From positions 1 to 42,941 of the forward strand of contig QHVM01000020.1 in NCBI GenBank assembly GCA_003223555.1: 42,941 nucleotides of DNA. The letters are read 5' to 3'. The DNA comes from Acidobacteriota bacterium. GTDB taxonomy: Bacteria > Acidobacteriota > Vicinamibacteria > Fen-336. Position 1 is the stretch's first letter. The number at the start of each line of letters is the position of its first letter. Below, in pieces: positions 1-42,941 of the stretch. The position numbers and the translations under genes are program-made. The notes beneath the pieces are model-generated. The model did no database searches. It had not been told where the DNA came from and saw nothing but the letters and a program-made list of their open reading frames with translations.

Positions 1-1320
1 GAGATGCGGATCCTGGACGAAGACCTTGTCCTTCGTGAGGATGCTGATGATCTTTTCTCTCGTCTTCTTCGTTTCAGGGTTACCTGGATCGTCGTCCACC
101 AACGCGATCGTCGGGATCTTGAAGTCCTTCAGCAGCCTCGCCGGCACGGGGATGTCGCTGATCGAGTCCATGCCCAGCACCGAGATGTTCAGGCGGTCCA
201 GTGGAATTCCTAGCTTCTCGAGCACACACCTGGTCGCGATTTCATCCGCCGGACCCTCGCAGAGGATCACGAGCGACGAGAAAAAGACCTCATTCAAACG
301 CTCATTGAACTTGGACAGGAGCTTCAGTCGATCCTTGTCCTCGATGTCGTCGAGATCCGAGCCGGAGCGGACTCGCGTCATGCCCTTCCACTTCCGGACG
401 AGGTGGATGTTCTCGTACGACCCGACGTCCACGAACGACCGCTCGTGCGTGGTGTAGATGATCTGGAGGCCTTCTTCCGACAGCTGTCGGAGCAGCGCGT
501 TGAAGTGCCGGCATGCATGCGGATGCAGGTTGAGCTCTGGCTCCTCCATCGCGAGCAACAGCGGCTTCTTCACGACCTCGGCGTATGCCTTCGCGATACT
601 AAGAGCCAGCGCGCTCTGGACTCCGGCCCCCACTTCCTCCGCGTCGAACGTCATCCCGTCTTCGATCAGGTAGGGTCGTACGCCTTTGAGCATCTCCAAT
701 GGATGCAGCAGGGAGAAAACCATCTTGACGTTCAGCCCCGTCTGCTTCTGGACGAAGTCGTTGATCGTCGCCTCGACGGGATCAACACCGGGCCCGATGT
801 GATCGCGGTAGGCAGTGTCCACGGCCTCCTCGTCGAGTTGGGCCTCGATACGCTTCAGCAGCCGGCCGTAGAGCGTCCACTGCGTGGGACGAAGCTGCTT
901 CTCGGCCTGGCGGTCGATCCCGAGGAACAGCAGGACGACCTCGTCGCGCATCTGCCGTGACACGCGTTTGAAGTTGCCACGAGGGTACAGGACGTCGTTC
1001 CAGTCCACGTCGATCGCGACGTACTCGACGTCGTCGTCAGCCTTGTACGTCAGCCGGAAACCGTACACCTCCAGATCGCAGTCAAGCGGCGCGTCGAACA
1101 CCACAGCCACGTTGATCGGCATGGTGTTGTCGTGCTTGTGGAAGTCCTTCTCGGTGAACGGCCGCGACGGCCAGGTCTCGCCGAGGATGATCGCGAGCGC
1201 CTGGAGGATGTTGCTCTTGCCGGCGTTGTTCCTGCCGACGAACGCGTTTAGCTGTCCGAGCGTGACTTCGATGTGCTCGATCGAGCGATAGTTGTCGATC
1301 CGCAGCGTCTTGATCGCCAT
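1..1320 (-). CDS. OLD-family ATP-dependent endonuclease (AAA ATPase + TOPRIM), C-terminus cut by window edge
   Basis: 440 residues are visible; the gene continues past the left window edge. The N-terminus reads MAIKTLRIDNYRSIEHIEV, followed by a Walker A motif GRNNAGKS (about residues 29-36). A signature-like stretch GAGVQSALALSIA and a Walker B LLLAMEEPELNLHP follow, with IIYTTHERSF at the switch/H-loop position. After the ATPase comes the start of a TOPRIM domain: LVILCEGPADE supplies the acidic Glu and IALVDDDPGNPE the DxD. This order is the overcoming-lysogenization-defect nuclease architecture, also found in the GajA subunit of Gabija. The start at 1320 matches family N-termini; an in-frame ATG at 1359 is an alternative that would add 13 residues. 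No good Shine-Dalgarno is seen for either. It sits divergently from an excisionase/integrase pair, so a role in phage or plasmid defence is plausible but inferred. A partner helicase, if any, would lie outside the window. Confidence 0.85.
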   Translation of the reverse strand, partial: MAIKTLRIDNYRSIEHIEVTLGQLNAFVGRNNAGKSNILQALAIILGETWPSRPFTEKDFHKHDNTMPINVAVVFDAPLDCDLEVYGFRLTYKADDDVEYVAIDVDWNDVLYPRGNFKRVSRQMRDEVVLLFLGIDRQAEKQLRPTQWTLYGRLLKRIEAQLDEEAVDTAYRDHIGPGVDPVEATINDFVQKQTGLNVKMVFSLLHPLEMLKGVRPYLIEDGMTFDAEEVGAGVQSALALSIAKAYAEVVKKPLLLAMEEPELNLHPHACRHFNALLRQLSEEGLQIIYTTHERSFVDVGSYENIHLVRKWKGMTRVRSGSDLDDIEDKDRLKLLSKFNERLNEVFFSSLVILCEGPADEIATRCVLEKLGIPLDRLNISVLGMDSISDIPVPARLLKDFKIPTIALVDDDPGNPETKKTREKIISILTKDKVFVQDPHL

Positions 1321-1642
1321 GGCGGAAGGAGGAAAGGATAGGCCATTTTCGACACCCATGCGCAGAGCGTTGACCGCTCTGCATAGGTATCGATCTCGGA
1401 CTTGCGACAGTGTTTGGACTGTTGCAGCCCCGAAGTACGGAAGTCTTGGTCTCTGGCACGCTAGCCGCTCTCACTCTTGCGAGCCGGCCAACGGCGCTCT
1501 CAATCGAGAGAGCGACTCGGCGGTGGCTCTCGTTGATGCTGCTCGCCTTACAGGCGCTCGTAACCGGGGCGGCCATGGTCTCAGGCTTGCACGTCCGTGC
1601 GGTGCACAGTGATGGGGGGAGGGTCAGCGAGGTGGACCGGCC
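1321..1642. promoter_or_regulatory. 322-bp non-coding divergent region between OLD nuclease and HTH/integrase genes, with inverted repeats
   Basis: No convincing gene is seen. It holds a perfect inverted repeat GCAGAGCG-TTGAC-CGCTCTGC at 1362-1382, just upstream of the nuclease start. A second perfect inverted repeat CGCTCTC-AATCGA-GAGAGCG lies at 1495-1514, and another direct copy of CGCTCTC at 1466-1472. The shared CGCTCT core near a divergent xis/int promoter suggests operator or recombinase arm sites; this is inference. A Shine-Dalgarno-like GAGGTGGA at 1629-1636 serves the following GTG start. Confidence 0.45.
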
Positions 1643-1864
1643 GTGTCAGATCACGATGATATCCTGACGTCCGAGGAGGCGGCGAAGCTGCTCAAGGTGT
1701 CGGAGAGGACGCTGGAGCGCTGGCGCGTCCGCCGGCGGATCCCCTACGTGGAATACCCGAGGCAGGGGACCTGGGCGCCGATCCGGTTTCGCCGTACGGA
1801 TATCCTCGAGTGGCTGAGGCAACACGTCGTGAAGCCGACCCGTAACGGAGACCAACCGGCATGA
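1643..1864 (+). CDS. Excisionase-type helix-turn-helix DNA-binding protein
   Basis: 73 residues with a GTG start preceded by GAGGTGGA about 7 nt upstream. Residues 6-60 form a MerR-like/HTH_17 winged helix: LTSEEAAKLLKVSERTLERW is the typical first helices, and the wing follows as IPYVEYPRQG...IRFRRTDILEWL. Proteins of this family are recombination directionality factors (Xis) or small regulators that bend DNA at attachment sites. The stop codon overlaps the ATG of the integrase by 4 bp (ATGA at 1861-1864), so the two are translationally coupled. This supports an excisionase or integrase-regulator role for the element next to tRNA-Asp. A general regulatory role is the alternative. Confidence 0.8.
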   Translation: MSDHDDILTSEEAAKLLKVSERTLERWRVRRRIPYVEYPRQGTWAPIRFRRTDILEWLRQHVVKPTRNGDQPA

Positions 1865-2952
1865 AGGCGCGCCGACTACCGCGCGGCGTCTATCGCCGTG
1901 GCGACGTGCTCTGGATCCGCCTCAAAGGCGCGGACGGTAAGCTGACCCGCGAGACCACGGGCCAGTGTGACGTCAAGGTAGCGGAGACGATCCTCGCGAA
2001 GCGCAGGGCCGAGGCGGCGATGCTCAGCCACTTCCCCACCCGCAAGTTCGAACAGATCACCTTCGACGACCTGCGCGAAGCGTGGGAGCCGGCCCACTTG
2101 AAAAAGACGCCGAGCTTCAGGTACCTCCTGCCGCGAGTCCTCGAGGCGTTCGGTGGAGCGAAGGCCCGCGACATGACGCCGGCGAAGGTCCAGGAGTTCC
2201 TGGACCGCCTGAGGAGCAACGGCCTGTCGGCCTCGTCGGTAAACCACTACCGGACCATCATCAACTCGATCTTCAACGAGGCGATCCGGCACGGCCGATA
2301 CGACGTGAACCCGATCCGGGCGATCCATCAATTCCGGGAGCCGCCGGGGCGGGACCGCTTCCTCAGCATCGAGGAGTTCCGTCTCCTGATGGCGAAGTGC
2401 AAGGATCCAGAGCTGCGGACCGTGATCCTCGTGCTCTGCATGACGACGCTGCGGCTGCGCGAGCTGCTGAACCGTCGCTGGAGCGAAGTCCATCTCGACG
2501 GGCCGGCACCGTACGTTTCCGTGCCCCACACGAAGACCGGCGTGCCCAAGAAGACTCCCCTGCCTCGGGTGGCCGTCGAAGCGCTCCAGGCGCTCCCCAG
2601 CTACGGAAACAACGACTACGCGTTCCCGTCCAGGCCGACCACGAGATGGCGGAACCCGAAGAAGCCCTACCGGTGGGACTTCGGCCATGAGTTCCGTCAG
2701 CTCGTGCGTTCGCTAGGAATCGAGAATGTCCGGATCCACGACCTGCGGCACACCGGGCCATCCGTTCTCTTGATGCAGGGCATTCCCGGCGACGTCGTGA
2801 GGAAGATAACGGGCCACCGGTCCCGCGAGCTGGAGCGCTACCAGCACCTCTCGCCCGTATTCAGGGCCCAGACCGTGGACCTGATTGCCCACGTCTTCTT
2901 AGTGACACACCTACTGACACAGTGGCTCCGAGCGAGACGGAGAAAAAAGTGA
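1861..2952 (+). CDS. Tyrosine recombinase / site-specific integrase
   Basis: 363 residues. An N-terminal arm-binding segment (1-70) precedes a SAM-like core-binding domain (about 75-165; the segment ending SSVNHYRTIINSIFNEAI) and a catalytic domain (170-350). Catalytic residues are readable: Arg I in TTLRLREL, Lys in PHTKTGVPKK, the HxxR box HDLRHTG, the second His in ITGHRS, and the nucleophile Tyr in ERYQHL. The gap from the GH histidine to the tyrosine is eight residues rather than the usual nine, and the glycine of TGLR is Thr here. The gene points at the 3' end of tRNA-Asp, 34 bp away, the classic position of an integrase at its attachment site. It is coupled to the preceding HTH gene by an ATGA overlap. 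A phage, ICE or genomic-island origin cannot be told apart from this window. Confidence 0.9.
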   Translation: MKARRLPRGVYRRGDVLWIRLKGADGKLTRETTGQCDVKVAETILAKRRAEAAMLSHFPTRKFEQITFDDLREAWEPAHLKKTPSFRYLLPRVLEAFGGAKARDMTPAKVQEFLDRLRSNGLSASSVNHYRTIINSIFNEAIRHGRYDVNPIRAIHQFREPPGRDRFLSIEEFRLLMAKCKDPELRTVILVLCMTTLRLRELLNRRWSEVHLDGPAPYVSVPHTKTGVPKKTPLPRVAVEALQALPSYGNNDYAFPSRPTTRWRNPKKPYRWDFGHEFRQLVRSLGIENVRIHDLRHTGPSVLLMQGIPGDVVRKITGHRSRELERYQHLSPVFRAQTVDLIAHVFLVTHLLTQWLRARRRKK

Positions 2953-2986
2953 CCGTCTCGCAAGTGGCCGTCCCTAAAGGAAAATT

Positions 2987-3063
<77 letters not shown>

Positions 3064-3101
3064 GCTGCAGGTGGGCTGCCGAAGGGAAAGGGCGGTCGAG
3101 C

Positions 3102-3176
3102 TGGTGGGCGGTACAGGATTCGAACCTGTGGCCCTCGGTGTGTAAAACCGATGCTCTACCGCTGAGCTAACCGCCC
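3102..3176 (-). tRNA. tRNA-Val: tRNA-Val (anticodon TAC)
   Basis: 75 nt on the minus strand. The acceptor GGGCGGT pairs with ACCGCCC, the discriminator is A, and CCA is encoded. The D-arm is GCTCAGCGGTAGAGC, the anticodon loop TTTACAC carries TAC (3142-3144), and the T-arm is CACAGGTTCGAATCCTGT. It is transcribed ahead of tRNA-Asp, with a 38-bp spacer, probably as one precursor from the promoter at 3193-3222. Confidence 0.97.
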
Positions 3177-3192
3177 GGCGGGACAAAAAGGA

Positions 3193-3222
3193 AGTTTAGG
3201 GGACGCGGATGCGGAGTGTCAA
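3193..3222 (-). promoter_or_regulatory. Candidate sigma70 promoter for the tRNA-Val/tRNA-Asp cluster
   Basis: On the minus strand TTGACA (3222-3217) is followed after 18 bp by TAAACT (3198-3193). Initiation would fall about 10 nt before the tRNA-Val 5' end at 3176. The -35 box overlaps the rfbD stop codon. The -35 is a perfect consensus match and the -10 matches four of six. Confidence 0.55.
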
Positions 3223-4070
3223 ACCCCGCCGCGGAGGAACTCCGCGAGGGCGTCGCGCCAGGACCGAAGCGGTGGCAGGCCGAAGGCGCGGGCGCGGTCG
3301 TGGGCAAGCACGGAGTACGCCGGCCGGCGGGCCGGCGCGCCGAGGTCCCGGGAGCGGATCGCTTCCACCCGGACGCGGACGCCTGCGATGTCGAGAGCGG
3401 CCGTGGCCAGCTCGTGCCAGGAGCACGTGCCAGAGTTGGTGACGTGGACGAGGCCGCGCGCCCCCCCGTCGACCAGGGCGAGCAGCGCTTCGGCCAGGTC
3501 GGCGGCGTACGTGGGCGCGAACACCTGGTCGTCGACGACGCGCAGCGGGGCGCCCTGGCGGGCGCGGGCGAGGATCCGCTCGACGAAGGCACCCCCCTTG
3601 GCCCGGCTGCCCCCGGCCCCGAAGACGCCGCTCGTGCGCACGATCAGGTGCTCGCCGCCGGCGGCGGAGACGAGCAGGCAGCCGGCCAGCTTCGATACGC
3701 CGTACACGTTCAACGGGCGGGGGCAATCCTCCTCGCGGTAGGGCTCGCGCTTGGCCCCGTCGAAGACGTAATCGCTCGAGACGTGCACGAGGAGCGCGCC
3801 ACGATCACGGCAGGCCCGGGCGAGGTGGCGGGCGGCGGCGGCGTTCACCGCCAGGGCCGGGGCCGGATCGGACTCGGCGCCGTCGACGTCGTTGAAGGCG
3901 GCGGCGTTGATCACCACGTCGGGCCGCACGCGCTCGACCATCCCCGCCACCGCGGCCGCCTCGCGCACGTCCAGCTCGTCGCGCCCGCCCGCCCAGGCCA
4001 GGCGCGGGCCGAGCCGGGCCACGAGGGCGCGGCCGAGCTGGCCCGCGGCCCCGGTCACCGCCACCCTCAT
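3219..4070 (-). CDS. rfbD: dTDP-4-dehydrorhamnose reductase (RmlD/RfbD)
   Basis: 283 residues, usual length for the family. The NADPH-binding Rossmann motif TGAAGQLG lies at residues 6-13. The INAAAFNDVDGAE segment and VSSDYVFDG are typical of RmlD, and YGVSK carries the catalytic Tyr-x-x-x-Lys. It would reduce dTDP-4-dehydro-rhamnose to dTDP-L-rhamnose for cell-surface polysaccharide. The usual rmlA/B/C partners are not next to it. Its ATG overlaps the stop of the dehydratase gene by 4 bp (ATGA, 4067-4070), so it is the last gene of a pcnB-dehydratase-rfbD unit. A related SDR-family sugar reductase is the only serious alternative. Confidence 0.88.
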   Translation of the reverse strand: MRVAVTGAAGQLGRALVARLGPRLAWAGGRDELDVREAAAVAGMVERVRPDVVINAAAFNDVDGAESDPAPALAVNAAAARHLARACRDRGALLVHVSSDYVFDGAKREPYREEDCPRPLNVYGVSKLAGCLLVSAAGGEHLIVRTSGVFGAGGSRAKGGAFVERILARARQGAPLRVVDDQVFAPTYAADLAEALLALVDGGARGLVHVTNSGTCSWHELATAALDIAGVRVRVEAIRSRDLGAPARRPAYSVLAHDRARAFGLPPLRSWRDALAEFLRGGV

Positions 4071-4339
4071 CCGTCGATCCGCCTGGCCAGGCGGAAGTCA
4101 CGCTCGGTGAGCCCGCCGGCGTCGTGGCTGGTGAGCGTCAGCGTCACCTGCCGGTACTGGATCAGGATGTCGGGGTGGTGGTCCTGCTCTTCGGCCTGCT
4201 CGGCCACGCGGTTGGCGAAGGCCACGCCTTCCTTGAAGGAGCCGAAGCGGTACGTCTTGCGGATCGCGGCGCCCGAGCGCTCCCAGCCGGCGAGCTGCCG
4301 CATCTGCTCGCCGATCCGGGCCTCGGAAAGCAGTCCCAT
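4067..4339 (-). CDS. 4a-hydroxytetrahydrobiopterin dehydratase (pterin-4a-carbinolamine dehydratase)
   Basis: 90 residues, typical of PCD. The signature EEQDHHPDILIQYRQVTLTL contains the HHPD catalytic core and the aromatic residue following it. The family dehydrates 4a-hydroxytetrahydropterin to quinonoid dihydropterin after aromatic amino-acid hydroxylation, and some bacterial members act in pterin recycling for molybdopterin-related chemistry. The ATG at 4339 was chosen because the longer frame upstream is an Arg-rich shadow of the pcnB tail. It lies 25 bp after pcnB and overlaps rfbD by 4 bp. No aromatic hydroxylase is visible nearby, so the substrate pathway is not shown. Confidence 0.9.
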   Translation of the reverse strand: MGLLSEARIGEQMRQLAGWERSGAAIRKTYRFGSFKEGVAFANRVAEQAEEQDHHPDILIQYRQVTLTLTSHDAGGLTERDFRLARRIDG

Positions 4340-4364
4340 CAACGCGTCCGCCGGGCGGCCGCCG

Positions 4365-5717
4365 TCACGGCGTGGCCGGGCTCGGCGGCGCCGGCCGGCG
4401 ACGATGACGGCGGCGCCGACGGCGAGGCCGGCGGTCCGGCGGCGGCGCCGAGACGGCACCTTCGCCCACGCGGACCGTCTCGGCATCCGAGGGCGGGTGC
4501 GGCGCGAGGTCGAGGCTCCGCCAGTAGGCGGCCAGCTCGCCGGCGTCCGTCCCCCCGTGGATCTCCAGCCAGCGCAGCGCCTCCTCGAGGTATCCCCGGC
4601 CGGCCAGCATCTGCCGGACGCGCCCGGAGCGATGGACCTCCAGCAGCCGGGGCTGGGCGGCGAGGATCAGCCGGAGGCGGTCGAGGTCGCGGCGGGCGAA
4701 GGGCAGGGCGAGGGAGGAGGCCGGGGCCGGCCGTTCCGGCTCCGGCTCCGCGCCGAGCGAGGCCATCTCGGCGGCCACGTCGAGCGTTTCGTCGATCGGG
4801 CGCTCCTCGCGGCGCAGGTCGCGGGCGCCCGCCCCGCGGGGAGGCAGGCCGAGGGGGACGAGGAGCGTCCCGAGCAGGAGGGGATGGGCCAGGTCCTCGC
4901 CGCTGACACGGCCCGCCTGCCGGAACTGGTCGAGCCGGCCCAGGCTCGGCAACAGCTCGGTCTCCCCGCGGGCGACCGCCTCGTCGGCCGACGGAAGCAG
5001 GTAGGCGAGCAGGCCCAACTCGTGGAGCATCTCGAATGTCCGCCGCGCCGCGCCCTGGCGCAGGATCTTGTAGAACTCCTCCAGGACCCGGGCCGGGCTG
5101 CTCTTGACGATCTCGCCGCGCAGGAAGCGGATGGCCTCGACGGTGTCCGGGTCGATCGAGAAATCGAGGCGGGCGGCCAGCGCCACCGCCCGCAGCATGC
5201 GGACCGGGTCCTCGCGGAAGCGCACTCCGGGGTCGCCGATCGTCCGGATCGTCCGCCGCTCCAGGTCCTCGAGACCCCCCACGTAGTCGATGACCGAGAA
5301 GGTGGCGATGTCGTAGAAGAGGGCGTTGACCGTGAAGTCGCGGCGGAACGCGTCTTCCTCGGGCGTGCCGAAGGCGTTGTCGCGGCGGATGAGGGGGTCC
5401 CCTTCCTCGGGGGCGGCCTGACGGCGGAAGGTCGAGACCTCGACGACCTTGCGCCCGAAACGGACGTGGCAGAGCCGGAACCGCCGGCCGATGATGAAGC
5501 AGTTCCGGAAAAGCCGCTTCACCTGCTGGGGATGGGCCGAGGTCCCGATGTCGAAGTCCTTGGGCCGCCGGCCCAGCAGCAGGTCCCTCACGCCGCCCCC
5601 GACCAGGTAGGCCACGAAGCCGTGGTTCTTCAGCCGGTAGAGGACCTTGAGGGCCTCGGGGTCGATGTCCTTGCGGGAGACGGTGTGCTCGGGCCGCGGG
5701 AGGATGCGAGGGGACAT
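4365..5717 (-). CDS. pcnB: Poly(A) polymerase I (PcnB-type nucleotidyltransferase)
   Basis: 450 residues. The class II nucleotidyltransferase head is clear: YLVGGGVRDLLLG, then PKDFDIGTSAHPQQVKRLF carrying the catalytic DxD-type acidic pair. IGRRFRLCHVRFG is the stretch that separates PcnB from CCA-adding enzymes. RRDFTVNALFYD and the RFREDPVRMLRAVALAARLDF block complete the catalytic and RNA-binding region. The C-terminal tail from about residue 425 is extremely Arg-rich, as in the basic RNA-binding tail of known PcnB proteins. It would add 3' poly(A) tails that mark RNA for decay. A TATAAT box lies 32 nt upstream of the ATG. Because these tRNAs encode CCA, a separate CCA enzyme is not essential, which fits the PcnB call. 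Confidence 0.88.
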   Translation of the reverse strand: MSPRILPRPEHTVSRKDIDPEALKVLYRLKNHGFVAYLVGGGVRDLLLGRRPKDFDIGTSAHPQQVKRLFRNCFIIGRRFRLCHVRFGRKVVEVSTFRRQAAPEEGDPLIRRDNAFGTPEEDAFRRDFTVNALFYDIATFSVIDYVGGLEDLERRTIRTIGDPGVRFREDPVRMLRAVALAARLDFSIDPDTVEAIRFLRGEIVKSSPARVLEEFYKILRQGAARRTFEMLHELGLLAYLLPSADEAVARGETELLPSLGRLDQFRQAGRVSGEDLAHPLLLGTLLVPLGLPPRGAGARDLRREERPIDETLDVAAEMASLGAEPEPERPAPASSLALPFARRDLDRLRLILAAQPRLLEVHRSGRVRQMLAGRGYLEEALRWLEIHGGTDAGELAAYWRSLDLAPHPPSDAETVRVGEGAVSAPPPDRRPRRRRRRHRRRPAPPSPATP

Positions 5718-5749
5718 GCGTGGGACCGGCGAGAGCTCGGCCCCGCGCG

Positions 5750-5755
5750 ATTATA
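5750..5755 (-). promoter_or_regulatory. -10 box upstream of pcnB
   Basis: A perfect TATAAT on the minus strand, 32 nt upstream of the pcnB ATG. No strong -35 is seen; the best candidate (CTGAAG) is 18 bp upstream. It lies in the short gap between the GGDEF-EAL stop and pcnB. Confidence 0.5.
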
Positions 5756-5765
5756 CACGGCGAGC

Positions 5766-5788
5766 GGCGGGCCCTTCAGGGCGCCGCC
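5766..5788 (-). terminator. GC-rich hairpin between the GGDEF-EAL gene and pcnB
   Basis: GGCGG-GCCC-TTCA-GGGC-G-CCGCC forms a nine-pair stem with one bulge and a four-base loop. No T-run follows, so it is a possible rather than certain terminator of the 5793-7535 gene. Confidence 0.35.
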
Positions 5789-5792
5789 CGGC

Positions 5793-7535
5793 TCAGGCGG
5801 GGGGCCTCCAGCCGGTGGCGAGCAGCCGCTGCGCCTCGTCCACCTCCACCGGAGGCGAGAAGAGGTAGCCCTGCCCGTACTCACAGCCCACGGCCTGCAG
5901 CGCACGGAGCTGGGCCGGGGTTTCGACTCCCTCCGCGACCACCGTCAGGCCCAGGCCGTGCCCGAGCCGCACGATCGTGCGCACGATCTCCGCGCTCTCC
6001 CGCCGGCCCAGCTCCCCCACGAAGGAGCGGTCGATCTTCAAGGTGTCCACCGGGAGGCGATGGAGGTGGCTGAGGGACGACTGGCCGGTGCCGAAGTCAT
6101 CGATCCCGATCCCCAGGTCGAGCGCGCGCAGCCGCCCGAGGGTCGCGCCCGCGGCCTCCGCATCCTCCATGACCACGCCTTCGGTGACCTCGACGCGGAC
6201 CCGGTTCGGCTCCACCCCGGTCTCCTTGAGCGTCCCCGCCACTCGCTCCACCAGGTCGCGCTGGGCCAGCCCCTTGCCGGCCAGGTTCACGCTGACGCCG
6301 GCGGGCAGCTCGGATGCCGCGCCGCGCCACGCCCGCGCCTGCCGGCACCCCTCCCGAAGCATCCAGTGGTCCAGCTCGAGGATGACGCCGCTCTCCTCGG
6401 CGGCGCCGATGAACTCCGCCGGGTGCAGCAGGCCGCGCCGCGGGTGTTGCCAGCGGGCCAGCCCCTCGAAGCCGACCAGCCGGCCGTCGTCGAGGGTGAG
6501 GATGGGCTGGTAGTGGATGCGGAACTCCCCCCGATCGACGGCCTGCCGCAGCTCCATCTCCAGCTCGAGGAGTGCCACCTCCCTGACATGCATGGCCTCG
6601 TCGAACACCTCGTAACGCGCCCGGCCGAGAGCCTTGGCGCGGTGCAGGGCGGTGTCGGCGTCGCGAAGAACGTCCTCCGGCCGGTGGTGGGTCGAGATGA
6701 CGAGGGAGATGCCGATGCTGGCCGTGGCCACCACCTGCCGGCCCTCGACGCTGATCGGCGCGGCCAGGTCACGCTGGATCCAGCGGGCCACCCGGACGGC
6801 GTCCTCGACCTCCTCCACGCCTTCGATCAGGACGGCGAAGCCGTCCTCGCCGTAGCGGGCCAGGGTGTCGCGCGGGGTCACGCACCCGCCGACGCGCCGC
6901 GCGATCTCGCAGAGCAGGCCGTCGCCGGCCGCGTTGCCCAGGCCGGTGTTGATGGCCTTGAAGCGGTCGACGTCCATGAGCAGCAGGGCCGCCTGCCGTT
7001 CGCCGCGGCGGGCGGCTTGCAGCCCTCGCTGCAGCCGCTCCAGCAGCACCGCCCGGTTGGGAAGGCCGGTGAGCGCGTCGTGGCGGACGACGTGGAGCAG
7101 CCGCTGCTCGGCCCGGCGTTGATCGGTGATGTCGAGGGCCACCCCGATGGTGCCGGCCACGGCGCCTCCTCCATCGCGCAGCGGCTCCACGTGGGCGGCC
7201 AGGGCGCGGCCGGACACCTCCAGCTCGAAGTGGACCGCCTCGCCCATGAGAGCCCGCCGGTGGGCGGAGATGGGCAGGAACTCCGCGTCGTCGGTCGCGA
7301 AGAACTCGAACAGGCTGGCGCAGGCCTGCTCGCGCGGCCGGAGGCCCAGGCCCTCGAGCCCGGCGCCCAGGCAGGACGTGAATCGCAGCTCACTGTCGGT
7401 GGACCACACGATGGCCGGCATCTTCTCGGTGAGAAGGCGCAGGTGGGCCTCCCGGCGCCGCTCCTCACGCCGCACGTCGTCGGAACGCGCGCCGTCGCGC
7501 GGATCGTAGCCGGACAGGGAGACGATGGGCTTCAT
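5793..7535 (-). CDS. PAS-GGDEF-EAL protein, probable c-di-GMP phosphodiesterase with degenerate GGDEF
   Basis: 580 residues and soluble. A PAS domain (about 28-145) ends in the usual GTIGVALDITDQRRAEQ linker. A GGDEF domain follows (about 146-310), starting DALTGLPNRAVLLERL. Its active-site loop is RYGEDGF instead of GGDEF, so cyclase activity is unlikely; it could still bind GTP as a regulator. The EAL domain (about 320-575) has EGLARW in place of EALxRW. It keeps the key metal and catalytic motifs: EVTEGV, IDDFGTG, LKIDRSF, VAEGVET and the final QGYLFSPP. It is best read as a phosphodiesterase lowering c-di-GMP. The ATG is preceded by a good GGGGAGGTG site. Its leader contains a long inverted repeat (7575-7638). 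A PilZ protein, the likely effector class, is encoded just upstream. Confidence 0.9.
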   Translation of the reverse strand: MKPIVSLSGYDPRDGARSDDVRREERRREAHLRLLTEKMPAIVWSTDSELRFTSCLGAGLEGLGLRPREQACASLFEFFATDDAEFLPISAHRRALMGEAVHFELEVSGRALAAHVEPLRDGGGAVAGTIGVALDITDQRRAEQRLLHVVRHDALTGLPNRAVLLERLQRGLQAARRGERQAALLLMDVDRFKAINTGLGNAAGDGLLCEIARRVGGCVTPRDTLARYGEDGFAVLIEGVEEVEDAVRVARWIQRDLAAPISVEGRQVVATASIGISLVISTHHRPEDVLRDADTALHRAKALGRARYEVFDEAMHVREVALLELEMELRQAVDRGEFRIHYQPILTLDDGRLVGFEGLARWQHPRRGLLHPAEFIGAAEESGVILELDHWMLREGCRQARAWRGAASELPAGVSVNLAGKGLAQRDLVERVAGTLKETGVEPNRVRVEVTEGVVMEDAEAAGATLGRLRALDLGIGIDDFGTGQSSLSHLHRLPVDTLKIDRSFVGELGRRESAEIVRTIVRLGHGLGLTVVAEGVETPAQLRALQAVGCEYGQGYLFSPPVEVDEAQRLLATGWRPPA

Positions 7536-7574
7536 GCAAGCACCTCCCCTTGGCTTCGATTCTTCCCCAGCCCC

Positions 7575-7638
7575 CGAGGATGCCCGGGTCTGGACGGGAC
7601 AGGAGCCCGGCCGGTTCCACGACCCGGGCCTATCCTCG
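7575..7638 (-). other. Long imperfect inverted repeat in the leader of the PAS-GGDEF-EAL gene
   Basis: CGAGGAT (7575-7581) followed by GCCCGGGTC (7582-7590) pairs with GACCCGGGC (7621-7629) and ATCCTCG (7632-7638), with only a 2-nt bulge. That makes 16 base pairs around a 30-nt loop that is itself GC-rich. It lies 40-100 nt upstream of the ATG. There is no T-run, so it is not a classical terminator. It does not show the conserved core of the known c-di-GMP riboswitch classes as far as can be judged by eye. Confidence 0.6.
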
Positions 7639-7706
7639 AAGCTAGGTGCCGGCCGGGGTGGAGTCAGTGCGGACCGTCACCCGGGCGCCGTCACCTGTGC
7701 GCGCAG

Positions 7707-7946
7707 TCACTCGACGCGGCGGAGGTGCACTCTTTCCCCGTCGACATGGGACCGGAAGCGGGCCCGGTCGGGGAACAGATCGGGGACGCGGAATGAGGGC
7801 AGCGGCCGTTCCGGGTCGCGGACGAAGTACTCGCCTTCGCGGCGCAAGGCGCCGACGAACAGAAGCTCCCGCCACTTCAGCTCCGGGATGGAGAAGCCCT
7901 CGGCCGTGAAACGAACGTCGGTAAACGGCTGCTCCTCGTCGGCCAC
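7707..7946 (-). CDS. Small hypothetical protein (79 aa)
   Basis: 79 residues, GTG start, with GAGAGGTG 7 nt upstream and only three bases after the stop of the methyltransferase gene, so it is the last gene of the PilZ-CBS-methyltransferase unit. The sequence is charged and rich in aromatic and Arg residues (LKWRELLFVGALRREGEYFV, then PSFRVPDLFPDRARF). It has no signal peptide, membrane segment or cysteine. I do not recognise a family. The ribosome binding site, the coupling and the coding-like composition support a real gene. Confidence 0.65.
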   Translation of the reverse strand: MADEEQPFTDVRFTAEGFSIPELKWRELLFVGALRREGEYFVRDPERPLPSFRVPDLFPDRARFRSHVDGERVHLRRVE

Positions 7947-7949
7947 CGG

Positions 7950-8645
7950 TCAGGCACCTCTCATCTTCATCTTGCGGGCCATGTGCTCCAGGAGCCGCAC
8001 CTCCTTCGGAGTGAGGGCGGCGCGCTGGAAGAGCGTCCGCCACGGCTGGAAGTAGCCGTCGGTGTTCGCCGGCGGGAGCGCCCCGATGGCCCGCAGCCCC
8101 TCGCGGAGCAGGGCGAGCATCGACTCCTTCTCGGCGTGGGTGGACAGCCGCGGGGCCTCGGCCGGCCTCCGCGACGCGCGGAAGACCTCGTAGGCCGCGA
8201 CCATCACCGCGTGCGAGAGGTTGAGCGAGGGCTGGGCGGCATCGGCCGGTATGAGGACGCGCCGCCCGCAGAGCGCCAGCTCGTCGTCGCCGAGCCCGGT
8301 CGTCTCGGGCCCGAAGACCAGGGCGGCGGCGTCCTCGGCGGCCAGCGCCGCCACTTCCGCGCCCATGTCCCGCACGTCGACGACGGGCGCCCCGGCGCGG
8401 CCGCGACCGGACAGCGCGGCGACGTAGGCGGCGCCGGCCACGGCCGAGGCGAGGTCGGGAGCCACGCGCGACTGTTCGAGCACGTCGTGGGCCCCCCACG
8501 CGGTGCGCCAGCATTCGACCGTCCGCCAGTCCCCGGGGGCGACCAGCACCAGCCCATGGAGCCCGGTGTTCCGCACCACCCGCGCCGCCGCTCCCACGTT
8601 GGCGGGAGAGTCGGGGCGGACGAGGACCACCTCGACCCGGGCCAA
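7950..8645 (-). CDS. TrmJ/TrmH-family RNA 2'-O-methyltransferase
   Basis: 231 residues with a SPOUT fold. Motif 1 is VEVVLVRPDSPANVGAAARV, where the SPxNVGAAAR stretch carries the catalytic Arg. The knot region shows LVFGPETTGLGDDEL (motif 2) and LIPADAAQPSLNLSHAV (motif 3, with the SAM-binding NLSHAV). The C-terminal extension with LLREGLRAIG resembles TrmJ, which makes Cm32/Um32 in tRNA; other TrmH-group substrates cannot be excluded. The first codon appears to be TTG at 8645, one base after the CBS gene stop. GTG at 8631 is an alternative but would cut into the first strand. It lies in a tight operon with PilZ and CBS genes. Confidence 0.85.
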   Translation of the reverse strand: MARVEVVLVRPDSPANVGAAARVVRNTGLHGLVLVAPGDWRTVECWRTAWGAHDVLEQSRVAPDLASAVAGAAYVAALSGRGRAGAPVVDVRDMGAEVAALAAEDAAALVFGPETTGLGDDELALCGRRVLIPADAAQPSLNLSHAVMVAAYEVFRASRRPAEAPRLSTHAEKESMLALLREGLRAIGALPPANTDGYFQPWRTLFQRAALTPKEVRLLEHMARKMKMRGA

Positions 8646-8646
8646 C

Positions 8647-9102
8647 CTAGGAGGTACCCTCCCGGACCGGAGGGATGAAGTGGATGTAGGCGTTCAGCCA
8701 GCGGATCTCCTCGTCCTTCTCGGTGAGGTCGATCTGCAGCAGGTCGCGCTGGGAGACCATGCCCACCAGCCGGTCGCCCTGCACCACCGGGAGGTGGCGG
8801 CAGCCGGCCTGCTTCATCATGCGCAGCCCGTCCTCGTGGGAGTCGTCGACGTGGGCGACGACCAGGTCGCGGGTCATCACGTCCCGCACCCTCGTCTGGT
8901 CCAGGTCGCGTCCCGCGGCCACCACCCGGCCCATGATGTCGCGCTCGGAGATGACGCCCGCCAGGCGGTCGCCCTCCAGCACCGCCACCGCGCCCACGCG
9001 GCGATCCGTCATGTAGCGGGAGGCTTCGCGGATGCTGAGGGCCGAGTCGACGTGATACGTCTCCCGGCCGTCGACGAGGGAACCGATCGTCTTGTTCATC
9101 AT
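8647..9102 (-). CDS. CBS-domain pair protein
   Basis: 151 residues made almost wholly of two CBS domains. The first (about 8-65) contains SIREASRYMTDRRVGAVAVL and GVISERDIMGRVV. The second (about 72-130) contains VRDVMTRDLVV, CRHLPVVQGDRLVGMVSQRDLL. CBS pairs bind adenine nucleotides and act as energy sensors. A short tail (EIRWLNAYIHFIPP) follows. The start is placed at 9102, where ATG overlaps the PilZ stop (ATGA); the next codon is also ATG. No catalytic domain is attached, so its partner is unknown. Confidence 0.87.
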   Translation of the reverse strand: MMNKTIGSLVDGRETYHVDSALSIREASRYMTDRRVGAVAVLEGDRLAGVISERDIMGRVVAAGRDLDQTRVRDVMTRDLVVAHVDDSHEDGLRMMKQAGCRHLPVVQGDRLVGMVSQRDLLQIDLTEKDEEIRWLNAYIHFIPPVREGTS

Positions 9103-9572
9103 GGCTCTTCCCCCTCCGCGCCTCCCGAACGCTGGCGGTGGAACCGCCGCGGACCGAGATGGCTGCGGAGATACTCCAGGAGGTGCGCCCGCACGCGCTC
9201 CCGGTCGTGGTCCGACAGCTCGAGGAACTCCAGGCCGACGCCCGCCGGCAGCGACTTCGAGACGAGCGGGGCGCCCGGCGGGTGCCACCATGCCACCCGG
9301 CAGGCGGCTTCGATGGGGATCTCGTTGCCCGGCAGCCCGAAGCGGATCCGCACCCGCTCCCCGGCCGGCAGGGCGTGGGGCCTCTCCACGAACACCCCGG
9401 CCATGCCGAGGTCGATCACGAAGAGGTCTTCGCCCTGGCCGTCGGCGCGGGTGAGGCTGGCCTTGCGGATGAGGGGGATCCGGATCCTGCGCAGGATGGG
9501 GTCGGAGGGGACGTCATCCGCGGAGGCCACCGCCTTCTGCATCTTCCGGGGACCGAAATGCCACGCTAGCAC
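9099..9572 (-). CDS. PilZ-domain protein, candidate c-di-GMP receptor
   Basis: Up to 157 residues. A PilZ-like barrel spans about residues 30-130. RRIRIPLIRKASL could supply the Arg-rich N-terminal c-di-GMP contact, and FVIDLGMAGVFVE corresponds to the [D/N]xSxxG motif with Met-Ala in place of Ser-x. VRIRFGLPG and VGLEFLELS are typical PilZ strands. The Ser of the DxSxxG motif is not conserved, so c-di-GMP affinity is uncertain. The GTG at 9572 gives the longest frame; ATG at 9542 is an equally possible start. It heads the PilZ-CBS-methyltransferase-79aa operon and is divergent from the FHA gene. Confidence 0.75.
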   Translation of the reverse strand: MLAWHFGPRKMQKAVASADDVPSDPILRRIRIPLIRKASLTRADGQGEDLFVIDLGMAGVFVERPHALPAGERVRIRFGLPGNEIPIEAACRVAWWHPPGAPLVSKSLPAGVGLEFLELSDHDRERVRAHLLEYLRSHLGPRRFHRQRSGGAEGEEP

Positions 9573-9620
9573 CGCCCCCGCGGAGATGTCAACGAACGGC
9601 GGTCCGGGTGGCGGGCGTCG

Positions 9621-9650
9621 TTGACACCTCCCGAACCCCTGTGCTTGAAT
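9621..9650 (+). promoter_or_regulatory. Candidate sigma70 promoter for the FHA-TIG gene
   Basis: TTGACA (9621-9626), an 18-bp spacer, then TTGAAT (9645-9650). Initiation near 9657 would exclude the in-frame ATG at 9608 and supports the TTG start at 9701, which has a GAGGG site about 6 nt upstream. Confidence 0.5.
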
Positions 9651-9700
9651 CCCTCGTCTTTGCCCGTCCGATCCGCCTCGTCGCCTCCCGAGGGTGCGCC

Positions 9701-12180
9701 TTGACCGACTCCTCCTTCAAGGACGCGACGCAGCCCACGCTGATCGTCACCGGGCCGCCCCGCGACGGTGCCCTCCTCCCGCTGGAGGCGCCCGGGGCGG
9801 AGAAGGTCCTGGGCGCCAGCCCCGACGCCCACCTCCGTCTCGAGGCGGACAACGTCGACGCGATCCATGGGACGCCGCCCGCGGCCTGATCCTCACCGAC
9901 GTCGGCAGCGCGGCCGGCACCTACGTGAACGGGGAGCGGGTCGGAGCCGGCCATGCCCTCCAGGACGGAGACCGGGTGAGCCTGGGCCCCCCGGGCTCGC
10001 GGGCGAGCGTGAAGCTGCTGGTGCGCCTGCCCCGCGACCTGGGCGCGATGGCGCCCCTGCCCTTCGCCACCGGCGACCAGCCCGTCTTCGCCGTGGAGGA
10101 CGTGGCGGCGGTGACCCCCTACGTGCCTCCCCCGCCCGCGCCAGCGCCGGCGGGGCTCGAGCCGGCACCGGTCCCGCCGCCGGTGGAAGAGGCGCCCGCC
10201 GCCGCGAGCCCGTCCGCCGCCGCGAAGCCGGAGCCCGCCCCGGAGCCCCCCGCCGCCAAGCCGCTTCCACTGGTCCCTCCTCCCGGCGAGCGGAGACGGC
10301 CCGCGGCCGCGGAATACGCGAGCGACGTGCCGTCGATCGTGACCGACCGCGTGCGGGAGCCGGGGCCGCTGGCTCGGCAACCGCCGGTCCGCGTCCAGGC
10401 GCGCGTCGCGGGGCCACGGCTGCTGATCGTCGGCCTCGTCACGCTGGCCGTCACCGGCCTCGCCTACTTCACTTATGGCCGGCTCCGCCAGCCGCCCCCG
10501 GTCGTCAACAGCGTCCTTCCACCCAAGGTCGAGGCCGGCCAGACGGTGGCCATCGCCGGGACGGGCTTCGGCAAGAGCGCCGAGGCCAACACGGTGCGGT
10601 TCGGCGACGCGAGGGGCGAGGTCACATCGGCTTCGGACTCCCAGCTCTCGGTGACCGTACCCGCCGCGCTGGAGGCCGCCCGGGACGGCGTGGAGATCCC
10701 GGTCAGCGTGGAGACCCGCTCCGGCCGGTCGAACGCGATCTTCCTCCGGGTCCGCCGCGTGCCGCATCCCAGCCGGCTGGAGCCCGAGGTCGCGCTGCCG
10801 GGCGAGGAGGTGGTGCTGGCCGGGGAGAACCTCGACGGCACGTCCGTGAGCGTGCAGGTGGGCGGCGAGCCGGCGGAGGTCCGCTCGGTCCAGCCCGGGG
10901 CCGTCCGGCTGGTCGTCCCGTCGATCCCGGTCACCGAGGGCCGCGCGGTGCCGGTGACGCTGCGGGTCGGCACCGAGGCCGGCCGGCCGCTGACCTTGCT
11001 GCTCGGCCGCTTGCCGCTGGTCACCGAAGTGGCGCCGGGGGCCGGGGAGCCTGGGGAGACGGTCGTCGTGCGCGGGCGCGGCTTCGATCCCGAGGCCGCC
11101 GGCAACCGGGTGACCTTCGGCGACGAGCCGGCTCTCCTCTTGTCGGCCTCGCCCACCGAGCTCAAGACGGTGGCGCCAGCCGCGGCGGCCACCGGGAGCC
11201 AGACGCCCGTGCCCGTCGTGGTGAAGGCCCGCGGCGGGACGTCCTCGGGCGCCGTCTCGTTCACGCTCGTCCGGCCCTCGACCTCGGTCTTCATCCCGCG
11301 CTTCTTCGCGGCGCCCGTCGCGTTGGACTCCGACCAGGTGTTCGTGTCCACCCTGCTCGGCCCGGTCCTGCTCCTGTCCGAGCGGGAAGCGTCCTCCTCG
11401 GTGGCCGCGCGCGCGGTGCGCGTGGCGAGCGCCCTCAACGCCGCGTTCGACGCCGCCGCCTCCCGGCCGGTCGCTTTCGAGGCACGGGACTCTCCCGCGC
11501 CGGCGGTGGCGGTGGCGGGAGGCGCGGTGGTGATGACCGCGACCGCAACCGACGCCGCCGGCTACGGGCGCGGCCCCGACCCCGCGATGAAGGGCCAACG
11601 CACCACGCCGCGCGCGCTGGGCGACTTCTGGGCCGCGCTCCTGCAGGACCAGCTCCTGCTCTTCGTGCAGCACCAGCGGCCGAGCCGGGTCCTGGAGATG
11701 TCCCCCCGCGGCAAGGCCCTGGTCGATCTCTACGCCGAAGCAGAGCGGCGCGTGGGGGCGGCCGGCGGCGTGCCGGTCGCACTCGTCAGCCCCCTCTCGC
11801 CGGTCCAGGCGCGCGCCTTCCGCGAGATGGCGATGGTCCTGCCCGCGGGGCCTTCGTCGGCCGCGGCGGCGGTCACCGGCCGGTGGGAAGGTATGATGGA
11901 GGAGACGGGTAGCGGCGAGCGGCCGATCAAGCTCCGGCTGCGGCTCGAGGGCGCGCGGCTGGCCGGCTCCCTCGCCACCCAGGCCGGAGAGCTGGCCATG
12001 GAGGTGCCCTTGGAGTCGCCCTCCTACGACAAGGGCGTGGTGAGCTTCGTCGTCACCAGCGGCGGCGCGCCGCGCCTCTTCCGGGGCACGCTCCAGGGCT
12101 CCACGATCAGCGGGACCATCCAGCGCGCGGGAGGAGACAAGCAGGCCCTGGGGCGCTTCTCGCTGCGCTACGCGGAGTGA
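9701..12180 (+). CDS. FHA domain - membrane segment - triple IPT/TIG repeat protein, frameshifted in this sequence
   Basis: The two halves lie in different frames. Residues from 9701 read as the first half of an FHA domain (LIVTGPPRDGALLPLE, LRLEADNVDAIHG) and stop at 9887-9889. The second half resumes one frame over (LILTDVGSAAGTYVNGERV) and runs to 12180. One extra G in the GGG at 9869-9871 would join them as HGDAARGLILTDVGS, giving about 826 residues. After the FHA domain come a Pro/Ala-rich linker, one membrane span (LLIVGLVTLAVTGLAYF), and three IPT/TIG immunoglobulin-like repeats, each opening with a GxTVxxxGxGF-type strand. A C-terminal region of unknown fold ends the protein. The FHA part would bind phosphothreonine in the cytoplasm while the TIG repeats face outward. 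The TGA overlaps the next ATG by one base. It could be a sequencing error or a true pseudogene. Confidence 0.8.
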
Positions 12181-13388
12181 TGGCGCGGCGGGTTCCCATC
12201 CCCTTCCGCAGCCGTGCCCTGCGGGGGCGCGTGCGCTCGGGACTGGAGGAGGTCCTGGCCCGTCCCGGGCGACTGCGCGGCCTCCGGGTGGGCCTCATCG
12301 CCAACCCGACCGCGGTGACCCCGGACCTGGTCCACGCCTCGCTCGTGCTCAAGGACGCGCGCGCCGTGAAGCTCGTGGCCCTCTTCGGACCCGAGCACGG
12401 GATCTGGGCCGACGCCCAGGACCTGGTCGAGGTCGGGGACAGCCGCGATCCCGCGACCGGCCTGCCGGTGTTCAGCCTCTACGGCAAGACCCGCATCCCG
12501 ACCGCCGAGATGCTGGACGGGGTGGACGCGCTGCTCTTCGACGTCCAGGACGTGGGCTCTCGATACTATACTTTCATCTATACTATGCTCTACGCCCTCG
12601 AGGCGTGCGCGCGCCACCGCCGGCTGCTGGTCGTGCTCGACCGGCCCAACCCGCTGGGGGGCTCGGTCCTGGAGGGCAACGTCCTCGAGCCGGAGTACCT
12701 GTCCTTCGTGGGGCTGCATCCGCTGCCGCCCCGGCACGCGATGACCGTCGGGGAGCTGGCGCCGCTCTTCCGGCACGAGCGAGGCCTCGACGCGGACCTG
12801 CGGGTCGTCCGGATGCGGGGCTGGCGGAGGGAGATGGCCTTCGAGGAGACCGGGCTGCCGTGGGTCATGCCCTCCCCCAACATGCCCACCGTGGATACCG
12901 CCTGGGTCTACCCCGGCGGCTGCCTGGTCGAGGGGACGAACCTCTCCGAGGGCCGGGGGACGACACGCCCGTTCGAGCTGGTCGGCGCGCCCTGGCTCGA
13001 TCCGTGGCGGCTCGCCCGCGACCTCGATTCCGAGCGCCTGCGGGGCGTGCGGTTCCGCCCCACCTACTTCACGCCCACGTTCCAGAAGCACGCCGGGCGG
13101 CCGTGCGGCGGCGTGCAGGTGCACGTCACGGACCGCCGTCGATTCGCCCCCTACCTCACGTACCTGCTGTTGATCTTCCACGCCCGACGGCAGGACCCCG
13201 CCCGCTTCGCGTGGCGTGATCCTCCGTACGAGTACGAGCACGTGAAGCGTCCGATCGACATCCTGTACGGGAGCGAGGCGTTCCGGCGCTCGGCGGAGCA
13301 GGGCCTCTCCCCCCGCCGCCTCGCGGCCGGCTGGAAGCCGGGCTTGGACCGTTTCCGCCGCCGCCGCGCGCCTCACCTGCTTTACTAA
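12180..13388 (+). CDS. namZ: DUF1343 protein, NamZ-type exo-beta-N-acetylmuramidase
   Basis: 402 residues across the whole DUF1343 family. Conserved motifs are GLIANPTAV, LFGPEHGIWADAQDL, LLFDVQDVGSRYYTFIYTM, VVLDRPNPLGG, LPWVMPSPNMPTVDTAWVYPG, EGTNLSEGRGTTRPFELVGAPW and CGGVQVHVTDR. Characterised members release terminal MurNAc from peptidoglycan fragments during cell-wall recycling. No signal peptide is seen at the N-terminus, which suggests cytoplasmic action or an unusual export route. The ATG at 12180 overlaps the stop of the FHA-TIG gene (TGATG), so the two are translationally coupled. A CTCTGCGG-type repeat hairpin follows. Confidence 0.88.
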   Translation: MARRVPIPFRSRALRGRVRSGLEEVLARPGRLRGLRVGLIANPTAVTPDLVHASLVLKDARAVKLVALFGPEHGIWADAQDLVEVGDSRDPATGLPVFSLYGKTRIPTAEMLDGVDALLFDVQDVGSRYYTFIYTMLYALEACARHRRLLVVLDRPNPLGGSVLEGNVLEPEYLSFVGLHPLPPRHAMTVGELAPLFRHERGLDADLRVVRMRGWRREMAFEETGLPWVMPSPNMPTVDTAWVYPGGCLVEGTNLSEGRGTTRPFELVGAPWLDPWRLARDLDSERLRGVRFRPTYFTPTFQKHAGRPCGGVQVHVTDRRRFAPYLTYLLLIFHARRQDPARFAWRDPPYEYEHVKRPIDILYGSEAFRRSAEQGLSPRRLAAGWKPGLDRFRRRRAPHLLY

Positions 13389-13406
13389 TCGAGAATGGTC
13401 CTTTAG

Positions 13407-13470
13407 CGCAGAGAGCGCAGAGACACAGATCGGGTCTCTACGGCCTCGGCGATCCTCTGCGGCTTCTGCG
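13407..13470. repeat. Intergenic CGCAGAG / CTCTGCG inverted-repeat element
   Basis: CGCAGA-GAG-CGCAGAG (13407-13422) is mirrored by CTCTGCG-GCT-TCTGCG (13455-13470), with an inner AGAGAC/GTCTCT pair (13419-13424 and 13434-13439). It lies between the convergent namZ and EamA genes, where it could act as a two-way terminator. A related half element (CTCTGCGG....TGCGG) is found at 39758-39774. Repeats of this look are common between genes in several phyla; the family was not identified. Confidence 0.6.
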
Positions 13471-13490
13471 GGAACATGCCGCGGCGCAGA

Positions 13491-14441
13491 TCAGGTCGTG
13501 GAGGCTTCCGAGGCGACGGGCGCGGGTGCTTCGCGGCGCGGCCGCGCGACGGGCCGGCGGGCCGTGGTCAGCACCACCGCGCCCAGGATGAGAAGCGCCC
13601 CCACGACGAGACCGGCCGAGACCGGCTCGCCGAGGAACAGGCTCCCGAGCAGCACCGCCACGACGGGGTTGACGTAGGCATAGGTGCCCACGGTGCTGGC
13701 CGGCAGCTCGTTCAAGCAGAAGGCGAAGGCCGTGAATCCGACGAGCGACCCGAAGACCGCCAGGTACAGCAGGGCCAGCCACGCCTGCGGCGAGGCGCTG
13801 GCGAACCGGCCCAGGTCCTCGCCCATGAGGCGGGACTCGACCAGCAGGACGGCCGCGCCGGCGACCATCTCCACCGCGGCGGCGCTGAAGAGCGGCAGCC
13901 GGCGCGGCACCGATTGCGAGTAGAGCGCGCCGATGCTCCACGCGATGCTCGCGAAGAGCAGGGCCCCGACGGTGGGCCAGTGGCCCCCTTCCATGGCCCC
14001 GCCGGGACGGGCCACCATCGCCACGCCGGCCAGCCCCACCAGCACGCCCAGCCACACCCGCAGCGTCCACGGCTGGCCGTGCGGGCGCAGGCCGTCGAAG
14101 AACGTCAGCCACGTCGGCATGGTGGCGACGATCAGGGCCGCGATCCCGCTGGCGATGCGCTGCTCAGACCACATCACCAGCGCGTTGCCGAAGGCCAGGA
14201 GCAGGACGCCCGCGAGCGCGTAGTCGGCGAACTGGCGGCGGGTGGGCCGTCCATGCCTCCGGTCGGCGATCACGGCCACCCCGGCCATGACCAGGCCGGC
14301 GGTCCCGAACCGCACCGCGGCCGCGGCGAAGGGAGGCAGCTCCCGCACCGCGACCCGGATCGCCAGGTAGGTCGAGCCCCACACCACATAGACGACCAGC
14401 AGCGCGAGCCAGGGAAGCCATCGGCGATGACGCGGTGACAT
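13491..14441 (-). CDS. EamA/DMT-family metabolite exporter
   Basis: 316 residues with about ten membrane segments forming two EamA repeats. The first starts LALLVVYVVWGSTYLAIRVA, and the second includes LLFASIAWSIGALYSQ. FCLNELPASTVGTYAYVNPVVAVLLG is the conserved signature near the end of the second repeat. The tail is Pro/Arg-rich and cytoplasmic. The ATG at 14441 was chosen because it has CCGAGGA just upstream and begins the first helix region. It follows an Lrp-type regulator by 22 bp; Lrp-DMT pairs usually export amino acids or related metabolites under control of the exported ligand. The substrate is not shown by the sequence. Confidence 0.9.
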   Translation of the reverse strand: MSPRHRRWLPWLALLVVYVVWGSTYLAIRVAVRELPPFAAAAVRFGTAGLVMAGVAVIADRRHGRPTRRQFADYALAGVLLLAFGNALVMWSEQRIASGIAALIVATMPTWLTFFDGLRPHGQPWTLRVWLGVLVGLAGVAMVARPGGAMEGGHWPTVGALLFASIAWSIGALYSQSVPRRLPLFSAAAVEMVAGAAVLLVESRLMGEDLGRFASASPQAWLALLYLAVFGSLVGFTAFAFCLNELPASTVGTYAYVNPVVAVLLGSLFLGEPVSAGLVVGALLILGAVVLTTARRPVARPRREAPAPVASEASTT

Positions 14442-14463
14442 CGGGGTTCCTCGGATCAGGCGC

Positions 14464-14976
14464 TCAGCCGGCGACGAGCGGGGGCTCCATCGGCCCGAGG
14501 GCGCCCTTTTCCAGAACGGTCTCCAGCACGAAAGCGGTGCGGGAGGACTGCAACGCGCGGGTGGCTTGCAGCTCGCCCAGGAGCTCGTTGACGTCTTCGA
14601 TCCGGCGGCACAGCACCTGGGCAACGAAGCAGTCCTCGCCGCTCACCCGGTACACCGAGCGCACGAGCGGGTTGGCGGTGAGGCGCCGCAGGACATCCTT
14701 CTCCCGGGCGAGGGGGGCGGCGCCGTCGAGCGTGATGCGGACCTGCGCCCGGACCTCCAGGCCCAGGGCCAGCGGATCGACGTCGGCCCGATACCCGCGG
14801 ATGACCCCCCGCCGCTCGAGGTCGCGGATCCTTTCCGTGACCGCCTGACGGGAGAGCCCGAGGTCCTTGGCCAGGGCGGCGGCCGAGCGGCGGCCGTTGT
14901 GCGACAGGGCCAGGAGGAGGCCCCGATCGACTTCGTCCAGGGCGGCCCGGGTGCGGGCTCGCTTTCTCCTCGCCAT
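14464..14976 (-). CDS. Lrp/AsnC-family transcriptional regulator
   Basis: 170 residues. An N-terminal winged HTH (about 12-72) reads LDEVDRGLLLALSHNGRRSA, then LAKDLGLSRQAVTERIRDLERRGVI. An AsnC/RAM ligand-binding domain (about 85-160) has the family pattern VRSVYRVSGEDCFVAQVLC. The N-terminus is Arg-rich. It is the likely controller of the adjacent EamA exporter. A TTGACA-17-GACAAT promoter overlapping an 18-bp palindrome lies directly upstream, with only 10 nt between the -10 box and the ATG and no Shine-Dalgarno. Autoregulation at that palindrome is a reasonable inference. Confidence 0.9.
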   Translation of the reverse strand: MARRKRARTRAALDEVDRGLLLALSHNGRRSAAALAKDLGLSRQAVTERIRDLERRGVIRGYRADVDPLALGLEVRAQVRITLDGAAPLAREKDVLRRLTANPLVRSVYRVSGEDCFVAQVLCRRIEDVNELLGELQATRALQSSRTAFVLETVLEKGALGPMEPPLVAG

Positions 14977-14986
14977 GACGCAAGAG

Positions 14987-15015
14987 ATTGTCGCCCATTG
15001 TCATACGTATGTCAA
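14987..15015 (-). promoter_or_regulatory. Promoter and overlapping palindromic operator of the lrp-like gene
   Basis: On the minus strand TTGACA (15015-15010), 17 bp, GACAAT (14992-14987). The -35 overlaps the palindrome at 14998-15015, which has a perfect CATACGTATG core. The transcript would begin within about 3-4 nt of the ATG at 14976. Confidence 0.5.
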
Positions 15016-15188
15016 TCGATATCAGTTCGATCATTGACATTTGAAGAAGCGTCGGCCGTTTCCGCCGTCGGCGGGGTTGCTGGCTCCTCGGCGGCCGGCC
15101 CCACGTGATCGACGGGCCACGCCCACAGCCGGGGCCCGCGTCCCTGCGCCCGTCCCTCCGACCACCAGCGGATGAACTCCTCGTACAC
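15012..15188 (-). CDS. Probable small protein (58 aa) upstream of the lrp-like gene
   Basis: A GTG-started frame preceded by GGGGGAGGT with 5 nt spacing, one of the best ribosome-binding sites in the window. The product starts VYEEFIRWWSEGRAQGRGPR, then LWAWPVDHVGPAAEE and a Thr/Ala/Asp-rich tail ending in DRTDID. It has no cysteine, signal or membrane span. It ends 35 bp before the regulator gene, and its stop lies inside the regulator's palindrome. I do not recognise a family. It may be a short leader or small regulatory protein; the alternative is a chance frame. Confidence 0.45.
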   Translation of the reverse strand: MYEEFIRWWSEGRAQGRGPRLWAWPVDHVGPAAEEPATPPTAETADASSNVNDRTDID

Positions 15189-15261
15189 GAGAGACCTCCC
15201 CCAACCCCCCTTGATCGTTACGACGGTTAGACGCTACCACGTCCATGGATAACCTGTCAAC

Positions 15262-15290
15262 TTGATTTTGGGAGTTAGTGAGTCCATAGT
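15262..15290 (+). promoter_or_regulatory. Candidate leaderless promoter of the CGNR gene
   Basis: TTGATT (15262-15267), 17-bp spacer, CATAGT (15285-15290), then only six bases before the ATG at 15297. Transcription would start at or next to the A of the start codon. No Shine-Dalgarno is present. Confidence 0.5.
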
Positions 15291-15296
15291 AGGGCC

Positions 15297-15941
15297 ATGG
15301 GACGTCGGCCCGAATACGCGTTCGACCTCTCGGCGGGCCGCCTATGCCTGGACTTCGCCAATACGCTCAGCAATCGCCGTATGGAGCCGAAGGAGAGGCT
15401 GCAGAGCTACGAGGATCTCGTGGCGTGGGCGCGGCAGACCGGGCTCGTCGACCCGGTCGCGGCCTCGGATCTGCTGCGTGAGGCTACCCGTCGCCCGGCC
15501 GAGGCGCAGGCGGTGCTCGAGCGCGCCCGCGCCCTGAGGGAGGCGCTCTTCGTCCTCTTCTCGGCGGCCGCGGCCGAACGGACGCTTCCCGGCGGTGCGC
15601 TGGCGGCCCTCAACGCCGCCCTGCCCGCAGCGCTCGCCCACCGCCGTCTGGGCCAGGCCGCGAGCGGCCTCGCCTGGAGCTGGGAGCCGGCCGGCGGCGC
15701 TTTCGACTCGCTGCTCTGGCCGATCGTGCATTCGGCGGCGGATCTTCTCGCCTCGGACGAGAGGCGGGCGCTGCGGGAGTGCGCGGCCGGCACCTGCGCC
15801 TGGCTCTTCCTCGACCACAGCCGCAACCATAGCCGGCGCTGGTGCGACATGAAGGTCTGCGGCAACCGGGTCAAGGCCCGCCGCCACTACGAGCGCGCGC
15901 GCCGGCACGCCGGCCGGACGCCAACGGCAAAACCCTCTTGA
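15297..15941 (+). CDS. CGNR zinc-finger / ABATE-domain regulator
   Basis: 214 residues. The N-terminal ABATE domain (about 1-150) starts FDLSAGRLCLDFANTLSNR, its hallmark. The C-terminal CGNR zinc finger (about 155-205) reads CAAGTCAWLFLDHSRNHSRRW followed by CDMKVCGNRVKARRHYER; the spaced cysteine pairs bind zinc and the basic tail binds nucleic acid. These proteins are putative stress-responsive transcription regulators. It lies 85 bp upstream of the molybdenum hydroxylase operon on the same strand, so it may regulate or be co-transcribed with it; that link is inferred from position only. Confidence 0.9.
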   Translation: MGRRPEYAFDLSAGRLCLDFANTLSNRRMEPKERLQSYEDLVAWARQTGLVDPVAASDLLREATRRPAEAQAVLERARALREALFVLFSAAAAERTLPGGALAALNAALPAALAHRRLGQAASGLAWSWEPAGGAFDSLLWPIVHSAADLLASDERRALRECAAGTCAWLFLDHSRNHSRRWCDMKVCGNRVKARRHYERARRHAGRTPTAKPS

Positions 15942-16026
15942 CGGCCGCGCGGCCGCGGAGGAAGAATCGGGTTCTCGGAGTCATCTCTTCCGGGGCCGCT
16001 TCTCCGCGGCTCGAGCGAGGTCGGCC

Positions 16027-16665
16027 ATGCCCCATCCCTCCGACAAGGACGACGACAGCGGCCCGGGTGTCTCCCGGCGCACGTTCCTGAAGACGGCCGG
16101 CGTCGGCGCCGCCGCGAGCAGCCTGGCCGGGGTAGCGATCAGCCAGGCCGCCGGTGCGAAGGTGCTCGGTCCCGGCCCGGTGCCCCTCACCCTCAAGGTC
16201 AACGGGGCCGCCCGCACCGTGACCGTCGAGCCGCGGGTCACCCTGCTGCGGGCTCTCCGCAACCACCTCGACCTCACCGGGGCCAAGGAGATCTGCGACC
16301 GCGGGGCGTGCGGCGGCTGTACCGTGCTCTTCGACGGCGAGCCCATCGCCTCCTGCCTGATGCTGGCCGCCGATGCCGAAGGCCACGAGATCACCACCGT
16401 CGAAGCTCTCGGCACCCCCGAGGCGATGAGCCCGTTGCAGGCGGCCTTCGTCGAGGCCGACGCGCTGCAGTGCGGCTTCTGCACCCCCGGCTTCGTCGTG
16501 GCCTCCACGGCGCTGCTCCGCAAGAACTCCAACCCGACGCTCGAGGAAGTGAAGGACGGCCTGGCCGGCAACATCTGCCGCTGCGGCACCTACTCGCGGG
16601 TCTTCGAGGCGGTGCAGAAGGCGGCCCGGACGACGGCCCCGACGCGGCCGGTCAAGAGGGGGTAG
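16027..16665 (+). CDS. Molybdenum hydroxylase 2Fe-2S subunit with Tat signal (PaoA/YagT-like)
   Basis: 212 residues. A twin-arginine signal SRRTFLKTAGVGAAASSLAG occupies residues 16-35, so the assembled complex is probably exported folded to the periplasm. The plant-type ferredoxin cluster is bound by CDRGACGGC and a following Cys in ASCLML. The second, four-helix cluster domain has CGFCTPG and NICRCGTY. Length and order match the small subunits of aldehyde oxidoreductases such as PaoA. It passes electrons from the Mo site to FAD. The Mo subunit starts 3 nt after its stop, so it is coupled. A GAGCGAGG site precedes the ATG. Confidence 0.93.
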   Translation: MPHPSDKDDDSGPGVSRRTFLKTAGVGAAASSLAGVAISQAAGAKVLGPGPVPLTLKVNGAARTVTVEPRVTLLRALRNHLDLTGAKEICDRGACGGCTVLFDGEPIASCLMLAADAEGHEITTVEALGTPEAMSPLQAAFVEADALQCGFCTPGFVVASTALLRKNSNPTLEEVKDGLAGNICRCGTYSRVFEAVQKAARTTAPTRPVKRG

Positions 16666-16668
16666 GCC

Positions 16669-18972
16669 ATGCAGGAACAGAAGCCTCCCGAAGGCCCGAC
16701 GGTCACGTTCAGCGTCAAGGCCGGCCACGCGAGCAAGCCCCAGACCCTGGAGGTCCACGCCGCCGAGGGCGACCTCAAGCCGTGGGACCTCGACAGCAAG
16801 CTGCGGGTCGTCAAGGGCCGGCAGCCGCGCCTGGACGGCCGGTACAAGGTCACCGGCCGCGCCAAGTACACCTACGACGTCAACCTGCCCGGCATGCTCT
16901 GGGGCCGGATGATCCGCGCCAGCGTGCCCGCCGGCCAGATCGTCAAGATCGACACGTCCAAAGCCGAGGCCCTGCCCGGCGTCAAGGCGGTGTGGACGAC
17001 CGACGCCCGGACCGTGCGCTTCGCGGGACAGGACGTGGCGGCGGTGGCGGCGGTCTCCCCCGAGCTGGCCGAAGACGCGGCCCGCCTGGTCCAGGTGACC
17101 TACGACGAGGCGCCCTACGTCACCGACCTCGAGAAGGCCATGGAGGAGGGAGCGCCGCTCGTCTACGAGCCCGACAAGATGCCGGGCCCGAAGGACGTGC
17201 CCCGGAAGGGCAACGTGGTCGGGCCGACCTCGCCCCGGCGCGGCGGCAACCGCGGCGACGTCGAGAAGGGCTTCGCCGGCGCGGCGGCGACCGTCGAGGC
17301 CACCTACCTGGTCCCCACCCACACCCATTCCCCGCTCGAGACCCACGGCGTGATCGCGAAGTGGGACGGCGACCACCTCACGGTGTGGGCGTCGACCCAG
17401 GGTGTCTTCACCGTGCGGGACGGGATGGCGGAGGCCCTCGGCATCGACCGCAAGAACGTCAACGTCATCACCGAGCACATGGGCGGCGGTTTCGGCAGCA
17501 AGCTCGCCCCCTCGGCGAGCGGCAGCGCTTTCGCGGTCGTGGCGTGCAAGCTCGCCAAGCAGGCCGGGGCGCCCGTGAAGCTGATGCTGAACCGCCACGA
17601 GGAGCACCTCTGCACCGGCAACGCCCCCAGCGCGCGCATGACCGTCCGCCTCGGCGCCACCCGCGACGGCACGCTGACCGCCGTCCATTACCGCTCCTTC
17701 GGCTCGGCGGGGATCGCGGGCGGCGCGGGGACGGGCGGGCCCGCGGGGGCGCTCTACGCCAACAACCCCAACCTGAAGATCGAGGAGCACGACGTCTTCA
17801 CCAACGCCGGGCCGGCCGCGCCGCTGCGCGCCCCCGGCCACTCGCAGGGCGCCTTCGCGCTCGAGTCGGCGATGGACGAGCTGGCGGACAAGCTCGGCAT
17901 GGACCCCCTCGAGCTGCGGCGCAAGAACGAGTCTTCGCCGGTCCGGCTCGTCGAGTACGACCTCGGGGCCAAGGCGATCGGCTGGGAGCGCCGGAGCAAG
18001 AAGCCCGGGGAAGGGGCGGGCCCGCGCAAGCGCGGCATCGGCATGGCGAGCGGCAACTGGTACGTGATCGCGCGCGGCAGCGGCGTGGGGGCCGAGGTGA
18101 GGGTCCACCGCGACGGCAGCGTGGAGTACTTCTCGGGCGCCCAGGACATCGGCACCGGGTTCCGGACCGCGATGGCCATGGTGGTGGCCGAGGAGCTGGG
18201 CGTCAAGACGACCGATATCAAGCCCAACGTCGGCGACAGCCGCTGGCCCGAGGGTCCCGGCTCGGGGGGCAGCAACACCACCAACTCGGTGGCGCCGGCG
18301 GTGCGCCTGGCCGCCCACGACGCGCGCATGAAGCTCTTCGCGGGGGCGGCGCCGCTGCTGGGCGCGAAGCCGGAGGAGCTCGACGCCGCCGACGGCAAGA
18401 TCTTCGTCGCCGCCTCGCCGGGCAAGAGCGTGACGTTCAAGCAGGCGGCGGCGAAGATGCCGGGCGAGGTGATCGCTTCGGTGGCCGAGCGCAAGAAGCA
18501 GTACGAGACCTACCGCCAGGACCTGGCCGGCGCCCAGTTCGTGGAGGTGGAGGTGGACACCCAGACCGGACAGGTGCGGGTCCTGAAGGTCGTCTCCGCC
18601 AACGACTGCGGCATCCCGATCAACACCCTCACCACCGAGAGCCAGATCATCGGCGCCATGATCCAGGGCGTGTCGTGGGCACTCTTCGAGGACCGGGTGC
18701 TCGATCGCAACGTGGGGACGATGGTCAACCCCAACCTCGAGTCGTACAAGGTCCTTTCCTCGAAGGACATGTTCGAGGCGGTGCCCATCGTCACCGAGGT
18801 CGCCAACGCCGGCAACAACACCTCCGCCGCCGGCATCGGCGAGCCGCCCATCGTGCCGTCGCTGGCCGCAGTGGCCAACGCGGTCTTCAACGCCACCGGG
18901 GCCCGGGTGCGGACCCTGCCCATGACGCCCGACCGGGTGCTGGCCGCCCTGGCCGAAGCGCGGAGGGGGTGA
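16669..18972 (+). CDS. Molybdenum hydroxylase large (Mo-pterin) subunit (PaoC/XdhA-like)
   Basis: 767 residues. The aldehyde oxidase/xanthine dehydrogenase a/b hammerhead domain (about 55-170) is followed by the molybdopterin-binding region. Recognisable motifs are MGGGFGSK, APLRAPGHSQGAFALESAMDE, GAQDIGTGF (cofactor contact) and the C-terminal GIGEPPIVP, whose Glu is the conserved catalytic base. It has no export signal of its own and would travel with the Tat-tagged small subunit, as in PaoABC. The substrate cannot be told: residues lining the pocket differ among aldehyde, purine and aromatic-compound enzymes. The gene order here is FeS-Mo-FAD, unlike paoABC, which is FeS-FAD-Mo. Confidence 0.93.
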   Translation: MQEQKPPEGPTVTFSVKAGHASKPQTLEVHAAEGDLKPWDLDSKLRVVKGRQPRLDGRYKVTGRAKYTYDVNLPGMLWGRMIRASVPAGQIVKIDTSKAEALPGVKAVWTTDARTVRFAGQDVAAVAAVSPELAEDAARLVQVTYDEAPYVTDLEKAMEEGAPLVYEPDKMPGPKDVPRKGNVVGPTSPRRGGNRGDVEKGFAGAAATVEATYLVPTHTHSPLETHGVIAKWDGDHLTVWASTQGVFTVRDGMAEALGIDRKNVNVITEHMGGGFGSKLAPSASGSAFAVVACKLAKQAGAPVKLMLNRHEEHLCTGNAPSARMTVRLGATRDGTLTAVHYRSFGSAGIAGGAGTGGPAGALYANNPNLKIEEHDVFTNAGPAAPLRAPGHSQGAFALESAMDELADKLGMDPLELRRKNESSPVRLVEYDLGAKAIGWERRSKKPGEGAGPRKRGIGMASGNWYVIARGSGVGAEVRVHRDGSVEYFSGAQDIGTGFRTAMAMVVAEELGVKTTDIKPNVGDSRWPEGPGSGGSNTTNSVAPAVRLAAHDARMKLFAGAAPLLGAKPEELDAADGKIFVAASPGKSVTFKQAAAKMPGEVIASVAERKKQYETYRQDLAGAQFVEVEVDTQTGQVRVLKVVSANDCGIPINTLTTESQIIGAMIQGVSWALFEDRVLDRNVGTMVNPNLESYKVLSSKDMFEAVPIVTEVANAGNNTSAAGIGEPPIVPSLAAVANAVFNATGARVRTLPMTPDRVLAALAEARRG

Positions 18973-18975
18973 GCC

Positions 18976-19947
18976 ATGAACTCCTTCGAATTCGCCCGCG
19001 CGACGAGCGTCGCCCAGGCCCGCGAGCTGCTGGCCGAGAAGCCGGGCGCCGTCCTCAAGGCCGGGGGCATCGACCTGCTCGACCACCTCAAGGAGCGCCT
19101 CGTCGAGCCGCCCCGCGTGGTGGACCTGAAGTCGATCCCCGGGCTGGCCCGGATCACCGCCGAGGCCGACGGCGGCCTGCGGATCGGCCCCATGGCCACC
19201 CTGGCCCAGCTCGCCGCCCACCCGGCGGTCCAGAAGAGCCATCCTGCCCTCGCCCAGTCCTGCCGCGAGGCGGCTTCCCCCCAGATCCGCAACGTGGCGA
19301 CGATCGGCGGTAACGTGCTCCAGCGGCCGCGGTGCTGGTACTACCGGCTCGAGTCGTACAAGTGCCTCAAGAAGGGCGGCGACGTCTGCTATGCGGTGGG
19401 GGGCGAGAACCGCTACCACGCGATCTTCGGCGGCGGCCCGTCCTACGCGCCCCATCCCTCCAACGCGGCGGTGGCCCTGGTGGCATTCGGGGCGAGCTTC
19501 GTGATCGAGGGCGACAAGGGACCGCGGACGGTCGCCGCGGGCGACTTCTTCACGCTGCCCACCAAGGACCCCCAGCGCGAGAACCTGCTCCAGCCCGGCG
19601 AGGTGCTGACCGAGATCCGCGTCCCCTCCGCCGCCGGCTGGCGCTCCGCCTACGACGAGATCCAGGAGCGGGCCGACTTCGACTGGCCGCTCGTCTCGAT
19701 CGCGGCCGCGGTCAAGAACGAGGGAGCAACGGTGCGCGACGCCCGGGTCGTGCTGGGCGCGGTGGCGCCGATCCCGTGGCGCTCGGCTCGCGCCGAGCAG
19801 GCGCTCTCCGGCAAGGCGCTCGACGAGGCGGCCGCGACCGCGGCCGCGCGGGCCGCGGTGGTCGGCGCCGCGCCCATGTCCGACAACGGCTACAAGGTGG
19901 GGCTCGTCCAGACGCTCGTCCGCCGCACGCTGCTCTCGCTGGCCTAG
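18976..19947 (+). CDS. Molybdenum hydroxylase FAD-binding subunit (PaoB/YagS-like) lacking one Fe-S cysteine
   Basis: 323 residues. The FAD pyrophosphate loop KAGGIDLLDHLK and the IRNVATIGGNVLQRPRC motif are those of the family, and a C-terminal CO-dehydrogenase flavoprotein domain follows. PaoB-type subunits carry an extra [4Fe-4S] cluster held by four cysteines in an insertion. Here RPRC, YKC and GDVC are present. At the fourth place the sequence reads GGPSYAPHPSN where the E. coli protein has EACIATHPSD, so the ligand is Ser. Either the cluster is lost, is a 3Fe form, or has another ligand. The start ATG follows the Mo subunit stop by 3 nt. Three-gene coupling supports a complete enzyme. 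Confidence 0.92.
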   Translation: MNSFEFARATSVAQARELLAEKPGAVLKAGGIDLLDHLKERLVEPPRVVDLKSIPGLARITAEADGGLRIGPMATLAQLAAHPAVQKSHPALAQSCREAASPQIRNVATIGGNVLQRPRCWYYRLESYKCLKKGGDVCYAVGGENRYHAIFGGGPSYAPHPSNAAVALVAFGASFVIEGDKGPRTVAAGDFFTLPTKDPQRENLLQPGEVLTEIRVPSAAGWRSAYDEIQERADFDWPLVSIAAAVKNEGATVRDARVVLGAVAPIPWRSARAEQALSGKALDEAAATAAARAAVVGAAPMSDNGYKVGLVQTLVRRTLLSLA

Positions 19948-19961
19948 TCTAGAGGTCTGTC

Positions 19962-20171
19962 ATGGAAGCTGAAGTCAGAGACGTCCCGGTGTGCAAGCGG
20001 CTCCGCACGAAGATGTACTACGTCGTGGGGCGCGACCACGTCGACCTGCGGGAATCGTCGCCCACCGCCCAGTACTGGTGCTCGCGCACGGCGATCGTCC
20101 TCGGCCCGGACGAGATGTACTGCAGCCCCGAGGTCTGCCAGCCGGGGCGCGCCTGCTTCGAGCCCGAGTAG
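19962..20171 (+). CDS. Small cysteine-rich hypothetical protein (69 aa) ending the molybdenum hydroxylase operon
   Basis: 69 residues, 14 bp after the FAD subunit, with AGAGG about 7 nt upstream of the ATG. Five cysteines are present: VPVCKR, QYWCSR, MYCSPE, EVCQPG and RACFEPE. The C-terminal MYCSPEVCQPGRACFEPE could bind a metal or Fe-S cluster. It has no signal peptide. I do not recognise a named family. Position suggests a role in maturation or electron transfer for the oxidoreductase, a role filled in E. coli by the much larger chaperone PaoD, which is not present here; this is inference. Confidence 0.72.
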   Translation: MEAEVRDVPVCKRLRTKMYYVVGRDHVDLRESSPTAQYWCSRTAIVLGPDEMYCSPEVCQPGRACFEPE

Positions 20172-20374
20172 CGCGTTCAAAAAACCGGACGCAGGCGTGC
20201 GAAGATCCAATCCTCTGGATTTCGTGAGCAGACCTCTCGTCGTAAGTAACTGAAACACCTCATATCCTGCGGTTACCGAGCCGTGGCTCGTGCTTTGCTT
20301 GAGTGCCGTCGACCCGAAACAGTCGACGTTTCCGGCTCCACCAGGGATTCAAAGAGAGGATTGGAAGAAAAAAG
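20172..20374 (+). promoter_or_regulatory. Leader region of the TonB-dependent receptor gene
   Basis: 203 bp without a gene. It contains a perfect 7-bp hairpin CGTCGAC-CCGAAACA-GTCGACG (20307-20328) and a shorter inverted repeat ATCCA-ATCCTC-TGGAT around 20210. A purine-rich stretch ending in GGAAG precedes the ATG at 20375. No clear consensus promoter was found. Confidence 0.4.
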
Positions 20375-23266
20375 ATGAGACGCCAACTCACTTGGGCGAT
20401 CGCCTTGGTCGTGGCCGGCGCCGTCGCCGCCTCCGCCCAGACCACCGGACGAGTCGTGGGTCAGGTCCTGGATCCCTCGGGCTCGGGGGTGCCCGGGGTG
20501 TCAGTGACCGTCACGAACCCTCAGCTCCAAGGCTCGCTCTCGACCGTCACCGACGGCAGCGGCAACTTCAGGTTCCTCAGGGTCCTCCCGGGCAGCTACC
20601 GCATCCGGGCGGAGCTCGCCGGCTTCAAGACCGTGGAGCAAGCCGACGTGCAGGTCGGCCTCGACCGGACCGTCACGCTCTCCTTCAAGATGGAGGTGGC
20701 TCCGGTCTCGGAGACCGTGACCGTGGAGGGCGGCGCGCCCGTCATCGACGTCACCAGCCCGGCCACCGGCGTCAACGCGACGGCCGACCTGTTCAACCGC
20801 CTGGCCGTTCCCCGGAACATCTACGGCATCGCGCGGGTGGCCCCGGGCACGCAGGACGACGGGGTCGGGCCGACCTTCTACGGCTCCAGCGGCGCCGAGA
20901 ACCAGTACATCATCGACGGGCTCAACACGACCGGCGTGGAGGTGGGCGGGGAGGCCAAGAACCTGAACTTCGACTTCGTGCAGGAGGTCGAGATCAAGAC
21001 CGGCGGCCTGCCCGCCGAGTACGGCCGCATCACCGGCGGCGTCATCAACGTGCTCACCAAGTCGGGCGGCAACCAGTTCCGGGGCTCCGCCTTCGGCTTC
21101 TTCGAGGGCAAGGGCCTGCAGAGCGACAACACCACCGCCAGCAAGCGGCCCCAGACGACCACGACCGTCAGCGACATCGACCAGAAGTGTGACTTCGGCG
21201 GCGAGCTGGGCGGCTATCTGCTCAAGGACAAGCTGTGGTTCTTCGGCGCCTACAACCGGACGGGCGAGACCGACAACACCACCGTGATCCGGCCCCTGAC
21301 GGCCCCCGGGGCGCCCGCCAAGGGCAGCGTGGTCCCGGTCGACGTCACCAGCAACCGCTTCGCCGGCAAGCTGACCTGGCGGCCGAGCGAGAACCACACG
21401 CTGACCGGCTCGGCCTTCGGCGACCCCACGAAGCGGGACGGCGTCATTTTCACGATCGCCGGACCTCCGAGCACGTTCAGCGGCATCCGCAACACCGGCA
21501 GCACCGATCTCGTGGCCCGCTACGACGGCACCGTGAGCAACTCCTTCCTCGTGCGGGCCACTGCTGGCCGCCACCGGGAGAAGAGCAAGTACGGGGGCGC
21601 GGGGAGGGAGATCCCGCAGATCCGCGACAGCACGGTCGTTCCGACGGCGCGCTCCGGCGGATTCGGCTTCTTCCAGGACCAGGACTTCACGCGCGACGTC
21701 TACAAGCTGGATCTGACGAAGTTCCTGGGGAGCCATGAGTTCAGGCTCGGGGGCGATTTCGAGAACGTGAAGGGCGTGACCAGCAACTTCTATACCGGCG
21801 GCGATCTGGTGGAGAAGTTCCGCGATCGGACCAGCGGGGTCATCTACTATCGGCATCGCTTCTACATCAATGACCGCGCGTCGGGGTTCGTCCGGACCGA
21901 TCCCTCGACCTGGCAGCCGGCCCTTCCCTTGACCTCGTCCCCCAACACGCACAACTTTTCGACGTTCCTGCAAGACAACTGGAAGCTCGCCAAGGGCTTC
22001 TCGTTGAACCTGGGCGCGCGGTGGGAGCGCCAGGAGCTCGGCGACCGCGACGGCAAGACCGTGATCGACCTGAAGAAGAACTGGGCGCCCCGCGTGGGCT
22101 TCGTCTGGGACGTGGCCAACAACGGGAAGAGCAAGGTCTACGCGAACTACGGCCGCTTCTACGAGAGCATCCCGATGGACATCCAGTTCCGGTCGTTCGG
22201 AGGCGAGCTGCTCGGCTTCCAGTACAACTTCGACCCCACGCCTAGGTCGTACACGGCCAATCCTGCCGCTCCCCGGAAGTCGTCCGTCCTGGGCAGCACC
22301 ATCGAGCCGGTCGATCCCAACCTCAAAGGCCAGTACATCGACGAGTACCTCGTGGGCTTCGAGTACGAAGTGGCGAAGGACCTGGCCGTCGGGGTCAAAG
22401 GAGCGTACCGCAACCTGGGCCGCGTGATCGAAGACTTCCTGGTCCCGTCGGAGGGCAGCTACTTCGTCGCTAATCCGGGGATCGGCCTGGGCAAGGACCT
22501 CGCTTTCTACGACGGCGTGAGCACGGCTCCGGCGCCGAAGGCCAAGCGGAAGAACTACAGCCTGGAGCTGACCGCCCGCAAGCGCTTCAGCGACAACTGG
22601 CAGCTCCTGGCCAGCTACGTCTTCTCCAAGCTCGAGGGCAACTACGACGGGACCTTCCAGAACTCGACCGGACAGCTCGACCCCAACATCAACTCCGCCT
22701 TCGACTACGCCGACTTCCTCGTCAACGCCGACGGCCGGCTTTCCATCGACGTCAAGCACCAGGTCAAGCTGGACGCCAGCTATCAGTTCAAGGGCGCCCT
22801 CGACGGCCTGAACCTCGGCCTGTCGACGCACTGGTACTCGGGCCTGCCGGAGAACGCCTACGGCTACTCCTTCGCCTACGCCAACTGGGAGTACTACCTG
22901 GTGCCGCGGGGTTCAGTGGGCCGGCATCCATCCGACTACGATGCGGACCTCCACGTGGCCTACCCGGTCAAGCTCGGCAACCGCAGCAAGCTCAACCTGG
23001 TCGTGGACGTCTTCAACATGTTCGACCGCCAGGCCATCACGCAGTTCGACGAGCGCTACAACCTGAGCCAGGACGGCGCCTGCGCCGGCGTGCCGGACAC
23101 GATCTGCAACGGTGACGGCGGCATCAAGAACCTTCCGGGGACGGTCGACCCCGCGGGCTCGATCCCGAACCCGCTGGCGACGGCCACAAACCCCGACTAC
23201 CTCAGGAAGGGGATCGGCTTCACCGGCCAGCGCAGCATCCGTCTGGGAGTGCGCGTGACCTTCTAG
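20375..23266 (+). CDS. TonB-dependent outer-membrane receptor with carboxypeptidase-regulatory N-domain (Oar-like)
   Basis: 963 residues. A signal peptide (about 1-22, MRRQLTWAIALVVAGAVAAS, cleaved near SAQ) leads into a carboxypeptidase-regulatory-like Ig domain (about 25-105; GQVLDPSGSGVPGVSVTVT, LPGSYRIRAELAGF). SETVTVEG is a TonB-box-like segment. The plug domain follows (about 120-230; NQYIIDGLNTT, FVQEVEIKTGGLPAEYGR, GGVINVLTKSGGN). The rest is a beta-barrel with many alternating aromatic strands, ending in VRVTF, the terminal Phe needed for BAM insertion. Large receptors of this design are very abundant in Acidobacteriota and import glycans, peptides or metal chelates. No dedicated hydrolase adjoins it, so the ligand is unknown. 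The ATG at 20375 was chosen because it starts the signal peptide. A strong terminator follows. Confidence 0.93.
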   Translation: MRRQLTWAIALVVAGAVAASAQTTGRVVGQVLDPSGSGVPGVSVTVTNPQLQGSLSTVTDGSGNFRFLRVLPGSYRIRAELAGFKTVEQADVQVGLDRTVTLSFKMEVAPVSETVTVEGGAPVIDVTSPATGVNATADLFNRLAVPRNIYGIARVAPGTQDDGVGPTFYGSSGAENQYIIDGLNTTGVEVGGEAKNLNFDFVQEVEIKTGGLPAEYGRITGGVINVLTKSGGNQFRGSAFGFFEGKGLQSDNTTASKRPQTTTTVSDIDQKCDFGGELGGYLLKDKLWFFGAYNRTGETDNTTVIRPLTAPGAPAKGSVVPVDVTSNRFAGKLTWRPSENHTLTGSAFGDPTKRDGVIFTIAGPPSTFSGIRNTGSTDLVARYDGTVSNSFLVRATAGRHREKSKYGGAGREIPQIRDSTVVPTARSGGFGFFQDQDFTRDVYKLDLTKFLGSHEFRLGGDFENVKGVTSNFYTGGDLVEKFRDRTSGVIYYRHRFYINDRASGFVRTDPSTWQPALPLTSSPNTHNFSTFLQDNWKLAKGFSLNLGARWERQELGDRDGKTVIDLKKNWAPRVGFVWDVANNGKSKVYANYGRFYESIPMDIQFRSFGGELLGFQYNFDPTPRSYTANPAAPRKSSVLGSTIEPVDPNLKGQYIDEYLVGFEYEVAKDLAVGVKGAYRNLGRVIEDFLVPSEGSYFVANPGIGLGKDLAFYDGVSTAPAPKAKRKNYSLELTARKRFSDNWQLLASYVFSKLEGNYDGTFQNSTGQLDPNINSAFDYADFLVNADGRLSIDVKHQVKLDASYQFKGALDGLNLGLSTHWYSGLPENAYGYSFAYANWEYYLVPRGSVGRHPSDYDADLHVAYPVKLGNRSKLNLVVDVFNMFDRQAITQFDERYNLSQDGACAGVPDTICNGDGGIKNLPGTVDPAGSIPNPLATATNPDYLRKGIGFTGQRSIRLGVRVTF

Positions 23267-23322
23267 CGAGCGAAGGGGGTTGCTCGGCCCCCGGCCGCTG
23301 TACGGACCATCCGGGACGGCGA

Positions 23323-23352
23323 AAAAGGGGCCTCGTCAGCGAGGCCCCTTTT
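23323..23352 (+). terminator. Strong intrinsic terminator after the TonB receptor gene
   Basis: AAAAGGGGCCTCG (23323-23335), loop TCAG, then CGAGGCCCCTTTT (23340-23352): a perfect 13-bp stem flanked by an A-run and a T-run. It is 56 bp past the stop codon and is the clearest terminator in the window. Confidence 0.92.
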
Positions 23353-23365
23353 CCTTCCCTCCCGC

Positions 23366-23371
23366 TATACT
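23366..23371 (+). promoter_or_regulatory. -10 box (TATACT) close to the phosphodiesterase-TPR gene start
   Basis: TATACT, 12 nt before the ATG at 23384. No -35 consensus is seen at the right distance and the upstream DNA is the terminator hairpin. The leader would be only a few bases. Confidence 0.4.
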
Positions 23372-23383
23372 CGTTCTCCCCCG

Positions 23384-25354
23384 ATGCGACGCCCACGGCT
23401 CCTCGCCCTCGCGCTCGTCGCAGCCACCCTGGCCACGGGCCTCGTGGTCGGCGTCTCACGACGGGGAGGTGGCGCCTCCCACCCGCCCGCTGCCGATTCC
23501 GAAGACCAGACCGTGCCGGCGGTGGCCCGGGCCGGGCAGGCCGGCCGGCCCGTGCTCTTCGTGGGGCTGGACGGCGCGGACTGGCAGCTCCTCGACCGGT
23601 ACGTCGCCGAGGGGTCCATGCCCAACCTCGCCCGCCTGGTGCGGGAAGGGACGGGCGGGACGCTGACCACCAACCACCCTCCGCTGTCTCCCCTGGTGTG
23701 GACCACGATCATGACGGGCGTCAGCCCCGTGCAGCACGGGATCCTGGATTTCACCCGCTGGAACCCCGTGGACGGCCGCAAGGAGCCCATCACGAGCGAC
23801 GAGCGGAGAGTCCCGGCCGTCTGGAACATGGCCAGCTACGGCGGGAAGCGCGTGGCCGTCTTCGGGCTCTGGGCCACCTACCCCGCGGAGCCGGTGAACG
23901 GTCTCGTGGTCTCGGACCGCCTGTTCTCGTTCCTCTACAAGGAGCACGCCCCGCCCGCGGGCGTGGTCTACCCGGCGGCGCAGGAGGACTGGGCGCGGGC
24001 GGCCCTCGCGCGAGCGGAGCGGGACGTGGGCTTCGATGTCCTCAAGGGCGACGTCCCCTCGCTCACGGAGGCGGAGTACCGGAGCCAGGCCGACGTCAGC
24101 GATCCCTATGCCCAGCCGGTGAGCGCCCTCCGGCGCATCCTGATCGAGACCCGCGTCTACCATGACCTGGCGACCGACTGGATGCGACGCGAGCGACCCG
24201 AGCTGACCATCCTCTACCTGCAGGGCACCGACACCATCGGGCACGTGTTCGCACCCTATGCGCCGCCACGCCAGCCGGCAGTGAGCGAGGCGAGCTACGA
24301 GCGCTTCCACCAGGTGCCGGAGCGCTACTTCCGCCACGTCGACGTCTTGCTGGGGGAGTACGCAGAGCTGGCACGGACCTCGGGCACGGTCCTCATGCTG
24401 GCCTCCGACCATGGCTTCCAGTGGGGCGAGGGGCGGCCCACGGAGCTGTCGAGCTTCGCTCATGCCACGGCCGCGAAGTGGCATCGGCGGGAAGGGATCT
24501 ACCTCCTCTGGGGGGCCGGCGTCGACGCCTTCCCCGGCCATCCGCACCGGGGCGGCGTGGGGCAGGTCTGCTCCACGCTCCTCGCGCTGCTGGGGCTGCC
24601 GCCGATGCAGGACGGTCAGACGCCGCTGACGGGCGTGCGCGCGGCCGGCGGCCCCCCCCTCGACTACGCGGCGTACTATCGACCCCGGCCGCCCCCGCGC
24701 CCCGCGCGCCAGGCCGACGGGGACGCCTTGGAGAAGCTGCGGGCCCTTGGCTACATCGGCGGATCGGCATCGGAGTCCGCTCCGCGTTCCGGCTCCACGC
24801 GCACGGCGGGCTCCTACAACAACGAGGGGTTGATCCTGCGCGACGAGGGCCGCACCGGCCCGGCCATGGAGGCCTTCGACAAGGCGCTGGCTCTGGACCC
24901 CGACCTGGCCTCGGCGCTGTGGAACCTGAGCGATCTGCTCTTCGCGGAGAAGCGGGACCTGGACCGCTCGGACCAGCTCCTCGTGCGGGCAGTCGCCCAC
25001 GGTCTCCCGGAAGGAACCAGGTACCTCGTGGGCCGCGCGATCGGATACCAGCGCGAGGGTCAGGCCCAGCGCAGCCTTCGCCTCGTGACGGAGGCCGCCG
25101 AAGCGGCCCCGGACGAGCCCGACTTCTGGCTGTTCAAGGGGCGCTACCGGGTCGAGCAGCGCGACTGCGTGGGGGCCCTCGAGGACTTCGAGGCCGCGGT
25201 GCGCCTGGCGCCTCGAAACCCCGCCGCCCACGCCGCCGCGGGGCTGGCCCGGATCTGCCTCGGCGATCGGGAAGGGGCGCGGCGCAGCTTCCTACGCTCC
25301 CTGGAGCTGGACCCGCGGCAGCCGAAGGTGCGTGAGTACCTCGGACGACTCTGA
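23384..25354 (+). CDS. Alkaline-phosphatase-superfamily phosphodiesterase fused to TPR repeats
   Basis: 656 residues. An N-terminal hydrophobic segment (LLALALVAATLATGLVVGV) acts as signal or anchor. The catalytic domain (about 55-430) is of the type I phosphodiesterase/nucleotide-pyrophosphatase kind. VLFVGLDGADWQLLD gives the first metal Asp, PPLSPLVWTTIMTG carries the nucleophile Thr, and GTDTIGHVFAPY and LASDHGFQWGEG supply further metal ligands. The C-terminal part (about 465-656) contains TPR-like repeats (YNNEGLILRDEGRTGPAMEA and similar). The substrate is unknown. The next gene begins 2 nt after the stop and also encodes TPRs, suggesting a periplasmic or envelope assembly. Confidence 0.88.
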   Translation: MRRPRLLALALVAATLATGLVVGVSRRGGGASHPPAADSEDQTVPAVARAGQAGRPVLFVGLDGADWQLLDRYVAEGSMPNLARLVREGTGGTLTTNHPPLSPLVWTTIMTGVSPVQHGILDFTRWNPVDGRKEPITSDERRVPAVWNMASYGGKRVAVFGLWATYPAEPVNGLVVSDRLFSFLYKEHAPPAGVVYPAAQEDWARAALARAERDVGFDVLKGDVPSLTEAEYRSQADVSDPYAQPVSALRRILIETRVYHDLATDWMRRERPELTILYLQGTDTIGHVFAPYAPPRQPAVSEASYERFHQVPERYFRHVDVLLGEYAELARTSGTVLMLASDHGFQWGEGRPTELSSFAHATAAKWHRREGIYLLWGAGVDAFPGHPHRGGVGQVCSTLLALLGLPPMQDGQTPLTGVRAAGGPPLDYAAYYRPRPPPRPARQADGDALEKLRALGYIGGSASESAPRSGSTRTAGSYNNEGLILRDEGRTGPAMEAFDKALALDPDLASALWNLSDLLFAEKRDLDRSDQLLVRAVAHGLPEGTRYLVGRAIGYQREGQAQRSLRLVTEAAEAAPDEPDFWLFKGRYRVEQRDCVGALEDFEAAVRLAPRNPAAHAAAGLARICLGDREGARRSFLRSLELDPRQPKVREYLGRL

Positions 25355-25356
25355 CG

Positions 25357-26100
25357 GTGGAGCATGCGATCCTCCTCATCCTGCTGCCATCGCTGCTCTA
25401 CGGTGTCGGCACCGGCGACCAGACCATGCGGCGGCGCGAGGCTGTGCAGCACTACCGCTCCGGGCAACGGGCCCTGCAGGCGGAAGTGTGGGACGAGGCG
25501 GAGCGGGAGTTCCGGGAGGCCGTGCGCCTCGATCCCCTGCTGGCCTCGGCCCACTACGGCCTCGGCCAGGTGTACATGGGCACCAGGCGCTACGCCGAAG
25601 CGGTCGTTGCCTACCGCGCCTGCCGGGAGGCGTTCCACGCCGACGACTCCGCTCACCTCATGGACAACAAGGCCGCGGAGGAGAGGCTGGAGGACCAGAT
25701 CCAGGCGCTGAAGGATCAGGTGCGGCTGCTGCAGAGCGGGCGGACCACGACCGTCAACCCCGCGGTGACCATCCAGCGGCTGGAGGACCAGGTCCACGAC
25801 CTGGAGCGCCGCCGCCACCGCGCCGGCAGCGAACCCCAGGCGACGCCTCCCGGCGTCTCTCTCGCCCTCGGCAGCGCCCTCTTCCGGACGGGGGCCATGG
25901 AGGAGGCCGAACGCGAATACCTGGCCGTCCTCAAGGTCAACCCGAACCAGGGAGAGGCCCACAACAACCTGGCCGTCGTCTACATGCTGACGGGACGGCT
26001 CGACGAAGCGGAGCAGGCCGTCGCCCGCGCGGAGAAGGCCGGCTTCCGCGTGAACCCGAAGCTCAAGCAGGACATCGAGGCCCGCAAGGCGCCGCGCTGA
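25357..26100 (+). CDS. TPR-repeat protein with N-terminal signal/anchor and coiled coil
   Basis: 247 residues, GTG start 2 nt after the previous stop. A short hydrophobic N-terminus (HAILLILLPSLLYGVGTG) is probably a signal or anchor. TPRs lie at about 28-95 (AEREFREAVRLDPLLASAHYGLG...) and 165-240 (AEREYLAVLKVNPNQGEAHNNLAVVY). Between them is a coiled coil (ERLEDQIQALKDQVRLLQSG and IQRLEDQVHDLERRRH). It is a likely scaffold partner for the upstream phosphodiesterase-TPR protein. No catalytic motif is present. Confidence 0.85.
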   Translation: MEHAILLILLPSLLYGVGTGDQTMRRREAVQHYRSGQRALQAEVWDEAEREFREAVRLDPLLASAHYGLGQVYMGTRRYAEAVVAYRACREAFHADDSAHLMDNKAAEERLEDQIQALKDQVRLLQSGRTTTVNPAVTIQRLEDQVHDLERRRHRAGSEPQATPPGVSLALGSALFRTGAMEEAEREYLAVLKVNPNQGEAHNNLAVVYMLTGRLDEAEQAVARAEKAGFRVNPKLKQDIEARKAPR

Positions 26101-26109
26101 AGCGGGCCC

Positions 26110-26126
26110 GACCGCGTCAGGCGGTC
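26110..26126. terminator. Short hairpin between convergent TPR and mrp genes
   Basis: GACCGC-GTCAG-GCGGTC is a perfect 6-bp stem spanning the mrp stop codon, in a 16-bp gap between two convergent genes. No T-run. Possible two-way terminator. Confidence 0.3.
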
Positions 26127-27187
26127 TGGATCACCTTCAGCACGCGCATCGCCTGGATGGAGACCTGGGCCGCCACCCGGCCGGCCAGGTCGATGAACGC
26201 CTGGGCGGCCGGGGCTTCGGGAGCGGCCACGACGATCGGAGCGCCCTCGTCTCCCCCCGAGCGGACGCGGGTGTCGATCGGGACCTCGCCCAGGAAGGGG
26301 ATGCCGAGGTCCTCCGCCATCTTCGCCCCGCCGCCGTGGCCGAAGATCTCGGTGCGCTCCTGGCAGTGCCCGCAGACGAAATAGCTCATGTTCTCGATCG
26401 CGCCCAGGACCGGGATGTTGAGCTGGCGGAACATGGCCACCGCCTTGCGCACGTCGGAGACCGAGACTCCCTGCGGCGTCGTCACCACGACCGCGCCCGC
26501 CACCGGCACGCTCTGGGCCATGCTGAGCGACACGTCGCCGGTGCCAGGCGGCAGGTCCACCACCAGGTAGTCCAGCTCGCCCCACTCCACGTCGCGCATG
26601 AACTGCTGGACCGCCCCGTGGAGCATGGGGCCGCGCCAGATCACCGGCTGGTCGGGAGGCACCAGCATCCCCATCGAGATGGCCTTGATGCCGTGGGCCT
26701 CGGGCGGAACGATGCGCTTCTCCCCGCTCACCCGGGGCTGGTCGGTCACGCCGAGCATCTGGGGGACGTTGGGCCCGTAAACGTCGGTGTCCATGAGGCC
26801 GACCCGCGCGCCCTTCAAGGCCAGGGCCACCGCGAGGTTCACCGCGGTGGTGGTCTTGCCGACACCCCCCTTGCCCGCCCCCACGGCGACGATGTTCCGG
26901 ATGCCGGGCACGGCCTGGCGGCCGAAGCCGCCGCGGGCCCGGACCTCGGCCGTCATCTTCGCCCGCGCCGCCGTCACGCCGGGCAGGGCGGCGATCTTCC
27001 TCTCCGCCTCCGCCTTCATCTCGTCCCGGACCGGGCAGGCCGGGGTCGTCAGCTCGATCGTGAAGTCCACCGCACCGTCCACGATGCGGACGTCCTTGAC
27101 GAATCCGAGGCTCACGATGTCCTTGTGCAGGTCCGGGTCCTGCACGGTGCGCAGCGCGGTGAGAACGTCCTCCTGGTTGATGCTCAC
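26117..27187 (-). CDS. mrp: Mrp/ApbC-type Fe-S cluster carrier ATPase
   Basis: 356 residues. An N-terminal MIP18/DUF59 domain (about 5-85) contains DPDLHKDIVSLGFVKDV and TTPACPVRDEM. The ParA/NBP35-like P-loop ATPase has VGAGKGGVGKTTTAVNLA (deviant Walker A), LMDTDVYGPNVPQMLG, VVDLPPGTGD and the metal-binding CGHC within NMSYFVCGHCQ, the CxxC that bridges an Fe-S cluster in the dimer. It is thought to deliver Fe-S clusters to apo-proteins. The GTG start is 13 nt after the thioredoxin-like gene. It closes a pncB-ccdA-tlpA-mrp run. Confidence 0.93.
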   Translation of the reverse strand: MSINQEDVLTALRTVQDPDLHKDIVSLGFVKDVRIVDGAVDFTIELTTPACPVRDEMKAEAERKIAALPGVTAARAKMTAEVRARGGFGRQAVPGIRNIVAVGAGKGGVGKTTTAVNLAVALALKGARVGLMDTDVYGPNVPQMLGVTDQPRVSGEKRIVPPEAHGIKAISMGMLVPPDQPVIWRGPMLHGAVQQFMRDVEWGELDYLVVDLPPGTGDVSLSMAQSVPVAGAVVVTTPQGVSVSDVRKAVAMFRQLNIPVLGAIENMSYFVCGHCQERTEIFGHGGGAKMAEDLGIPFLGEVPIDTRVRSGGDEGAPIVVAAPEAPAAQAFIDLAGRVAAQVSIQAMRVLKVIQTA

Positions 27188-27200
27188 GTGGTCTCGGGCC

Positions 27201-27707
27201 TCAATGCGCAGCTAGAGCCGCGTCCACGGTCTGCTGCAGCTTCTCGAACTTGTGCGGGGTGGAGCCGAGGATCTTGGTGCGGATGGTCCCCTGGCCGTCG
27301 ATGACGAAAGTCGTGGGAAAGCCCTGGTTGGCGCCAAAGATGTCCTGCAGCTTGTCGTCGCCGAGGAGCTGACGGTAGGGGATCCGGTTCTCCCGCACGA
27401 AGTCCTGGATCTCCTGCGGCTCGCCGGAATCGAAGACGACGCCGATGACCTCGACGCCCCGGCCCTGGTTCTTGTGCCAGAACTCCGCGTAGTCGGGGAT
27501 CTCCTTCAGGCAGGGGCCGCACCAGGTCGCCCAGAAATCCAGCACCACCACCCTGCCCTTGAGGGAGGTCAGGCTCACCTTGCCTCCTGCCAGGTCGGGC
27601 AGGTCGAACGAGGGCGCGGCGCGCACCTCCGCCAACGGCTCCCGGCACGCCGCGAGGCCGGCCGACATCAGCAGGGCGGTCAGCACGGCCGCCCCTCCCC
27701 TCTGCAT
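27201..27707 (-). CDS. TlpA/ResA-family thiol-disulfide oxidoreductase
   Basis: 168 residues. A signal with lipobox-like LMSAGLAAC (about 13-21) suggests a lipoprotein or exported protein. A thioredoxin fold follows: VVLDFWATWCGPCLKEIP holds the WCGPC active site and GFPTTFVIDGQG the cis-Pro loop. The family reduces periplasmic disulfides, notably apocytochrome c, using electrons from CcdA, which is encoded immediately upstream. A perfect TATAAT lies 6 nt before the ATG with no Shine-Dalgarno, suggesting an additional leaderless transcript of this gene. Confidence 0.92.
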   Translation of the reverse strand: MQRGGAAVLTALLMSAGLAACREPLAEVRAAPSFDLPDLAGGKVSLTSLKGRVVVLDFWATWCGPCLKEIPDYAEFWHKNQGRGVEVIGVVFDSGEPQEIQDFVRENRIPYRQLLGDDKLQDIFGANQGFPTTFVIDGQGTIRTKILGSTPHKFEKLQQTVDAALAAH

Positions 27708-27713
27708 CCAGCC

Positions 27714-27719
27714 ATTATA
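27714..27719 (-). promoter_or_regulatory. -10 box 6 nt upstream of the TlpA-like gene
   Basis: A perfect TATAAT on the minus strand in the 13-bp gap after ccdA, placed so that transcription would begin at the ATG. The -35 would fall inside ccdA and is not obvious. Confidence 0.45.
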
Positions 27720-27720
27720 C

Positions 27721-28458
27721 CTAGCCGATCCGGGTCAACCCCGGAAACAGCTTCGAGAAGAAGCCGGACAGCGTGGTCAGGCGGTTGGTCAGCAGCAGGA
27801 GGCCCACCCCCACCAGCAGCGCCCCCGCCACGTACTCCACCGCCTTCATGTGGCGCTTGAGCCGGCCCGACGCGGCAAAGAAGCGGTTGACGGCGAGGCC
27901 GGCGGCGACGAAGGGAACCCCGAGGCCGGCCGAGTAGGCGGCGAGGAGGCCCACCCCCTGGCCGACCGTTTCCTGCTGCGACGCATAGAAGAGGATGCTG
28001 CCCAGGATGGGGCCGATGCACGGCGTCCAGCCGAAGGCGAAGGCGAGGCCCACGAGGTAGGCGCCGAGGAGGCCGAGCGGCCGGCTGCCCACCGCCGCCC
28101 GCTTCTCGTAGAGCAGCCACTTGATGGGCAGGATGCCGGCCGTGTGGAGGCCGAGCACGATGATGATGGCCCCCCCGATCATCCCCAGCTCGCGCTTGTA
28201 GCTCTGCAGGGTCGCCCCGACCAGGGTGGCGGCGGCGCCGAGGCCCACGAACACCGTGGAGAAACCCAGGACGAACACGAGGCTGGTCAGCCCGACCCGG
28301 TACGAGAGGCTCCGCGGCGCCTCGCTGCCCCGCAGCTCCGCCAGGTTGACGCCGCTGATGAACGAGAGGTAGCCGGGCACGATCGGCAGCACGCACGGGG
28401 AGATGAACGACACGAAGCCCGCCGCCACCGCGGTCAGGAGCGACACCGACTCGTTCAC
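27721..28458 (-). CDS. ccdA: CcdA-type cytochrome c biogenesis / thiol-electron transporter
   Basis: 245 residues, about six membrane segments. The two redox cysteines are in conserved contexts: VSFISPCVLPIVPGYL near the start and FAFGWTPCIGPILG in the middle. The protein moves electrons from cytoplasmic thioredoxin to periplasmic TlpA/ResA-like proteins. The GTG at 28458 overlaps the pncB stop (GTGA). The TlpA-like partner starts 13 nt after its stop, so the pair is functionally obvious. Confidence 0.93.
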   Translation of the reverse strand: MNESVSLLTAVAAGFVSFISPCVLPIVPGYLSFISGVNLAELRGSEAPRSLSYRVGLTSLVFVLGFSTVFVGLGAAATLVGATLQSYKRELGMIGGAIIIVLGLHTAGILPIKWLLYEKRAAVGSRPLGLLGAYLVGLAFAFGWTPCIGPILGSILFYASQQETVGQGVGLLAAYSAGLGVPFVAAGLAVNRFFAASGRLKRHMKAVEYVAGALLVGVGLLLLTNRLTTLSGFFSKLFPGLTRIG

Positions 28459-29810
28459 TGCACGCGCTCCAGCATCAGGTTGTCGCAGGCCTTGCGGCCC
28501 ACCTTGGCCAGGTCGTGCCAGCGGCCGTCGATCTTCACCCGCACCACGTCGGCGGTGAAGTCGTTGTTGGTGCCGCACACGTCGCAGGCGCTCAGCAGCC
28601 ACGAGCCGACCCCGTAGATGTCGGCCGGGACCTTCAGCTCCTCGAACTGCCGGATGCGGGCCGGGGTGAAGCCGCCGGTCACGGCGATCTTCACCTCCCG
28701 GCAGTACTGCTCGGCGACGCGGCGGTCCGCCTCGGGCAGGTCCCAGGTGGTCCACTCCCGGTCGATGGCCTCGCGCATCGCGAACACGAGCCGCGGGTTC
28801 ACGCCGCAATCCAGCCGGCGGTCGCCCAGCGGCGGCACCGAGACGTCACGCAGGTTCGAGGCGGTGTCGGGCCGGACGCCGTAAAGCTTGTACTTGCGCG
28901 CCTCTTCGGGCCGGCCCTCCTTGAGGTGACGGAGGTAGGGCCGGAAGAGGGCGCGGATGACCTCCAGCGAGGTGCCCACGCAGTCGTTGCGGAAGTCGAC
29001 GAGGGCGATGCGGGGAATGTCGGCCGGGCGGGTGGCCGCGAAGGCGAGGGTCGCCTCCGCGGTGTCGCCCAGGAAGCAGGCGATGGCCGCGTGGGCCACC
29101 GTGCCACCGCCCGCTCCGCCCCACCAATCACCCTGGGCGTCGGTGGAGACGTAGGCGGCCAGGCTCTTGCCGAAGTTCTGGTTGAAGAGCTGGACGGCGA
29201 TCTGGTACGCGTAGCCGTCGGCGGCCTGCACCTCGTGGGCGTCGAAGCGGGCGGGGAAGAACAGCACGGTCTTGCCCCGGGCGGCCTTCAGCACCTCGTA
29301 GACGTTGGTGGCCACGCGGCTCCCCCGGGTGAGCGCCCCCAGGGTGGGGGTCTCCAGGATCGCGAAGTCGCGGTAACGCCCGCGGACCCTCATCACGGGG
29401 CTCACGTTCATCGGATCGCCCTCGTAGGCGGCCTCGGTGCCGTCGTGGACGGCCCACACCTCCATGCGGTCGAACGTGCTCACGAACCGTCCCTTGTCGT
29501 CGAAGTAGCCGGTGCACTCGGAGAGCATGGCCAGGGCCTTGTCGACCCCCACCACCACCGCCGAGGGCTGGCGCCGGTGGAACCACTGCATCTCGACTTC
29601 GAGGGAGCCCACGTCGAGCCGGCGCAGCTCCACGTCCAGGTCGGCCAGGTCCGGCGCGCGGCCGCCGAAGCGATACCCCTGGGCGGCCAGCTCGGCCAGG
29701 GTCGCGGCGATGTTGATGAAGTACTTGTCCGAGTACCATCCCTGCCGCATCCGTTCGACGTCCAGCTTGAAGACCGGGGCCGGGAGGCGGCGGCGATCGA
29801 AGACACTCAT
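28455..29810 (-). CDS. pncB: Nicotinate phosphoribosyltransferase family protein
   Basis: 451 residues. N-terminal MRQGWYSDKYFIN is the family hallmark. Later motifs are LVDFRNDCVGTSLE, LDCGVNPRLVFAMREAID and the C-terminal VTGGFTPARIRQFEELKVPADIYGVGSWLL followed by NNDFTADVVRV, which form the phosphoribosyl-pyrophosphate and base site. It would convert nicotinate to NaMN in NAD salvage. A perfect TATAAT lies 8 nt before the ATG. It is the first gene of the pncB-ccdA-tlpA-mrp run and overlaps ccdA by 4 bp. It is divergent from the sensor kinase. Confidence 0.87.
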   Translation of the reverse strand: MSVFDRRRLPAPVFKLDVERMRQGWYSDKYFINIAATLAELAAQGYRFGGRAPDLADLDVELRRLDVGSLEVEMQWFHRRQPSAVVVGVDKALAMLSECTGYFDDKGRFVSTFDRMEVWAVHDGTEAAYEGDPMNVSPVMRVRGRYRDFAILETPTLGALTRGSRVATNVYEVLKAARGKTVLFFPARFDAHEVQAADGYAYQIAVQLFNQNFGKSLAAYVSTDAQGDWWGGAGGGTVAHAAIACFLGDTAEATLAFAATRPADIPRIALVDFRNDCVGTSLEVIRALFRPYLRHLKEGRPEEARKYKLYGVRPDTASNLRDVSVPPLGDRRLDCGVNPRLVFAMREAIDREWTTWDLPEADRRVAEQYCREVKIAVTGGFTPARIRQFEELKVPADIYGVGSWLLSACDVCGTNNDFTADVVRVKIDGRWHDLAKVGRKACDNLMLERVQ

Positions 29811-29818
29811 GCAGACTG

Positions 29819-29824
29819 ATTATA
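29819..29824 (-). promoter_or_regulatory. -10 box 8 nt upstream of pncB
   Basis: A perfect TATAAT on the minus strand; the start codon follows after eight bases with no Shine-Dalgarno, as expected for a leaderless message. No good -35 was found. Confidence 0.5.
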
Positions 29825-29914
29825 GTGGCCGGACCGCAAGCGCCTCGCGCGCGGGCGCCCCGACGTTCGATCTTTGACCCCCCGTATGGTCTACTTATCC
29901 GGCTCGGGTAGCCC

Positions 29915-32674
29915 ATGCAGTCCGGCCCCCCCCTCGAGGTCCTGGACGTCTCCCTCTACCGCCGGGGACAGCTCATCACGGCGCTCGCGCGCTCGATCTC
30001 GCTCGGGCTCGGGCTGCTCTCGCTCGCTTTCCTCTGGAACGGTCCCCGCACGCGTCCCTATCCCGCTCTCGCGGTGGCCGCCGCGTACCTCTTCTTCTCG
30101 CTGGCCAGCGAGGTGGCGCGCCGGCGCTCCCGCCGGAGGACCGGCAAGGTCGTCCACGACGTGGCCGACGCGCTCGCGGTGGGAGCCGGGGCGGCCTTCA
30201 CGGGCGGCCTCGACAGCCCGATCTGGCTGCTCCTCTACCCGCACGTGGTGGCCGTCTCGCTGCGGGGCGGGCTCTCCTATGCGATGGCGATGGGCGTCCT
30301 GGACGCGGTGATCGTCTCCGTCCTGGCCGCGCTCTCGGACCAGCCCCTCGGCTCCCTGCACGCGGTGGCCCTCCTCTTCTGCGCCTTCATGGGCGGGACG
30401 GCCAGCTCCTACCTGCAACAGGTCCAGCGGCGGCTGTCGAGGGTGAACGAGGAAGTCTCGGTCGCCAACCGGCAGTTGTCGGAGACGGTCTCCGCGCAGG
30501 CGTCGGCGCGGCGCGAGCAGGAGCAGGCGCTCGGCCGCCTGCAGGACAGCGAGGCGCGATACCGCAAGCTGCTGGAGGCGATCCAGGACGGGGTGGTGAT
30601 CCTCCAGGACGGCCGCGTGGCCTATGCCAACCGCGTCGCGGCGGCGATGATCGGCGAGACGCCCGCGGGACTGCTGGGGACCGACCTCCTCGACCTCGTC
30701 GCCCCCGAGGACCGCCGGAAGCTGCTGGAGGGCTACCGGCGCTGGGAGCAGCCCGCGGACCTCTCCGCCACCGTCGACGCCCGGCTCCAGACGCGGTTGG
30801 GCGAGCCGCTGCTCGTCAGCGTGCGGGCGGGGTCCGTGGAGCTCGAGGGCCGGCGGTCGGTCATCGCCACCCTGCGCGACATCACGCGCGAGCGGAGGAT
30901 GGAGAGGCAGGTGCAGGCCCACGCCGAGCGGCTGGCCGCGGTCAACGAGATCGCCAACGCCGTCAACCTCAACCTCACCATCGAGGACATCTTCGCCGTG
31001 GTGGCGGAGGAGACCCGCCGCCTCGTCCCCTTCGACCGGCTGACCCTCGCCCTGCTGTCGGAGGAAGGCCCGGCGGTGCAGGTGATCGCGATCGGGGCCG
31101 GGGCGGGCCGCCCGCCCGTGTTCCTCGCCCGCGAGCCGGTCGAGTGGGCCTTCCGGCATCCCCAAGCGTGGTGCGGCGACGAGCAGGATGCGCCGCCCGG
31201 TCTGGCCGACCTCATGGCCGACCCGAGCGTGGCCGCGGTGGCGACGGTTCCCCTGCATTCGAAGGACCGGCTCATCGGCTCGCTGAACCTCGGCCGCCAG
31301 CGGCCGGTGGCCTTCTCCGGCCTCGACCTGGCCGTCCTGGAGCCGGTGGCGCGGCACGTGGCCATCGCCCTGGACAACGCGCGCCTGCTCGAGGCGATGC
31401 GCCGCCGCCGCCGCGAGTTCGAGTCGCTGCTGGAGGTGGGGCGCAGCATCGTGGCCCGGCTGGAGCTGAAGGACATCCTTCCCCTCGTCACCCGCAGCGT
31501 GAACCGGGTCATGGGCACCCGCCACTGTCTCCTCCTGCTCCGCTCGGGCGACGACCTCGTGGTCGCGGCCCAGGAGGCGCTGGAGCCCGAGGTGGTGGAC
31601 GCGTTCCAGGGCCTGCGGGTGGGCGACAGCCTCTCCGGCTGGGTGATCCAGCACGGCCAGCCGCTGTCGGTGGCCGACATGCGGGCCGACGGACGGCTCA
31701 TGTTCAAGGAGCTGGTGGAGCGCTTCGGCTACCGGTCCTTCCTCGGCGCGCCCCTGCGCCGGGGCGCCGGGTGTCTCGGCACCCTGGAGGTCGTGACCAA
31801 GGACGCCCGCCGCTTCGGGCCGGAGGAGCAGGCCCTGATGCTCGCCTTCGCCGACCAGGCCGCGGTGGCCATCGACAACGCGCGGCTGTTCGCGGAGGCC
31901 CGCTCGAACCTGGCCCAGATGGCGGAGGCCAACCGCCGGCTCGAGGAAGCGGGCCGGCTCCGCCAGCAGTACCTGCGCAACGTGAGCCACGAGTTCCGTA
32001 CGCCGCTGACCGTGATCAAGGGCTATCTCGAGTTCCTGCGGGAGGCGCCGTCGGTCCCGACCGCCACCCAGCAGGACATCCTGCGGGTCATGGGCGAGAG
32101 CTGCGACCGCGTCATCGAGATGGTGGACACGCTCATCGACGTGAGCCGGCTCGAGCAGGACGCGGCCGCGCGCAGCCTGCAGATGCAGACCCTGGACCTG
32201 CGCCAGCTCTCCGAGGCGTCGGTGGAGCCGCTGCGCGCGCTGGCCGAGAGCAAGGGAATCGCCCTCGGCCTCGACTTCCCGGAGGAAGACCTGCTCGTCC
32301 AGGGTGACCGCGGGCTCCTCCACCAGGTGGTGCGCAAGCTCGTGGACAACGCGCTCAAGTACAGCCCGGCGGGGGGCCGGATCGTCGTGAGGGGCCGCGC
32401 CCGGGAGGGCGAGCTGGCCTTGGAGGTGGAGGACTCCGGGATCGGGATCCCTCCCGAGCATCAGGCGCGCATCTTCGAGAAGTTCTACGTGGTCGACGGC
32501 GGCATGACCCGCCGGGTGGGCGGGGCCGGGGTCGGGCTCTACCTCGTGCGGGAGATCGTGCGCCTGCACAACGGCTCGGTGGAGGTGCGCAGCCGGCCGG
32601 GTCAGGGCAGCGTGTTCGCGGTCCGACTGCCGCGACCGCCGCCCGCCGCGCCGGCCACCCTGGCCCGGGCGTGA
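29915..32674 (+). CDS. Membrane sensor histidine kinase with PAS and two GAF domains
   Basis: 919 residues. The N-terminus (about 15-170) has several membrane segments with short loops (MASE-like, unclassified), then a coiled linker. A PAS domain (about 205-325) ends IATLRDITRERRMERQV. Two GAF domains follow (about 335-490 and 505-670), the second with LSGWVIQHGQPLSVADM and RYRSFLGAP-like text. The kinase core has the H-box NVSHEFRTPLTVIKGYLEF with His692, the N-box VRKLVDNALKYSP with Asn812, G1 DSGIGIP, F-box IFEKFYVVDGG and G2 GAGVGLYLV. No receiver domain is attached and no response regulator adjoins it. Its TGA overlaps the GTG of the metallopeptidase gene. Confidence 0.92.
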   Translation: MQSGPPLEVLDVSLYRRGQLITALARSISLGLGLLSLAFLWNGPRTRPYPALAVAAAYLFFSLASEVARRRSRRRTGKVVHDVADALAVGAGAAFTGGLDSPIWLLLYPHVVAVSLRGGLSYAMAMGVLDAVIVSVLAALSDQPLGSLHAVALLFCAFMGGTASSYLQQVQRRLSRVNEEVSVANRQLSETVSAQASARREQEQALGRLQDSEARYRKLLEAIQDGVVILQDGRVAYANRVAAAMIGETPAGLLGTDLLDLVAPEDRRKLLEGYRRWEQPADLSATVDARLQTRLGEPLLVSVRAGSVELEGRRSVIATLRDITRERRMERQVQAHAERLAAVNEIANAVNLNLTIEDIFAVVAEETRRLVPFDRLTLALLSEEGPAVQVIAIGAGAGRPPVFLAREPVEWAFRHPQAWCGDEQDAPPGLADLMADPSVAAVATVPLHSKDRLIGSLNLGRQRPVAFSGLDLAVLEPVARHVAIALDNARLLEAMRRRRREFESLLEVGRSIVARLELKDILPLVTRSVNRVMGTRHCLLLLRSGDDLVVAAQEALEPEVVDAFQGLRVGDSLSGWVIQHGQPLSVADMRADGRLMFKELVERFGYRSFLGAPLRRGAGCLGTLEVVTKDARRFGPEEQALMLAFADQAAVAIDNARLFAEARSNLAQMAEANRRLEEAGRLRQQYLRNVSHEFRTPLTVIKGYLEFLREAPSVPTATQQDILRVMGESCDRVIEMVDTLIDVSRLEQDAAARSLQMQTLDLRQLSEASVEPLRALAESKGIALGLDFPEEDLLVQGDRGLLHQVVRKLVDNALKYSPAGGRIVVRGRAREGELALEVEDSGIGIPPEHQARIFEKFYVVDGGMTRRVGGAGVGLYLVREIVRLHNGSVEVRSRPGQGSVFAVRLPRPPPAAPATLARA

Positions 32675-35259
32675 GGATCGCGCGGGCGGCCACCGCCGCT
32701 CCCCTTCTGGCGGTCGTCCTCGCCGCCCCGTCGCCCGCCGCGGCCGCTCCCGCCCGCTCTCCCGGCGAGGCGATCGATCGCCTCGATAAGGCCTGGCAGG
32801 ACCGGGACCCGGCCGCGTACCTGGAGCTGTGGTCGTTCCCCTCGGACGCGGCGCGGGACGAGGAGCGCGAGTTCGTCACCGAGCGCTTCGCCGCCGAGCA
32901 GAGCCTCCTCGAGCTGCAGCGGCCGTCGCGGCTGCCCGCCGCCGACGCGCGGGGCTCGTTCAAGGTCAGCGCCCAGCTCTTCACGCTCACCGAGCCGCGC
33001 GGCCGCGTGGAGCAGTGGCTCTTCACGCTGGAGGGACGCGACGGGAGGTGGGTGCTGGCCGGACGGGAGGGAGTGGGCCTCATCGACGGCCTGGTGCACC
33101 TGTCCCTGGACCCCCACGGCTACCGGGCCCGTGGCCTCACGCTGCGCTTCGACGACTTCGCCCTCGAGATGCGCGACGGCACGCTCTTCTCTTCTCCCGC
33201 CTCCATCGGTCCGACCGCGCTCGTGTTCGTCGGCGAGGCGCTCGTCCGCTTCCGGCCGTGGCCGGAGACCGAGCGCGAGCAGCTGCGCCAGTTCGGCGGG
33301 AAGCCGGAGCTGGTGGACCGCGTGCGGGCCGCCTTCGTGCGCATCCACCCCGCGGACCTCTACCGGGTGCTGTCCCCCTCCCGCCTGGAGCCCGATCCGC
33401 AGGGGCCCGGGCGACTCGCCTCCGCCCAGCGCTTCTACCGCGAGCAGTCGATGCGGGCCTTCGTCCTCGACAGCAGCCTGCCCCGCTCGCCGTGGTGGCT
33501 GCTGCCCTCCCTGGGCGACTCGTCGGTGACGTTCCAGACGCGCCACCACCGCACCCTCACCTTCACCGTGAGCAGCTCCGAGCCGGAGGCGATCAGCCTC
33601 TTCGACCGGGAGCGGCGGCGCCAGATCTGCCTGTATCCGCAACAGGGGCACTCCGCCCGGTACAGCGAGGACGACGCCCGCAGCGTGGACGTCGTCCACC
33701 ACGACCTGAGGGTGCGCTTCGATCCCCGCACCTACCTGCTGGAGGCCGAGGACACGCTGCGGCTGCGCCTGCTCCAGCCCAACGCCACGGTGCGGCTGCG
33801 CCTCGACGAGGGGCTGCACATCCACTCCGTCACGTCCGCCGAGGCCGGCTACCACCTCTTCTTCCGCGTGCGCTACCAGGACAGCGTCATGGTGTCGCTG
33901 GGCGCGCTGGCCGGCCGCACCGGCGATGTCTCGCTCACCGTGCGCTACGGCGGCAGCCTCCGGCCCATGCCGGTGGAGCAGGAGACAACGCAGGCGCCGG
34001 GCTCGGGCCAGGTCGCGCCGCCGGCCATCGAGGAAGACGTGATGATCGAGGAGGTCCTCGTCTACTCGAACCGCTCGGCCTGGTACCCCCAGGGCGGCAC
34101 CGACGATTACGCGCAGGCCGACCTCACCCTCGACGTGCCCCAGGGCTACAACGCGGTCACCGGAGGGGAGCGGCTGTCCAGCCACACCGAAGGCGGCCGG
34201 ACGCAGGTGACGTACCGGCAGGAGCGGCCGGCCAAGTACATCACGGTCGCCGTCGGCCGCCTGGCCGAGGTCGCGACCCGGCCGACCGGCGCGGTGCCGA
34301 TGCACGTCTTCTCGGTCGGCCGCACCCGCGGGGAGGCGGCCGACATCCTCGACGACGCGGCCGAGATGCTGCGCTTCTACGAGGAGGAGTTCGGCCGCTA
34401 CCCCTACGGTTCGCTGACGGTGGTCGTCGTCGAGGGCCGCACGCCGGGCGGCCACAGCCCGCCGGGCATGGTGATCCTGGCCCAGCGCCCGGTCCTGCTC
34501 CGCCATGGGCTGCGGGACGACCCGGCCAACTTCACCGACGTTCCGGGGTTCTTCCTCGCCCACGAGCTGGCCCACCAGTGGTGGGGCCAGGGCGTCTCGG
34601 GCGAGAACTACCACGAGCGATGGCTGTCCGAAGGGATGGCTCAATACGCCGCGGCGCTGTGGACGCGCCACCACCTCGGGGAGGGTACCTTCCGCGACGT
34701 GCTGGTGCGGATGGGACGGTGGGCGCTCAAGATGACCGACAAGGGTCCCATCCGCCTCGGCTATCGGCTCGGACACCTCAAAGGCGATCCGCAGATCTTC
34801 CGCGCCATCGTCTACGACAAGGGCGCCTGCGTCCTGCACATGTTCCGGGGCCTGGTCGGAGAGAGGGAGTTCCGGCTCGGCCTCCAGGCCTTCCAGGACG
34901 AGCACCGCTTCGGCAAGGTCGGCACGGACGACCTGCGCCAGAGCCTCGAGCGCTCGTCGGGCCGGGACCTGCGCCCCTATTTCGAGACCTGGGTCGAGGG
35001 CACCGCCCTGCCGCGCTTGCGCGTCGTGTCCCGGACAGGTCCCGCGTCTCCCGGCTACCGGACGGTGGTCGAGGTGAAGGCGGAAGACCTGCCGGGGGCG
35101 GTGCCGCTCCAGATCGCCCTCGACCTGGAGAGTGGGAAGGAGTTGCGCGAGGTCAGCGTGGCGCCGAGCGGCGGGAGCTGGACCTTCGAGACCGGCGTGC
35201 CCGTGGACAGGGTGGGAGTCAACGAGGACCGCGGCCTGCTCGCCTGGGTGAAGCGCTGA
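32671..35259 (+). CDS. Secreted M1-family (gluzincin) metallopeptidase with large N-terminal region
   Basis: 862 residues, GTG start overlapping the kinase stop (GTGA). A signal peptide (ATAAPLLAVVLAAPSPAAAA) opens the protein. A unit at about 30-130 resembles a SnoaL/NTF2-type fold (EAIDRLDKAWQDRDPAAYLELW), and an unclassified region extends to about 330. The M1-type beta-rich domain and catalytic domain follow. HELAHQ at 631-636 and Glu654 in ERWLSEGMAQY form the HExxH-x18-E zinc site, and HSPPGMVILAQ stands where M1 enzymes have GxMEN, so the exopeptidase motif is divergent. It is probably a peptidase in the envelope. Coupling to a histidine kinase is uncommon. Confidence 0.88.
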   Translation: MRIARAATAAPLLAVVLAAPSPAAAAPARSPGEAIDRLDKAWQDRDPAAYLELWSFPSDAARDEEREFVTERFAAEQSLLELQRPSRLPAADARGSFKVSAQLFTLTEPRGRVEQWLFTLEGRDGRWVLAGREGVGLIDGLVHLSLDPHGYRARGLTLRFDDFALEMRDGTLFSSPASIGPTALVFVGEALVRFRPWPETEREQLRQFGGKPELVDRVRAAFVRIHPADLYRVLSPSRLEPDPQGPGRLASAQRFYREQSMRAFVLDSSLPRSPWWLLPSLGDSSVTFQTRHHRTLTFTVSSSEPEAISLFDRERRRQICLYPQQGHSARYSEDDARSVDVVHHDLRVRFDPRTYLLEAEDTLRLRLLQPNATVRLRLDEGLHIHSVTSAEAGYHLFFRVRYQDSVMVSLGALAGRTGDVSLTVRYGGSLRPMPVEQETTQAPGSGQVAPPAIEEDVMIEEVLVYSNRSAWYPQGGTDDYAQADLTLDVPQGYNAVTGGERLSSHTEGGRTQVTYRQERPAKYITVAVGRLAEVATRPTGAVPMHVFSVGRTRGEAADILDDAAEMLRFYEEEFGRYPYGSLTVVVVEGRTPGGHSPPGMVILAQRPVLLRHGLRDDPANFTDVPGFFLAHELAHQWWGQGVSGENYHERWLSEGMAQYAAALWTRHHLGEGTFRDVLVRMGRWALKMTDKGPIRLGYRLGHLKGDPQIFRAIVYDKGACVLHMFRGLVGEREFRLGLQAFQDEHRFGKVGTDDLRQSLERSSGRDLRPYFETWVEGTALPRLRVVSRTGPASPGYRTVVEVKAEDLPGAVPLQIALDLESGKELREVSVAPSGGSWTFETGVPVDRVGVNEDRGLLAWVKR

Positions 35260-35262
35260 GCG

Positions 35263-35796
35263 CTACCTGTACCGGCTGCGGCGGCCCTCCTCCTGCAAGT
35301 CGGTCACCTTCTGTTTCGAAGCCGCCAGATCCTTCTGCACCTGGTCCATCCGGTTGAGCAGTCCCGTGCGGGTGCCGCTGTAGAGGTTCTGGCTGAGGTC
35401 GTTGAGGGCGTTCTGCAACCGGTCCGCCTCGGCGCTCAGCCGCGTGACCTCCTCCTGCGCCTTCTGCAGGCGGTCGCGCCAATCATTCTCCTGCTCCGCC
35501 CGGATCTCCTCCTCGGTCTTCGGCTTCTCGGCCTTTGCCGCGCCGGGCGAGGCGGCCGGACCGGGGCTCGCCGCGGTGGCGGCCGGGGCGGACCCCGGCT
35601 GGGAGTACGTGCCCGCGCCCCGCCCGCGCAGGTCGTCCTCGGTGTAGACGTGGGCCGCGCCCCCCGCCTTCCTCTTCTCCTTCTCTTGCCGCTCCTTCTC
35701 CCGGGCGGCGATCTCGGCCAGGCTCTGCGGCCAGGCCACCGCCGCCACCAGGACGAAGGCGGCCGCACTCAGGACGGAGCCGGTCAGGACGCGCAT
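35263..35796 (-). CDS. Secreted coiled-coil hypothetical protein
   Basis: 177 residues from the ATG at 35796, chosen for the GGAGG site 7 nt upstream; a GTG at 35826 would add ten residues. The signal peptide is VLTGSVLSAAAFVLVAAVAWPQ. Lys/Glu-rich helix AAREKERQEKEKRKAGG, an Ala/Pro linker, and a long coiled coil (ENDWRDRLQKAQEEVTRLSA... ALNDLSQNLYSGT...) follow. It resembles unnamed Acidobacteriota envelope proteins in composition, but I do not recognise a defined family. It is transcribed away from the kinase gene, with its own TATAAT. It ends three bases from the convergent metallopeptidase stop. Confidence 0.75.
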   Translation of the reverse strand: MRVLTGSVLSAAAFVLVAAVAWPQSLAEIAAREKERQEKEKRKAGGAAHVYTEDDLRGRGAGTYSQPGSAPAATAASPGPAASPGAAKAEKPKTEEEIRAEQENDWRDRLQKAQEEVTRLSAEADRLQNALNDLSQNLYSGTRTGLLNRMDQVQKDLAASKQKVTDLQEEGRRSRYR

Positions 35797-35834
35797 CGAC
35801 GAACCTCCAGGGGCTAGGACCTTCACGCTCCCGG

Positions 35835-35840
35835 ATTATA
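35835..35840 (-). promoter_or_regulatory. -10 box for the coiled-coil protein gene
   Basis: A perfect TATAAT on the minus strand, 38 nt upstream of the ATG at 35796, in the gap after the kinase gene stop. It would give a leader of about 32 nt carrying the GGAGG site. Confidence 0.5.
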
Positions 35841-35859
35841 ACCCGGCCTGCCCGCGGGC

Positions 35860-37563
35860 CTAGATCTTCCCGAGCACGCTGCGCAGCTCGCCCGCCTTCC
35901 GGTCCTTCGGGGAGAGGGCCAGGGCGGCCTCGACGACCCGCCGCGCATCCGCGTACTCGTTGCGCACGAAGTGGTCGAGGGCGGCCCCGACCAGACGGTC
36001 CACCTCCGCCTTGCGCGCCTCCCGGCGGGTGAGGCCGAGGATGCGCTGGAGGCCGGCATGGCCCGACTCGATCTGCGCCGCCCGCTCCAGGAGGGGAAGC
36101 GCCTCCTGCGGCGCCCGCTCGCGCAGCAGCCGGCGGGCGGCCTCCAGCAGTGCGGATGCCTCGACGCTGACCGGGTCGCCCTCGGGCAGCGGCGGCAAAG
36201 GCGCCGGCGGGTCCAGTGCCGCGTCCCGGGAGCGTTCGCGGGTCGCGATCACCTGCGCGGCGCGCTGCCGGATCTCCCGCGCCACCTCGTGCGACGGGTT
36301 CAGCGACAGGGCTTCGTCCGCCGCCGCGAGCGCCTCCTGAAGGTTGCCGAGGACGAGATGCTCCTGCGCCGTAGCGATCAGGGCGTCGGCGGTGCGTCGG
36401 GCCGCCTCCTCTTCGAGATAGGTCTTCAGCTCGCGGTGGCGGGCGCTGTCCGGGACGAGGCTCTGCAGCCTGGCCGTGATCTTCGAGGCCAGCTCCAGCT
36501 CTCCGTCGGCGGCGTAGCCGAGGGCGAGGGCCGCGATCTGCTCCGCCTCCCGCTCCCGGATCTCGGACTCGATCTCCGCGGCCAGGCGGCCTCCCCGGAC
36601 CGGATCCAGCTCGCGAAGCCGGCCGCAGAGCCGGAGGGCCTGCTGGAGCCGGCCCTCGGCCCGCGCTCGCTCGACGTCCGACGCCAGACGAGCCACTTCC
36701 TCCGCGGCGGGCGGTCGCGGGCCCGCCTCTCGCTCGCGAGCGAGCAGGCGGGGAGCGGCCGCGCGCACGAGCGCGGCCAGGCCGTCCCGCATCTGGTCGA
36801 GGCTCTGGTAGCGCTGCGCGGGGTCCTTGGCCATCGCCTTCAGGACGACACCCGGCAGGCCGGGATAGTCTGCCCCGGGCAGGGCGGTGGGGTCGGGCGC
36901 CACTCCGGGATCGGCGATCCGGGACATCACCCCGCTCAGCGAGTCGGCCTCGAAGGGCTTCCGGTAGGCGAGCAGCTCGTAGGCGACGGCGCCCACGGAG
37001 AAGATGTCGGACCGGCTGTCGACGGGCCGGCCGGCCACCTGCTCCGGCGCCATGTAGTGGGGGGTGCCCACGTGGCCGGTCCGGCCCATGCCGGAAGACT
37101 GGAAGAGCGCAATGCCGAAGTCGACGATCCTGACCTCGCCTTCCACGCTGACCCGGACGTTGGCCGGTTTGATGTCGCGGTGCACGATCCCGCTGCGGTG
37201 GGCGTGCGCCAGGCCCTCGCACACCTGCCGCAGGACGTCGATCTTCCACTCCAGGGCGAGGGGCCGCCTCTCCTGGATGACCTTCTCCAGGTCTGTCCCC
37301 GCCACGTACTCCATCGCGATGTAGGGCTGCCCGCGCTCCTCACCGACGTCGTAGACGGTCACGATGTTGCGGTGGCGTAGGCCGCCCGCCGCCTGGGCCT
37401 CGCGCGCGAAGCGCGCCCTTACCTCCGTACTGTCGCCGGCGTCGGCCGGCATCGTCTTGAGGGCCACCGTCCGCTGCAGGACCGGGTCCAGCGCCTCGTA
37501 CACGGTGCCCATCCCACCCCGGCCGATGAGACTCAGGATCTTGTATTTGCCGATGCGTTCCAC
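35860..37563 (-). CDS. Soluble Hanks-type Ser/Thr protein kinase with TPR-like C-terminal half
   Basis: 567 residues, GTG start. The kinase domain (about 1-270) has all key motifs: IGRGGMGTVYEA (Gly loop), VALKTM (Lys), HRDIKPANV (catalytic loop, RD type), IVDFGIALF (DFG), GTPHYMAPEQ (activation/P+1), DIFSVGAVAYELLAYRKPF and RYQSLDQMRDGL. The C-terminal half (about 290-567) contains helical TPR-like repeats (LQQALRLCGRLREL, LQEALAAADEALSLNPSHEVA, EALPLLERAAQIE). There is no membrane span or PASTA domain, so it acts in the cytoplasm. FHA proteins such as that at 9701-12180 are the natural class of reader. A TACAAT box sits 14 nt upstream. Confidence 0.93.
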   Translation of the reverse strand: MERIGKYKILSLIGRGGMGTVYEALDPVLQRTVALKTMPADAGDSTEVRARFAREAQAAGGLRHRNIVTVYDVGEERGQPYIAMEYVAGTDLEKVIQERRPLALEWKIDVLRQVCEGLAHAHRSGIVHRDIKPANVRVSVEGEVRIVDFGIALFQSSGMGRTGHVGTPHYMAPEQVAGRPVDSRSDIFSVGAVAYELLAYRKPFEADSLSGVMSRIADPGVAPDPTALPGADYPGLPGVVLKAMAKDPAQRYQSLDQMRDGLAALVRAAAPRLLAREREAGPRPPAAEEVARLASDVERARAEGRLQQALRLCGRLRELDPVRGGRLAAEIESEIREREAEQIAALALGYAADGELELASKITARLQSLVPDSARHRELKTYLEEEAARRTADALIATAQEHLVLGNLQEALAAADEALSLNPSHEVAREIRQRAAQVIATRERSRDAALDPPAPLPPLPEGDPVSVEASALLEAARRLLRERAPQEALPLLERAAQIESGHAGLQRILGLTRREARKAEVDRLVGAALDHFVRNEYADARRVVEAALALSPKDRKAGELRSVLGKI

Positions 37564-37577
37564 GGGCGCTCGGGCGC

Positions 37578-37583
37578 ATTGTA
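37578..37583 (-). promoter_or_regulatory. -10 box close to the Ser/Thr kinase start
   Basis: TACAAT (five of six) on the minus strand, 14 nt before the GTG at 37563, with no Shine-Dalgarno between; the leader would be about 7 nt. Confidence 0.4.
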
Positions 37584-37643
37584 ACCTCGTGCTATCGTCC
37601 GGGGGCGGGCGGTTCGGGGGCCGCTCGGCCAGGGAGGCGCGAT

Positions 37644-38021
37644 CTGGTCGTCGGCCTGGGCGTCGATCTCGTGGAGCTGAGCCGCGTGGTGCGGGCCCTC
37701 GATCGCTGGGGCGGACGGCTCGTCGGCAAGCTCATGGACGCCGAGGAGGCGGCGCGGCTCCCCACCGCCGCCGCCGACCGGGCCCGCGCCCTCGCGCTCG
37801 CCGTCGCGGGCAAGGAGGCGGCGAGCAAGGCGCTCGGCACGGGTTGGAGCCGCGGGGTGCGCTGGCGGGACGTCGACGTGCTTCTTGGCCCCCAGCCGGC
37901 GGTGGCCCTTCGCGGCGGGGCGGCGGCGCGGGCGCGGGCCCTCGGCTCGAGCGGACGCACCTGGGCCCGGCTGGAGCTTCGCGACGGGCTGGCGATCGGG
38001 GAAGTGCGCCTGCTCTCATGA
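37644..38021 (+). CDS. acpS: Holo-[acyl-carrier-protein] synthase, apparent CTG start
   Basis: 125 residues if read from CTG at 37644. The frame before the GTG at 37671 encodes VVGLGVDLVEL, which matches the conserved AcpS N-terminus (IVGIGVDLVEI) including the magnesium-binding Asp. A start at 37671 would remove this Asp and kill the enzyme. No ATG, GTG or TTG lies in frame upstream within the intergenic region. AGGGAGG is centred 6 nt before the CTG, ideal spacing. GKEAASKALGTG is the second active-site motif. AcpS transfers 4'-phosphopantetheine from CoA to acyl carrier protein. The stop overlaps the MFS start (ATGA). It is divergent from the Ser/Thr kinase. Confidence 0.82.
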   Translation: MVVGLGVDLVELSRVVRALDRWGGRLVGKLMDAEEAARLPTAAADRARALALAVAGKEAASKALGTGWSRGVRWRDVDVLLGPQPAVALRGGAAARARALGSSGRTWARLELRDGLAIGEVRLLS

Positions 38022-39235
38022 GGTGGATCCCCGAGGAGCCCTGGCTCCGCAACCAGTACGTGATGGTGGCCACGGTGTTCGTGGTCTACACCGGCTTCGC
38101 GTTCGTGCTGCCCTTCCTCCCCCTTTACGTGCGCAAGCTGGGCGTCCAGGGCGACGAGGCCAGCGCCCTCTGGGCAGGCGTGCTGGTCGGGGTGGCGCCG
38201 CTCATCGCCGGCCTCATGGCTCCGGTCTGGGGCCGGCTCGCCGACCGCCACGGCCAGAAGCGCATGGCGCTGCGCGCCCTGGTCTCCTACGTGTTCCTGC
38301 TCGGCTTGTCGGCCGCCGCCACCCGCGTCGAGCACCTGCTCGTGCTGCGCATGGGGGTGGGCTTCTTCGGGGGCATCGGCCCTCTCGGCCTGGCCATGGC
38401 CACGTCGCTGGCCCCGCGCGACCAGACGGGGCGCGCGGTGGGCCAGGTGCAGGCGGCGCAGATCCTGGCCGCCGCGGTGGGTCCCCTCGCCGGCGGGTTC
38501 CTGGCCGACACCATCGGCATCCGCTGGACGTTCGTGGTAACGGCCGCGCTCTGCGCCGGCGCGTCGTGGCTGGTCGCGCGCTATTACCGCGAGGGAGGCG
38601 GCGCCGCTCGTCCCACGGAAGGCCTGACCGGTTCGACGGCCACCCTCCTGCGGCAGCGCGGCATCGCCGCCCTGCTGGTCGTGCTGTTCCTGGTGAACTT
38701 CGTGGGCCGCTCGTTCACGCCCATCCTTCCCTTTCACCTCCAGCGGCTGGCCGTGCCGGCGGCGAGCCTCGGCCTCGCCACCGGCGTGCTCATCTCCGCC
38801 TACTCGGTGGCGGCCGCGGTGTCTTCGACGATGCTCGGCAAGGCCACGCAGCATTTCTCGCCCCGCGGCCTGCTGGCGGCGAGCCTGGCCGCGGGCGCGG
38901 TGACCGTCCTGCCGATGGCGCTCATCGCCGGCTTCGCGCCCTTCGTGGTGCTGGCCGCGCTGCTGGGCCTCGCCTCCGGGGGCGCCCTGACGCTGTGCTA
39001 CACGATCGGCGGGCTCATGGTTCCCTCCGAGCAGCGCGCCACCGCCTTCGGGTTCTTCTCCGGGGCGGCGTTGTTCGGCGGCGCCATCTCCCCGACCGTG
39101 GCCGGCCTGCTCGCCCACTGGGACCTGCGGGGCATCTACTACCTCGACGCGGCCCTCTTCCTGCTCCTGACCGCCGCCCTGCTCGCGGGCAGCGTCGCGC
39201 GCTCCCCGGCGCCATCGCACGCGGGCGATGCTTGA
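38018..39235 (+). CDS. Major facilitator superfamily transporter
   Basis: 405 residues, twelve predicted membrane helices in two halves. The loop after helix 2 reads GRLADRHGQKRM, the MFS signature motif A. RDQTGRAVGQVQAAQILAAAVGPLAGGFLAD is typical of drug/sugar efflux members, and a similar loop starts the second half (MVPSEQRATAFGFFSGA). The start at 38018 was chosen for the ATGA overlap with acpS and the onset of the first helix (LRNQYVMVATVFVVYTGFAF). It is probably an exporter with unknown substrate. Confidence 0.9.
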   Translation: MRWIPEEPWLRNQYVMVATVFVVYTGFAFVLPFLPLYVRKLGVQGDEASALWAGVLVGVAPLIAGLMAPVWGRLADRHGQKRMALRALVSYVFLLGLSAAATRVEHLLVLRMGVGFFGGIGPLGLAMATSLAPRDQTGRAVGQVQAAQILAAAVGPLAGGFLADTIGIRWTFVVTAALCAGASWLVARYYREGGGAARPTEGLTGSTATLLRQRGIAALLVVLFLVNFVGRSFTPILPFHLQRLAVPAASLGLATGVLISAYSVAAAVSSTMLGKATQHFSPRGLLAASLAAGAVTVLPMALIAGFAPFVVLAALLGLASGGALTLCYTIGGLMVPSEQRATAFGFFSGAALFGGAISPTVAGLLAHWDLRGIYYLDAALFLLLTAALLAGSVARSPAPSHAGDA

Positions 39236-39302
39236 GCTAGCATGGATCCGGCGACGGGCACGCGCGGGTCGACGTCGCGCCGCGTGCGAACTTGAATTGT
39301 CG

Positions 39303-39605
39303 ATGAAACTCTGCCACCACTGCGGCCACGAGGTGCAGCTCCTCTCCGGCATCCAGCGGACCGATGGTTGCCGCTCCTGCCACTCCGACCTGAAGTGCTG
39401 CCTCAACTGCCGGTTCTTCGATCCCGGGATGAACAACCAGTGCCGGGAGCCGCAGGCGGAGTGGGTGACCGAGAAGGCCAAGGCGAACTTCTGCGAGTTC
39501 TTCGAGTTCCTCGAAGTGGCGGGAGGGCCTCCGGGCTTCGGCGGAGCCGGCTCGGACAAGGACCGCGCCCGGGCCACCTTCGACAGCCTGTTCAGGAAGC
39601 GGTAG
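39303..39605 (+). CDS. Small zinc-ribbon-like protein
   Basis: 100 residues from ATG 39303; a longer frame from 39228 overlaps the MFS end but adds only Arg-rich text. Cysteine pairs are CHHCGHE, DGCRSCHSDLKCCLNCRFF, NQCREPQAEWV and NFCEFF, giving one or two zinc sites. Proteins with CCLNCRFxDPGxxNxCREPQAE are widespread in delta-proteobacteria and acidobacteria and remain uncharacterised. The C-terminus (DRARATFDSLFRKR) is amphipathic. No Shine-Dalgarno precedes the ATG. Confidence 0.8.
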   Translation: MKLCHHCGHEVQLLSGIQRTDGCRSCHSDLKCCLNCRFFDPGMNNQCREPQAEWVTEKAKANFCEFFEFLEVAGGPPGFGGAGSDKDRARATFDSLFRKR

Positions 39606-39616
39606 CTACTTGTCGG

Positions 39617-39640
39617 GCGCGCGGTCTTCACTCCGCGCGC
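39617..39640 (+). terminator. GC-rich hairpin after the zinc-ribbon gene
   Basis: GCGCGCGG-TCTTCACT-CCGCGCGC is a perfect 8-bp stem 12 bp past the stop codon. No T-run follows. It is the probable end structure of the acpS-MFS-zinc-ribbon unit. Confidence 0.45.
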
Positions 39641-39649
39641 TCCGTCCTG

Positions 39650-39698
39650 ATCAACCGCGCCGTCTCACGACGTCGCGGTTGATATCGGATCCATCAAC
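39650..39698. repeat. Competing inverted repeats in the convergent intergenic region
   Basis: ATCAACCGCG (39650-39659) pairs perfectly with CGCGGTTGAT (39674-39683). The GTTGAT of the second arm can instead pair with ATCAAC at 39693-39698. The loop holds CGT-CTC-ACG. The 194-bp region 39606-39799 has no gene and lies between convergent units. Confidence 0.5.
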
Positions 39699-39757
39699 GA
39701 GTCGCGCGCTCCGGAAGACGCGCGCGCCATTCGTTGTTCGATGTCTCTCCGTTGGTT

Positions 39758-39774
39758 CTCTGCGGTCTGTGCGG
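39758..39774. repeat. Half copy of the CTCTGCGG intergenic element
   Basis: CTCTGCGGTCTGTGCGG resembles the right arm of the element at 13455-13470 (CTCTGCGG....TGCGG). Again it lies just past a gene end, upstream of the stop of the EEP hydrolase gene. Confidence 0.4.
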
Positions 39775-39799
39775 CCTTCGCGTTGAGAGGCCATTGGCG

Positions 39800-40561
39800 C
39801 TACGTGCCAGCCTTCTCCGGCATCGGCCTCAGTCCTTTTTGGGCAAAACGAAAATCGGCGATGAGCGGGAGGTGGTCCGACGCGACCAGGGCGGCGCGGG
39901 TCCGGTGGAGCGCCAGGCCCTCGAGCTCCAGCGAGTCGTCGTGATAGATGTGGTCCAGGTGCAGCAGGGGCAACACGCCCGGGTAGGTGCGTGACCGCCG
40001 CAGGTGCTTGCGGATGTCGACGCTGCGCAGGTGCGAGCCCAGCAGGTGGGTGGTGAGGCCGGGCGCCCACTCGTTGAAGTCCCCGAGCATGATCCGCGGG
40101 CCGGTGAGTTGCTCGTTGCGCAGGATCTCCATGTCGGTCAGCCGGCGGCCCTGGTGGCGCCGCTCCAGGTAGTCGGTGCCGAGATGGACGTTGAAGACGT
40201 GGACGACCGCGCCCCCCACGTCGACGTCGATGTGCAGGCAGCCCCGCCGCTCGAAGCCTTCGACGCTCAGGTCGTAGTTCTTCACCGCACGCATGGGGAA
40301 GCGGGAAAGGACCACGTTTCCGTAGGCCGCTCCCCGCAGCTTGCGGTTCTCCCCCAGGCAGTACTGGAGGCCCATCTCGTCGGCGATGTAGCGCGCCTGG
40401 TGCTTCTCGCTCGCGGATCCGTCCCGGGACACGACCTCCTGGAGGGCGATGATGTCCGCCTTGACCTCCTGCAGCACGCCTACGATGCGGGCGGGCCGGG
40501 TGCGGCCGTCGAGCCCGCGGCAGCGGTGGACGTTGTAGGTGACGACGCGGACCCGGTCCAC
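39800..40561 (-). CDS. Endonuclease/exonuclease/phosphatase-family hydrolase (YbhP-like)
   Basis: 253 residues, GTG start two bases after the PLD gene stop. EEP motifs: VRVVTYNVHRCRGLDG (Asn), DIIALQEV (Glu metal ligand), VHVFNVHLG, MLGDFNEW (Asp/Asn catalytic) and ASDHLPLIADF (final Asp-His). The length and motifs fit a small soluble phosphodiesterase. In E. coli ybhP lies beside clsB, and the same pairing is seen here, so a role linked to phospholipid metabolism is a fair inference. Confidence 0.87.
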   Translation of the reverse strand: MDRVRVVTYNVHRCRGLDGRTRPARIVGVLQEVKADIIALQEVVSRDGSASEKHQARYIADEMGLQYCLGENRKLRGAAYGNVVLSRFPMRAVKNYDLSVEGFERRGCLHIDVDVGGAVVHVFNVHLGTDYLERRHQGRRLTDMEILRNEQLTGPRIMLGDFNEWAPGLTTHLLGSHLRSVDIRKHLRRSRTYPGVLPLLHLDHIYHDDSLELEGLALHRTRAALVASDHLPLIADFRFAQKGLRPMPEKAGT

Positions 40562-40563
40562 GC

Positions 40564-41853
40564 CTACTGCTGCCGTTCCAGCAGCCAGCCCAGCAGCTCG
40601 TGGCCGCGCTCGACGAGGGGCCGGCGCCGCCAGCTCTTGTAGCTCACGCGCCGGCTGTCGGCCACGTCCCGCGCGAAGTCCGCCTCCAGCCGCGCGCCCA
40701 GCTCGGGGTCGTAGGCGGCGAGGTTCACCTCGTCGTTCAGGCCGAAGGAGCGATGGTCGAAGTTCGTGGAGCCCACGACGCTCCACGTCCCGTCCACGAT
40801 CATGACCTTGGCGTGCATCATCGTCGGCTGGTACTCGTAGATCGCCGCCCCGGCCCGGAGGAGCTGGCCGTACAGGCGCCGGCTGGAACGCCGGGTCAGG
40901 AGGTGGTCGACGTGCCGGCCGGGAGTGATGATCGACACCTGCACTCCACGCTCGCGGATCGCCCGGACCACCTCCAGCCGGGCGCTGCGGTCGGGCAGGA
41001 AGTAGGGAGTCGTGATGTGAATGGACTTCTGGGCCGCCGCGAGCAGGGTCTGGTAGAGCATCCGGTTGCGCGTCGAGCGACCGGCGGTCGGGGAGCTGCC
41101 AACGATCATCGCCCGGCTGGAGCCCTTCGCCTCGCCGCAGGGAAAGTAGCGGCTGTCGAAGAGGATCCTCCCCGACGACTCCAGCCAGTTCTCGGCGAAG
41201 ACCGACTGCATCTCGCGCACCAGCTCGCCCTCCACCCGGAACATGGTGTCCCGCCAGCGGCGCTGCCGCTTCCGGGGGCCGCGCTTCTTCAGCCAGTGGT
41301 CGGCGAAGCCCGCCCCGCCGAGGAACCCCACGCGGCCGTCGATGATGAGCAGCTCGCGGTGGGTGCGGTTGTTGATGCGGGGCAGGTTGTACCAGCGGAT
41401 CGGATGGTAGAACTCGATGTGGCCGCCGGCGGCGATGAGCGGCGCCAGATAGCGGCGGGTCGTGAGGAAGCAGCCGACGGCATCCAGGACGACGCGCACC
41501 GCGACGCCCGCCCGCGCCCGCTCGGCCATCGCGGCCAGGAACCGGCGGGTCACCTCGCCCCGCTGGAAGATGTACGCCTCCAGGTGGACGCTGTCGCGGG
41601 CGGTGCGGATCGCTTCCAGCTCCGCCTCGTAGAAGACATCGCCGTTGGTGAGGACCTCGATGCGGGAGCCGCAGTGAAGGCTGGCTCCCGCCAGCGCGCT
41701 GAGGGTCAGGCGGAACGCCTCGGCGTCCAGAGGATCCGCGGGCGGCCGACCCACCCGGTAGGGGAGGCCGCGCTCGAAGAGCGCGAAGTAGAGCATGAGA
41801 AGCAGGAACGCGATCGCGAGCCACTGCAGGGCGATGAACGCCGCCGACCCCAT
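40564..41853 (-). CDS. clsB: Phospholipase-D/cardiolipin synthase-like protein (ClsB-type)
   Basis: 429 residues. One N-terminal membrane segment (AFIALQWLAIAFLLLMLYFAL) precedes two PLD domains. The second HKD motif is intact (MMHAKVMIVDGTWSVVGSTNFDHRS). The first reads RTHRELLIIDGRVGFLGG, with Glu where the catalytic Lys is expected. Cardiolipin synthases join two phosphatidyl groups; ClsB uses phosphatidylethanolamine as donor. The Lys change could alter or reduce activity, or mark a subfamily. It is followed at once by the EEP hydrolase gene. Confidence 0.85.
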   Translation of the reverse strand: MGSAAFIALQWLAIAFLLLMLYFALFERGLPYRVGRPPADPLDAEAFRLTLSALAGASLHCGSRIEVLTNGDVFYEAELEAIRTARDSVHLEAYIFQRGEVTRRFLAAMAERARAGVAVRVVLDAVGCFLTTRRYLAPLIAAGGHIEFYHPIRWYNLPRINNRTHRELLIIDGRVGFLGGAGFADHWLKKRGPRKRQRRWRDTMFRVEGELVREMQSVFAENWLESSGRILFDSRYFPCGEAKGSSRAMIVGSSPTAGRSTRNRMLYQTLLAAAQKSIHITTPYFLPDRSARLEVVRAIRERGVQVSIITPGRHVDHLLTRRSSRRLYGQLLRAGAAIYEYQPTMMHAKVMIVDGTWSVVGSTNFDHRSFGLNDEVNLAAYDPELGARLEADFARDVADSRRVSYKSWRRRPLVERGHELLGWLLERQQ

Positions 41854-41885
41854 GAATTTAGGTTAGGTTGCGTTCGGCGCCGCCG

Positions 41886-42941
41886 TCAAATGGTCGGCGC
41901 GAAAGACGAGGCGGCGGGGGGCAGGCCGGATGCGAGAGCGGCCCGGTTGCGTCCGGCCTGCTTGGCGGCGTAGAGGGCGCGGTCGGCGGCCGTCAGCAGG
42001 GCCTCCTGGTCCTTCCCGTCATCGGGCCAGACCGCCGCGCCCAGGCTGACCGTGACCGAGAGCCGCGCGCCTTCGAAGACGAGCTGGGCCTTCTCGACGG
42101 CCTCGCGCACGCGCTCGGCCAGCCGCACCGCCCCTCCCTCGCCGGTCCCGGGCAGGATGATCGCGAACTCCTCGCCGCCGAACCGCGCGGCCTGGTCGCC
42201 CCGGCGCAGGTGCTGCTCGACGACGCGCGCCGTGTGGCGGAGCACGGCGTCCCCGGCGGGATGGCCGAAGGTGTCGTTGAGCTTCTTGAAGTGGTCGATG
42301 TCGAGGAGCACCAGGGCCAGCCGGCCGTGCTGCCGGTCCTCCCGGCCGAAGGCGCGCCGGAGCTCGTCGTCGAAGGCCCGCCGGTTGTAGAGCCCGGTGA
42401 GACCGTCCCGCATGGCCAAGTCCTTGATGCGGTCCTTCATCTGGATGGTCGAGAGCGCGGCCGCCGCCTGATTGGCGAGCACGCCGAGGACACGGCTCGC
42501 CGCCGCGTCGAACGCGCCGCGACGGCCCATGAGCATGAGCGCGCCCAGGGTGCGGGTGCTCGCCTTCAGGGGAACGGCCAGGAGCGATTCGGCGCGGCTC
42601 GACGCTTCGTCGAGGACGAGGATCGGCATGCGGTCCTGGTGACCCGCGACGTTGTCGAGAAGGCAGGGGTCTTCGCCGCTGCGCAGCACCCACGCGGCCC
42701 AGGTGCGCTCGGTGATGGCCACCTCGCGGCCCTCGAACTCCCTCGCCCAGCCGTGGGCCTCCTCCACCACGTAACGTGTCTCCGCTTCGTCCTCCATCAC
42801 TACCGCGGCCGCTTCCAGCGGCACGAGCTGGCGAGCGGAGCGGATCAGCAGCCGGCGCACCTCGTCGCGCTCGGTGAGCGCGGCCAGGTCGCGCGACACG
42901 ACGTAGACGGCCTTGAACTCCTGGCCCAGCTCCTCTCGGCT
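41886..42941 (-). CDS. GAF-GGDEF diguanylate cyclase, N-terminus cut by window edge
   Basis: The last 351 residues are visible; the frame stays open to the right edge, where it reads SREELGQEFKAVYVVSRDLA. A GAF domain (about 15-165 of the visible part) is followed by a GGDEF domain that begins RDGLTGLYNRRAFDDELRRA. The active site is RFGGEEF, and the inhibitory RxxD site (RRGD) is five residues upstream, so it should be an active, product-inhibited cyclase. DIDHFKKLNDTFGHPAGD carries the metal Asp. It would raise c-di-GMP, opposing the EAL protein at 5793-7535. Confidence 0.92.
   Translation of the reverse strand, partial: SREELGQEFKAVYVVSRDLAALTERDEVRRLLIRSARQLVPLEAAAVVMEDEAETRYVVEEAHGWAREFEGREVAITERTWAAWVLRSGEDPCLLDNVAGHQDRMPILVLDEASSRAESLLAVPLKASTRTLGALMLMGRRGAFDAAASRVLGVLANQAAAALSTIQMKDRIKDLAMRDGLTGLYNRRAFDDELRRAFGREDRQHGRLALVLLDIDHFKKLNDTFGHPAGDAVLRHTARVVEQHLRRGDQAARFGGEEFAIILPGTGEGGAVRLAERVREAVEKAQLVFEGARLSVTVSLGAAVWPDDGKDQEALLTAADRALYAAKQAGRNRAALASGLPPAASSFAPTI

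Follow-up and report, generated by a model that had tools for sequence, protein, structure and literature searches.

Why does a gene for an OLD-type nuclease lie next to a recombination module at the 3' end of a tRNA gene, and could it be part of a defence module? This question was raised by the left end of a 42,941-nt stretch of DNA from an Acidobacteriota bacterium, probably a soil organism (hereafter the window), which is contig C23 of a genome assembly of 5.39 Mb in 151 contigs. The first-pass annotation had described an OLD-type ATPase/TOPRIM gene adjoining a coupled excisionase/integrase pair beside the 3' end of tRNA-Asp, and every part that it named was present at positions 1-2986 and in the tRNA itself (Table 1). 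Base 1 of the window is the first base of the contig and the contig boundary cuts the OLD gene, so the assembly holds no left flank of OLD. We found no contig, among the others of the assembly, that overlaps the left end of C23 or carries the missing 3' end of the gene. No partner gene was seen on the visible 5' side of OLD, and its downstream side lies beyond the end of C23.

Table 1. Features at the left end of the window, with the OLD loci of other genomes that are linked to restriction-modification (R-M) genes
Feature	Position	Strand	Evidence or remark
OLD-family ATPase/TOPRIM nuclease gene, 5' 440 codons	1..1320	-	AAA_15 + OLD-like_TOPRIM; 6p74, 181 bits; catalytic residues
OLD/xis divergent intergenic region	1321..1642	.	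between the two gene starts
Excisionase-type HTH protein (xis), GTG start	1643..1864	+	HTH_17 (E=1.9e-13); TIGR01764 above cut-off
Tyrosine recombinase (integrase), 363 aa	1861..2952	+	Phage_integrase (E=6.5e-18)
Two TGACAC repeats (2903, 2915), candidate integrase arm sites	2903..2920	+	inferred; motif recurs in distal arms of relatives
Attachment core, 47 bp	2987..3033	+	exact copies at distal border of related G002 and G004 elements
tRNA-Asp (gtc), integration target	2987..3063	-	tRNA call
tRNA-Val (tac), start of conserved chromosomal flank	3102..3176	-	tRNA call
Five R-M-linked OLD loci	L078:6375-15205; L080:3177-11911; L081:1928-8989; L083:4506-9396; L086:2946-9620		type I, type II-like or type III R-M genes

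The OLD reading frame (1..1359, minus strand) has no stop before base 1 and is open across all 440 visible codons. It matches the Pfam profiles AAA_15 (E=1.2e-31) and OLD-like_TOPRIM (E=6.4e-15), and the protein thus combines the N-terminal ABC-type ATPase with the C-terminal OLD TOPRIM domain that together define the family. Since the domain matches start at residue 14 of the longer ORF, translation probably starts at base 1320; the upstream ATG at 1359 is possible but less likely. The nearest homologue, of 490 aa, extends about 43 aa past the aligned part, so the gene in the window falls short of its 3' end by about 40 codons.

ATPase and nuclease activities have been shown for P2 Old and for the OLD protein of Thermus scotoductus (TsOLD), which cleaves DNA via a two-metal TOPRIM site, and the residues needed for both activities of TsOLD have been mapped (PMC7049728). 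By alignment, TsOLD K34, E276, H283 and H310 correspond in the window protein to K35 (Walker A), E260 (Walker B), H266 (D-loop) and H292 (H-loop). In the TOPRIM domain metal A is represented by E355, D409 and D411 (TsOLD E377, D431 and D433) and metal B by D359 (TsOLD D381), the positions matching TsOLD S478/E480 falling past the contig end. The Q-loop histidine (H140 in TsOLD) is replaced, at a position reported to be poorly conserved and variable in Class 1.

The best match to a solved structure was to this same TsOLD, a Class 1 protein (6p74, residues 16-426, 180.8 bits, E=4.5e-52), and the GajA chains scored about 60 bits (about 1e-15). To place the protein among its relatives, a maximum likelihood tree of 28 proteins, TsOLD not among them, was built with 200 bootstrap trees. 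The window OLD and its nearest homologue (G303, 51% identity) form a sister pair with support 100/100, within a nine-member branch with support 98/98. All 13 OLDs that have a UvrD-type helicase gene directly downstream fall in one separate branch (98/98) that leaves the window OLD outside, and a single change suffices to explain the helicase-linked label in 200/200 bootstrap trees. The deeper joins of the tree are unsure because of several long end branches.

These data bear directly on Gabija, to which the first-pass annotation had pointed as an alternative and in which the gene would be gajA with a GajB helicase to the left. GajA has the same two-domain plan as the window OLD, the PADLOC GajA profiles match it with E down to 3e-35, and the position of such a partner is off the contig. 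However, the PADLOC Old profile ranks higher (2.7e-46), TsOLD outscores GajA threefold in bits, and every sampled member of the GajA branch has the helicase gene directly downstream, in a supported branch from which the window OLD is separate; the Gabija alternative was therefore set aside and we give it scarcely any credence. As judged from these comparisons, the window OLD is most likely of Class 1 type, TsOLD-like and not a GajA. It shares with TsOLD the ATPase and TOPRIM residues, and differs from it in being 3'-truncated, in lacking the equivalent of Q-loop H140 and in being islet cargo beside tRNA-Asp. A C-terminal helical domain is absent from Class 1 OLDs, and the nearest homologue of the window protein has no more than 490 aa.

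Two other families with this domain content were considered and rejected. A Class 3 OLD, the Retron-Eco8 effector, is disfavoured by a score of 58 bits for the NCBIfam profile retron_eff_Eco8 against a cut-off of 250. In PARIS the ATPase and TOPRIM domains are on separate genes (AriA/AriB), whereas the window has both in one ORF and PADLOC Old outranks AriA; single-gene AriAB fusions are known (PMC10568477).

The DNA that carries these genes differs in composition from its surroundings. The GC content is 60% in OLD and 64% in xis and int, compared with 71.6% in the rest of the window, and the step falls at the tRNA. The left 3 kb has a GC content of 62.3%, against a minimum of 65.2% for any 2,950-bp stretch elsewhere in the window; the dip is not due to chance, as the first 2,950 bp are lower than every other stretch of that length. 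The xis and int genes overlap by 4 nt (ATGA, 1861-1864), and OLD diverges from them; neither a sigma-70-like consensus nor a terminator-like site was found in the region between OLD and xis. Residues 168-347 of the integrase are 97% identical in a genome of the same genus (G002), at the same tRNA, where the contig also terminates within the integrase. At the DNA level this integrase stretch is 93% identical between the two genomes, whereas the flanking core genes are 79-81% identical.

The attachment core begins at the 3' end of tRNA-Asp and stops within the anticodon loop. Contig C144 of G002 has a 47-bp copy identical to window 2987-3033, with a conserved arm behind it on the element side. 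This 131-bp distal arm is found again in another related genome (G004:C91), where it follows two more copies of the 47 bp with identities of 85% and 80%. The distal arm that follows the core in the related elements is of the GAAAA...TAGGTGAG type. The int-side border, composed of the integrase 3' end, the TGACAC repeats and the core, can be aligned in the window, G002 and G004. Repeats of the form (T/C)GACAC are present in both arms and are candidate arm sites for the integrase. In the genome of the window no distal attachment site was found besides the tRNA itself, using the 24-bp core with up to 2 mismatches, BLAST with the 47-bp core and the 131-bp arm of G002; the distal border of the islet is beyond this assembly, and the boundary is seen only in the related elements. 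We also noted that one end of contig C16 in G002 (L048:6994-7027) holds a 34-bp stretch that copies the tRNA-Asp 3' end at 91%; this may be an additional attachment site or a piece of a tRNA.

The proposal that the element is integrated at tRNA-Asp is thus supported by the same integrase family, the 47-bp core and the distal arm, all found at tRNA-Asp in related genomes. We also checked the contrary view, that the genes are plain core genes with no second attachment site. Second sites were found in G002 and G004, and a search of the family's 13 other genomes gave no OLD match at E<=1e-10. Taken together, these elements are a recurrent islet family at tRNA-Asp. They resemble other tRNA-integrated islets with a tyrosine integrase and an excisionase in having the integrase at the tRNA 3' end, a core that extends from there back to the anticodon loop and, in the relatives, a direct repeat at the distal border, which for the window islet is not in the assembly. 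They differ from the usual islets in the small size of related elements (4.2 kb in G004) and in their tandem arrangement at one tRNA-Asp in that genome.

An excisionase and an integrase at a tRNA are also compatible with a temperate phage, and the element could be a prophage or a phage satellite in which OLD acts as a lysogenic conversion gene, like old of P2. OLD genes are indeed present in P2 and in Burkholderia phage KS5, and P2 Old resembles the window protein in having an ATPase and a TOPRIM domain and in being a mobile-element gene that adjoins lysogeny functions. However, the phage proteins are only remotely similar (about 24-25% identity along a portion of the sequence; for P2 Old a partial match only, E=9e-6) and lie elsewhere in the tree, phage structural genes are not seen, the single related element with both borders measures just 4.2 kb, and a pattern-limited search of IMG/VR gave no close relative of the integrase. 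We therefore consider a phage origin very unlikely.

Compared with the G002 copy, the window integrase has a 1-nt deletion near position 2899 that changes only the last residues past the catalytic tyrosine region. With this frameshift at the C-terminus of its integrase, the islet may have lost the ability to move. The deletion (region 2895-2952) shortens the window integrase, and the integrase frames of G002 and G004 continue through the attachment core. The deletion would fit a decayed islet remnant in which OLD is left over with no present function, as would the G004 element, which retains a mere remnant of its integrase, and the position of the OLD 3' end beyond the contig. Against this, the visible OLD frame is intact and has kept all of the catalytic residues that can be tested, and we regard decay as highly improbable.

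The related elements carry different cargo. In G002 a HigBA-type pair, composed of a Gp49/HigB-like toxin and an HTH_37 antitoxin, adjoins the distal arm. G004 has at least two elements in tandem at tRNA-Asp, one of which, at L040:12397-16690 (G004:C91:177397-181690), is the sole fully bordered related element, with both borders at tRNA-Asp. It encodes a PIN_10 protein, a DUF433/HTH_66 protein and a fusion of an AEP-TOTE primase with a ResIII-type helicase, and its integrase is a 3' remnant at the int side. In a third genome (G003) an 809-aa AAA_15 protein is encoded directly beside tRNA-Asp (L042:11514-13943), with a weak best PADLOC match (59 bits); no integrase or distal repeat is visible at that locus. 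From the motif EGLADQ...DSDSAG, read by eye as there was no domain match, the C-terminal part of this protein appears TOPRIM-like. The cargo genes in G002, G004 and G003 are all of conflict type.

One copy of a strongly folding repeat of about 105 bp was seen just outside the distal attachment site of G002 (L039:1740-1845). The genome of the window has more than 40 dispersed and tandem copies of it (in C105, C126, C132, C138 and other contigs), which are about 75-85% alike. The repeat has no Rfam match, and no copy was detected in the window.

The explanation that we favour, and consider probable, is that the locus is a small islet at the 3' half of tRNA-Asp, with a tyrosine integrase and a translationally coupled excisionase, that carries a Class 1-type nuclease as defence cargo. 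This is supported at the sequence level by the gene set, the 47-bp core common to the distal borders of the relatives, the TGACAC repeats in both arms, the turnover of cargo, and the intact ATPase and visible TOPRIM residues. That OLD is a defence gene of the islet is our reading of this sequence context, and it would act alone or with neighbours that lie beyond the contig end. In such a mechanism OLD would dimerise through its ATPase region, sense a state of the DNA, or of a repair enzyme of the host, that is linked to infection, and cleave nucleic acid at the two-metal TOPRIM site. Cleavage would protect the host, and hence the element, from phages or competing elements, and OLD would probably work without a GajB-type helicase. 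Anti-phage effects are known for only a few Class 1 OLDs (PMC10568477, PMC13261556), and in one of these the TOPRIM domain is dispensable (PMC13261556).

The OLD family is already known, and an OLD on an islet is ordinary cargo at an insertion hotspot. Class 1 OLD nucleases have been described as rare, isolated and poorly understood; the locus adds an Acidobacteriota example, with OLD as the cargo of an islet at a hotspot, tRNA-Asp, where related elements exchange conflict genes.

A different context was observed among the closest kin of the window OLD. G303 was found by a phylum-wide genome search, and a single-sequence peptide-pattern search of GTDB contigs and IMG/VR gave no close relatives. 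Five of the eight other members of the nine-protein branch, in a sample that is small and was gathered by similarity to the window OLD and not at random, lie within or directly behind R-M genes (Table 1). G303 has the order hsdR, SLFN/AlbA_2, hsdS, old, ATPase and hsdM fragment; in G474 hsdS overlaps old with hsdR nearby; and G394 has hsdR-hsdM-hsdS-old with 4-nt overlaps, the hsdS/old overlap being 4-7 nt in these three Acidobacteriota genomes. On a plasmid of Mesorhizobium, old follows an Eco57I-type methylase after 28 nt, and on one of Bacillus badius it follows an annotated type III mod-res pair after 25 nt. According to a review, Class 1 OLDs are single genes located away from other defence genes (PMC10568477), and the R-M linkage of the nearest kin runs contrary to this picture. 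No description of R-M-linked OLD genes was found in the literature searched; PA1939 of PAO1161 has been reported to be independent of the R-M system.

The window OLD could accordingly be the accessory nuclease of an R-M locus in the unassembled part of the islet, where it would degrade DNA opened by restriction or back up failed restriction. The nearest homologue and four more of the eight branch members argue for this, but the window gene, which diverges from xis, is the first of its transcription unit and has no R-M gene before it, and N6_Mtase, matched in 13 of 14 control genomes, has no match in the whole assembly. We find this reading unlikely, and for the window gene the R-M linkage is, for these same reasons, a lead and not a finding. 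A broader possibility, put forward tentatively and itself somewhat unlikely, is that the window OLD belongs to a distinct lineage of accessory nucleases of several R-M types, whose genes can move out of the R-M operon and spread on tRNA islets as stand-alone defence genes. As the branch recurs in R-M operons, cooperation between OLD and restriction enzymes is testable, and this side observation merits a proper survey.

The remaining three branch members are G198, with a solo gene beside tRNA-Pro, and G085 and G452, with serine-recombinase-like neighbours or a position close to the end of a contig. The G198 homologue (about 34% identity, L079:8475-10154) immediately follows tRNA-Pro and contains an in-frame TAA close to its N-terminus; there is no integrase near it. 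An IMG/VR contig filed as viral (3300014838_001990, L144:4106-9686) encodes an OLD homologue of 30% identity that is preceded by two unidentified large ORFs, which may be a defence-type pair.
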